NCBI GenBank assembly: GCA_015178975.1
Contig: WHVD01000221.1
Location: 1 to 64,000, forward strand
Source of the DNA: Hysterangium stoloniferum
Taxonomy: Eukaryota > Basidiomycota > Agaricomycetes > Hysterangiales > Hysterangiaceae
DNA: 64,000 nt
Direction of reading: 5' to 3'
The notes beneath the pieces were generated by a model. The model saw only the letters and a program-made list of their open reading frames with translations. It was not told the origin of the DNA and searched no databases. Positions 1 to 64,000 of this stretch are shown here, in pieces (the stretch's first letter is position 1; every line of letters begins with the position of its first letter). The position numbers and the translations under genes were made by a program.

Positions 1-4
1 AATG

Positions 5-2913
5 TCAACAGAGCGCCAAGTCCATGTCTTCAATGGCAGCTAGGGCCAGAATCAAACGCAGAGTTGCAGGTCTAAAAGTAGGTGCAAACACTTCATTGTA
101 GTCAATGCCAGGACGTTGTGAGTATCCTTTGGCAACAAGGCGAGCTTTATAACGCTCAATTGTGCCATCTGCATTGTGTTTGACTTTAAACACCCCAACC
201 AGAACCAATTGCCTTTGCACCAACTGGGAGGTCAACAAGTTCCCATGTCTTGTTTTCTACCAGTGTATTATACTCTGCATTGATAGCCTCTTGCCATTTA
301 TCTGCATCATCACCTTTCATAGCCTGCTTGTAGTTTTGTGGATCAGCAGTTGAAGCTGTTCCAACAATCTGTACTTCCTCATAATCAATGTCTTCATCAT
401 CATCTTCAGCTAGAGCTGGAGCTGGTTGTACCTTCCACCATTCACCAGGTTGCTTTGGAACACGCTGAGAGCGACGAAGCTGTGGTTCTGGTGCAGGTGG
501 AGGAGGTAGTTGAATGGGTTCAGGAAGTGCAGGAATCTGAGCAGGAGGTGCAGGAATCTGAACAGGAGGTGCAGGAATATAAGCAGGAGGTGCAGGAATA
601 TGAGTAGGAGGGACAGAAATATCATTATCCCTCTCTACTTCTGGCACAAATAAAGGAATGTCAGAGTTTGGTATATTTGGGAAAAGCCTAATATTAGGCA
701 TTGGTCCAGTAGTAGATAGACCAGGAAAGTGGCGTTCATCAAATACAGCCCGTTCAGAGATGATTAAACTTCTTTGTAACAGGGTTGTAAATTGCCAACC
801 TTTGTATCCCACAGGATAGCCTAGAAAGAGGCATTTCTCCATGTGTGACTGAAGTGACTTCCTTTTGTCCTTTTGAATGTAAACATAGGCAGTACACCCC
901 CACACTCGCAAGTTGCTCACATCTGGTTTCTGCTTGTACCATTGCTCATAGGGTGTAGTTTTAGGCAATGGTGCAGTAGGTAGACGATTCCATACATAGA
1001 CATAAGATGTCACAGCATGGTTCCAGAAAGAAGCAGGCATACGGGCCTCATGCATCATGGCAGTGACATGATCAGCCATAGTGCGATTGGCTCTTTCTGC
1101 AACTCCATTCTGTTGAGGGCGATTGCGAGTAGTATGGCGGCGTACTATTCCACATTCATCTGTAAACTTGATAAAGGCATTTGACATATACTCCCCCCCT
1201 TTGTCATCCTGCAGAGCTTTGACCTTGCAACCCAGAAGATTCTCAGCATAAGCTTTGTATCTCCTGAATGCTTCAAATGCATCACTCTTCCGTTTCAAGA
1301 ACAGAACAGCTCGCAACTTGGTGCAATCATCAATAAAGGTTATCCAGTAGTGATAACCCTCAGTTGTTTGCACAGGAAGTGGTCCATGTAGATCACTATG
1401 AATAAGTTCAAGTGGTGTCTGAGAATGACTTGGTGAGATAGGGAATGGACTAGCAGTCATTTTGCCAGCAAGGCAAGGTTCACAGATGGGATCAGGCTGT
1501 TCCTTTGAGTCAAGGTTTAAGCCAACCACCAATCCTTCTCTGATCATCTTCTGGACATCAGCATAGCTGTGGTGTCCAAGACGGCGATGCCAGAGATTGA
1601 TATCAAAGGGAAGGGTGGAGACAGCACCAGCTTGCTCAATAATAGGTGCAGTGACACCATTGAGGATACCTGCATTCTGTGCAGTAACTCTGGCTGTAAA
1701 CATAGTCTGTCCAGAGTGTTTGAAATGCATTGTTGTTCGATCAATGTGTATGAGTAGTCCTTTGTGCCTTGTGAGATAAAGACAAGACAGTAGGTTACTG
1801 CGCAGTTGTGGTACATGCAAAACTCTTGTAAGCTCCACAGATCGCGATTTTCCTTCCATTTATAACTGGGTTGAATACCACAGAACCAACTCCTGCAGAG
1901 TAGATAACAGTATGATCTGCTAACTTGATTGGGACACATAATGGTGTGTAGTTACGCAGCCAATGACTATGAGGAGTCATATGACTACTAGCACCTGTAT
2001 CAGCAAGCCAATCATAGTCAGAACCATTCTGCAGGGTGGAGAAATCGGATAAGGAGAAAGCAAGTGCATTTCCAGTATATTCAACATTGTTCTGAGACAT
2101 TGTCTTCTGAGCCCTATTTGGCTTCTTCTTCCCTTTAGCACTATTGGTAAGGACACTCTCCTGTGCTTCCTGCTGCTTCTTGATGAAGCGATGACACTTG
2201 TCCATAGTATGGTTGGTCATGGAGCAGAAAGTACATTTGAGAAATGCAGTGGATGCATTGCCCTTTACAGTAAGTGCAGATGCAACTGCAGGAGCTTGTG
2301 AAGCCCGATGACGGCGTTGTGACTCTTCTGTGACAAAAGCTTGTTGGATAGTAGCCTTGTCCAGCTTGTCCATCAGAAGGAGAGAAGAGGCAAAGTTGTC
2401 AAACTGCTCAGGAAGTGCCCTGATCATTGACATTGATGCAAGTTCCTCATCAAGTTTGGCAAGATCAAAATTCAATGGGCGCAGATCCTGGATGGCACGG
2501 ATGGCTAGATCCACCCGATTCATCAGAGTTTGCAAATTCTCATTCTCTTCCTTTCTGATGGAGAAGAGATCATCATACGCATTGAAGCGCATGCCAGGGC
2601 GCTTCTGCAAGTGTACATCACACAGACTGGTCCACATCTTGACCGGATCACCCTCAATCCCTTTAAGATGAATCTTTTGATCATCCTCAACACTCAAGTA
2701 CATCCAACCTGCTGCTTTGTCTGACTTGAGAGCCCAAGCATCAAATGCAGTTTGCTGGGCCTCTGTGGGAGATGAGGATAGTGCAGGTGCAATGGAGGTG
2801 GCCTCAACAATGCGCCAGACACCCTGGGCACGAAGCCAAGCCTGCATCTCACCAGACCAGGTGTTGTAGTTATGAGAGTTGAGTTTAGGGAATTGGGGGA
2901 TGGAAGTTGACAT
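5..2913 (-). pseudogene. Copia-A gag-pol, frameshifted and truncated
   Basis: Reading leftward the order is Gag, zinc knuckle (C-x2-C-x4-H-x4-C), aspartic protease (DTGASS), integrase with the HH-CC zinc site and D,D,E residues, a proline-rich linker of IPAPPA-like repeats, and the start of reverse transcriptase. The start is placed at the MSTSIPQFP methionine because all sibling copies share it. Compared with sibling copies there is an extra T near 1846-1850, an extra C near 193 and an extra C near 16. A pair of compensating indels near 763-815 changes about ten residues after the integrase core and then restores the frame. Confidence 0.9.
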
Positions 2914-3156
2914 TGTAGTATACACAGAGCAAACTCGCAAAGAAGTTCAGAAAAAAAGGTATTTAACTCGAGGTCCAGACGGTAGTCTCGAGGGAAACTC
3001 AGCCTTAGTGGCGTACAAGTTCCTCCCTACTAGCAACAGCAATAAGGCTGGGCCTGGCAGGGGAATATAAAAGTATAGGCTGAAACTTACTCAAAAGAAG
3101 CGAGTTTGCAAAACGTTATACTGTACTAGAGCGCTTAGAGCGCGGGGCCCATAACC

Positions 3157-3505
3157 TGTTAAAAGTGACCTGTGACTTACTGTGACACGTGACACACACA
3201 AGTCTGAGGAAAGTTGTTACTATTCAGGTCACTAACTACAAGCTTATATATGTTATACATCAGTAGGCTTGTCAGCTGTCATAAGTGACAGCTGGTTGAC
3301 AGCTGGTTGACAGCTGTCATAAGTGACAGCTGATTGACAGCTTGAATGGAAACTGACAGCTGATTGACAGCTGGAATACAAAGTGACAGCTGATTGACAG
3401 CTGTCATGGGAAATGAACTGGGAATACCCTGGAACATGCTGGAAGCTTCTAGAAGGTTCTAGAAGGTTCCAGAAGGTTTTGGAGACAGTGGAGGCAGTTT
3501 TAACA
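3157..3505 (-). repeat. Copia-A 5' LTR
   Basis: 349-bp LTR with TGTTA...TAACA ends. It contains a seven-unit heat-shock element at 3442-3474, repeated TGACAG/CAGCTG sites at about 3268-3405, a CACGTG E-box near 3187 and a TATATAAG promoter-like sequence near 3243. The primer-binding site follows at 3145-3156 on the element strand. Confidence 0.93.
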
Positions 3506-4672
3506 TATACTACAATGCCATCTTCCATTCTCCAATTCCCTAAAGTCAATCAGACTAAAGGGAAGAAGGCAAATAGCACTCAAGAGACAATGTCTCAGGG
3601 CAATGCACCCACTGCATTTCTCAAATGTGCTTTCTGCTCCATGACCAACCATACTATGGACAAGTGTCATCGCTTCATCAAGAAGCAGCAGGAAGCACAG
3701 GAGAGTGTCCTTACCAATCGTGCTAAAGGAAAGAAAAAGCCAAATAGGCCTCAGAAGACAATGTCTCAGAACAATGTTGAATATAGTGGAAATGCACTTG
3801 CTTTCTCCTCATCCGATTCCTCCACCCTGCAGAATGGTCCTGACTATGATTGGCTTGCTGATACAGGTGCTAGTAGTCATATGACTCCTCATAGTCATTG
3901 GCTGCGTAACTACACACCATTATGTGTCCCAATCAAGTTAGCAGATCATACTGTTATCTACTCTGCAGGAGTTGGTTCTGTGGTATTCAACCCAGTTATA
4001 AATGGAAGGAAATCGCGATCTGTGGAGCTTACAAGAGTTTTGCATGTACCACAACTGCGCAGTAACCTATTGTCTTGTCTTTATCTCACAAGACACAAAG
4101 GACTACTCATACACATTGATCGAACAACCATGCATTTCAAACTCTCTGGCCAGACTTTGTTTACAGCCAGAGTTACTGCACAGAATGCAGGCATCCTAAA
4201 TGGTGCCACTGCACCTATTATTGAGCAAGCTGGTGCTGCCTCCACTCTTCCCTTTGATATCAATCTCTGGCATCGCCGTCTTGGACATCACAGCTATGCT
4301 GATGTCCAGAAGATGATCAGAGAAGGATTGGTGGTTGGCTTAAACCTTGACTCAAAGGAACAACCTGATCCTATCTGTGAACCTTGCCTTGCTGGCAAAA
4401 TGACTGCCAATCCATTTCCTACCTCACCAAGTCAATCTCAGACACCACTTGAGCTTATTCATAGTGATCTACATGGACCACTTCCTGTGCAAACAACTGA
4501 GGGTTATCACTACTGGATAACCTTCATTGATGATTGTACTAAGTTGCGAGCTGTTCTGTTCTTAAAACGGAAGAGTGATGCATTTGAAGCATTCAGGAGA
4601 TACAAAGCTTATGCTGAGAATCTTCTGGGTTGCAAGGTCAAAGCTCTGCAGGATGACAAAGGGGGTGAATAC
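3506..4672 (+). mobile_element. Copia-A host copy (plus strand), 5' segment
   Basis: First visible segment of a plus-strand Copia-A copy that resumes at 14765 after a 10-kb insertion. It encodes a shortened gag starting at ATG 3515, then the zinc knuckle, protease and the integrase core as far as the DDKGGEY motif. About 200 residues of the usual Gag are missing after the first dozen residues. Its 5' LTR is not in the window, because another minus-strand copy sits directly upstream of the gag start. The flank aatac at 4668-4672 is the target-site duplication of the inner insertion. Confidence 0.88.
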
Positions 4673-5021
4673 TGTTAAAAGTGACCTGTGACTTACTGTG
4701 ACACGTGACACACACAAGTCTGAGGAAAGTTGTTGCTATTCAGGTCACTAACTACAAGCTTATATATGTTATACATCAGTAGGCTTGTCAGCTGTCATAA
4801 GTGACAGCTGGTTGACAGCTGGTTGACAGCTGTCATAAGTGACAGCTGATTGACAGCTTGAATGGAAACTGACAGCTGATTGACAGCTGGAATACAAAGT
4901 GACAGCTGATTGACAGCTGTCATGGGAAATGAACTGGGAATACCCTGGAACATGCTGGAAGCTTCTAGAAGGTTCTAGAAGGTTCCAGAAGGTTTTGGAG
5001 ACAGTGGAGGCAGTTTTAACA
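4673..5021 (-). repeat. Copia-A 3' LTR
   Basis: 349-bp LTR. On the element strand it is preceded by the polypurine tract (complement of gacccccct, 5022-5030), which identifies it as a 3' LTR. The heat-shock element is at 4958-4990. Confidence 0.92.
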
Positions 5022-5056
5022 GACCCCCCTGATCTCACATGTCTCCAAAGAAAAAG

Positions 5057-5092
<36 letters not shown>

Positions 5093-5264
5093 TGCTAAAC
5101 TACAGAGAGTAAGAAAGAAAACAAGAAACTAAGTCCTTATACCCATTCCAGCACAACAAAATTGAACTTTTGGAGTGGATAGAGGTTTCGTTAGAATATC
5201 TGCAAGTTGTTCTGCAGTAGGAACATAGGAAGGAGTAATACACTTGGCATTTACAGCATCCCTA

Positions 5265-5844
5265 TGTTAAAGGCATAGAAAAGAATTGACCCAGCCTGGG
5301 ATTGAACCAAGGACCTCCTGGCTTTATATGCAGGTGCTCTTAACCACTGAGCTACTGGACCTATAGTCTAGTATTATATGATGGATTATATATACATATA
5401 TATATATATAAGGACTTATGATGCCAACTTGTGCTCTTATAACAGCTTATATAACTGATGGCAAACCTGGGTCTTATAACAGTCTGTCACATATAGATAT
5501 TGTATTTTCCCATTTCTAACACTTCCCCTGAAATCAATATCTAGTCTATACCCTATGCAGCGCACCAAGCTCACGGGGCCCATAACCTGTTAAAGGCATA
5601 GAAAAGAATTGACCCAGCCTGGGATTGAACCAAGGACCTCCTGGCTTTATATGCAGGTGCTCTTAACCACTGAGCTACTGGACCTATAGTCTAGTATTAT
5701 ATGATGGATTATATATACATATATATATATATAAGGACTTATGATGCCAACTTGTGCTCTTATAACAGCTTATATAACTGATGGCAAACCTGGGTCTTAT
5801 AACAGTCTGTCACATATAGATATTGTATTTTCCCATTTCTAACA
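5265..5844 (-). mobile_element. TRIM-B, complete tRNA-bearing miniature LTR element
   Basis: 580-bp element: LTRs at 5265-5521 and 5588-5844 (257 bp each) around a 66-bp interior (5522-5587). The interior holds only a polypurine tract (complement of cttcccctg) next to the 3' LTR and the primer-binding site (complement of gggcccataacc, 5576-5587) next to the 5' LTR. The TSD is cccta at 5260-5264 and 5845-5849. Each LTR has a tRNA-like unit (5288-5361 and 5611-5684) followed by a TTTT run. It has no coding capacity, so it must depend on enzymes supplied in trans. Confidence 0.92.
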
Positions 5845-6625
5845 CCCTAAGCCAATAGTAGCGAAGGTCAAGATGTTTCATCCTCCCATGATGCTCAGGA
5901 TTCTTAGCAACACTGATAGCAGACTGGTTGTCAATGTGTAGAGTTGAAGGCTGATTAACTTGGTAGCCAAATTCACCTAGGATTTTTCGCATCCAGGCAA
6001 TCTCCTTGCCAGCTTCTACAGCAGAGACAAATTCTGCTTCAGTTGTAGAAAGTGTGACAATACTTTGCAGTTTACTACTCCAGCCAATAGCACCTCCAGC
6101 CATCATAGTTACATAACCACCAGTGGATCTTCCAGAATCAATACAATCACCATGAGCAGCATCAGTGTATGTGGTGAATAATTCAGAGCCACATTTACCA
6201 GAGTAATGCAACTTGTAATCCAGTGTACCTTTTAGGTATCTGAACAAGTGCTTCACTGCTGTCCAATGCTTTGGTCCAGGATTGCCATTAAAACGTGCCA
6301 AGTAGGACACAGTATAAGCAATATCTGGACGGGTCATAGTAGCCAGGTATTGTAAAGACCCAACAGCACTGAGATAAGGAACACTACGCATGAAATCCAC
6401 CTCTGCAGCATTCTCAGGACCCATTTCTTTGGAAAGAGATGTACCAGGTGTCATAGGTGTGAGAACTGGATGACAGTCAGACATGTTATAACGCTCAAGC
6501 ATGTTGAGAATAAACTGTCGCTGATCAAGAGTAAGGAGTCGCTTAGAGCGATCTCTGCCAACTCCCACACCAAGTAAATAAACAGTGGATCCAAGATCAC
6601 GGCATTTGAAATGCAGGGACAATTG

Positions 6626-7193
6626 TGTTAAAGGCATAGAAAAGAATTGACCCAGCCTGGGATTGAACCAAGGACCTCCTGGCTTTATATGCAGGTGCTC
6701 TTAACCACTGAGCTACTGGACCTATAGTCTAGTATTATATGATGGATTATATATACATATATATAAGGACTTGTGATGCCAACTTGTGCTCTTATAACAG
6801 CTTATATAACTGATGGCAAGCCTGGGTCTTATAACAGTCTGTCACATATAGATATTGCATTTTCCCATTTCTAACACTTCCCCTGAAATCAATATCTAGT
6901 CTATACCCTATGCAGCGCACCAAGCTCACGGGGCCCATAACCTGTTAAAGGCATAGAAAAGAATTGACCCAGCCTGGGATTGAACCAAGGACCTCCTGGC
7001 TTTATATGCAGGTGCTCTTAACCACTGAGCTACTGGACCTATAGTCTAGTATTATATGATGGATTATATATACATATATATAAGGACTTGTGATGCCAAC
7101 TTGTGCTCTTATAACAGCTTATATAACTGATGGCAAGCCTGGGTCTTATAACAGTCTGTCACATATAGATATTGCATTTTCCCATTTCTAACA
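6626..7193 (-). mobile_element. TRIM-B, complete
   Basis: 568-bp element with 251-bp LTRs at 6626-6876 and 6943-7193 and a 66-bp interior (6877-6942). The primer-binding site is at 6931-6942. The TSD is aattg at 6621-6625 and 7194-7198. The tRNA-like units are at 6649-6722 and 6966-7039. The two LTRs share variants that the first TRIM-B lacks (a shorter TA repeat, ttgcatt), as expected for a separate, fairly recent insertion. Confidence 0.92.
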
Positions 7194-7259
7194 AATTGCT
7201 TGACAGCTTTGTCAATGGCAAGAGTGGACTTGGATGCAAATGTTATATCATCAATGTAA

Positions 7260-7608
7260 TGTTAAAACTGCCTCCACTGTCTCCAAAACCTTCTGGAACC
7301 TTCTAGAACCTTCTAGAAGCTTCCAGCATGTTCCAGGGTATTCCCAGTTCATTTCCCATGACAGCTGTCAATCAGCTGTCACTTTGTATTCCAGCTGTCA
7401 ATCAGCTGTCAGTTTCCATTCAAGCTGTCAATCAGCTGTCACTTATGACAGCTGTCAACCAGCTGTCAACCAGCTGTCACTTATGACAGCTGACAAGCCT
7501 ACTGATGTATAACATATATAAGCTTGTAGTTAGTGACCTGAATAGTAACAACTTTCCTCAGACTTGTGTGTGTCACGTGTCACAGTAAGTCACAGGTCAC
7601 TTTTAACA
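7260..7608 (+). repeat. Copia-A 5' LTR, plus strand
   Basis: 349-bp LTR followed at 7609 by the primer-binding site. The heat-shock element is at 7291-7323 and the TATA-like sequence near 7510-7518. It begins immediately after the TSD tgtaa. Confidence 0.92.
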
Positions 7609-7620
7609 GGTTATGGGCCC
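7609..7620 (+). other. Half-tRNA primer-binding site (initiator Met anticodon-loop type)
   Basis: The GGTTATGGGCCC stretch directly after the LTR complements the anticodon stem-loop of initiator tRNA-Met (its CAU anticodon pairs with ATG). This is the internal half-tRNA priming known from Drosophila copia. The same site follows the Copia-A 5' LTRs at 3145-3156, 14361-14372 and 22762-22773 (minus) and the TRIM-B 5' LTRs at 5576-5587, 6931-6942 (minus) and 18867-18878 (plus). Confidence 0.85.
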
Positions 7621-7850
7621 CGCGCTCTAAGCGCTCTAGTACAGTATAACGTTTTGCAAACTCGCTTCTTTTGAGTAAGTTTCAGCCTATACTTTTATAT
7701 TCCCCTGCCAGGCCCAGCCTTATTGCTGTTGCTAGTAGGGAGGAACTTGTACGCCACTAAGGCTGAGTTTCCCTCGAGACTACCGTCTGGACCTCGAGTT
7801 AAATACCTTTTTTCTGAACTTCTTTGCGAGTTTGCTCTGTGTATACTACA

Positions 7851-9548
7851 ATGTCATCTTCCATCCCCCAATTCCCTAAACTCAACTCTCATAACTACAA
7901 CACCTGGTCTGGTGAGATGCAGGCTTGGCTTCGTGCCCAGGGTGTCTGGCGCATTGTTGAGGCCACCTCCATTGCACCTGCACTATCCTCATCTCCCACA
8001 GAGGCTCAGCAAACTGCATTTGATGCTTGGGCTCTCAAGTTAGACAAAGCAGCAGGTTGGATGTACTTGAGTGTTGAGGATGATCAAAAGATTCATCTTA
8101 AAGGGATTGAGGGTGATCCGGTCAAGATGTGGACCAGTCTGTGTGATGTACACTTGCAGAAGCGCCCTGGCATGCGCTTCAATGCGTATGATGATCTCTT
8201 CTCCATCAGAAAGGAAGAGAATGAGAATTTGCAAACTCTGATGAATCGGGTGGATCTAGCCATCCGTGCCATCCAGGATCTGCGCCCATTGAATTTTGAT
8301 CTTGCCAAACTTGATGAGGAACTTGCATCAATGGCAATGATCAGGGCACTTCCTGAGCAGTTTGACAACTTTGCCTCTTCTCTCCTTCTGATGGACAAGC
8401 TGGACAAGGCTACTATCCAACAAGCTTTTGTCACAGAAGAGTCACAACGCCGTCATCGGGCTTCACAAGCTCCTGCAGTTGCATCTGCACTTACTGTAAA
8501 GGGCAATGCATCCACTGCATTTCTTGTTAAAGGCATAGAAAAGAATTGACCCAGCCTGGGATTGAACCAAGGACCTCCTGGCTTTATATGCAGGTGCTCT
8601 TAACCACTGAGCTACTGGACCTATAGTCTAGTATTATATGATGGATTATATATACACATATATAAGGACTTATGTTGCCAACTTGTGCTCTTATAACAGT
8701 TTATATAACTGATGGCAAACCTGGGTCTTATAACAGTCTGTCACATATAGATATTGTATTTTCCCATTTCTAACATGAAGAACCCATTCAACTGCCTCCT
8801 CCACCTGCACCAGAACCACCACTTCGTCGCTCTCAGCGTGTTTCAAAGCAACCGGGTGAATGGTGGAAAGTACAACCAGCTCCAGCTCTAGCTGAGGATG
8901 ATGATGAGGACATTGATTATGAGGAAGTACAGTTTGTTGGAACAGCTTCAACTGCTGATCCACAAAACTACAAGCAGGCTATGAAAGGTGATGATGCAGA
9001 TAAATGACAAGAAGCTATCAATGCAGAGTATAATACACTGGTAGAGAACAAGACATGGGAACTTGTTGACCTCCCAGTTGGTGCAAAGGCAATTGGTTCA
9101 GGTTGGGTGTTTAAAGTCAAACACAATGCAGATGGCACAATTGAGCGTTATAAGGCTCGTCTTGTTGCCAAAGGATACTCACAACGTCCTGGCATTGACT
9201 ACAATGAAGTGTTTGCACCTACTTTTAGACCTGCAACTCTGCGTTTGATTCTGGCCCTAGCTGCCATTGAAGACATGGACTTGCGCTCTGTTGACATTTC
9301 TGCTGCTTTCACCCATGGTGACCTTGATGAGACAATCTATATGAGACAACCTGAAGGCTTCCATCAAGGAGGTCCTAATAAGGTTCTCAGACTCTTGAAA
9401 TCACTTTATGGTCTCAAGCAGGGATCTCGTCAATGGAACATCAAGTTACATGGTGCACTTACTGAAATGGAGTTCAAACGAATTGAATCTGATACCTCTG
9501 TTTACATTTATTCAAATGGAGAGGTCAAGATCTTTGTACCCATTTACA
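7851..9548 (+). pseudogene. Copia-A gag-pol, plus-strand 5' part with internal deletion
   Basis: The frame starts at MSSSIPQFP (ATG 7851) and runs through most of Gag to 8524, where a solo TRIM-B LTR follows. It resumes at 8776 in the integrase/RT linker, so the zinc knuckle, protease and integrase are missing. The remaining part has an in-frame TGA where sibling copies have Trp (near 9005). It ends inside reverse transcriptase at the site cut by the LTR at 9549. The sequence after 8776 matches the subfamily of the copy at 19187-22773 better than the local copies, which suggests recombination. Confidence 0.85.
8525..8775 (-). repeat. TRIM-B solo LTR at a deletion junction
   Basis: 251-bp LTR with a tRNA-like unit at 8548-8621. 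The flanks do not match (tttct at 8520-8524, tgaag at 8776-8780) and lie in two distant parts of gag-pol. This is therefore not a simple insertion. Confidence 0.9.
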
Positions 9549-9897
9549 TGTTAAAAGTGACCTGTGACTTACTGTGACACGTGACACACACAAGTCTGAG
9601 GAAAGTTGTTACTATTCAGGTCACTAACTACAAGCTTATATATGTTATACATCAGTAGGCTTGTCAGCTGTCATAAGTGACAGCTGGTTGACAGCTGGTT
9701 GACAGCTGTCATAAGTGACAGCTGATTGACAGCTTGAATGGAAACTGACAGCTGATTGACAGCTGGAATACAAAGTGACAGCTGATTGACAGCTGTCATG
9801 GGAAATGAACTGGGAATACCCTGGAACATGCTGGAAGCTTCTAGAAGGTTCTAGAAGGTTCCAGAAGGTTTTGGAGACAGTGGAGGCAGTTTTAACA
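9549..9897 (-). repeat. Copia-A 3' LTR
   Basis: 349-bp LTR preceded on its strand by the polypurine tract. The heat-shock element is at 9834-9866. The flank ttaca (9544-9548) is the reverse complement of the TSD at 7255-7259. Confidence 0.92.
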
Positions 9898-9998
9898 GAC
9901 CCCCCTGATCTCACATGTCTCCAAAGAAAAAGAAACAGAGAGAGAGACAGAGAGAGAGACTTTGCTAAACTACAGAGAGTAAGAAAGAAAACAAGAAA

Positions 9999-12900
9999 CT
10001 AAGTCCTTATACCCATTCCATCGCGGCAAAATTGAACCTTGGGAGTAGATAGAGGCTTGGTTAGAATATCTGCAATTTGTTCTGCAGTAGGAATATAGGA
10101 AGGAGCAATACACTTGGCATTTACAGCATCCCTAAGCCAATAGTAGCGCAGGTCAAGATGTTTCATCCTTCCATGATGCTCAGGGTTCTTAGCAACACTG
10201 ATGGCAGACTGGTTGTCAATGTGTAGAGTGGAGGGTTGATCAACTTGGTAGCCAAATTCACCTAGGATTTGCCGCATCCAGGCAATCTCCTTGCCAGCTT
10301 CTACAGCAGAGACAAATTCTGCTTCAGTTGTAGAAAGTGTAACAATACTTTGTAGTTTACTACTCCAGCCAATAGCACCTCCAGCCATCATAGTTACATA
10401 ACCACCAGTGGATCTTCCAGAATCAATGCAATCACCATGAGCAGCATCAGTGTATGTGGTGAATAATTCAGAGCCACATTTACCAGAGTAATGCAACTTG
10501 TATTCCAGTGTACCTTTTAGGTATCTGAACAAGTGCTTCACTGCTGTCCAATGCTTTGGTCCAGGATTCCCATTAAAACGTGCCAAGTAGGACACAGTAT
10601 AAGCAATATCTGGACGGGTCATACATAGTAGCCAGGTATTGTAAAGACCCAACAGCACTGAGATAAGGAACACTACGCATGAAATCCACCTCTGCAGCAT
10701 TCTCAGGACCCATTTCTTTGGAAAGAGATGTACCAGGTGTCATAGGTGTGAGAACTGGATGACAATCAGACATTTTATAACGCTCAAGCATGTTGAGAAT
10801 AAACTGTCGCTGATCAAGAGTAAGGAGTCGCTTAGAGCGATCTCTGCTAACTCCCACACCAAGTAAATAAACAGTGGATCCAAGATCACGGCATTTGAAA
10901 TGCAGGGACAATTGCTTGACAGCTTTGTCAATGGCAAGAGTGGACTTGGATGCAAATGTAATATCATCAATGTAAATGGGTACAAAGATCTTCACCTCTC
11001 CATTTGAATAAATGTAAACAGAGGTATCAGATTCAATTCGTTTGAACTCCATTTCAGTAAGTGCACCATGTAACTTGATGTTCCATTGACGAGATCCCTG
11101 CTTGAGACCATAAAGTGATTTCAAGAGTCTGAGAACCTTATTAGGACCTCCTTGATGGAAGCCTTCAGGTTGTCTCATATAGATTGTCTCATCAAGGTCA
11201 CCATGGGTGAAAGCAGCAGAAATGTCAACAGAGCGCAAGTCCATGTCTTCAATGGCAGCTAGGGCCAGAATCAAACGCAGAGTTGCAGGTCTAAAAGTAG
11301 GTGCAAACACTTCATTGTAGTCAATGCCAGGACGTTGTGAGTATCCTTTGGCAACAAGACGAGCTTTATAACGCTCAATTGTGCCATCTGCATTGTGTTT
11401 GACTTTAAACACCCAACCAGAACCAATTGCCTTTGCACCAACTGGGAGGTCAACAAGTTCCCATGTCTTGTTCTCTACCAGTGTATTATACTCTGCATTT
11501 ATAGCTTCTTGCCATTTATCTGCATCATCACCTTTCATAGCCTGCTTGTAGTTTTGTGGATCAGCAGTTGAAGCTGTTCCAACAAACTGTACTTCCTCAT
11601 AATCAATGTCCTCATCATCATCTTCAGCTAGAGCTGGAGCTGGTTGTACCTTCCACCATTCACCAGGTTGCTTTGGAACACGCTGAGAGCGACGAAGCTG
11701 TGGTTCTGGTGCAGGTGGAGGAGGTAGTTGAATGGGTTCAGGAAGTGCAGGAATCTGAGCAGGAGGTGCAGGAATCTGAACAGGAGGTGCAGGAATATAA
11801 GCAGGAGGTGCAGGAATATGAGTAGGAGGGACAGAAATATCATTATCCCCCTCTACTTCTGGCACAAATAAAGGAATGTCAGAGTTTGGTATATTTGGGA
11901 AAAGCCTAATATTAGGCATTGGTCCAGTAGTAGATAGACCAGGAAAGTGGCGTTCATCAAATACAGCCCGTTCAGAGATGATAAACTTCTTTGTAATAGG
12001 GTTGTAGAATTGCCAACCTTTGTATCCCACAGGATAGCCTAGAAAGAGGCATTTCTCCATGTGTGACTGAAGTGACTTCCTTTTGTCCTTTTGAATGTAA
12101 ACATAGGCAGTACACCCCCACACTCGCAAGTTGCTCACATCTGGTTTCTGCTTGTACCATTGCTCGTAGGGTGTAGTTTTAGGCAATGGTGCAGTAGGCA
12201 GACGATTCCATACATAGACATAAGATGTCACAGCATGGTTCCAGAAAGAAGCAGGGATACACGCCTCATGCATCATGGCAGTGACATGATCAGCCATAGT
12301 GCGATTGGCTCTTTCTGCAACTCCATTCTGTTGAGGGCGATTGCGAGTAGTATGGCGGCGTACTATTCCACATTCATCTGTAAACTTGATAAAGGCATTT
12401 GACATATACTCCCCCCCTTTGTCATCCTGCAGAGCTTTGACCTTGCAACCCAGAAGATTCTCAGCATAAGCTTTGTATCTCCTGAATGCTTCAAATGCAT
12501 CACTCTTCCGTTTCAAGAACAGAACAGCTCGCAACTTGGTGCAATCATCAATGAAGGTTATCCAGTAGTGATAACCCTCAGTTGTTTGCACAGGAAGTGG
12601 TCCATGTAGATCACTATGAATAAGCTCAAGTGGTGTCTGAGATTGACTTGGTGAGGTAGGAAATGGATTGGCAGTCATTTTGCCAGCAAGGCAAGGTTCA
12701 CAGATAGGATCAGGTTGTTCCTTTGAGTCAAGGTTTAAGCCAACCACCAATCCTTCTCTGATCATCTTCTGGACATCAGCATAGCTGTGGTGTCCAAGAC
12801 GGCGATGCCAGAGATTGATATCAAAGGGAAGGGTGGAGACAGCACCAGCTTGCTCAATAATAGGTGCAGTGGCACCATTGAGGATACCTGCATTCTGTGC

Positions 12901-14130
12901 AGTAACTCTGGCTGTAAACATAGTCTGGCCAGAGAGTTTGAAATGCATTGTTGTTCGATCAATGTGTATGAGTAGTCCTTTGTGCCTTGTGAGATAAAGA
13001 CAAGACAGTAGGTTACTGCGCAGTTGTGGTACATGCAAAACTCTTGTAAGCTCCACAGATCGCGATTTCCTTCCATTTATAACTGGGTTGAATACCACAG
13101 AACCAACTCCTGCAGAGTAGATAACAGTGTGATCTGCTAACTTGATTGGGACACATAATGGTGTGTAGTTACGCAGCCAATGACTATGAGGAGTCATATG
13201 ACTACTAGCACCTGTATCAGCAAGCCAATCATAGTCAGAACCATTCTGCAGGGTGGAGGAATCGGATGAGGAGAAAGCAAGTGCATTTCCAGTATATTCA
13301 ACATTGTTCTGAGACATTGTCTTCTGAGGCCTATTTGGCTTCTTCTTCCCTTTAGCACGATTGGTAAGGACACTCTCCTGTGCTTCCTGCTGCTTCTTAA
13401 TGAAGCGATGACACTTGTCCATAGTATGGTTGGTCATAGAGCAGAAAGTACATTTGAGAAATGCAGTGGATGCATTGCCCTTTACAGTAAGTGCAGATGC
13501 AACTGCAGGAGCTTGTGAAGCCCGATGACGGCGTTGTGACTCTTCTGTGACAAAAGCTTGTTGGATAGTAGCCTTGTCCAGCTTGTCCATCAGAAGGAGA
13601 GAAGAGGCAAAGTTGTCAAACTGCTCAGGAAGTGCCCTGATCATTGCCATTGATGCAAGTTCCTCATCAAGTTTGGCAAGATCAAAATTCAATGGGCGCA
13701 GATCCTGGATGGCACGGATGGCTAGATCCACCCGATTCATCAGAGTTTGCAAATTCTCATTCTCTTCCTTTCTGATGGAGAAGAGATCATCATACGCATT
13801 GAAGCGCATGCCAGGGCGCTTCTGCAAGTGTACATCACACAGACTGGTCCACATCTTGACCGGATCACCCTCAATCCCTTTAAGATGAATCTTTTGATCA
13901 TCCTCAACACTCAAGTACATCCAACCTGCTGCTTTGTCTAACTTGAGAGCCCAAGCATCAAATGCAGTTTGCTGAGCCTCTGTGGGAGATGAGGATAGTG
14001 CAGGTGCAATGGAGGTGGCCTCAACAATGCGCCAGACACCCTGGGCACGAAGCCAAGCCTGCATCTCACCAGACCAGGTGTTGTAGTTATGAGAGTTGAG
14101 TTTAGGGAATTGGGGGATGGAAGATGACAT
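9999..14130 (-). pseudogene. Copia-A gag-pol polyprotein, one 4-bp insertion
   Basis: Single polyprotein: Gag with zinc knuckle (CTFCSMTNHTMDKC), protease (DWLADTGASSHM), integrase (HRRLGHH and CEPC zinc site, then D, D, E), a linker with IPAPPA-like repeats, reverse transcriptase (VDISAAF, YIDD) and RNase H (TDAAHGD, STTEAEF, HIDNQSA). About 1,380 codons is the usual copia length. The start is the second methionine (MSSSIPQFP), shared with other copies. A 4-bp insertion near 10621-10624, absent from every sibling, shifts the frame between reverse transcriptase and RNase H. The rest is open. Confidence 0.92.
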
Positions 14131-14372
14131 TGTAGTATACACAGAGCAAACTCGCAAAGAAGTTCAGAAAAAAGGTATTTAACTCGAGGTCCAGACGGTA
14201 GTCTCGAGGGAAACTCAGCCTTAGTGGCGTACAAGTTCCTCCCTACTAGCAACAGCAATAAGGCTGGGCCTGGCAGGGGAATATAAAAGTATAGGCTGAA
14301 ACTTACTCAAAAGAAGCGAGTTTGCAAAACGTTATACTGTACTAGAGCGCTTAGAGCGCGGGGCCCATAACC

Positions 14373-14759
14373 TGTTAAAAGTGACCTGTGACTTACTGTG
14401 ACACGTGACACACACAAGTCTGAGGAAAGTTGTTGCTATTCAGGTCACTAACTACAAGCTTATATATGTTATACATCAGTAGACTTGTCAGCTGTCATAA
14501 GTGACAGCTGGTTGACAGCTGGTTGACAGCTGTCATAAGTGACAGCTGGTTGACAGCTGGTTGACAGCTGTCATAAGTGACAGCTGATTGACAGCTTGAA
14601 TGGAAACTGACAGCTGATTGACAGCTGGAATACAAAGTGACAGCTGATTGACAGCTGTCATGGGAAATGAACTGGGAATACCCTGGAACATGCTGGAAGC
14701 TTCTAGAAGGTTCTAGAAGGTTCCAGAAGGTTTTGGAGACAGTGGAGGCAGTTTTAACA
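14373..14759 (-). repeat. Copia-A 5' LTR, 387-bp long form
   Basis: Same ends as other Copia-A LTRs but with an extra 38-bp unit of the gacagctggttgacagct array near 14535-14580. The heat-shock element is at 14696-14728. It is followed at 14760-14764 by the TSD aatac. Confidence 0.92.
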
Positions 14760-15531
14760 AATACATGTCAAATGCTTTCATCAAGTTTACAGATGAATGT
14801 GGAATAGCACGCCGTCATACTACTCGCAATCGCCCTCAACAGAATGGAGTTGCAGAACGAGCCAATCGTACCTTGGCTGATCATGTCACTGCCATGATGC
14901 ATGAAGCGCGTATGCCTGCCTCATTCTGGAATCATGCTGTGGCATCTTATGTCTATGTATGGAATCGTCTGCCTACTGCACCATTGCCTAAAACTACACC
15001 CTATGAGCAATGGTACAAGCAGAAACCAGATGTGAGCAACTTGCGAGTGTGGGGGTGTACTGCCTATGTTTACATTCAAAAGGACAAAAGGAAGTCACTT
15101 CAGTCACACATGGAGAAATGCCTCTTTCTAGGCTATCCTGTGGGATACAAAGGTTGGCAATTCTACAACCCTGTTACAAAGAAGTTTATCATCTCTGAAC
15201 GGGCTGTATTTGATGAATGCCACTTTCCTGGTCTATCTACTACTGGACCAATGCCTAATATTAGGCTTTTCCCAAATATACCAAACTCTGACATTCCCTT
15301 ATTTGTGCCAGACGTAGAGGGGGATAATGATATTTCTGTCCCTTCTACTCATATTCCTGCACCTCCTGCTTATATTCCTGCACCTCCTGTTCAGATTCCT
15401 GCACCTCCTGCTCAGATTCCTGCACTTCCTGAACCCATTCAACTACCTCCTCCACCTGCACCAGAACCACAGCTTCGTCGCTCTCAGCGTGTTCCAAAGC
15501 AACCTGGTGAATGGTGGAAGGTACAACCAGC

Positions 15532-15782
15532 TGTTAAAGGCATAGAAAAGAATTGACCCAGCCTGGGATTGAACCAAGGACCTCCTGGCTTTATATGCAG
15601 GTGCTCTTAACCACTGAGCTACTGGACCTATAGTCTAGTATTATATGATGGATTATATATACATATATATAAGGACTTATGATGCCAACTTGTGCTCTTA
15701 TAACAGCTTATATAACTGATGGCAAACCTGGGTCTTATAACAGTCTGTCACATATAGATATTGTATTTTCCCATTTCTAACA
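15532..15782 (-). repeat. TRIM-B solo LTR
   Basis: 251-bp LTR with TSD ccagc at 15527-15531 and 15783-15787, so it is an insertion that later collapsed to a solo LTR. The tRNA-like unit is at 15555-15628. Confidence 0.92.
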
Positions 15783-16990
15783 CCAGCTCCAGCTCTAGCT
15801 GAAGATGATGATGAAGACATTGATTATGAGGAAGTACAGTTTGTTGGAACAGCTTCAACTGCTGATCCACAAAACTACAAGCAGGCTATGAAAGGTGATG
15901 ATGCAGATAAATGGCAAGAGGCTATCAATGCAGAGTACAATACACTGGTAGAAAACAAGACATGGGAACTTGTTGACCTCCCAGTTGGTGCAAAGGCAAT
16001 TGGTTCTGGTTGGGTGTTTAAAGTCAAACACAATGCAGATGGCACAATTGAGCGTTATAAAGCTCGTCTTGTTGCCAAAGGATACTCACAACGTCCTGGC
16101 ATTGACTACAATGAAGTGTTTGCACCTACTTTTAGACCTGCCACTCTGCGTTTGATTCTGGCCCTAGCTGCCATTGAAGACATGGACTTGCGCTCTGTTG
16201 ACATTTCTGCTGCTTTCACCCATGGTGACCTTGATGAGACAATCTATATGAGACAACCTGAAGGCTTCCATCAAGGAGGTCCTAATAAGGTTCTCAGACT
16301 CTTGAAATCACTTTATGGTCTCAAGCAGGGATCTCGTCAATGGAACATCAAGTTACATGGTGCACTTACTGAAATGGAGTTCAAACGAATTGAATCTGAT
16401 ACCTCTGTTTACATTTATTCAAATGGAGAGGTGAAGATCTTTGTACCCATTTACATTGATGATATTACATTTGCATCCAAGTCCACTCTTGCCATTGACA
16501 AAGCTGTCAAGCAATTGTCCCTGCATTTCAAATGCCGTGATCTTGGATCCACTGTTTATTTACTTGGTGTGGGAGTTGGCAGAGATCGCTCTAAGCGACT
16601 CCTTACTCTTGATCAGCGACAGTTTATTCTCAACATGCTTGAGCGTTATAACATGTCTGACTGTCATCCAGTTCTCACACCTATGACACCTGGTACATCT
16701 CTTTCCAAAGAAATGGGTCCTGAGAATGCTGCAGAGGTGGATTTCATGCGTAGTGTTCCTTATCTCAGTGCTGTTGGGTCTTTACAATACCTGGCTACTA
16801 TGACCCGTCCAGATATTGCTTATACTGTGTCCTACTTGGCACGTTTTAATGGGAATCCTGGACCAAAGCATTGGACAGCAGTGAAGCACTTGTTCAGATA
16901 CCTAAAAGGTACACTGGAATACAAGTTGCATTACTCTGGTAAATGTGGCTCTGAATTATTCACCACATACACTGATGCTGCTCATGGTGA

Positions 16991-17339
16991 TGTTAAAAGT
17001 GACCTGTGACTTACTGTGACACGTGACACACACAAGTCTGAGGAAAGTTGTTACTATTCAGGTCACTAACTACAAGCTTATATATGTTATACATCAGTAG
17101 GCTTGTCAGCTGTCATAAGTGACAGCTGGTTGACAGCTGGTTGACAGCTGTCATAAGTGACAGCTGATTGACAGCTTGAATGGAAACTGACAGCTGATTG
17201 ACAGCTGGAATACAAAGTGACAGCTGATGGACAGCTGTCATGGAAAATGAACTGGGAATACCCTGGAGCATGCTGGAAGCTTCTAGAAGGTTCTAGAAGG
17301 TTCCAGAAGGTTTTGGAGACAGTGGAGGCAGTTTTAACA
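16991..17339 (-). repeat. Copia-A solo LTR
   Basis: 349-bp LTR inserted antisense in the RNase H part of the host copy, with TSD ggtga at 16986-16990 and 17340-17344. The heat-shock element is at 17276-17308. No internal sequence remains, as expected after LTR-LTR recombination. Confidence 0.93.
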
Positions 17340-17878
17340 GGTGATTGCATTGATTCTGGAAGATCCACTGGTGGTTATGTAACTATGATGGCTGGAGGTG
17401 CTATTGGCTGGAGTAGTAAACTGCAAAGTATTGTCACACTTTCTACAACTGAAGCAGAATTTGTCTCTGCTGTAGAAGCTGGCAAGGAGATTGCCTGGAT
17501 GCGGCAAATCCTAGGTGAATTTGGCTACCAAGTTGATCAACCCTCCACTCTACACATTGACAACCAGTCTGCCATCAGTGTTGCTAAGAACCCTGAGCAT
17601 CATGGAAGGATGAAACATCTTGACCTGCGCTACTATTGGCTTAGGGATGCTGTAAATGCCAAGTGTATTGCTCCTTCCTATATTCCTACTGCAGAACAAA
17701 TTGCAGATATTCTAACCAAGCCTCTATCTACTCCCAAGGTTCAATTTTGCCGTGATGGAATGGGTATAAGGACTTAGTTTCTTGTTTTCTTTCTTACTCT
17801 CTGTAGTTTAGCAAAGTCTCTCTCTCTGTCTCTCTCTCTGTTTCTTTTTCTTTGGAGACATGTGAGATCAGGGGGGTC

Positions 17879-18227
17879 TGTTAAAACTGCCTCCACTGTC
17901 TCCAAAACCTTCTGGAACCTTCTAGAACCTTCTAGAAGCTTCCAGCATGCTCCAGGGTATTCCCAGTTCATTTTCCATGACAGCTGTCCATCAGCTGTCA
18001 CTTTGTATTCCAGCTGTCAATCAGCTGTCAGTTTCCATTCAAGCTGTCAATCAGCTGTCACTTATGACAGCTGTCAACCAGCTGTCAACCAGCTGTCACT
18101 TATGACAGCTGACAAGCCTACTGATGTATAACATATATAAGCTTGTAGTTAGTGACCTGAATAGTAACAACTTTCCTCAGACTTGTGTGTGTCACGTGTC
18201 ACAGTAAGTCACAGGTCACTTTTAACA
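17879..18227 (+). repeat. Copia-A 3' LTR of the host copy
   Basis: 349-bp LTR directly after the polypurine tract. The heat-shock element is at 17910-17942. It ends inside the integrase of a second copia family. The flank attca (18228-18232) is the presumed TSD, with its partner outside the window. Confidence 0.92.
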
Positions 18228-18615
18228 ATTCAGCCATAATTGAAGTAGCCCCTTCTTCCAATGTTCTGTTGAAGCGTTCAGCAACCCCATTCTGATGTGG
18301 TTCATTCCGCACAGTATGCTGCCGGCTGATGCCAGCAGTGGAAAGGAAGGTATCAAACTCCTTAGACATATATTCTCCACCCTTGTCATCTCTGAATATC
18401 TTGATCTTCTGACCAAGCAAGTTCTCCACTTTAGCCTTATATTGCTTAAATGCCTGAAAGGCATCACTCTTATTTTTGAGTAATGCAATCGAAGCATAGC
18501 GTGAGGCATCATCAATGAAAGTGATCCAGTAGCGAAACCCTTCCACAGTTTGTGTAGGCAAGGGACCATGAACATCACTGTGAATGAGTGCAAGTGGTTT
18601 AGTATAGCGTGTTGT
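18228..18615 (-). pseudogene. Integrase fragment of a second copia family
   Basis: Reads IHSDVHGPLPTQTVEG, then the TFIDDAS, DDKGGEYM and NGVAERFNRT motifs, which is the DDE integrase core of a Ty1/copia element. It is clearly diverged from Copia-A in both protein and DNA. The fragment is cut on the left by the Copia-A host copy and on the right by a TRIM-B element. Confidence 0.88.
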
Positions 18616-19186
18616 TGTTAGAAATGGGAAAATACAATATCTATATGTGACAGACTGTTATAAGACCCAGGCTTGCCATCAGTTATATAAACTGTTATAA
18701 GAGCACAAGTTGGCATCATAAGTCCTTGTATATATGTATATATAATCCATCATATAATACTAGACTATAGGTCCAGTAGCTCAGTGGTTAAGAGCACCTG
18801 CATATAAAGCCAGGAGGTCCTTGGTTCAATCCCAGGCTGGGTCAATTCTTTTCTATGCCTTTAACAGGTTATGGGCCCCGTTCAGCTTCATCTGCTGCGT
18901 AGGGTATAGACTAGATATTGATTTCAGGGGAAGTGTTAGAAATGGGAAAAAATACAATATCTATATGTGACAGACTGTTATAAGACCCAGGCTTGCCATC
19001 AGTTATATAAACTGTTATAAGAGCACAAGTTGGCATCACAAGTCCTTATATATATGTATATATAATCCATCATATAATACTAGACTATAGGTCCAGTAGC
19101 TCAGTGGTTAAGAGCACCTGCATATAAAGCCAGGAGGTCCTTGGTTCAATCCCAGGCTGGGTCAATTCTTTTCTATGCCTTTAACA
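18616..19186 (+). mobile_element. TRIM-B, complete, plus strand, at a chimeric junction
   Basis: 571-bp element with LTRs at 18616-18866 and 18934-19186 and a 67-bp interior with the primer-binding site (18867-18878) and polypurine tract (aggggaag, 18926-18933). The flanks differ (gttgt on the left, atttc on the right) and belong to two different copia families. The element therefore marks a recombination between two TRIM-B insertions. The tRNA-like units are at 18770-18843 and 19090-19163. Confidence 0.92.
18770..18843 (+). ncRNA. tRNA-like unit inside the TRIM-B LTR
   Basis: A 7-bp acceptor stem (GGTCCAG with CTGGGTC), a 4-bp D stem (GCTC with GAGC), a D loop AGTGGTTAA, an anticodon arm with T at the U33 position and one unpaired extra base, a 5-nt variable region and a 5-bp T stem (CTTGG with CCAGG) around TTCAATC. 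The pol III A box (TAGCTCAGTGGTTAAG) and B box (GGTTCAATCC) are intact, and a TTTT terminator lies at 18849-18852. The same unit is in every other TRIM-B LTR: 19090-19163, 20853-20926 (plus), and 5288-5361, 5611-5684, 6649-6722, 6966-7039, 8548-8621, 15555-15628 (minus). Whether it is transcribed is unknown. Confidence 0.8.
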
Positions 19187-19191
19187 ATTTC

Positions 19192-22100
19192 AGTAAGTGC
19201 ACCATGTAACTTGATGTTCCATTGACGAGATCCCTGCTTGAGACCATAAAGTGATTTCAAGAGTCTGAGAACCTTATTAGGACCTCCTTGATGGAAGCCT
19301 TCAGGTTGTCTCATATAGATTGTCTCATCAAGGTCACCATGGGTGAAAGTAGCAGAAATGTCAACAGAGCGCAAGTCCATGTCTTCAATGGCAGCTAGGG
19401 CCAGAATCAAACACAGAGTTGCAGGTCTAAAAGTAGGTGCAAACACTTCATTGTAGTCAATGCCAGGACGTTGTGAGTATCCTTTGGCAACAAGACGAGC
19501 TTTATAATGCTCAATTGTGCCATCTGCATTGTGTTTGACTTTAAACACCCAACCTGAACCAATTGCCTTTGCACCAACTGGAAGATCAACAAGTTCCCAT
19601 GTCTTGTTCTCTACCAGTGTATTATACTCTGCATTGATAGCTTCTTGCCATTTATCTGCATCATCACCTTTCATAGCCTGCTTGTAGTTTTGTGGATCAG
19701 CAGTTGAAGCTGTTCCAACAAACTGTACTTCCTCATAATCAATGTCCTCATCATCATCCTCAGCTAGAGCTGGAGCTGGTTGTACTTTCCACCATTCACC
19801 CGGTTGCTTTGAAACACGCTGAGAGCGACGAAGTGGTGGTTCTGGTGCAGGTGGAGGAGGCAGTTGAATGGGTTCTTCAACCCCAGGAGGAGGCAAAGGT
19901 GGTTCAGGAAGTGCAGGAACATGAGCAGGAGGTATAGGAATATGAGCAGGAGGTGCAGGAATATGAGTAAGAGGAACAGAAATATCATTATCCCCCTGTA
20001 CTTCTGGCACAAATGAAGAAATGTCAGAGTGTGGTGTATTTGGGACAAGCCTGATATTAGGCATTGGTCCAGTAGTAGATAGACCAGGAAAGTGGCGTTC
20101 ATCAAATACAGCCCGTTCAGAGATGATAAACTTCTTTGTAACAGGGTTGTAGAATTGCCAACCTTTGTATCCCACAGGATAGCCTAGAAAGAGGCATTTC
20201 TCCATGTGTGACTGAAGTGACTTCCTTTTGTCCCTTTGAATGTAAACATAGGCAGTATATCCCCATACTCGCAAGTTGCTTACATCTGGTTTCTGCTTGT
20301 ACCATTGCTCATAGGGTGTAGTTTTAGGTAATGGTGCCGTAGGCAGACGGTTCCAGACATAAACATAAGATGTCACAGCATGGTTCCAGAAAGAAGCAGG
20401 CATACGTGCCTCATGCATCATGGCAGTGACATGATCAGCCATAGTGCGATTGGCTCTTTCTGCAACTCCATTCTGTTGAGGGCGATTGCGAGTAGTATGG
20501 CGGCGTACTATTCCACATTCATCTGTAAACTTGATAAAGGCATTTGACATATACTCCCCCCCTTTGTCATCCTGCAGAGCTTTGACCTTGCAACCGAGAA
20601 GATTCTCAGCATAAGCTTTGTATCTCCTGAATGCTTCAAATGCATCACTCTTCCGTTTCAAGAACAGAATAGCTCGCAACTTGGTGCAATCATCAATATG
20701 TTAGAAATGGGAAAATACAATATCTATATGTGATAGACTGTTATAAGACCCAGGTTTGCCATCAGTTATATAAACTGTTATAAGAGCACAAGTTGGCATC
20801 ACAAGTCCTTATATATATGTATATATAATCCATCATATAATACTAGACTATAGGTCCAGTAGCTCAGTGGTTAAGAGCACCTGTATATAAAGCCAGGAGG
20901 TCCTTGGTTCAATCCCAGGCTGGGTCAATTCTTTTCTATGCCTTTAACACAATAAAGGTTATCCAGTAGTGATAACCCTCAGTTGTTTGCACAGGAAGTG
21001 GTCCATGTAGATCACTATGAATAAGTTCAAGTGGTGTCTGAGAATGACTTGGTGAGATAGGGAATGGACTAGCAGTCATTTTGCCAGCAAGGCAAGGTTC
21101 ACAGATAGGATCAGGCTGTTCCTTTGAGTCAAGGTTTAAGCCAACCACCAATCCTTCTCTGATCATCTTCTGGACATCAGCATAGCTGTGGTGTCCAAGA
21201 CGGCGATGCCAGAGATTGATATCAAAGGGAAGGGTGGAGACAGCACCAGCTTGCTCAATAATAGGTGCAGTGACACCATTGAGGATACCTGCATTCTGTG
21301 CAGTAACTCTGGCTGTAAACATAGTCTGTCCAGAGTGTTTGAAATGCATTGTTGTTCGATCAATGTGTATGAGTAGTCCTTTGTGCCTTGTGAGATAAAG
21401 ACAAGACAGTAGGTTACTGCGCAGTTGTGGTACATGCAAAACTCTTGTAAGCTCCACAGATCGCGATTTCCTTCCATTTATAACTGGGTTGAATACCACA
21501 GAACCAACTCCTGCAGAGTAGATAACAGTGTGATCTGCTAACTTGATTGGGACACATAATGGTGTGTAGTTACGCAGCCAATGACTATGAGGAGTCATAT
21601 GACTACTAGCACCTGTATCAGCAAGCCAATCATAGTCAGAACCATTCTGCAGGGTGGAGGAATCGGATGAGGAGAAAGCAAGTGCATTTCCAGTATATTC
21701 AACATTGTTCTGAGACATTGTCTTCTGAGGCCTATTTGGCTTCTTCTTCCCTTTAGCACGATTGGTAAGGACACTCTCCTGTGCTTCCTGCTGCTTCTTA
21801 ATGAAGCGATGACACTTGTCCATAGTATGGTTGGTCATAGAGCAGAAAGTACATTTGAGAAATGCAGTGGATGCATTGCCCTTTACAGTAAGTGCAGATG
21901 CAACTGCAGGAGCTTGTGAAGCCCGATGACGGTGTTGTGACTCTTCTGTGACAAAAGCTTGTTGGATAGTAGCCTTGTCCAGCTTGTCCATCAGAAGGAG
22001 AGAAGAGGCAAAGTTGTCAAACTGCTCAGGAAGTGCCCTGATCATTGCCATTGATGCAAGTTCCTCATCAAGTTTGGCAAGATCAAAATTCAATGGGCGC

Positions 22101-22531
22101 AGATTCTGGATGGCACGGATGGCTAGATCCACCCGATTCATCAGAGTTTGCAAATTCTCATTCTCTTCCTTTCTGATGGAGAAGAGATCATCATACGCAT
22201 TGAAACGCATGCCAGGGCACTTCTGCAAGTGTACATCACACAGACTGGTCCACATCTTGACCGGATCACCCTCAATCCCTTTAAGATGAATCTTTTGATC
22301 ATCCTCAACACTCAAGTACATCCAACCTGCTGCTTTGTCTGACTTGAGACCCCAAGCATCAAATGCAGTTTGCTGAGCCTCTGTGGGAGATGAGGATAAT
22401 GCAGGTGCAATGGAGGTGGCCTCAACAATGCGTCAGACACCCTGGGCACGAAGCCAAGCCTGCATCTCACCAGACCAGGTGTTGTAGTTATGAGAGTTGA
22501 GTTTAGGGAATTGGGGGATGGAAGATGACAT
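19192..22531 (-). pseudogene. Copia-A gag-pol, 3'-truncated
   Basis: Gag, zinc knuckle, protease, integrase, linker and the first half of reverse transcriptase are present. An in-frame stop replaces a conserved Trp early in Gag (22433-22435). The integrase is split by a solo TRIM-B LTR. The frame is otherwise open, so the decay is modest. Confidence 0.88.
20699..20949 (+). repeat. TRIM-B solo LTR
   Basis: 251-bp LTR with TSD caata at 20694-20698 and 20950-20954. The tRNA-like unit at 20853-20926 has one change in the anticodon arm (T for C), which leaves the acceptor, D and T arms intact. Confidence 0.92.
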
Positions 22532-22773
22532 TGTAGTATACACAGAGCAAACTCGCAAAGAAGTTCAGAAAAAAGGTATTTAACTCGAGGTCCAGACGGT
22601 AGTCTCGAGGGAAACTCAGCCTTAGTGGCGTACAAGTTCCTCCCTACTAGCAACAGCAATAAGGCTGGGCCTGGCAGGGGAATATAAAAGTATAGGCTGA
22701 AACTTACTCAAAAGAAGCGAGTTTGCAAAACGTTATACTGTACTAGAGCGCTTAGAGCGCGGGGCCCATAACC

Positions 22774-23122
22774 TGTTAAAAGTGACCTGTGACTTACTGT
22801 GACACGTGACACACACAAGTCTGAGGAAAGTTGTTACTATTCAGGTCACTAACTACAAGCTTATATATGTTATACATCAGTAGGCTTGTCAGCTGTCATA
22901 AGTGACAGCTGGTTGACAGCTGGTTGACAGCTGTCATAAGTGACAGCTGATTGACAGCTTGAATGGAAACTGACAGCTGATTGACAGCTGGAATACAAAG
23001 TGACAGCTGATTGACAGCTGTCATGGGAAATGAACTGGGAATACCCTGGAACATGCTGGAAGCTTCTAGAAGGTTCTAGAAGGTTCCAGAAGGTTTTGGA
23101 GACAGTGGAGGCAGTTTTAACA
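22774..23122 (-). repeat. Copia-A 5' LTR
   Basis: 349-bp LTR with the heat-shock element at 23059-23091. It marks the right boundary of the nested copia block. The sequence from 23123 onward is unrelated to Copia-A. Confidence 0.92.
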
Positions 23123-25054
23123 CCTTCAAGGCGGACACGGCAGGAATGGAGGAAAATGGAAGGGCACGATAATCCTTCAATCATCGCTCCCCCTTCGGGT
23201 CATAAATGGACGGATTTCGCTGAAACAGATTGCAGCGATGGGGGCACGCCATGTGTTCGGAGTGTAGGCCAAAAAAGTAGGAAAGGAAAAGATGGGGTCA
23301 CCTTCTACAATTGGGACAAAGTACGAAGGATCAAATTACAAAGCATTGCATTGCGACGTGGAGATGGAGTTGCATTACCTCCCAGACCCCCTTCACACCG
23401 TGGACCTCAGGAACGGACCTACCGGATGGGGCCTGGTGATCTTTCATCTGACTCGGAGGATGACCAATCTCGCTACCCTGCCTACGACAGCAAGTACCTC
23501 GGTGCTGACTGCCATGAAGGTTTCCTACTCCCTGACAACATTCACTTCTTCACGAGTGATCCTAACCAACGACGAAAGCTACCAACTTCCGTCAGAGTTT
23601 GGAGAGGGTATCGTCCAGCAGACTCCGCAATCCCATCCACTTCCTCTCATCTCCCTCCACCTCTGCCGGTCTCTTCCGTACCCACATTACAGCGCTTTAT
23701 ACCCTTTTCGGAGCTACCAGGAAGTCTTGTACCATCCTCCGAGCTGCCTTCTCTTCCCCCTATACCACTACCCCTCCCCTTCGCAGGACATTGTCTTATA
23801 TCACCGTCCTCATCCATACCCAAGCCTCCTCCAGCACCGCAGCCAATCTCACCCCTCCGCATGTCACCCCTCCGCATGTCACCCCTCCGCACGTCACCTG
23901 ACCCTCTCGTCGCCTCCCACTCTACTTCGACGCCTTTGGTCCTTGCGGTGTCTAACATTCCCCTCACTTCCTTGACACCGCGGAGTCCACCGCCTGCCTC
24001 TCCCTACTCCCCTTGCATTTCTCTGGGAAGTCCCATTCAGCATCCTAACAATACATTAATGGATGTTGATCACCCTATCCTGGAAGTTCTCGCAACGCCT
24101 ATGGAGGAAGTCCTCAAAGCGCCTCTCTCAGCCATAGACGTCTCCAAGGAACCCCCCCCGGCAATGGAAGTCTTCGAGGAGCCTCCCCCCTTAAGCGAAA
24201 AAGCAAAAGGGAAACGAAGAACTCAGGCCGACGAGCCCCTTGTCATGGACCCCCCTCGACCCACCCCATTCGCAGCCCCCCGCCGCAGCCATCCTCTCCC
24301 CTCCACTCTGAGGATACGGCTGGCCCCTCCCGTCCCTTTCAGTCAAGTTGGATGCGCGTGTCTATTAATTACCCCTCTGACATCTTCACTGTGGGACGCA
24401 CATTAACGCGACTGGGACCAACCCTGCGGCACCCCCTTCTTAAAGGGCATATCCAGGGGTATAGCGGGTCTCTCACTTTGTCGGACCGCATGAGTGCATT
24501 TTATTTATGCGTCAATGACCCTAAGGAACAGCTGCGTTTAGTGGAGGATATAGAACGGGTGGAACTTTCCATGTTTCGGTCCTTACTTGTCAACTCCTCT
24601 TGTGTTCTTCCTGACCACACATTAACCCACTCTGCAGTGGACCTCGTTGACTTGTTGGAGCAACTGTTGCCGGATTCGGACACTTCGAGAGGAATCCCCT
24701 CTGGGGGAGACATGAGCTCCACACCGCTCATCACTCCTACCCCGCCATCACTACACCCTCGACCCCCTCTCCTTGCCCGTATAACTGACGCTTCCGCTGA
24801 CTGCGTTCGCGCCATAATTTGAACGTGCCAGAAGGCCTACGGTCGTTGGGTCTCGTCGATCCAAAAACTGGATGGGTTGACATCCGCCAATGACGCTTCG
24901 AGGTGGGAGGACATCGCTCTTTCCTTTCGTGCCAAGCGTCTCGCCTGGGGCAATGCTATCCTACACCTTGGGGGTTCATCGCAGGATGCATGGGGAGGAG
25001 TTCCAAGCGTCCTTCGACATCTTCTTTGACATAGCTCTTCAACCTGGGGGGCAC
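23123..25054 (+). pseudogene. Repeat-associated reading frames of unknown function
   Basis: A proline/serine-rich frame (MEGHDNPS start at 23156, to about 24350) continues after an apparent frameshift near 24350 into a second frame (24352-25029). The second frame carries one in-frame TGA at 24820-24822 and ends in a stop at 25027-25029. The first part has tandem SPLRM-type repeats and the motif KAKGKRR. No domain is recognised. The block ends in a G-rich tract (cctggggggcac) directly before a gypsy LTR, so it is probably the 3' interior of that element, although no integrase or RNase H is visible. Confidence 0.45.
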
Positions 25055-25697
25055 TGTGAGAGGTATGGTGAAATACACTCAGGAAATATAGTCGGATGTG
25101 CTCTTACTATATTTCCTTTATTATTTCTATTTTCTCTCTTTCATTATATCTATAATTAGTTCGACGACCTATGTATGCGGTACATTGACTCTTGTGGGTG
25201 CACACACGCCAGACTTATGTATTCTAGCGCCTGTAGTTTAGAACTCAGACACTTTTTACACCGCAACCATGACTTACCCAGACACCCGTTAGTGTCCTGT
25301 AAGTTGTGATTGGTGTATCGTCTCGACCGTCACAGACGGGCTTTAGCTACTCATTCAAACTGAGTTTTGAACTGTATCAGTCAAAACTCAATCCCTATCT
25401 CAACTCGCGTGGACTACATCCACGCTACTCTATTATTCGACTCTCTAACTACTCTACTTGCACTCGAGCAGTTGTCCAGAATCGCACTTAACCAGTCGAT
25501 TCTGCTTATTCATTCTAGCTATCTACCTTACTTTAGATAGCTACTTCTCTCTACTGTATTGAACTAAGTAGTCAATACGTGTTTGGTCCGTATTAGACTT
25601 AGACAGTCAATACATTGTGGTATCATACTTCAACGGTCGATATTCTTCGTATATAGAACGGTTAGAACTTCTACCACTCTTCATAGGAAGTCTTACA
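25055..25697 (+). repeat. Ty3/gypsy-type LTR, plus strand
   Basis: About 643 bp, starting TGTGAG and ending CTTACA, preceded by a polypurine-like tract. It is the inverted partner of 26741-27367, with high similarity along nearly the whole length. It interrupts a minus-strand gag frame at 25693. Confidence 0.75.
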
Positions 25698-26664
25698 AAA
25701 TAATGGGACGATTGAGCAAATGAAGAAAACGAGTGTCGGGAGATCCATTCAGGATACGAACAAACGAACTTGTTGTGGAGATGGGCGAATCGGGTACCTG
25801 GATGGAATCACCATAAGGGTAAAGCACTTCCAAAACCATCTTATCGAGTCTTCTCTGATTTCGCCTTAACCGACCCCTTAGAGTGAAATACGCAAATGAA
25901 GAATTCCAAGTAATCCCGTTAAGAGACTCCTCCAGCATCTGAATGTATATATACTGGTAGTCGACTTTGGGGACGATGTGATCCCCACCGAGTAGGATGT
26001 GAAGGATTTGTAACACGTCATTGTGCATGCAGAGCGCTTCGAGGAATGAAGAGAACACTTCTTGTTTAAGAACCGTCCTCCCTCCTTCCATAACAGAAGT
26101 AACTTCGCTCGACCATTCGGGGATCGAGCCAGTTAGATCCTCAAGGGTTCCAGGTTGTGTGAATAGATTTTGCGCCGATAAAATAGCCTGATAACGACCT
26201 AACCAGACTGCTACAGTCACCGGTAAGAGGGGGTAGTCTGTATTGTACTCCTCCACAAAGGGAGTAACCTGATCCACAGAAATTTGATCAGCGTAGTACG
26301 CATCCCATTGTAAGTCGATGGGCTGGGCGTAAATCATATGACCCCTAAAGAATTGCTTAAGGATGACCTGTTTAGGCGGAAATGAGAGAACGGGTTCAGA
26401 AGCACGGGTAATTTCAACCTTAGCTCTGGGGACGTTCAACTGCTCAGTTGATGGATGTTCTTCTCGTGGACTTGGAGGGGCATCCGTTGACAGTCCAGCT
26501 ACTGCTTCGACCGGACTTCCGGGAGGAGCTGGTTTTTGAAAAGTCAACGAAGATTTCCTCATGGTGACGTTACGGGATGGTTCCAGACTTGCAGGTCTTT
26601 GACGAGGTTTTGAGCTACTTGGGGTCACAGAGGATCTCGGCGTTTGGTTCTTGCCAGTGGTCAT
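25693..26664 (-). pseudogene. Ty3/gypsy Gag, C-terminally truncated
   Basis: 323-residue frame starting MTTGKNQTPRSS. The N-terminal half is low-complexity. The later part (IPEWSSEV, LHILLGGDHIVPKVDY, GITWNSSFAYFTLR, FLHLLNRP) resembles the Gag proteins of agaricomycete gypsy elements. It stops where the plus-strand LTR begins, and no zinc knuckle or pol follows. The 5' LTR of this copy lies at 26741-27367. Confidence 0.65.
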
Positions 26665-26740
26665 TTACGTGCTTAGAATTTGATAGTTGAAATAAATGTT
26701 TTTCTTCGTAGGGAAAGAGCGGTCCAGCCCAGATCACCAC

Positions 26741-27367
26741 TGTGAAGAGTGGTGGAAGTTCTAACCATTCTATATACGAAAAATATCGACCGTTTAGGTA
26801 CGACACCAAGATGTATTGACTGTCGAAGTCTAATACAGAACGAATGCGTATTGACTACTCAGTTCAATACGGTAGAAGGAAGTAGCTATCTAGAATAAGG
26901 TAGAGAGCTAAAACGAATAAGTAGAATTGACTGTCTAGTGCGATTCTGAACAACTGCTCGAGAGTAAAGTAGAGTACTAGAGAGTCGAATAATAGAATAG
27001 CGTGGATGTGGTCCACGCGAGTAGCGATGAGGATTGAGTTTCGACTGGTACAGTTCGAAACTCTGATAGAGTAGATAGCTAAAGCCCGTCTGTGACGGTC
27101 GAGACGATACACCAATCACAACTTATAGGACACTAATAGGTGTCTGGGTAAGTCGTGGTTGCGGTGTAAAAAGTGTCTGAGTTCTAAACTACGGGCGCTA
27201 GAATACATAAGTCTGCATGTGCGCCCACAAGAGTCGATGTACTGCATACATAGGTCGTCGAACTAATTATAGATATAATAAAAGAGAGAAAATAGAAATA
27301 ATAAAGGAGATATAGTAAGAGCTCATCCGACTATATTTCCTGAGTGTATTTCGCCATACCTCTCATA
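26741..27367 (-). repeat. Ty3/gypsy-type 5' LTR, minus strand
   Basis: About 627 bp, inverted relative to 25055-25697, with scattered substitutions and small indels. It lies immediately 5' of the gypsy gag. The terminal bases are altered (TATGAG instead of TGTGAG), so the exact outer end is uncertain. Confidence 0.72.
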
Positions 27368-27384
27368 AGGGGGCTCTAGTTGGG

Positions 27385-27533
27385 AATGAGAACATTGATT
27401 ATGAGGAAGTACAGTTTGTTAGAACAGCTTCAACTGTTGATCCACAAAGTACAAGCAGGCCATGAAAGGTGATGATATAGATAAATGACAAGAGGCTATA
27501 AATGCAGAGTACAATATACTGGTGCAAAATAAG
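27385..27533 (+). pseudogene. Decayed Copia-A pol relic
   Basis: Matches the linker/RT segment encoding NIDYEEVQFV and the following QNYKQAMKGDD region, but with several stops and small deletions. It is much more diverged than the copies at 1-23122, so it records an older Copia-A insertion. Confidence 0.8.
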
Positions 27534-27535
27534 AT

Positions 27536-27756
27536 ATATAACTATGCCCACTAGTGTACATACATATGTAAGTGTGACAATAGGTAAATGCTCATAAGGT
27601 CTATGTATCCACAGGCATACATAGATCTTTGAACTACAATAAATGTGTATAATTGAAGAATTAAATGATAGGAAAAATGGTAGAAAATAAGAGAAAATAA
27701 TGGGGAATATAGTCTAGTAAGATAGTTATATTCCTGTGAAAAGGGTACCTCTCACA
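27536..27756 (-). repeat. Decayed gypsy-like LTR
   Basis: Reads TGTGAGAGGTA on the minus strand and shares the order of motifs with the gypsy LTRs (tatattcc, ttattttctct, ctatgtat). It is shorter and strongly diverged. The left end is not defined. Confidence 0.5.
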
Positions 27757-28692
27757 GTCACTGTATACAGTATATGGTAAATAAAAATTATTATATCTTA
27801 TTTCCTCCCAGTTGTGGAGTTATGTTGGAACCAAAGCAGAATTTTTATTGATTTGTGAACTTCACACCTAGAACAGCTATAATACATATCTTGGCTATGA
27901 TGTGGAGCTGAACACCCAATCAATAAAAAAACAACAGATGGGACTGGTCAGACAAAGAAAAAATGCATATGGAATCAGAGTCTTACTTAAGGTTTATATT
28001 GGTGTATGGATATTATTATCTCTCCGTTCTGAATGAACATGGTAAATATATTTAGGGAGTAACCAAAACAAAAATGTGAACTTGTCAAATTTGTTTCTGA
28101 ACTGAAGTTATGATCAATTGTTACTCAGTACCACTAGTGAAGTCATTCGGACCTATCGGCGAATCTAAGATTTCAAGACACTACCACAGTTGCCGAATAT
28201 TGGTAATGTCATAGATGTGTCGCTGTATTAAACCAGCAAAACGAACAAACTGTGGAAAGAGAGCATATGAATTGATCATGAGGATCGCACTCAACAAATA
28301 GACAAGTCTGTTCGGAAAAATGGCTGACAGTATAATCACTTCCCTACACGGGGATACATGTCGTCCACGTATGATAGCCATGATAGCACCTTGAGATAGC
28401 AAAGAGTGGATTCTATATATATAGCACTGACGCACAGCCAAATATCAATCCTTGACAACTATATCGATTCTCACAAGCATCCACAAAATGGTGAGTCGGA
28501 AGTATAGAGACATGACATTGACACAAACTTGGTAGCTGAACAATGCGTTTTCCACGTATTAATGTAGACTAGAAGATACCCGAAGGTTGCTTAAATAATA
28601 ATCAAGCGTGGAAAAGTAAGTTGGCACGTGACATATCAGGACACGCGTTATTTGCACCAGTTTGGTTCAGCGACTCTCAACCACTCGTTCTA
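27757..28692. other. AT-rich intergenic region
   Basis: No gene, RNA or clear repeat recognised. It separates the repeat block from the first housekeeping gene and includes the upstream region of the Dbf4-like gene. Confidence 0.5.
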
Positions 28693-30833
28693 ATGGCTAC
28701 CTCTGTGCGACGTCCTCTCAGTACACGTCAGGCCGACCAGTCTCATACAGTTGAGAAGCTCCTTTCTCCCTTTACCCATAATACATCTCGCCAGCATAAT
28801 GGGTTTGCCATGAGTAAACGACCGCGTTCACCAGACGGCGACGACACCATAAATCAAACAGCGATCAAGAAATGCAAGACAGCCCCAGTTCTCCTATCGA
28901 CTATGTCTACAAAAGCGAAGATCACACCGAACGGGAACACCTTGGATAGCACTCAGGACACCAAAGACCGCAAGGACAAGCAGCGTCAGAAGGAACTACG
29001 CCAGCATGCAAGAGACGAATTTAATTATAGATACACGAAAGCCTTTCCGTCATTTGTATTTTTCTTTGATGAACGCGATGGTGGAAAGGCACAGGCTGAG
29101 TCGAGGGTTCTAGCTTTGGGTGCCGTGTGTATATCTGAACCACTGCCATTCATGTCATTGATTTTTTTTTAAAAAGAGTATTGAGCATTTTTTCTCTGCA
29201 TCAGTCACACATGTCATCACTAATCGACCACAACCTCCCAAGAATGAGCAGTACGATCCGAACAAAGAGAACGTCGGTCCCAACACCCCCGCTCCTAAAG
29301 GCAGCGTCTTGAAGAGCCCTATACAACTTAAGACACGGTGTGTAGCATTAAAACTTGTAATAGTTGCAGATGTCTAAGGTTACTAGTCACGATCATGGCG
29401 GGTATGACAAGTTGGTGCGGGATGCCGTGCAGATGGATAAGAAAATTTGGAGCGTCTCTAGTACGTTTTAATGCTGATTAATTCCCGTTCACTCTTACAA
29501 TGAATTAATTAGAACTGGAGAGCATTCTCTCGCGACTTGTTCCTTCAAATAACATCACCAACAAATTGAAAGGCGACGAACGTCTGCCACCTCTCACGCA
29601 GTTGCTCCAAAACGAGAGGTTGAACGGCACCACATTGGAACGCGACCCAAAGGAAAAACGACACGACTATCAATACTTTTCAAAAGGCTCGTACTTTCTC
29701 CTAGTGGAGGACATCAAGAACGAACTCGCACCCATTGCTATCATGGAGTATAGTGCCCCCGCACGTAACAGCGATAAGGCGCCTGCTTATCCAGTTCTGT
29801 ATATGGATTCTCGCGCGCGAAGCCCTTTCGTCAAGTATGACGACAAGGAAGCGCGGAGGCAAGAGAAGCTTGAAGCGAGTGAGAAGCTGAAAGATGCGGA
29901 GAAGGCCCAGCACCGCGTAAAAATCAAGGAGTTGCTAAAGGCACAACGTGAAGAAGTTCGAAAACTTAACAAAACTCTCAAGCGACGAGCATCCATGAGC
30001 CAGTTGACCGTCAAAACTGTTAACCGTCTTAGTCCTCACGATTTCCCAGACGAAGCTTCCCACAGTGGCGGAGGTTTGTCGAATAATTTGGCTACCGAGA
30101 ACAATGCTAGTAACCAGCTGGTCGCATCGGGATATGGGCCTTCTACCACTGGACTTGGTGGAAACGCGTACCTTGCTGCTTCCGCTAATAGCGTCACCAT
30201 CACTTCCACCACTACAACATCCTTTGCCAGAACCATCGGTGGTACAGCCCGGCTTCCACCGAACCTGAGGGAACGATTGGGTCACCAAGTGGTGATGAGT
30301 CGACGATTAGAAGCCAACAAGGAGAACAATGAGCCGCGACTGCGTAAGGCAAAGAGTACAACAACAATGCGATTGCCAGCTCGTGAAGAGACGAAGAAAC
30401 CTGGGTATTGTGAGGCGTGTCGTGTCAAATTTGAAGACTTCAATACAGTGGGCATCTGGTCTCTTTTATTGTCTTTCACGTGGTGTTGACTATACCTTGA
30501 TAGCATATCCGAGGTTCGCGTCACAGGAAATTCGCGCGTAATGAAGATAACTACATTGACCTCGATTATCTTCTCCGTCGACTGGAACGCAAGCCTGCGT
30601 TCCAAGAACCGTCCAACCCCCCATCTCTTACAGCGGACGATGACGATCAGGATGAACCTTCCGACGCATGCCTTGGTCCAGGAGATTACTTTTATGATTT
30701 CCAAATAGACGCTGACGAGGACGATGGTTACGCGTCAGATTGTCGAGATAACAATGACGCAGACAGTCGAGATGATGAGGATGGGGAGAATTTGACAATA
30801 CCCCGGATCATCATTGATGAGGACGGTAGCTGA
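28693..30833 (+). CDS. DBF4: Dbf4/Dfp1-type regulatory subunit of Cdc7/Hsk1 kinase
   Basis: Regulatory subunit that activates the Cdc7 kinase to fire replication origins in the nucleus. Exons: 28693-29124, 29177-29337, 29387-29460, 29513-30447, 30504-30833, in consistent phase, giving 643 residues. Visible parts: an N-terminal BRCT-like motif N (FPSFVFFFDERD to VTHVITNR), motif M (APIAIMEYSA, then YPVLYMDS and SPFVKY) and the C-terminal Dbf4 zinc finger (C-x2-C then H-x5-H in GYCEACRVKF and HIRGSRHRKF), whose two halves lie on exons 4 and 5. The acidic C terminus is rich in Asp. The start MATSVRRPL is preferred over an upstream methionine at 28621 because of its basic N terminus. Confidence 0.9.
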
Positions 30834-31529
30834 TCGAGACTCATGTTATTTATACATTATTCGGTAGGTCGTATACAAGCATCCCCACCTTTGCATTCTA
30901 TATCAAGTATTTCTGATCATCACGCGATTCATTTGTAATACTCACATCAGTAGACCAAAGAACATGATTTTTTTTGGGTGTCACCGCATGCTATACACAG
31001 CACTAGTGGGACCACTTGAACTTCGCGCACCTCTGTCAATCTGCGTTGCGTGTAAAAGTAATGCAGTTGACCTTATAATACATTGCCAGTTCCTCATGGT
31101 TTTCTATGAAACAAATTATTGAGCTGTCATCAACGCGACTGTCGTCAAAATGCTCAGACTAATTTTAGTACATTAATATGCAAATCCGGCTTGAACATCA
31201 TTTCTAAAAGAAGGATATCATTCTGACGAACGTGATTCTAGATACACCGATAACTGCATGAGAGATGTAATTCTGCAATAGGCTCTGTAACGATGCACGT
31301 GTTGTTGTTGCACGCCTGACAAAAATAAAAAGCAGCGAATCGTCGAAGAGTATTTCGAATGGGCTAATATTGTGTATGATTTTTTGTGGCACATTTCAAG
31401 CTCCAATATCGATAATTCTCAAGGACGGAGTGGAGTACGGACAATCAAATGATCAATTTCATGGATATTCAAGGTTACGTATAGTTGGAATGAAATGAAT
31501 AAAGAATTAAATTGAATGCCAAAAGTAAA
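30834..31529. other. Convergent intergenic region
   Basis: Lies between the stop codons of two convergent genes. It is AT-rich with no supported feature. Confidence 0.5.
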
Positions 31530-32673
31530 TCACACAATGGTAACCGTCAATAATACAACTTTGCCGTCCAATGCAATGCCTGCCATCGGATATTGTCAAA
31601 ATGAGGGCTAGCTAAAGATAATTGAAGTGGGGGGTCTTACCATGATTGACTCCTGCGGTGCCGACTGGGAGGAGGCCAGAAATTGTTTCGCTGGTTGCTG
31701 TGTAAGTAACACCACCGAATGATGAGCCTGCGACTGCTGAGCTGACAAGTAGGTCGCTGAGAATAATAATGATCAGTTTTAGAAAGAATGGGGGCTCAAT
31801 CTGTAACAGGGTGAATCAGGACTCACCGGCCGACATCGTATCCGTCTGGGGAGATGGTGTGGCTATGTGCTAAATTCTTTGTGAAACGCAATTTTTTTTA
31901 AATATCTCGATAAAATCAATTGTTGTTAATTACTTCTTCTTTGGAGACACTAGGATTGCCAAGATGAGAAAACATGACTACGATACAACAGCGTAGAAGA
32001 CTCACGCGAGGAAGAGGGCACCAGTGTTGGCTGTTGGACCGTCCTGACGCCAATAGCTTCGAGAGGGGGTTGGAGGTTTTAATGGTGAGCAGTGAGTCGA
32101 TTATACATACCGAAGGTGGTTACCTCCCTTTAAACTCTCGAGACAGGTCCCAAAGATGGAATTGCCAAAGTCTTGACGAAGCTCAGACGTCTGATCTAAG
32201 GGACCATTTCCATCTCCCAGATTTGCCTTCTGAGGACCTCCGATATGGATGCCTGAAAGGATAGATTGTGAATAACGAATAACGACGTTATGTGGTGCGG
32301 TGAATATTAACCTAGACATTCGGTGGAGCTGGAATACGAGAGTATTATGGTACTGATTTCATATTATTATTCAATAAATACTTACAGACCAAGGGAACGA
32401 GCATAACTGAGGATACCAGCGTCTGTGAGAACGGCGGGGGAGCTAAGCCCAGAAATGATAACCTATTCCAAATCATTTGATAATTTTCTGTAAATGTGTT
32501 TATTCACATACGTTCAACGGTTCACCAAGACCATTTCCAGCATCGTCCAATTGGGATCCTCCATTGTCTGCCGGAACAACGAAGGCGACGGCTCGTGAGT
32601 GAAGGTTAGGGCCGGGGGTGCTCAGACCAACGGCAAGGAGAGGGAAGGACAACAAAGCAGCGGAAAACAACAT
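31530..32673 (-). CDS. Small secreted protein of unknown function
   Basis: A signal peptide (MLFSAALLSFPLLAVGLS) precedes a compact domain with motifs SGLSSPAVLTDAGI, LGLSTECLGIHIGG, FGTCLESLKGGNHLR, SPDGYDVGRD and GVNHGIALDG. This looks like a conserved secreted family of basidiomycetes with no known role. Proposed exons (high to low): 32512-32673, 32386-32462, 32312-32328 (17 nt), 32111-32252, 32006-32056, 31827-31869, 31641-31756, 31530-31579. The 32006/31869 junction is off by one base in this model, so either that donor is wrong or there is a frameshift. An upstream methionine at 32721 is less likely because it would bury the signal peptide. Confidence 0.7.
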
Positions 32674-33780
32674 ACTACGAAATGTTGTGGTGAAGGAATT
32701 ATTGGTTAGAAAGGAATGCATATATATATATTTATTTATTTAGAATTCTCATAGCAACGTGCTCCCAAACACGGAGGAAAGAAGGCTCACGGCTAAAAGC
32801 ATTGTGAGTTAGAAACCACATGGCACATGCTGGAAACGTTTGAACCTGATACCAATCAGGCCTGGAACTGGTTGTATATGCGGAGTATATGACAAGAATG
32901 GGAAATTGATGCGTGTTGTAATAGAGTATGTATCGCCATCACGGACCCGTCGGGTCTGCAGCAGTATTCCCTTAAGCAATTCAAGTGCTCAAAATCCAAA
33001 GTGAAAACGAATCAGTGTTGATTTTTGGAATCTATTTCTGAGCCTCCCCCGCTGCCGTTAGCCATTTCCAGACGAGGGGATGCTGTGCTTTACTGATTGT
33101 GTGGTGTACATGGCAAAAGGACCCTTGGTTAATGCCGCTCATGTAATCACTAAGTATAAATTAGTTTCCTAACGCAACAATTCCGGTAACGCATCCACAC
33201 ACTTATGTGTATAAATACCAATGACCTTCCGAAAAATTTCTCATCATAAATGCCGGATCATTCCCAAGGGTCTTCCTTGGAGGTCTTTCTACTTGTTATA
33301 ATTGAAGGGCTATCGCCTTCTGATCACAAGAACGACTTATACTATACCACAAAGTTACAAAGTACCAATCATGCCTTGCAACCATTTCAGTTGCTATGTC
33401 CCATATTTTTCCAATATTGTCTACCTCTCCTTAATAAGGGAATGTGCAATCATAGGCGCCGTAGAAGCCGTGGCCCGTGTGTGGATGTGGCGGGGGCCTC
33501 TATAGTCATTGTGGAATTTTGAGAGTTTTAGGGCGGGGGGTTTATGGAGGGCAATGGCAGCTTGATTGGTGTGGGGAAGGCGGAGCCAGTCCTGAGGCCA
33601 AGGCGCGGGACTTTCACGTGATTTGTATTCACTCCTAACTATAAGACCTGAGAGCGTGTGCTCTACTAGCTCATTCTAGGGGCTTTGAGCCTGGTGAGCA
33701 AGCCAACCAACGTTGTTTTTGTGTTTTTCAAGTCGATTCCTGACACTAACTAAGCTCCATATTTCGCTTTAAAGATCATC
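32674..33780. other. Divergent promoter region
   Basis: Separates the starts of the secreted-protein gene and the next plus-strand gene. No RNA or repeat is recognised. Short frames here lack family features. Confidence 0.5.
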
Positions 33781-35748
33781 ATGTGGAAACGTTGGTCGTT
33801 CAAGCAACGGAGAGAGTCTGTGGCAGCGGTCGAAAGCAGTTTGGCCACATCAGGTACGTTTCACAGAAATATACATGTATGTTAAGGCATAATTTAACAG
33901 CAGTGCCAACCAATGAAACAGCCTCGGCCACTCAGCCTGATCCTAGCAACGTGACCCGTGATGCAGCTGGTGTTGAGATTGAGACGGCGGCGACAGCTGG
34001 TGCGGGCAATGCCACACATCCTGTCACGGCCGACAGTCCAATTTCTGAGCCCTCTGTTCCTGTCTCAGCCCCCACAGCCTCTCCAGCTCCCATAGAGGAA
34101 TCCAGCGATATCATTACCGCAAGGAGTGCTATTGGAACGACCAGTACCTCTGAAGGTGTCGATCCTCCGCCCACTTTGGGAGCCCAACAGACGAATACCC
34201 TCCGCCACCGAATATCGTTCAGATCATTTGCATTCTTTTACGGACGAGACAAGCAGACAATCCCGAGTTCCCCTCCTTCGATACCAGTCAACAGAGATGA
34301 TACCAAGCGAGAAAGAATTCCAAAGGAGAAGCTTTCGCGTTCTGAGAAAGAATCACGTTCAGCCGCCATTGCCCTCAGAACGTTGATTATGGGTCCCAGC
34401 TCACTCCCTTTGCCACCCCCTCGCTCAACTAATAATAAAGTGCTCACGAAGGATACCAGTGTACCGCCCCCACCTGATATCAAGAAAGTGAATGAACAAC
34501 TCCTGAAGCCGAAATCTGCGAATGACATCGTCCGCCAGTTGCGGCAGCTTCCTCTTCCTGACGGGCCATCTTTCCGTCCCAGCCGTCGCGCAAGCACCGA
34601 ATCGCTGGTTACACATCCTGACAGGGGTGGGACCCCAATCCATGCCGTGTGCTTACCGTGTACTGATGAGGAAGCTGAAGAATTGCATTTTTCACGTCTA
34701 CGAAAGGGTCATAGTCTTGTTGACACATCTTCATTGTCTCCTACCACGCCATCACCCCCATCGGAAGACCAGGCAGATATCAGCACGGCTTCTCTCGAGT
34801 CACTTGTTTCGGTATTGCAGAATCTACAACCTGTGTCCCTTCTGGAATCGCCCGATCTTGGATTCGGACAACCTGTGAGCGAGAGTAATTCTGGTCCTCT
34901 CACCGGGAGTGTGCCGAGCCCAATGGCGATAATGGAAGGTTTTGAGGATATTACGAAGCAGCTAATGACGCTTGGACTTGCGACTAGTAAGACAATATAT
35001 CCTAGTCATGAGGGTATGCATCCACCGGAAGATAGGTTATCGGTCCTTACATGTAAGTTTTAAATATTGATTGACTCACAATATACCTTATTACCTCACA
35101 GATTGGTGGGGTTTTGAACTGGTTCTACCTGAACCTTCTGTGAAATACCTGGCTGTAGGTTATCCTTAATTTTTTTTTAAATTTAGTGCTAGACTGACCC
35201 CGCTCATAGAAAGTCAAGTCAATATCCGGCACATTGCTTAATTTACTTTCTGCGCTGTCGATGTTCAGTAATGGCGCAAGGGAGATTTTACCATTTGTTC
35301 GGTATATCGCTAATTTCGTGGATTTTGAGTGGTCTGCAATTCAATCGCAGGACAAGGGAAAGGGTGTGGTCTGCGCTGCCACATGGTGAGTAATGGTTCA
35401 CATTCATAATACACATGCTACTATGCCCCGTGATAGGATTATGCCTGCTGCGATGGTATTTCCTTTTCTATCTTTCCATTTGAATAATAGTGAACTATGA
35501 ATATTATTTTTGCTTAGATCCCCAGGCCATGGGACTTTGATCCTCTTCCAGCTACATCGACGGCGAATCAGAACAAAGCTAACGACGGGAGCAAGACCCC
35601 CCCGCCAAAGGAAAAGCTCCCTTTTCTTCCTAACCCGCATGCTCTTGAACCTGTCTCACCTTCGCTCCCCATGATGCCCCAGTTGGTGGTCACACCTGCC
35701 ACGCTGCCTCGGAATTTTGAAACTCCAGACAGTTCAACCCCCTCGTAA
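33781..35748 (+). CDS. Conserved fungal protein of unknown function, 567 residues
   Basis: Exons 33781-33853, 33901-35052, 35102-35154, 35210-35385, 35437-35455 (19 nt) and 35518-35748 join in frame. The first two thirds are low-complexity (Ser, Pro, Thr) with basic patches. The C-terminal part is ordered and probably the conserved core: YWWGFELVLPEPS, SGTLLNLLSALSMFSNGARE, ILPFVRYIANFVDFEW, KGKGVVCAATWIMPAAMIPRPWDFD. The hydrophobic helix pattern hints at a membrane-associated or helical domain. I do not recognise a named family, so no function is assigned. Confidence 0.75.
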
Positions 35749-36033
35749 TGGCCACAGTACGATTTTCTCCAGTTCGGACACCATTTACTCCTTGATTAAT
35801 GACGCAGAGATGATTTTCACTTTCTTTTGATAATATCTTGCGTAGCATATTTTGACGACTCCTAACGACCTCCCATGATATCATAATTCATGCTACCTTA
35901 ATATATCGAACATAATATACCATACGTTGCATTGATATTTGGTACAAGCACAACTATTTAAAGGGTCACTGCTGTGTTTGCGTGTGAACTTCACTGTCGG
36001 CTTCTATTGGACAGCTTAAGCAACGATTTCTTC

Positions 36034-36435
36034 TCAAAGGTTGGGTATTAGCTCACCAATAAATTCAATCGGGCTGTCTCCAATAAAGGACTTGAAGGCT
36101 GAAATGTAACTGTCTGGGATCGTTGCTGCGAATCCCTTCAGAATTGGAGAATCAAAATTCCTTGAGACCGATCCCCCTGCAACTCTCCATCAGCTTGTAA
36201 ATTGAAGCATGGTATAAATCTCATGCCATTAGCCGTTACATCTTCAGCATATTTCGCTATTTCTTCCTACCGCCAAACCTCGATGAACTCGACCGCGTCA
36301 TCCTACGTGAGGATAAATGCAGCTTACCTTGGTAGCGGAATCTTTGAAGGTGACAATGTATTTCTCTAGGAGTAGGTTCTAAATCAGCCTTTTTAGAATT
36401 AAAATGTTGCGTGAGTCCTCACGTTCTGAGGACAT
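36034..36435 (-). CDS. Peptidase inhibitor I9 (Pbi2/IA-1 type)
   Basis: 77-residue cytosolic inhibitor that resembles the propeptide of subtilisin-type proteases. Relatives (yeast Pbi2, Pleurotus IA-1) inhibit vacuolar proteinase B-like enzymes. Motifs: KYIVTFKD at the start, IAKYAEDVTANGGSVSRNFD in the middle, LKGFAATIPDSYI near the end. The length matches the family. Exons (high to low): 36423-36435, 36328-36365, 36227-36266, 36034-36176. The third intron appears to use a GC donor (36177-36226), because this is the only junction that joins NANGGSV-type sequence in frame. The family's usual C-terminal tail is replaced by GELIPNL. Confidence 0.8.
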
Positions 36436-37082
36436 CTGAAAGTGAGATTGTAGGAAATGAAAGTGGTGACTGGGAGAGATTGGACTTTATGACGACAGTC
36501 TTCTTATCTAGGCGGATCTTGCGAAACTGCGGTACCGCCGAATGAAAACATACACAAACAAGGCACTGTAATTAGTTGCTTATTTGGCAATGGTATACCC
36601 TTTTGTTCCAAAGCTCTTCAAACACTTTTCGTTGAAATTTATTGGAGAATTTTATGTACAATAAAACAGGTTTTACTAGATACTTGTTTCAAGACATACT
36701 GATTTAGTACTCTCGAGTGGGCGTCAAAGGGATCCACAGCGCGCAGTAAACATGATGGTCTATTGCGCAGCATCATGCGTGCTTCCAATCCCTCCGGAGG
36801 AGCTTTCATTGCCTAGATGTCTAGCCAGTGCTTACTTCGCTCTCGCGAACCTTCGCTTAAACTTTTTTTCCCGTTTCGTTTGCTTGCTAGACAAAAATCG
36901 ATTTTTTACCTCTACGAGTCACTTATAACATCCCCCCTCCTCATTAACCATTAACAGTTACAGCATTTTAACATATATATATGGCCTTACGTTTCTCATT
37001 TTTCACAATCTGAAAGAAACATCTCGTTAGATGGGATAAAAGCTATATATACAGAATGTCCGATCAAAAAGGGCGTAGAAAG
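36436..37082. other. Intergenic region
   Basis: Contains the promoter of the I9 inhibitor gene and the 3' flank of the MscS channel gene. Nothing else is recognised. Confidence 0.5.
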
Positions 37083-40000
37083 TTACTTGCTATTCCCTGC
37101 TGGTGATGGCATTTCAATCACTTCAACCCGTTGATTGCTAGAATTCGCTTCCGAAGTCTGTGGGAGTGGCACCGGGCGTGGCAGCGTCGATTGGGGAGTG
37201 CGCATTGCAAGCTGCTCGGCCTCTCCGAAAACATCTGGTGACGAATCCACTGAAAATGTATCTTAGTACCTTACGGTCGATAACATGAGCGGAGATACAA
37301 CGCACGAAGCACTGCATTTTTATCTGCAAATCGATAATTTACACCGATGGAAGACTGTGGTACTGCGAATTCCAGGTTCTGTGCCGCAAATGTTTCCATC
37401 TGTTTTACTTCATCCCAGGGTATTTGAGTGTACTTCGTGGGGCCAGCTGGGCCAGCTGGTTTGCCAGCACCATCAGGACCATCTAGAATTTCATTTCATA
37501 AAGTTAATTCATTCATGGAGTAAATCACCACAGAGTCAGGAGTTGCCACTACGTACAAATTTTCAACTCAGACAAGCATTGCTTCAAGGTGCAAATCCAT
37601 TTGTTTCGACGTGAAGCTAGTCAAGATTGCTCGTTATCATAGCTACATTCGGAAGAGTGCAAAAATAGCTACTCTTTAGAGCACCTTGCTGCCAATTACT
37701 CTTATACTTGATGTCTGCTGTGAGGGTTATTTTATCTTGTTCAGGAATATCTTTAAAAAACAACGCTGAGTCCCTTGATCTTACTCTAGACGAGGGAAAC
37801 TTACCAACAACCACTACATCAAAGCTGGGCAAAAAGTCGCGGCGCTCCTTGCTAACAAAAGCCACCATTTTATCCCTTAATGCTTCGATCTGCTCGAATG
37901 TCGTGTCGAAAGCAACATCGAATGTGAATGTTTCTGACATATTTGGGCTTCGCCTTATATTTGATATAAGCTGCGTAGTATAATTACAATGGGGTTAAAA
38001 ATATCCAAAAGGACCAAGCAGACAAACCTTGCCATTTAGAATGAGATGGGGCGCTTGGACCGAAGTATTATTCTGAGGTTGATTGAAAACTTAGGTATGA
38101 GAACCATGTTAAGAACCTTGAATAACCAACCTGATCAAGGAAAACTGTGCTAAGTAGTCTGAGAGCCGAACGTGAATCAGTACCTGTATGCAAATGCAAT
38201 TCAAACATACCCGATTTCTTTGACGGTGTAGCCAATGTTGCTGTTTTTTGCAACTAATTAATCATATGTCACCTCCCAGGTGCCAAATAAGACCCTTACT
38301 CTACAACCACGCGATCCCCGACATCATATGGATGCTTAATAAACAGGAAAATTATGCTAGTGAGTACTTCCGCCAGACTGCCGCCAATCAGCCAGCTGAG
38401 GCCTGAAAATATTCACATGAATTGCGACCGTGGTATTCGTGAGCGGTACAAAATACCTAAGATGAAAGTGCCGGCACCCGCGACGATTGAGGAGAGTTGG
38501 CTGTCCAGCACAACGGCGATGATTAAAAGGACGATGAGAGAATAACTGAGATCTGTGGTGAGTGATACACATAAATTGGACTGATTAATCGTCCTTCTTA
38601 CAATGACATGAATATATTATCCAAACGCCCTACGGCCGAATCCAGATCTTTCATGGAATTTGCGATAGATAGCTGTTCACGGTGACAATACCTGTCAATT
38701 TAGATGGCTCAGCAGTGATTAGTAGTGATAAGGTTAGTTCAACGTACATGCATGCCTAAAGCGCAGGGTGTTTGACATCAGAGTAGATCCAATTAAGTAA
38801 AGATGAGAAGGGTTCGATTCGCACCATTTCAACTTCATCAAGGGTCGCATCTCCATTTCTATCTTTATCGAAGAAGGTAAACGCGTCATCGGCTTCTTCT
38901 CGTGAATTAAAGAATTTTTCGATATCTAATGGGTATAGAACATCCATTTTCGGACGCACAAATGATCTGAAAAGACGGCGAGCCAACTAGAAGCAACAAT
39001 AGTCTCAGAATTAATATTTTGAGGTGATTTGAGATCCTGACCAAGCGGGACTTATTTACTGATTCTAGTGCTGCTGACACCATTGCCTGAGGTGAGTTCG
39101 GTTGTAGTACAGACCTGAAATCAAATTTCCGTTAAAACCCTTCCGAAGAATTAGATAACCTTACGTTCCAGCGATTTCGGTGGCGAGATTCCCGAAAACT
39201 GTGGTGGTTGTCTGTGCGACGTCTTTAACACCCTCAATGGCCCGCTTGAACATCTCACTCGGATCCAGGTTTGACTTAGTCGGCTGTTCTGAGTTCAATG
39301 GATCTGGACGACCTGCGACATCAGAGGAGTGTTGGTATAAGACAACGAGGATATGTATGGCCTTTTTCTGGTCCTCAATGCGCTCTATCGATGAGTGAGG
39401 TATGGGCAAGGACAAGTATTGGGGGGGAGGGGAGTGCGTACCTGCGTAGGAACGTTCGTGAAATTTTCCCGCAATAACTTGTATAGAGAATTTTTCGCCG
39501 AGAAGGACGATTACACAAAGAAGAATGCCGAAGAGCAATCTTGCAATGAAGCTGATTTCAGGGTACGTTTGCGTTGTGGGACTTTTGTCCTGGTTATGCT
39601 CTATCAGGGGCTGCCAGGCGATCCAAATGACTAAGTAAGGGAGGTAAGTAGAATGTTAGATACTGCGAAAAATTAGTTCCTTTTCATACGTACCCAAGGA
39701 CCAAATGAATAATGCGATATATCTAAGTATTAGATGTTAATAAAATAATAATAAATTTTCATGATAGGCTGACCTGTGAAGAGCAGCAAGCCAGCTGATG
39801 TATGTCCGGCTGGTCGCCGAAACTGCCCCAATTGTATATCTTGCAATCCGAGGGAGAGTAAGGCTAATAATCCCAATAGTTTTCAGGGTCATTAAGCAGG
39901 AACGAAGATGGTATAATTACGCAAATGCAAGGGAAGCCCACCACCCTTTATAAAATGACATAGAAAGTCATCGATTGTAGATGTTTCACGTACCTCCCCA

Positions 40001-40752
40001 GGCAACCGACAACCACACTGACCACCAGAGTAGTTTCACTCCCCATATACGAGTGTTGGGAAATGCAGTAAGTCCAAGAATGCCTTAATATAAAAGGTGT
40101 TCGTTATTTGGAGTTATTCTAATTATTTATGGAATATAAACCTGGAATCCATAGGAGCGCAAGCACCGGAACGATGAAGATAAACCAACGGGTAACGATA
40201 GATACGTTTAGTAGATAATTGTAGAATTCAGAGAACTGGACGATATCTCTGGGTTACGAAAACCTTAGTATGCTAAGCAATACGTCTCTACCTTGTTTCT
40301 TGGGATATCGCCATCAGCAAAGACATATTGCGAGTGTGGGGTATTCCGTGCATCAAATTTCTCATAATCTTCTTCAAACTTCTTATTTCCTGTGACATTG
40401 AGTGTTTGAGGAGTTGAAATTATTTAAATGGGGAGTTCAGTAATATTCAAAGAAATAGCTCGCCAGAAAAGACATCCCAACTTGATCCCCTATTGAAAGA
40501 CGGTTGTGGCTTATGATCATCTACATGTTCCGACTTTGAGAATCCTTCACGAGATGTTTTTGGAAGTCCATCGGGTGGATACGTTGTCGCCGAAGGAAAG
40601 CCGGGTTCAGCAGGACCGCGACGGAATGGATCATAGAGAGGCTGTGAATGCTGTAGGCGAGGTGTATTGTTTGAATTGACGGCTATCCCATCGGACCTTG
40701 GCGTCTCGCTTTCAAGGTGATGGAGAGGTATCGAAGTGAATTCTGATCCCAT
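37083..40752 (-). CDS. MscS-family mechanosensitive channel with EF-hand (Msy1/Msy2 type)
   Basis: Large membrane channel. Fission-yeast relatives lie in the ER and shape Ca2+ signals during osmotic shock. The gene has many short introns. The N-terminal exon (40464-40752) is cytosolic and proline/serine-rich. The second exon carries [17 protein letters not shown], typical of this family. Several hydrophobic exons follow (about 39100-40300). The EF-hand ([15 protein letters not shown]) is near 38820-38890. The MscS pore-domain motif [11 protein letters not shown] is at about 38300-38334 and [11 protein letters not shown] at 37900-37940. The C terminus ends PSPAGNSK at 37085. The first intron appears to start with GC (40463-40462). 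Internal exon borders were not all resolved. Confidence 0.85.
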
Positions 40753-40978
40753 TGTAGACCTAGTTATGAAGAAGGCTCACTGGGAGATATTGCATTCAGG
40801 GTGAGAATTGATTATAATAAGGACTTTGTTTGAACAGCAAATGTTCAGCCTGGGACTTTGAGAGAGGGATGAAACAGGTTTTCCTGGTTTTGCCGATGGG
40901 CGCTACGGAGACGGTCTTGAGGCTCTCCGTCATATTAAGCGAAGCATTAACCCTCACTCACCACATCTTCTTCAAACA
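40753..40978. promoter_or_regulatory. Bidirectional promoter, MscS channel / aldolase
   Basis: 226 bp between the two start codons, so both genes must share or overlap regulatory sequence. The aldolase side has a pyrimidine-rich CTCACTCACCACATC leader, common for highly expressed fungal genes. Confidence 0.6.
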
Positions 40979-42697
40979 ATGGGTGTCCTCGACGTCGTTC
41001 CAGTATGTATTCCCTTCATTTCCTTTGTATAGTCTCACATCAGGAATTCTTCTCAAGGCTGGTGTTCTTACTGGTGATCAAACAAGGAAGCTTTTCGAGT
41101 ATGCAAGAGCTAACAAGGTCCGTGTCTAGCATTCAATCAGATAGTTATCAGTTTGCCAACTGAGATATGTTGACAGTTTGCTATTCCGGTATATTCACCG
41201 TTTTTTTTTTCAAAACAAAGGGTCTCACTTCCTCTGATCGACTTGTATTCAGGCAATCGTACGTACATTGTCTGAATATTCTCATCGATCCGTCTAATGC
41301 ACCACTTCTTCTTAGAATGTAACATCTTCATCAACCGCAAATGCCGTACTCGAGGCAGCACGCGATATTAAGGCTCCAATAATCATCCAGGCCTCGCAAG
41401 GCGGTTCTGCCTACTTTGCGGGCAAAGGTCTTTCGAATGGTAACCAAGAAGCTAGCATCGCAGGTGCCATCGCCGCTGCTCAGCATGTACGAACCGTCGC
41501 GAAGAGCTACGGCATGTACGTTTTGGCTTTTTGTTACTTTGGATCGCGGGCTAATGTCTTTTCAGCCCCGTCGTACTTCACACTGACCACTGTGCCAAGA
41601 AGCTTCTTCCCTGGTTCGATGGAATGCTCGAAGCCGATGCAGCCCACTTCAAGGCTCACGGCGAGGCCCTCTTCAGCTCGCACATGTTGGATCTTTCCGA
41701 AGAGCCGAAGGAGGAAAACATTGCGCTCTGTAAGGAATACCTTCAGAAACTCGCTCCTCTCGGTGTCTGGCTTGAGATGGAAATCGGTATCACTGGTGGC
41801 GAGGAAGACGGTGTCGATAACACCGGCGTGGACAACGCGTCGCTCTACACCCAACCTGAGGATATTTATGACGTATATCATGCTCTGAGCCAAGTATGCA
41901 GTATTTCATTTAACTTGTCGAATTTTTTTGATATCATGTGTATAGGTCTCTCCCAATTTTAGTATTGCCGCCGGCTTCGGAAACGTTCACGGTGTCTATA
42001 AGCCCGGAAACGTGAAATTGCGCCCAGATCTTCTGGGAAAGCATCAAGCCTATGTAAGCGAAAAGACTGGAAAGGAGAAGCCCTTGTACGTCTATTTTTG
42101 CGACCCAATGATGTCACACTCGTTTATTTATATATTCTTAGATTCCTTGTGTTCCACGGCGGGTCAGGCTCAACGAAGGAAGAGATTCGTACTGCCGTCG
42201 ATAATGGTGTTGTGAAGATGAATGTCGACACCGGTGTGTACTAATTTTTTTGAGATTAATAACATTTATCTAATATATAAATTAGACACCCAATTTGCGT
42301 ACCTCAAGGGTATCAGGGTAATTACTCCATTTTTGCTTTGCATCACGTTATATTTAGATATATTTATCTATTCATCATTATTTCAGGACTTTGTCGCCAA
42401 GAAGAAAGACTACCTCCAAACCCAAGTCGGTAACCCGGAAGGTGCGGATAAGCCAAATAAGAAGGTAAGTTTGAATGACGTCAATGCCCATTCATGAATG
42501 ATATACATCTGCTTTTCCTGCTGCAGTACTATGACCCCCGTGTCTGGGTCCGTGAAGGTGAGAAAACTCTCGCCGAGCGTGTCAAAGAGGCTTGTGCGGA
42601 TTTGGGCAACGTCAGTGAGTGTTATTTTTAAACACTTCTTTTGTATCACTTCCTTATAGTGCTTTTCAAGACCAACTTTAGACAGTGGAATATGTAA
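40979..42697 (+). CDS. FBA1: Fructose-bisphosphate aldolase, class II
   Basis: Zn-dependent aldolase of glycolysis and gluconeogenesis, cytosolic. Exons: 40979-41002, 41058-41117, 41177-41188 (12 nt), 41253-41258 (6 nt), 41316-41515, 41566-41893, 41946-42085, 42142-42233, 42286-42317, 42387-42464, 42527-42614, 42660-42697, all in phase, about 365 residues. Motifs: MGVLDVVPAGVL, FAIPAINVTSSST, ASQGGSAYFAGKG, VVLHTDHCAKK with the metal-binding His, and FHGGSGS. The 6-nt exon supplies the AI of PAINVT and is flanked by perfect splice signals. The last exon is less certain. Reading through at 42614 would give a shorter tail. Confidence 0.92.
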
Positions 42698-42963
42698 TAT
42701 GTATATGAAATGAAGACTTATGTGCGAAGTAGTTCTGAGGCATTTAGAGTCAATAAACGAATTATTTTGGTTTCATTGTTCAAGTTTGATGCACCTCAAG
42801 GGTTGTCGGGTCAATGATATCCTATAGATGATTTAATAATTCTTTTTTTTTTTGAACAAGTAATTGTCAAACGGAACACAGCTTACAGTTCGTGTATTAC
42901 GTAAGCCAATCAGTGCTGCCGGAACTTTCAAAGACAAGGCAGAGTGCATACCCTTAATGCTCC

Positions 42964-45110
42964 ATGCCCAGTCGCTCAATTCCTCGAGGATCTCAACGGC
43001 AGACGGAGGACAGTCAACCTCTTCTCGAACAGGTCGAGCGAGACGACGTGATCTTCTCAGTAGGTGGGGACGACGACGATGAGGAAAATGAGGGTGTTCC
43101 AGCGAATGGCCATATCCAGTCACGAATTGATGATCGAGCCTTACCTCTACCGCTGAGGTCTATGGTACAGAGTCGCGAGACAGGTAAGTATTACTTGTCT
43201 AACTCGCATTGTTGACTAACTGGTGTTGTTTCCTAGAATATGAGCTAGATACAGACGATTTAGAAAATACGGTCACGTCTCAGTCACATCCCAGCCGTGA
43301 ACGCAATGATGACGGGCAAAGCATGCCATTGCTTGTCGGTCTGATTGATTCAGCTCATGCACGTACAGCAAGCTCGGAGGGAACCGGTTTCGGGTTATTA
43401 TCCCGTCAAGGAGGTCTAGATGAGAACGATGATATAGATATAGAGGAACTGACCGCAAAGACTCATGCCGGAGGCGGACTCCTTGACTCCATTGCGAATA
43501 TGGCAAATTCCATCCTAGGAGCTGGTCGGTCTTGTTTTTTTTTTGAGATTCGGCCGCGTATCGAGCTAATGTTATGAGAAGGCATTATAGGTATTTCGCT
43601 GTTTTCCTAAAGTTAGGGTGGGAATTTAGACCATATTTAAAAGGTTTACCTTATGCAGTACGACAAGCTGGATTTTTTACAGGAATAATCCTGATGGTAG
43701 TGCTATGCGCCGTTACCGATTGGACAATTCGACTTATTGTGGTCAATGCCAAAATGAGTGGTCGAAACTCTTACATTGCCATTATGGACCACTGCTTCGG
43801 TGGTAGCGGTCGAGCTGCAGTCTCGTTCTTTCAGTTTGCGATGGCATTTGGAGGTGGGCATTTTGTATCCATGGCTTTCAGCACATGTTTAGGGATATAT
43901 CTTATTTTCATCTTCTCAGGCATGTGCGCTTTTGGGATTATTATCGGTATGTGATTACCCCCATCAATCACCGGTTTTTAACGTACATGCCCGTCTTCAC
44001 AAAAATATTTTAGGCGATACAATCCCGCATGTAATCCAGTCTCTATTTCCGACACTTCACTCGATACCTGTCCTCTCACTTTTCACATCACGTCAATTCG
44101 TCGTCGCTTTCTGTACGCTCACAGTGTCCTATCCTCTCTCTCTTTACCGCGATATCCACAAATTATCTCGTGCCTCGGGACTGGCACTCGTTGGTATGAT
44201 TATTATTGTTACTTCTGTTATCATCGAAGGGGCAAAGGTTACCCCTGAATTGCGTGGTTCTTCTGCGGCATCTGTTCGCTTTAGTATCATCACGCCGCGC
44301 ATCACAGAAGCTATTGGCGTTATCAGCTTTGCGTTTGTCTGCCATCATAACTCTTTATTGATATATGGTGGAATGAGAACTCCTACTTTAAATCGATTTG
44401 CCTTTGTCACACACGTCTCAACAGCTTTATCATTGGTCGCATGCTTATTACTAGCAATATCCGCATTTTTGGTCTTTACAGATAAGACCCGTGGAAATAT
44501 ATTAAATAATTTCTCTCAGGTGCGTCTTATGTTAGGTGTTGAATTTTGAATTGACGTGGTGATGTAATATCCTCTCATAGAGTGATACGTTGATCAATGT
44601 AGCGCGTTTCTGTTTTGGACTAAACATGTTCACAACTTTCCCGCTAGAGCTTTTTGTCTGTCGAGAGGTTTGAACAAAATTTCTGTTGCATTGTACTATG
44701 CGCTCATATCCCACAGGTCATAGAACAGTACTTCTTTTCTCATGAAACCTTCAGCACTCAACGGCATGTCCTTTTCACAACCGCTATTACCGTTGCGGCC
44801 ATGTTTAGTCTGTTTAATATTTCTCATGATATTCATACCACTGCTGATCACACCACTAGTCGCGTTGATTACATGTGATTTGGGCGTCATGCTTGAAATC
44901 ACTGGCGGCGTGTCTGCCACAGCACTAGCCTACATATTTCCGGCCGCTTGTTATCTTAAACTTCTCCCGGCCACAGTACCATGGACAAGTCGCACGAAGT
45001 TACCTGCAGTTCTTTGTGCAGTATTTGGGTTTGTAGTGATGATTTTGAGTTTGGTGCTGGCATTGGGAAAGGTGTGGACGCGAGAAGGTGACGCAAAAAT
45101 CTGCATTTGA
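42964..45110 (+). CDS. Vacuolar-type amino-acid transporter (AAAP family, Avt-like)
   Basis: Membrane protein of about 562 residues that likely exports amino acids across the vacuolar membrane, like yeast Avt5-7. A long acidic N-terminal tail precedes SIANMANSILGAGIIGLPYA, the classic first transmembrane segment of the family. Further transmembrane segments continue to LALGKVW. Exons: 42964-43183, 43237-43524, 43582-43590 (9 nt), 43644-43853, 43920-43946, 44014-44519, 44581-44667, 44717-44807, 44860-45110, all in phase. The 9-nt exon encodes part of the GIIG motif. The last intron uses an unusual GTCTGT donor. Confidence 0.85.
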
Positions 45111-45234
45111 AGGACGCCTTAATGCACTTGACGTTGTAACTTATTCGATACGCTTGGACCTTTGTTTACACTACTCACTTAATGTCTACCCCGTTCAGAT
45201 CTAAGCCTGTCCTGACAATTAATCTAGAGACAAT

Positions 45235-47213
45235 CTACCACTTGACTGCTAAGCCGACAACTTCGTTATCTATTTTCCGATAATTTGTTCTGAAAATTTC
45301 TCGCCGCCTCGCTTCTGCCTTAGACTCCATGCTCTGCATCCACATTCTATTGTCTGCTGGCAAATCTGTATCTTGCCTAAGATTACACATTTCCTTCAGA
45401 ACATGTACCGCAGCGTGGTCGGCATTTAAGGCTGAAGCTGAATCGGCAGAAGGATCGACCGAGGACCAATAGTTGCTTTCGACCTTCTGAATCCAGTCTT
45501 TATTTCCCCATTTTGTGGACGGATCAGCTACAAGGCCTAGTACGTCAGCTTCAGGTTGAACACCTTCGCCCGCCCACTCTCTCTGATATCCCTCTGCGTC
45601 CAATACACGCTCTCCGAGCACTTTTATTGGCGGTCGAATCTGACCCCCGCCATTGACACAGCCACTCGGACATGCCATGACTTCAACAAAGTCATATCCC
45701 TTGTCTTGGGACGCTGTTTGACCTTCGGCTAGCCGTCGCTTGACTCGCCCACGCACCGCACCTCCTGGTAGGCCACGTACGCCATTCTCTTTTCCAATCT
45801 TGCGCACTACGTTTTGTAGGTTTCGGAACCCGTAGCACTTTGCACCTTTGAATACGACTTCTCCAGTTGTGATATCCTCGAGGACGTATTCTTCATAATC
45901 TGCGGTTCGTATGGTCCGTGTATTGAGTTTGAGAGTGCGATGAGTATTCTCCTGGGATGACGATACGAGAGATATAATAGATTGTAAGTAAGAGCCAGAG
46001 CTAGTGCCAGGATGCAAAAGGAGCTCCGGAAGGGAGAAATCCTGGGTGACAAGCTCAGGCTTGACGGCATCTTCGCCATCAACTCGGATGGAAAGATCCC
46101 ATCCCTTTTCCCGCATGAGCAGTTCAAGTTCCCCTGTTGTGATGACGCAATCGACGTCCCTTGTGTTGTATACATCGTTGAAAAAGTCCTGCCGCGACGC
46201 TTCCAGTTTCTTGTCATAACATGGCATCACAGAAACATGATAAATATCCCCTGGTCTAAAAAACTTTGCGTTAATTATTACACAGAGATGCAGAACCAGA
46301 GACTCACGTCTTCTCCCATTTCTTGCTCATCCACTCCTTGATTAGCGAACCCATGATTTGTTGCGGACTCTTTGTCCGACTAATGAAAGGCAACATCTCT
46401 GAGTGCGCCTTCTCCGCATAACATATCCAACCTGGACAGGCGCTCGCTAGCATTGGAAGTTTGTTGTCGCCTTGTCCTGTAGCTGCTTTCCTTTCAGTAT
46501 ATTCTCTTCCTTGTTCTAATAATGAGAGGTGCCTAGCAAAGGTGGTATCATAGACGTGAGCAAATCCAAGCTGTTGCCGACAAAACACCCGGATACGCTG
46601 TAGAACAGTCTGCAAAGAGATTGTTTGGCTTGAGGTTGACGACACGGACGCTGCCAGTGAAGCCAAAGACTGTGGTGATATTGAGATAATAGGAATGCGG
46701 TGTCCTTGGACATCGGGCGAGGGGTTTGACGACAGGAATGAAAGGACCTCTTCATGAGACTGCATCGTTATAAGAACGGATTCTGCAGAAGTGATGCAGC
46801 CACTACGATCTTTGTCATGATTTATTGGTAGACAGACGGCCTTATAACGTACCTGCACGCAAGACAATCGTTCAGACTTATTTGTGCAGTCTGTAACTTC
46901 TTGCCAGCGCTTGGATCAGTCTTCCGAGCTGTAATCTCATAATAGTTTCCCGAAGAATCGATACTAATCTGGGTCTAAGAAGGATGTGATGAGTAATGCA
47001 CATTTACTATGTATCGAAAACTGACAGCTGCAGCACCGGGGTCAGCAGGTTGTTCAGCGGGTTTGACATCTTCCACAGGCTTTATGCATGCTTGAGAAGG
47101 AGATAAAAAGTCGTTAAGATCAGACAGGGTCTATGAATTAGATTCATACATTTATTATTTTATATAAGGAAAATGAACAAAAAACAGCTCACCAAAGCAC
47201 CAGAGAAAGCCAT
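45235..47213 (-). CDS. NAR1: Cytosolic Fe-S cluster assembly factor Nar1
   Basis: Hydrogenase-like protein of the cytosolic iron-sulfur assembly pathway, which passes clusters to cytosolic and nuclear enzymes. Visible cysteines: one in SQACIKPVED and three in CLACSGC for the N-terminal 4Fe-4S cluster. The C-terminal cluster uses ACPGWICY, SVMPCYDKK and MACPSGCVNGGGQ. The start MAFSGAL at 47213 is followed at once by an intron. The first exons join as AFSGAL-TLSDLNDFLS. Convergent with the transporter (124 bp between stops) and divergent from the Tat-SF1-like gene. Confidence 0.92.
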
Positions 47214-47483
47214 AAAGCAAATGGTGGCTGACGAGAACAGCCGTGAATCCGAGGATTTGGCCCTCTCCGAAGTACACTACATGGTTACTTGTTTTTGCGG
47301 TTAGTTGCTTCATCCTAGGCTTAATAAAAAAATTATTTTTACTTTATATTTTCGACAGCAGCCTGAAATTTCTATGGAGCTCTACTGACATTTATTGAGC
47401 TATATTTAGTTTGATAAACCGTAATGTCACACCGTGCGAGTCACAGGAGGTAGTGGGAATTGGAGTATCTGGTGGTGACAGCA
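47214..47483. promoter_or_regulatory. Bidirectional promoter, Nar1 / Tat-SF1-like
   Basis: 270 bp between divergent start codons. No specific operator recognised. Confidence 0.5.
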
Positions 47484-48981
47484 ATGTCTACCTCTCTTCA
47501 TTCAAACCCTCCACCAAAAGCAGCAATCACTGCAACGTTTGACGAACAGGCTGCCTCTTTTAGCTCAGATGAACGTATACACTTCTCAAAGGCAACAGGC
47601 ACATGGCAATTTGAGGACACAGATGGCACAGAAATGGAGTGGGACGCGTCAAAGGCTTTGTGGGTTCGTCTGGTGAGAAATCGGGCTGATTTTTCCTATC
47701 TCTCAATGTTAATCAATTAATTAGATAGATGAGGAGGCGGTAAAGGCTCAACAAGCAGCATATTCGGTCCCTGGTGTCGATGAGGAGGTAATAATTACTT
47801 CCGCTGTGTTCTCTTCTACGTTCTTGTTGAGCGTTACTATCACAGACCCCCGCTGCTCCTGTCCTTAAACGCACCAGTAAAAAGCGGAAGGAACCAGAAG
47901 ATTTCACATCGAACACGGCTCCATCGGAGACAGGCCATTCAATTAAACGGGGCAAAACATCCAAGTCCTCTGGAGGCTCTTCAGAGCCACGTCCTTCGAA
48001 AAACACAGCAGTTTATGTTACAGGGTTGCCTTCTGATACTAGCCCGGACGAACTGGTGGCTCGCTTTTCAAAATGCGGTCTATTGATGGAAGATGACCAA
48101 GGTCAACCAAAAGTCAAGCTGTACGCTAAGGATGACGGTTCTTTCAATGGAGAGGCTTTGGTCGTTTATTTCAAAGAAGAAAGCGTGGTACTTGCCTTAT
48201 CCCTGCTAGATGACGCAGAGCTACGCTTGGGAGAGCCGGATTCGCGGATGAGCGTACAAGTCGCCAAATTTGACCATAAAACACAGGAAGGTAAAGAGGT
48301 AGAAAAGAAGCGTGTGGTCGACAAGAAGAAGGCATCGAAAAGGATCGGTAAGATGCAAAGGTCTGTCAGATGTTCTACTTCGCATGTGGCTATTTTAATC
48401 TTTTATTCTCCAGGAAATTGGAGGAATGGGACGATAGTGATAACTTTGGGCCATCAGTTGAGCTAATAGAAGAGGACGCTCATGTCCAAAGTCGAGTGGT
48501 AGTCTTGAAGCATATGTTCACACTGCAAGAGCTTGAAGAAGACGCAACGCTTTTGCTTGACCTCAAAGAGGATGTTCGAGAGGAGTGCGCAACTCTGGGG
48601 GAGGTGACAAATGTGGTGTTGTATGATGTGAGTGACAACAATGTGCACCTCCTATTTCACTTCAGACAGCTGATTTTCTTATTTAGAAAGAGCCAGACGG
48701 AATCATGACTGTTAAGTTTCGGGACCCAATTAGTGCACAGGCGTGTATTTTGGTATGTGACACGGTGTGGTCTTTCTTCTATACTATACTAATACCATGC
48801 TTGTCAGAAAATGAACGGTCGTTTTTTTTCTGGTCGGCAAGTAGAAGCCGCGTTGTTCACTGGATCGCAGAGATTCAAACGTAGCGGAGCAGGGGATGAT
48901 GAGGGGGATGACGATACCGATGAAGCAGAAAAGAAAAGATTGGATGAGTTTGCAAATTGGTTGATGACGGAAGGAGATTGA
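47484..48981 (+). CDS. CUS2: Tat-SF1/Cus2-like U2 snRNP-associated splicing factor
   Basis: RNA-binding protein that helps U2 snRNP fold and join the spliceosome. Exons 47484-47672, 47725-47787, 47846-48360, 48414-48627, 48687-48752, 48808-48981 give 406 residues in frame. Two RNA-recognition motifs are visible: AVYVTGLPSDTSPDELVARF, and a C-terminal UHM-type domain beginning VVVLKHMFT and containing GIMTVKFRD and MNGRFFSGRQVEA. The acidic tail ends DEFANWLMTEGD. An in-frame methionine at 47460 is also possible; 47484 was chosen because it starts MSTSLHSNPPP. Confidence 0.87.
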
Positions 48982-49141
48982 TAATGTCATTATGTGTGTT
49001 AATGTTGTAAAATCCGTATATGACCCCTGATGTAATGATATTGAAAGGGAATAAACATCTACCAACACCCAAAGAATGGTTTAGCGTCGATAGTTTCGAG
49101 TCTCTGTAAGTGGATAGCATTAGCTATAGCTCGGAGGCGTT

Positions 49142-52100
49142 TCAAATACCCACCTCAACAATGACTGTACGCGTTTTCGTGGTGGAAGATGATGCGCTGT
49201 TGCGCGGCCGTATCCAATCTAGGCTGCGACGCACATAGTCGCTTGACGCGCGACCATGCGATAGTAAGCTTCGAGTCTCCGGGTGAATATCCTGGGGATC
49301 CGTACGATAGTCTCCAGCGTCCGTGTCGACATCAGATACGTACCCAGAGAGCACAGGGGCCGAAATAGTTGACGACGCTAACGCATCTACTTGATGTTCC
49401 GATTCTGCGTCGCCTAAGTCGTGGTCCATCAAATCCCCATGAGTTGACGTATTTTCAGGTATGTTTCTCGCAAGATTTATATCTGCGCCTACACCTATGT
49501 CATCTTCAATACCTTCATCCTCTTCGACAACAGCCTGTTCCATGCCGAGTTTCTTCAAGCCACGTTCTACTTCATCTAAACGCTCCATGTGTTCCAATAC
49601 CCGCACGCCGCTTGCACCCGGGTTAATCTTCTGGAACTTGTTAGCAAATGGTACGGGCCTCGTCCCAGGACCGGAGCTGTTATCTGTTGTTGAACGCCGC
49701 CTTGGCGGAGGGAATTGATATGAACCGATGCTACGACTTCGTAGCCGTCGTTCAGCAGGTGCAACCTGCTGAACTCGATCATCGAGATTGTTATGGATCA
49801 TAGTTGACGGCAATATGGGAGACAAGAATGGGTCTACTGGTACTTCGTTCACCGGCACTTCGACTTCATCATCCCACACAAGGACCTTCTGCCTTCTAGT
49901 AAGTTCGAGAGGGCCTTCATCCTGAGAGTAGCATGCACGTCTTTAAAGGAATAACAATAATCATCACAAGCAACACACTGAATGTTTTAAGCACTGAACA
50001 ATATTCCAGGCTTGGCCTTTTATCACTGCCATTTGACGCTATTATAAAAATTCGACGATTATCTCGAGATATTGAGGTTGATGAAAATACCTTGAACATT
50101 TTGGGGTGAAAGTCGGGATCCAAAGCAAAAAGCTTCTTTAACTCGAAGGTGGTTTCTTCCCACCAGGCCTTAGAAGTCAGTAAGGGTAAGAAATGACTGC
50201 GTGTTTTCTCGCTAAAGGGGCTACCGCCAGATATAAACAAGACAAAGCGGGACATGTCCTATATCACTTACCGACCGATGACACTAACCGGTAGATATAA
50301 CCACCCGTACGTGAAGGAACGCCACCCCTTGGGATGTTCGTGAGGAAAAGCAAGGCTGTTATCAATGGCGGCTAACTGTCATGTTATATACAAAATTAAA
50401 CAAAAATCAACTAAGCGGTAACATATAGGAATCTTACATGCAAATGAGGTCCCCGGGTATTTGAAGTTGTCGCAACATGGTCTTGCCCAAATGACCGTAT
50501 TAGGCCTGGGCCGGGTTGAACATTGATCACGGTTGACGGCGAGGACGGAGGACGGGGGTCAGAACCTATAATCTCACGCATGGCAGGCATGAGCGAGGTG
50601 GATGAGCGCGAAGGTGCAATATCGATAAGGGCTCGCTCATGATTTCCTTCACAATATTTGATCATGTAGTTATCGGCCCCACGATCTGTATTACGCATCA
50701 AGACATCTGAAACAAGTCATACGTTAGTACATAGAGCGCATACAGTGATTGTTGCCCAACCGAGTATGACAAGTCTACTAATAATCAGTATACGAAAATA
50801 TAAAGGCACCTAGATACTTACTTTTCTAATTCTTCTCTAAACTCGTGTTGTAGCAACCTTGTCCAATGGAATCTTTCGGATCCCCCACCAAGACTAGAAT
50901 GTTCACCAAAGATGCGTTCATCCTCGTTGTCGTCATCATCATTTAGTTCCTCTTCTCCTGTGCGGCCACACAAAACCTGTAAAGCAGCAAGGATCCGCTT
51001 GGAAGCTCCACCCGTTCGATGGGTTGAATCGTCAAAAGTGTCTGATATTGATCGCCCTGGTAATGGATGTGCCCGAAGAAATTCTGATGCATCTGATACA
51101 CATGAATACAGCACGACACAACCTCCTCAATGAATGCAGCTAACCTTGATATCCATGAAGGAAACATTGCAAGCTACCTACTTTGCCTGGTAAAGGCTTC
51201 CCTTTCTTGGCTGCGCTGCGGTCCAACCAGTCGTAAAAGAAGGCCTATATGAACAATTGAGTTGTAGACTTCCGAGTGGGCGTTGGGCGCATCTTACAGG
51301 GCTGGAAAATGAGACAAGCTCCGTACGAGGAACAATGTAAAGTTGAAGGCGCTCATCGAGAAGCGATGCTGCAGCTTCACTTATGTAACTAGTGAAATAG
51401 ACAAGTTATATCACAGAAACACAGCGAAATCGTCATGGCAATACCTCAAATTAGGAATGAGACAACTGCGACCAAAGGGTATTATCCAACGAAACTGCCG
51501 GTGAATCCATTTGGTGGTCTTTGGATTCAACCTCCCGTAGGGTTCTTCATCCTTCGGTTTAAATACACTACCGTGCTTGTGCCGTAAATCCAAAGATGGA
51601 CACTTTTGAAATATTTTGCGGCTTACCCAACGGTTTGTAGACGTCCATCGACTTTGGCGCGGGCAAAGTAAGAGCCTGAGCTCCCTTTGGAGATCATCTT
51701 CGGATGTGAGCCATCCACTATAGCCTCTCGGACACTGTCGGTCATACTATATGACTATTAGAAATGCACAAAAATTCGTCAGTGTTATGCACGTACGTCA
51801 TGTATTTTTCATGTGTCATGGGAGGATTATGATCCAAGGTTTTTATCTAAAGTAGTTCAGATAATACCGAGCTACAAAGGATGTAAAACTGACCGGCCGC
51901 GAATAGTTATGAGGGACTTGTACTTCTGGTCCGAAGACCGAGTGCATGATCTCGAGCTTTTGAGCAATCGGCCCCGCTTTCTGCAGTAAATTAAAAAGTC
52001 ATGGCCTATACCTGATTTTGTAGGGGAAACTTTCTTACCTTCTTCCTCTTCACTTTCTGGGCAATATTCTCAGTCCATTTCTTGAAAGCGGTGTCTATAG

Positions 52101-52242
52101 TACGCAAGTCGATGTGCGGCCTCTTTCTCTTCGTGCCCAGTGGGGGCGAACCAGGCTGATGAAGACCCACATCTCCCTGTTCAAGCTCTTCACCTTCGAC
52201 AGATTGTGCTAGAGGCTGGTAATGGGCTCGATTTGGTGACAT
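49142..52242 (-). CDS. LSB6: Phosphatidylinositol 4-kinase type II (Lsb6-like)
   Basis: Makes PI4P on endosomal, vacuolar and Golgi membranes. Visible: the kinase start YMTMTDSVREAI near 51800, a glycine-rich segment SKGSSGSYFARA, the ATP-binding lysine in VFKPKDEEPYG, the catalytic NTDRGADNYM near 50670-50690 and the metal-binding aspartate in AAIDNSLAFP. The tail past the kinase domain is long, low-complexity and acidic (about 49150-49880). Several short introns are present. The start MSPNRAHYQP (52242) is preferred to an upstream ATG at 52284 because of its position relative to the divergent VMA4 gene. Both are in frame. Confidence 0.87.
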
Positions 52243-52312
52243 TAGGAGAACCACGACCTCCAAGTGACGTTGATTACACGTCACACACAGTCACACCCTG
52301 CTTTGCCCAACC
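52243..52312. promoter_or_regulatory. Very short bidirectional promoter, PI4K / VMA4
   Basis: Only 70 bp separate the two start codons, so transcription must start within this gap or inside the neighbouring gene. CAC-rich repeats (cacgtcacacacagtcacacc) lie beside the VMA4 start. Confidence 0.6.
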
Positions 52313-53313
52313 ATGTCGTCTCGACCACTCAACGATGATGAGGTTCTTAGTGAAATGAACAAGATGGTGATTTAATTTCAATATAAGGAGAATCTAAGAC
52401 TGAAACTATCCTCGTTTAGGTGGCGTTTATCAAGCAGGAGGCGCTTGAAAAGGCCCGGGAGATCAAGGTCAAGGCTGATGAGGAATTTGCTATCGAGAAG
52501 GTTGGGATATAACGATACTTTGGAGTCTTTTGCTTACTTCTGAATCTATGAGTAGGCAAAGATTGTAAAGCAGGAGTCTCAAGCCATTGATGCTATGTAC
52601 GAGAAGAAACGCAAGGGAGTCGAAGTAGCACAGAAGATGTTTGTGATTTGTGATCCTTGCTAAGATTTTCAACTGACGTTACACCAAAGTGCACAATCAA
52701 CACAGACCAATAAATCCCGTCTACGGTTGCTACAAGCCCGGGAACAACATTTACAGGATCTCTTTGAGACGGCACGCTCTGCGATTGTTACTTTGTCACA
52801 AGACGAGGCTAAATACGCTCAACTAATTGAGAGCACCATCGTTCAGGTATGGCTCTTATCAAGAGGCAGCTTGCAGTAGCTTATTTTATTAACATAGGGT
52901 TTACTGCAAATGCTAGAACCAGAGGTGACTGTGCTTGGAAGAAAGAAAGATGTCTTACTCGTTGAGCGTGCTGCTGAGGGAGCAAAATTTCAATACAATC
53001 ATATTAGTGGTCGTGAGGTTAATATCAGGGTCGAGGGAACATTGGCCGACGACAGGTATTGATGCTGTCATGGCAGGTTTGTTCAGCTAACTCATTGTTC
53101 TAATTAGCGCCGGAGGCATCCGACTGGTCAGTGGAACTAGACGTATAACCATCGATAATGCACTAGATGAGCGACTACGCTTGTTGGAGGACCGTGTAAG
53201 TTTTGACTTGTTCTTCTTTCCTATCGTAAGGGATCTAACCTTTTGAATAGATGCTACCAGAAATCAGGAGAGATTTGTTTGGAGCGAACGAGAACCGTAA
53301 ATTCTACAACTAA
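52313..53313 (+). CDS. VMA4: V-type ATPase subunit E
   Basis: Peripheral-stalk subunit of the vacuolar proton pump V1 sector. It starts MSSRPLNDDEVLSEMNKMVAFI, the family signature. A long coiled-coil (EALEKAREIKVKADEEF to KRKGVEVAQKI) and the C-terminal domain (LEPEVTVLGRKKD, DDSAGGIRLVSGTRRI, LDERLRLLEDRMLPEIR) follow. It ends NRKFYN. Seven exons with short introns. Length is as expected for the family. Confidence 0.93.
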
Positions 53314-55030
53314 CGCCTTATTATATTCTTTGGCAACGTATGATTCTGAATGGCCGCCACATCCGTTACCACATTTTTTCAGCGTATTACCCTCTTGATT
53401 TTCTTCAGGAAGTGGACATTGGCTAACTCAAGGATGACAATACAAACACCTTGTAGACCCTTCTGTGAACCTCAGTATAATAATTTCATCTATTTACCAG
53501 AACTGGGATTGTTATTTGAAGCGAGGGGCTTGATCAATCAACGTAAGCTTGGATACAATGAAACTATGGGCACATTTCCTGGAACTAAGTAATATATGAT
53601 GTATTGCAAGTACAATAACAAGTATTTTCAATCTATTGTAAGTCTTTATCGTAAAAGAAATCTGTCAGCCTGAGTGCAAAAAAAAAGTCCAATATAGTTG
53701 TCGCAGAGTCAAAAGTGCCTCCAGGTCGCCGTGAACATGCGACTATTAGGGTAACAATATATAAACGGCAAGCACATCGTCAAAGGCTGAATGGTCAATA
53801 CAAGAAGAACTTGTCGGCTATATTGACCGATTTAAACTTGACAGTCAATAAAGCGGGATCTGTATGATTCACAAAATCCTCCTTTTGTTCCACAAATCTG
53901 ACAGTCACTGGTTCCCAAGTGAAGACTCTTAGACTACAAGCCACAAATACTATGATAACCTCGGAACTGGTATGATACCAGCGATACCTATTCACGGAAA
54001 CTCAAAGACATTGATCGATTTGCCGAGGACTTTAAGCCCTGCTTCCATGAGCACTGCTTCCCTCGATTAGCATCGTCAATGTTGACAGGGGCTAGCCACA
54101 AGGTTTTGTTTCTCTGCAAAGAAATAGCTCACGAATATGGGCACCGGTGTTAGACCTTACTGAGCTAAATCCAAGTCCTCAAGTCCATTTCACCCCACCT
54201 GTACATTTATTTATCTCTGGCCCCATCATAATCTTCTTGTCAGGACATTATTATAGCTCACAAGAGTAGCTGGTTTTACGTCTCCCGCCAAGTTAGGCGA
54301 CGCCCTCACTCCATCCCTTTGCCTCAACAATTCAGAAAATGACTTGCCGAGCACATCACCTCCAGATACAGCTACGATTATTTCAACACCACTATGACAT
54401 GCCCGGGCTGTGTTAGCCGTCCCTACAGTTTTTGTTTCATGCAAAAGGCGCTAGGCAAAAGGTTTCATCATATGGTCCACTTGTATTCCCATTCAAAAAG
54501 CACTAACCGCTATGTATTTAGTCGGGCACTGTCAGATGGAGCCTTGTTCGGAACCGGACATTACTTTGTTGTGTCCTTTTTTTTTGCAGACAAATTTTAT
54601 TCTTTTTGTATGACCGGCATCGTGTCGCCGGTTAAAGCACATGGAGCTGGGTAACTTGATTTTCCAAATTATGACCCAGTCGTGTAATCAAGGGCTCGGC
54701 TCGATCGAGCCTTTATCGATCTGATGTTGGCTTGGCGCCATCAATGTGGCTGTGCCGCCGCAGCCCGCAAATGATCCTCAGATTCCCCGTGCTTTTGTCA
54801 CAAATTTGTTACTATAATACTCATGTTCTGGAAGACTCCTTCCCCCACCCCTTCCCCCCTACACCTTTTCCCACCCCCTACACTTTTTCCCCCCACACCC
54901 TTTTGCCTCCCCCCCACACTCTCACACCCTTACCCTCCCCCCACTCTTTCACACTCTTTTCTCCCCCCCTCCCCCCTCTTTCCCCAGGCGCACGCGTTCT
55001 ACAATATTTGGTTATTAGCATCAGTGTGTC
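53314..55030. other. Long intergenic region with a polypyrimidine tract
   Basis: No supported gene. Short frames lack codon or family support. A C/T-only-rich tract runs from about 54836 to 54986 and ends in tccccag, just before the GPCR start codon. Confidence 0.5.
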
Positions 55031-56883
55031 ATGACGGTTCACCAGAATTTCTCGAAAAAAGGTGACAGGGTTGGCCTCGCTGTCAGTCTTCTCACCTTTC
55101 TCGAGCACACTGTATAAACTCTCTGATTTTCATTCCAGCTCATAGCGACCAGTGGTTTGACCTCTTCCTTGAGCACGGGTCTCCTTTTACTGTACATTAT
55201 GGTACGCATACATCATCGAACACGTCGACCGACAGCAATACCCATTCCCATTTTCATAGTGGCATGCGTTCTTTACACGTGAAAAATCGTCACCGGTACA
55301 CCGTGGCGTTCGCGCTTTTACACGTTCATCGCTAGGCTGCTATTTGATGTCCTTGTTGTTCTGTGACTTTTTGCAAGGTCCGTCCGTCTCGGTCGCTACT
55401 TGCCGCCCCAAAACAACAACTCTGACGCTCTCATTGTAGGTTCCGCGTTTACACTTAATTACCGATGGGCAGCTCAGGGAGTAATGAACGAGGGCAAGTT
55501 TTGTACAGTTCAGGGACTGGTATCAGAGATTGGTGATCTTGGGGCAGCGCTATGGTCAATGGCTATTGCAGGGCATACTTTCTGGCGAGTTTATCCCCCC
55601 CCTCCCGTCCACCTTTTATCATTAACATTCTAATAATTAGGTTACTCTTCTTGGTCAAAAAACCTCATTTCCTAGCTGCTCCCATTGTTCTCACCCTCGG
55701 GTGGTCAACCTTGATTATTCTTCCGATCGTTGGACCTACACTTATCCAAACCACAAAACGAGGCTCTTTCTTTGGGCTGAGTGGGGCTTGGTGTTGGGTT
55801 GGTGTTGGATATGGAACAGAACGCTTATTATACCTTTATGTTGGTCATTCAATTTGACGGCCGGATAGCTGCTTGATCATTTTCTTTCTCCTTTAGGTCT
55901 GGGTATTCTCGGCTCTCTTCACCTCGTTCGTTATCTACAGTACGTCGAGCCTGACCTAATCAAAAATCTGCTCCATTAACATCCTGAAGCACTCATTTAC
56001 CTTCGTTTCGCAAATTTCATCACTATTGGTGACAAGGGCCGATTCGTGCTACACTTTCGGCGTACTAAGCGTCAAGATGTTTTACAAAGTGGGCTTTCAG
56101 CCCCTCGCGTTGGAGCAGGAGTCACTTCGGAATTACGGACGTCACGACGTCTATCTTCTTCTCTTCCTGGTTGCTTTGACTGGACGAGGGATACACACGA
56201 TGGCGTTACAACATCTGGCACCTCAGGCAATACCAGCGATGTCAACTCTGCCCGTTCCCCTGCTCTTGTCAGCAAGCACCTGAAACAAGTTGCGCGACGA
56301 CTAATGTGGTATCCTATTTGTGAGCTTTATATTCGATCATTTACTCTATTACCTGCTCTAAACGGAAGGAATGTGTTTGCATATAGTATACGCTATCGTA
56401 GTCCTACCTGTTTCTATTTGCCGTATGGGGGTTCTAGCAGGGTGGACACCGCCCTTTGAATTTTTTGTATTTGCTGGGATTTGCTTTAGTGGAAGTGGTG
56501 AGCACCTCTCCCCCCACAATATGTCTTTCCTTGTTGAACCATCATCAACTATTGTGTCGTTAGGCTTCACGAATGCAATTCTCTTCATTTTCACGCGGCA
56601 TAGCTTTATCCGAAAGGTTGCAAAATCGCATGGAACTCGCATACATGTCACAACACAACGTATCACCGTCGGTGAAGATGGAGTAGATGTGGAATTAAGT
56701 AACATTGGAACAGCCGGTACCTCGCCTGCCACTCTAAAATCCCCATACTTCCTCAACAACGACTCAGACTCTCCTTTTCCAGGGGAACCCACCGAGAAAA
56801 GAGCAAAGTTCGAAGACGATAGTGAATGTGAGAATAAAGAGACGGATATAACCAATGTCCATTTATCCGTGTTCGGGCAGTAA
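55031..56883 (+). CDS. Seven-transmembrane receptor, Git3/cAMP-receptor-like
   Basis: G-protein-coupled receptor, probably at the plasma membrane. Its ligand is unknown; relatives sense glucose or other nutrients. Exons 55031-55081, 55139-55201, 55260-55377, 55440-55584, 55641-55839, 55897-55939, 55990-56319, 56387-56497, 56564-56883 join in frame (459 residues). Motifs: GDRVGLALIATSG, SSLGCYLMSLLFCDFLQ, RWAAQGVMNEGKFCTVQG, GAALWSMAIAGHTF, then later transmembrane segments. The third intracellular loop (about 56040-56290) is long and polar, and the C-terminal tail is acidic. The 55585-55640 intron needs a GC donor to keep frame. Confidence 0.8.
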
Positions 56884-57105
56884 TTGCGTTATCTGTAGTA
56901 TATTCTATACCGTAGAATAATGTTGGGGGGGGGGGGGGAGGGGGGGTTAATGGAACATAATGTAATGAAAGAATATACAAGTCCCTGTGCTGAGGTCCCA
57001 TTAGAACATTTATAACTTTTTCCGCCTACAACTTCTAGTCTGTTGCAACTTGAAGTCGGAGTTTGAAGCAATGACATCTGAATCCTCCGCTCCGTGACCT
57101 TAACA

Positions 57106-58168
<1,063 letters not shown>

Positions 58169-59293
58169 TTGGTAGAAAGGATGTATACATATACAATGAA
58201 TGATAAACAAATTTTTTACCAAGGATATGATCAAGATCTCGAAATATTGTGTGATATTTTTCAGAGTAGCAAGAACGGGTTTATAGCAACATCTATCCAT
58301 AGCAAGTTTGGGGGTGCGACTCTGGCGATATTACCTCGGAATTGACATTTAAATATTGGACGAATAGAATAGTGAAACGAGCCCGATATTAAGCCTGTAA
58401 GAATGGATACAACTCCGAGATTATCATGGAGTCGACCTCATGAGAAGCACCAGGATTCAGTCATTGTTCGGATCGACATTGAGCAAGAAGGTATAAGCTT
58501 TACAGAAAGACACCGGAGAGTTCCTTATTGTATTCTGCTGTTGTTCATTTCAGAGATTCAGGCGATGTCAAGGGTTGAACTCTAGAGGGATATTAATCAT
58601 GTGGATCCTGATATCATCCTCGCGTATATGGAAGCAATATATCTTTTCATTAATTACGCCAGAAGGACGTACTATACGGCGTTATAGAGCGACATGTCAG
58701 TTCTGTGTATCGGCTGTCGTTACTTGGAGGTTCAAGGTTTTCGGCGACGTCGTGTACTAGGGTAGCAACCTGTCCTCATGACTTTTCAAGAACAAAGAAG
58801 CATGTTGGCACACTAGCATTGATTGACTTCTTATTCGAGACATTTGTTAAGCTAATAGAGTACATGACATGAGGAGTGCCCGAGTTCACACTCAGGATGG
58901 AAGGTATGACGGGAGTAGAGTATCGAATGAAAGTTATGACGGAAATAGAGTATCGAATGAAAGTTTTAATGTACTATGCAACGAAGGGAACTTCGACAAA
59001 TAAAACAAAGAGGGGAAATGCCAGTTGGATGTCTATATGCAAAGAGGAAACAAAGAGTTCGATAGGTTTTGAATGATAAGCAGGGCAAAAGCGAGAGCAC
59101 AAATAGGGTTTGGTCGTAGAGAACGATTGATGGTACATCTAGTCAGGAAACAGGAACACAGGAAGACGGCAAATATAGTAGAGTTGTATGCATGATTAAA
59201 CCAGATGAGGGGGGCACAAGTAAGCAGTCAGTCCGATTATAGCAGGTTAGTCACAACGTGATTATAAGCAATGCGTAATTATGGACGAGAGCG
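58169..59293. other. Convergent intergenic region
   Basis: No supported gene. A short tandem repeat of about 30 bp (atgacgg-aatagagtatcgaatga) lies near 58905-58965. The reading frames here are not conserved-looking. Confidence 0.5.
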
Positions 59294-62200
59294 TCAGTTA
59301 CGCATGTGGGGTTGATGGTGGAAGAGAGCACGGGATTGATGCAGCTCACTGGGAAGGAGCGTCGATCGCTCCTTGCGACGGATATGAGTAGGAGCAGGGA
59401 AGTCTTCAGGAAGGCCCTGCTTTGGTCCATGAGAATAAAATAATTTGGGACGCCAAGCCTCTCGCTGGTCCATCTGAAGTATTAATAATTAGAATTGGCC
59501 AAAATAGTAATGCTAAATAACCTACAATCGAGCTGGACCGGAATTTATCAATAAGTGCCTCTTTGCCTCTGCGACCTTTGTTAGATAGCACACAGATAGG
59601 TTGCGGTGAAGACTCACTGATCTACAGCGTAACATATGTAAGTCATCAATTATCTGCACAGATAGAATAAGAACCTACAATTCGCATAGCTCATTCCCAA
59701 GACTTTCTCCGACGAGAAAAGATTCCTGAAAAGCCGGTTAATTTACTGCGGTGGAAATGCCACGAGACATACCATTTGGTTCCAAGTTTGGTTTTTGCAA
59801 AGTGAAGCAAGTCTTCTACATTTATAAAGTTCACAAAAGCTTGAATATACCGTCAGTGGTTTATTGAACAATTTGACGCTGATACGAGCGTACCATATCC
59901 AACATTACAACCATTTGTGAAATCCCTTGATAGCATATATCCATGAGACTATGTTTCACGGCAAATTATCCAATGAAATACGTACATCCTCAGGTACAAG
60001 AAATCGATTTTGCGAGGGCAGATATCATTGATGAAATCAATCAAGTTACGATCGCTCATCTTGTTCGGAATATTTTTAATCATAACCTAATAATGATCAA
60101 CAAGAGATAAGAAACAATATAATAAAGGGTGTAACATACTGTGGTCCTCGTCTCTTCGCCCCGTTCGATCTTTCCAATATCGATCTTGTTCCTCTCAGGC
60201 TGCATATCCTTTTCTCTCTCATTCACCATCTCGAGACCGAGGCCACCGTGGTTACGGGGATGACGAGGGCCTAGGGTACGGCGGGACATATGCATTTGTA
60301 ACAATGGAGAAGGTTCTGTCTGTTGGGGAGACGCCAGATATTGCTCGGTGGCATACACTTGCTCATTATGCGTCCACTGGATTTCCTCGGGGGGCATAGT
60401 CATGGGAGCAGAGTACGGTGACGGCAGGCACCTGCTTTCGAGCGGACTTTGCGGTGAAAAGGTCATTCGGCCGGCGCCGCCACAGGGACTCGGTGGTGGG
60501 AGGTCAAGGCGCCCAGCGATGGGGCTGTCAGTGTCGCTCGAAACAGAGATGCTACGGGGGCGGGGAGGCGCTGTGGGAGGAAGCTCTAGCATAGTACGTC
60601 CGACGGAATCGAAGTGATATATATTTGAGATTCGACGAGCATGGACATGCTGAGGGGGGGTTTTGACACGGGGATGGGGAGTAGGCGTGGGAGTATGAGC
60701 GGGTGACCGGGAGTGAGATCGAGAAGGAAATGCGTAATGAGCGTAAGGGTTGTTGCCGCTTTGAACGTAAAGCTGTGGGGCAGGCGACGATGTAGATAGA
60801 GATCTGGGGCGGTCACGGAGGTTCTTTTCCGATAGGGAGTGCTGGAGAGTAGGACGATCGCCAAGGTCGGCCTGCGACTGATTATCATTATCAAGTGATG
60901 GGCTGGACTCGAGCAAAGGCGACTCTTTTGAGGGAAAGGGGACATTCGAGGGGAGCGAAGGTTCGGAGGAAGGGGGGAATACACGTTCACCAGCAAGAGT
61001 CGGAACTGCAGTATCGCGCGATGTGAGATGAAGACGCACACCAAGAATAACGCGGTTGTTCAGAGCGTGGATCGCCGAGAGGGCATCGCGTGCATCGAAA
61101 TATTCGGCATGGAATGCCTGTACATAGGTTGAATTGTCAACGCATGAATTTCAAGTGAAGCACAAACCCTTGCTTGAGTTTCAACGTTGAATACACGGAG
61201 GTCTCCAAATGATGCAAGGACATTTTGGAGAGCGAGTGCGTCAAGTTCAACTTCCGGCCCAGCGAAAGAGGTACTGATGTGGAGTTCTCCATCGTTCTGA
61301 CTCACGAAATTTGACTGTCCTATAAGCTGTGAACGAAAAGAACAAAATGTGAACACAATTGTCAATACATTGCGACATGCACCTACGCTACGAAGATTTT
61401 TGGGAGAGATAAAGCGGGAAGTGAGTTGTACACCATCAAAAAAGGTGTGGGTGCTAATTTGCCGATGGGCGCGGATAGTATGGCGTAAATCGAAAAATGC
61501 CAAGACAATCTGGGATAAGGATCTTTGATCGGTAGAGCCAAATTAAGGTTAAATGACACTTACGGCACCATGATCGGGCTGAAAGCGGACGAAAATGCCT
61601 TTAAGGTCTCCACTAGCCTAGCGAGGAGGCAAATACGTTAATGATGCCGAGGATATAAGTGCGTGGGTATATGCGCACTGTAAATGCTTGTTTGAGAGTA
61701 TAAGAATCGACGGATTTTGGCACGTCAGATACCTAGTATGAAGATAGTGAGTACGGATCGTATAAGCACACATATATGCATATCATCGCAATGTGGAATG
61801 TTAACGCACAAAGAGGAAGCGGCTTGGTTGGGAAGACTCAAATCGGGGTTCGTGATGCGTGGAAAGGTGTCTTTGGCGGGCGGGGGAAACTGGGGACGGT
61901 AGCATAAAGTTGTCCTCGCTGTGTTCGGTAACAAAGCTGCCAAAGGAAGAGTTGTCATTGCGAGGACCGCATTGCTTCTGGGTGGTCTCCGAGCTATTCC
62001 AAGACGAAACGCGGGAGTAGTGTCGTTCTTGATCATAGCTAACAAAATTGAGACGGGGCTCGATGTTTACATCGACGCTATTTGAACGGGAGCTACAAGT
62101 ATCGGATGCGTCGGAGTTTGTAGTCCTTGTAGAGGCTGGGGTGAGAGGGGGTGTGAGGGGGAGTGCTGATTTAGAGGAGTTAGAAGTGACTTCGATATCG

Positions 62201-62425
62201 ATAGAACCAAGATTAGGTCGTGAAGAGGGAGTAGGGAATTTTATGGTATTAACACTCTCCGCGGTATATTTAGGGAGCCCTGGAGCGACCCAGAGGTCGT
62301 TGAGAGACGGGGAGTGAACACGTCGCTGCTGATGAAAGAGGGCGGGGATTAAGGGAATCGGAAGGGACGATAAATGGAACAAAAAGTATACTCACAGAGA
62401 GGGAAACAAACGGCTGAGTAGGCAT
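59294..62425 (-). CDS. Mei2-like RNA-binding protein
   Basis: Protein with a Mei2-type C-terminal RRM, here TTVMIKNIPNKMSDRNLIDF then TNGCNVGYAFVNF, at about 59500-60150. In S. pombe Mei2 binds RNA and drives the switch to meiosis. Two weaker RRM-like segments lie upstream, around 61400-61700 (KGIFVRFQPDHGAVVLAFFD) and 61030-61280. A long serine/proline-rich middle region carries tandem HTPTPTPHP-like stretches. The start MPTQPFVSLS is followed at once by an intron and QRRVHSPSLNDLWVAPG. It ends HHQPHMRN. Many short introns; exon borders in the middle were only partly resolved. Confidence 0.87.
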
Positions 62426-64000
62426 GACTGTTGCGATCGACGAAGAAGAAAGGTTATTTTAGTGGCGGTCGCCGCCGTCGGGGTCGTGCTTGTTGGTGGT
62501 GGTGGTGGAGAAGAGGAAGAAGAGGACTGCAGAGGTTGTTGGGGAGAATGAAGTTAGTACCTTCTGTGGCTTTATAGGGCGGAGATTCAGGACTGATCCG
62601 GAGACTTGGGATAGACTGGGCGCCTAGAAAGGCTTTGAATTATAATTCCGAGAAGCACCTTAACGAGGAATGAATTGACCTGAACTGATGGTCATATGCT
62701 GCAATGATTTCGGTAAACAAGAGCCCTCGATTACGCCACATATTCTGCACTTGTCGGGTAATTTCCTGACCCTTGACGGTGCAATTCAAGTGGAAGGATC
62801 GTCGCTCTATTGGTGAACTGCCAACTGCCTGTTGCATAACATGTCATTATTTTCGCCGTTGACGCCGACGTTGAAACGTTGGCCTAAAAGACAGTGATAT
62901 ATGGGCATCGGTGCTTCGCCTATTTCGACACAGCCAAAGTCGATATTTACTGATGGTTTCCTCTGAATCACCGTCTGTTATCACATATAGTACATACTCC
63001 CGTCCCACGTCATATATTATTATTATTAACTATTTTTGCTGTCGTGTGGCCGATCTCGGCCACACAAAGCGCTGCCAAGGCGAGAGAGCGGAGGAAGTAA
63101 GCATGACATAAGCCAAATAGACGCTCAATTCAAGCTTGCCCCCCCATTGGCTTGCAGGATAATGCACTCCACCTCCAGCATTTATATTCCCTACCATATC
63201 CATCCACTTCCTCTAAATACCTCATCTATGCGTGTTTCCGAATGATACGGTGAGAGATATCTTCAGATGGAACTTTTATACTATTCTTCATTTCCCTACT
63301 ATACACGGACTTTCCAACGGAGTTAGAGATCATATAACATCCCCACCTCCAGTAATAGCCTCAACGCATTCGGCATTCGGCTACCCCCCCTTCCGAGCCA
63401 TCAGTATTTACCTATTGTCCCACAGACGACGACCCATCCAATTACAACGCTTGTAACGCTTCCCCGACGCATCCGGATTCCTTCTCAATGGTCACCACTG
63501 CCACTATCACCTGCATCATCATTATTTGTAAACTCGACGATTAATGCCAGACACATCACTACTTATGTTCGCAAAAGAGCATTCTGTACTAACTAACCAT
63601 GCTTGAGGGTTGTCGATCAGTGGCTGTCCCAAATGTGTCCTTCAAGGTAGCACTTGACTGGTTTTGTTCCTTTCCTTTTTTTTTTTTGCAACCGCTGTGC
63701 GATTGGCATGTGGCCTTGCAACACGGAACTGAGCGGGGCAGTCAGCTTTGAAACGCCATTTGGCACAGCCATAGGCCCAAGGCGTATCCTCGAAGTTTGC
63801 CTAGCTACTGGACCCGTAATATTATAAGCGGACAGCGGGTCGATTCCAGACAACGTAAACGTTCAGATTTAGCGAGTGTCCAAGATGTCCAAGTCCGAGC
63901 CATTCTGAGCTATTAATATTATCTCTCGTGGGTAAAGGATGCACCTATGCATAAGTTAAGGTCCTGAAGAGTAGACGGCAGGTCACAAGTTAGTTAGCCC
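62426..64000. other. Upstream region of the Mei2-like gene
   Basis: No supported gene, RNA or repeat. Several AT-rich and pyrimidine-rich stretches. The frames present are short and look like chance. Confidence 0.45.

Follow-up and report, generated by a model that had tools for sequence, protein, structure and literature searches.

TRIM-B, a Helenus-type miniature LTR retrotransposon of Hysterangium stoloniferum, and its hybrids with a Copia family

The miniature LTR retrotransposon (TRIM) family TRIM-B of Hysterangium stoloniferum forms hybrids with one Copia family, here named Copia-X after its LTR (X), and the hybrid borders lie at the junction of the LTR and the primer-binding site (PBS). 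These hybrids are the new element of this study, and their pattern is consistent with strand transfer inside a single particle that holds both TRIM and Copia cDNAs. TRIM-B is a family of the Helenus kind, placed there by its features rather than by comparison with Repbase consensus sequences. We consider it highly probable that TRIM-B is a Helenus-type TRIM with a pol III-type promoter in its LTR, copied in trans by the Copia-X family of the window, the window being the whole 64,000-nucleotide stretch analysed (contig WHVD01000221.1).

Hybrids bearing target site duplications (TSDs) provide a footprint of a TRIM and its helper copied together, which is searchable in any TRIM-carrying genome. 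If LTRs are indeed swapped at the primer site, a miniature element reveals its own helper.

Anatomy and kinship of TRIM-B

The nominated copy was originally predicted as an element of about 570 bp whose 66-67 bp interior holds a PBS and a polypurine tract (PPT). This was borne out by a length of 571 bp and an interior of 67 bp (Table 1), which begins with GGTTATGGGCCCCG, finishes with CAGGGGAAG and has both the PBS and the candidate PPT between the LTRs; the PPT role of CAGGGGAAG is assigned by analogy. The full copies in the window measure 568-580 bp, below the 1000-bp limit of a TRIM, with interiors of 66-67 bp and no protein genes. A search of a plasmid collection for a near match to TRIM-B found none.

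Table 1. Features of TRIM-B, the Copia element and their hybrids (window positions; contigs of the host genome for hybrids)
Feature	Position	Strand	Description
TRIM-B, nominated copy	18616..19186	+	571 bp
5' LTR (type L)	18616..18866	+	251 bp, TGTTA...TAACA
tRNA-like unit, 5' LTR	18770..18844	+	75 nt; ARAGORN; Rfam RF00005, 48.6 bits
Presumed A box TAGCTCAGTGG	18777..18787	+	unchanged in 94/94 aligned LTR copies
Presumed B box GGTTCAATCCC	18823..18833	+	unchanged in 94/94 aligned LTR copies
TTTT	18849..18852	+	sole four-T run in this LTR and interior unit
TRIM-B interior (I), subtype A	18867..18933	+	67 bp
PBS	18867..18880	+	14 nt complementary to anticodon region of host tRNA-Met(CAT) genes (L107, L108)
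Candidate PPT CAGGGGAAG	18925..18933	+	directly before 3' LTR; read from sequence
3' LTR (type L)	18934..19186	+	253 bp; tRNA-like unit inside at 19090-19164
Full copy, interior subtype B	5265..5844	-	TSD TAGGG; zero substitutions between its LTRs
Full copy, interior subtype B	6626..7193	-	TSD CAATT; zero substitutions between its LTRs
Solo LTR	8525..8775	-	no TSD (CTTCA/AGAAA)
Solo LTR	15532..15782	-	TSD GCTGG
Solo LTR	20699..20949	+	TSD CAATA
Copia element	9549..14759	-	X LTRs 14373-14759 and 9549-9897; no matching TSD
Copia PBS	14359..14372	-	identical 14 nt to TRIM PBS; 17 nt matching tRNA-Met gene
Copia reading frame	10573..14157	-	gag, integrase, reverse transcriptase domains
233-aa frame overlapping Copia frame end	9999-10700		no Pfam match
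X-I-L hybrid	C109		TSD AAAGA
X-I-L hybrid	C544		TSD CAATC
X-I-L hybrid	C59		TSD TTTAT; final LTR letters TAATA
X-I-L hybrid	C441		TSD CTGTC
X-I-L hybrids	C514, C543		no TSD
L-int-X hybrid	C35:906369		TSD AGAGA, within GA run
L-int-X hybrids	C14, C256		no TSD
Three-LTR hybrid X-I-L-int-X	C259		TSD ATCAC
Three-LTR hybrid L-int-X-I-L	C2		TSD TTTTT; outer LTRs differ at 2/251 positions
Three-LTR hybrid	C35:1081421		no TSD

Each LTR was also predicted to contain a tRNA-like unit with paired stems, A and B boxes and a TTTT. ARAGORN and the Rfam tRNA model support this for both LTRs of the nominated copy. For the unit first placed at 18770-18843, the covariance model gave 48.6 bits, as it did in the other LTR, against a gathering score of 29, and the stems pair in the Rfam alignment. 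As a correction, that alignment inserts one additional base into the anticodon stem, on its 3' strand, and others into the D loop and the variable region. The description of the unit as a complete tRNA-like pol III gene stands for its anatomy only. The A and B boxes are presumptive and were named after the box consensus. Judged from these features, TRIM-B would be transcribed by pol III.

Conservation was assessed in an alignment of 94 LTRs of this young family, the LTRs of hybrids among them. The 12-base context of the TTTT is intact in 91 of the 94, and 93 contain exactly one TTTT. Variable sites are rarer in the tRNA-like part (8/75) than in U3 (39/154; P = 0.0036), which is at most suggestive of selection on the promoter. 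A claim of strong selection was dropped, as the difference drops to 8/75 versus 25/123 (P = 0.08) when the TA-rich stretch at 90-120 is excluded, an exclusion chosen post hoc. Among the genes compared in 30 loci (63 of 5384 candidates scored), five tRNA genes come closest as candidate parents of the unit, two for Cys, two for Phe and one for Met; each is identical at 51-52 of 75 positions, which does not single out a parent.

At gathering scores, the window yields nine Rfam matches, every one of them tRNA, and none to the 5S rRNA-derived LTR sequence that is the trait of Cassandra. All nine predicted tRNA genes of the window lie within TRIM-B copies, indicating that Helenus-type families distort tRNA gene counts. 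In the solo LTR at 20699-20949, the tRNA-like unit (20853-20927) has an altered anticodon call by ARAGORN and scores 47.8 bits in Rfam. Elsewhere in the genome, intron-containing tRNA-Lys(CTT)-like genes occur in clusters at C112 (~987-1219 kb) and C68 (744-852 kb), and also on C410, C526 and C290 (L066-L090), with a repeat spacing of mostly ~300-450 bp in the self-compared loci. The idea that they form a second Helenus family was considered and set aside; visual inspection of a single stretch (L074) revealed neither an LTR nor a primer-site arrangement.

A search with the initiator tRNA-Met (iMet) anticodon pattern, allowing one mismatch, found three genome sites. The two that were examined were identified as tRNA-Met by ARAGORN and as tRNA by Rfam (58.9 bits), and from their features we take these host genes to encode the initiator. 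Pairing with the host tRNA-Met gene extends over 14 nt for the TRIM PBS and 17 nt for the Copia PBS.

Contrary to the original prediction, a fungal design of this kind has been described, and at the level of kind TRIM-B belongs to it, an outcome that had been named in advance as a refutation. Helenus (TRIMp3) is a TRIM class with tRNA-like LTR sequence and known fungal members, comprising 113 families in Pucciniales and more in Agaricomycetes (Kojima 2024, PMC10886601); a meeting report cites it in one sentence (PMC12859917). In the accessible portions of Kojima 2024, Copia is proposed as the helper of fungal Helenus on the evidence of the primer sites, the length of the TSDs and a single interior in common; most fungal members use an anticodon-region primer and have 5-bp TSDs; the primer site has no complementarity to the tRNA-like unit of the element's own LTR; and pol III transcription of Helenus itself is given as unvalidated. 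TRIM-B resembles Helenus, as described there, in its length below 1 kb, tRNA-like LTRs, conserved A and B boxes, iMet-anticodon PBS, 5-bp TSDs of the fungal type, suspected Copia helper, solo LTRs and tandem arrays, the last mentioned for a zebrafish family. It differs in that its host is apparently outside the fungi listed, its hybrids indicate a specific helper, and its arrays reach seven LTRs with flanking TSDs.

The proposed parallel to plant Cassandra elements also holds, with a pol III-type unit in the LTR that is tRNA-like and not 5S. Cassandra shares the pol III gene in the LTR and arrays of many LTRs and interiors (Kalendar 2020, PMC7215508, as far as its available text goes), whereas its LTR gene is 5S rRNA-derived, its hosts are plants, and no helper is indicated for it according to the same portions of PMC10886601. 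SINEs lack LTRs and depend on LINEs for insertion, in contrast to TRIM-B with its LTRs, PBS, putative PPT and 5-bp TSDs.

Copies in the window and across the host genome

All six TRIM-B copies originally reported, three of them full-length and three solo LTRs, were located in the window. Clean 5-bp TSDs had been claimed for them, and this applies to four of the six (TAGGG, CAATT, GCTGG and CAATA); it fails for the nominated copy, flanked by GTTGT/ATTTC, and for the solo LTR at 8525-8775. The left flank of the nominated copy is 68.6% identical to Copia near positions 2126-2362 and the right flank is 98.7% identical at 3111-3709. These are separate Copia regions, so the flanks do not form one site, and the copy is best read as a probable recombinant between two insertions. 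The solo LTR lies between Copia positions 1303 and 3021, which separates its two flanks by ~1.7 kb on the Copia sequence, and on the same sequence grounds may likewise be a recombinant.

The host genome comprises 111 Mb in 554 contigs. Protein matches mark the host as an agaricomycete: a Dbf4-like protein matches Clathrus columnatus at 65%, the sole named organism among 17 hits, and the best named match of Nar1 among at least 120 hits is Chiua virens at 55%. A position near Phallales is tentative, and no fungus of that kind appears in the accessible portions of PMC10886601. Genome-wide searches scored the best 40 of 318 LTR candidates (at least 73 matches) and 40 of 82 interior candidates, and the copy counts are therefore lower bounds. 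TSDs were surveyed in 43 merged genome pieces containing 44 blocks with intact ends and sequence on either side. Exact 5-bp TSDs flank 31 of the 44; in 10,000 shuffles the mean was 0.8 and the maximum 5. By type, they were found for 16/21 solo LTRs, 10/17 two-LTR copies, 4/5 longer arrays and the single copy with an internally deleted LTR (1/1); one of the five solo LTRs without a TSD (C2:477284) was later recognised as part of a hybrid. Together with the 94 aligned LTR copies, these TSDs uphold the claim of a real mobile family rather than a chance tRNA insertion. The LTR pair shows no substitution in 4 of the 17 two-LTR copies (gaps ignored), indicating recent activity.

Tandem arrays reach seven LTRs. 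The array at C534:47742-49976 has seven LTRs and six interiors, TSD AATAC and a 289-bp LTR variant occurring twice, and the array at C4:59677-60879 mixes both interior subtypes.

Hybrids of TRIM-B and Copia-X

The Copia-X family of the window is proposed as the helper. Its window copy is split across two frames, which counts against this role. The first 14 interior bases are common to Copia-X and TRIM-B, while the X LTR (349 bp as 3' LTR) differs in sequence from L. X and L are alike only at their ends, TTTAACA (3') and TGTTA (5'), with otherwise chance-level short matches, and thus have no common R region. A solo X LTR lies at 16991-17339 (TSD TCACC), and an X LTR contains tandem AGCTGTCA-type repeats at 17982-18115; X copies vary in length, perhaps via such repeats.

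LTR borders were searched genome-wide with up to two mismatches, with I and int denoting the TRIM and Copia interiors. On the PBS side, 16 hybrid borders (10 X/I and 6 L/int) were found beside 62 parental X/int and 32 parental L/I (subtype A) borders. On the PPT side, the genome-wide search found no hybrid borders, either I/X or int/L, beside 72 parental int/X borders genome-wide and 50 I/L borders in the fetched stretches only. Backward-read control patterns gave no matches. Fisher's test of the two sides gave P = 3.5e-6, a rough value because genome-wide and local counts are mixed and the 16 borders fall in just 13 elements, three-LTR forms containing both kinds. A further X/I site with a one-base insertion was seen locally at C544. 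In the local stretches, subtype B interiors form eight L/I borders and no X/I border. The reading of X-I-L as the LTR of a larger element was dropped, since X/int is the common Copia border and L-int-X is also present.

Twelve hybrids were readable at both ends (Table 1), with two further X/I sites excluded as broken or interrupted (C441:338592 and C534:341389). Exact TSDs flank seven of the 12, with a chance of ~4e-10 at the shuffled rate, and with the simple-sequence TSDs (TTTTT and AGAGA) scored as misses the count is 5/12 (chance 1.3e-6). The X parts of four older X-I-L copies are ~2% apart, and those of the two L-int-X copies without TSD on C14 and C256 are identical; the hybrid events are thus not necessarily all independent.

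In soybean, autonomous elements and their non-autonomous partners have reportedly exchanged LTRs, an LTR swapping described in work attributed to Du in 2010. Among the matches listed (titles and abstract openings, with thin coverage of subscription literature), no report of TRIM-helper hybrids at the primer site was found. For TRIM and SMART elements, the accessible parts of Gao 2016 (PMC4717578) and Gao 2012 (PMC3281118) likewise propose Copia as the autonomous partner, although sequence sharing is the basis of that assignment and those parts show no hybrid elements; among 289 TRIM subfamilies, 11 have larger relatives, of which four are putatively autonomous, and the interaction is said to need verification (PMC4717578). 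Three-LTR insertions with TSDs were ascribed to co-packaged templates by Sabot and Schulman 2007 (PMC1950507), whose switch, in the text available, is proposed at R between similar elements, whereas here elements with unrelated LTRs would switch at the primer site, and there are asymmetric forms with two LTRs as well. Recombinant elements of the Onsen burst (PMC5668417, text available in part) are also new LTR elements arising by reverse transcription of mixed templates; they differ in belonging to a single family and in that the LTR recombinants mostly come from the first template switch in R.

Alternative explanations and proposed cycle

A chance tRNA gene, or a tRNA-derived SINE beside unrelated repeats, has almost no probability. 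A SINE alone could supply a tRNA-like match, yet the unit keeps one constant position across the 94 aligned LTRs of the genome, together with LTR ends, PBS, PPT and TSDs, which refutes both. It is also unlikely, in our judgement, that the unit is incidental, or that a functional tRNA or small RNA comes from it, while pol II transcribes the element from upstream TATA-like boxes. Such sequences are present at 18729-18758, ~12-41 bp upstream of the unit and suitable for a pol II start. Against this explanation, both boxes are invariant in the aligned LTRs while four of the eight variable tRNA-like sites belong to the anticodon arm, which spans 20 sites (a small sample), and the anticodon stem carries its extra base. 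Published Helenus families, in the portions of PMC10886601 available, similarly lose tRNA identity.

The hybrids could instead have arisen by DNA recombination of resident Copia and TRIM copies at their shared 21-bp border, which we regard as improbable. Copies are nested in one another, and the two TSD-less TRIM-B copies of the window suggest that such recombination happens. As the PBS side shares 21 bp and the PPT side far less, DNA recombination would favour the PBS side too. The PBS-side bias is thus expected under both routes and the TSDs alone separate them; five of the 12 resolved hybrids have none, as recombination would predict. A single crossover between two resident insertions would however leave unlike flanks and destroy the TSDs, so the seven TSD-bearing hybrids point to integration of a single hybrid cDNA. 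We lean towards the view that TRIM and helper cDNAs are repeatedly co-packaged and whole LTRs are swapped at the primer site, TRIM giving Copia an LTR with a pol III promoter (L-int-X) and Copia giving TRIM its LTR (X-I-L).

In the proposed cycle, pol III would start at the tRNA-like unit of the 5' LTR, pass the short TTTT there and terminate at its counterpart in the 3' LTR, so that the RNA would carry the tRNA-like unit at both ends. The hybrids imply that this RNA may be packaged by Copia-X proteins. Minus-strand DNA would be primed by an initiator-tRNA fragment, complementary to the PBS and presumably cut in the anticodon arm; plus-strand DNA would begin at the PPT; and the Copia integrase would insert the product, consistent with the 5-bp TSDs. 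With TRIM and Copia cDNAs in a common particle, plus-strand strong-stop DNA of either element could transfer to the other's minus strand at its primer-site end, yielding X-I-L or L-int-X with unlike LTRs and a parental PPT border, as in the observed structures. The three-LTR forms, which resemble the template-switch complexes of PMC1950507, would require an additional, unspecified step. X-I-L would be incapable of renewal as a hybrid, as X and L have no common R region.

TRIM and Copia-X copies are crowded into one contig stretch each on C35 (906-1090 kb) and C441 (276-339 kb), which hold 11 of the 13 Copia borders of C35 and all five of C441. These crowded stretches are perhaps centromeric.
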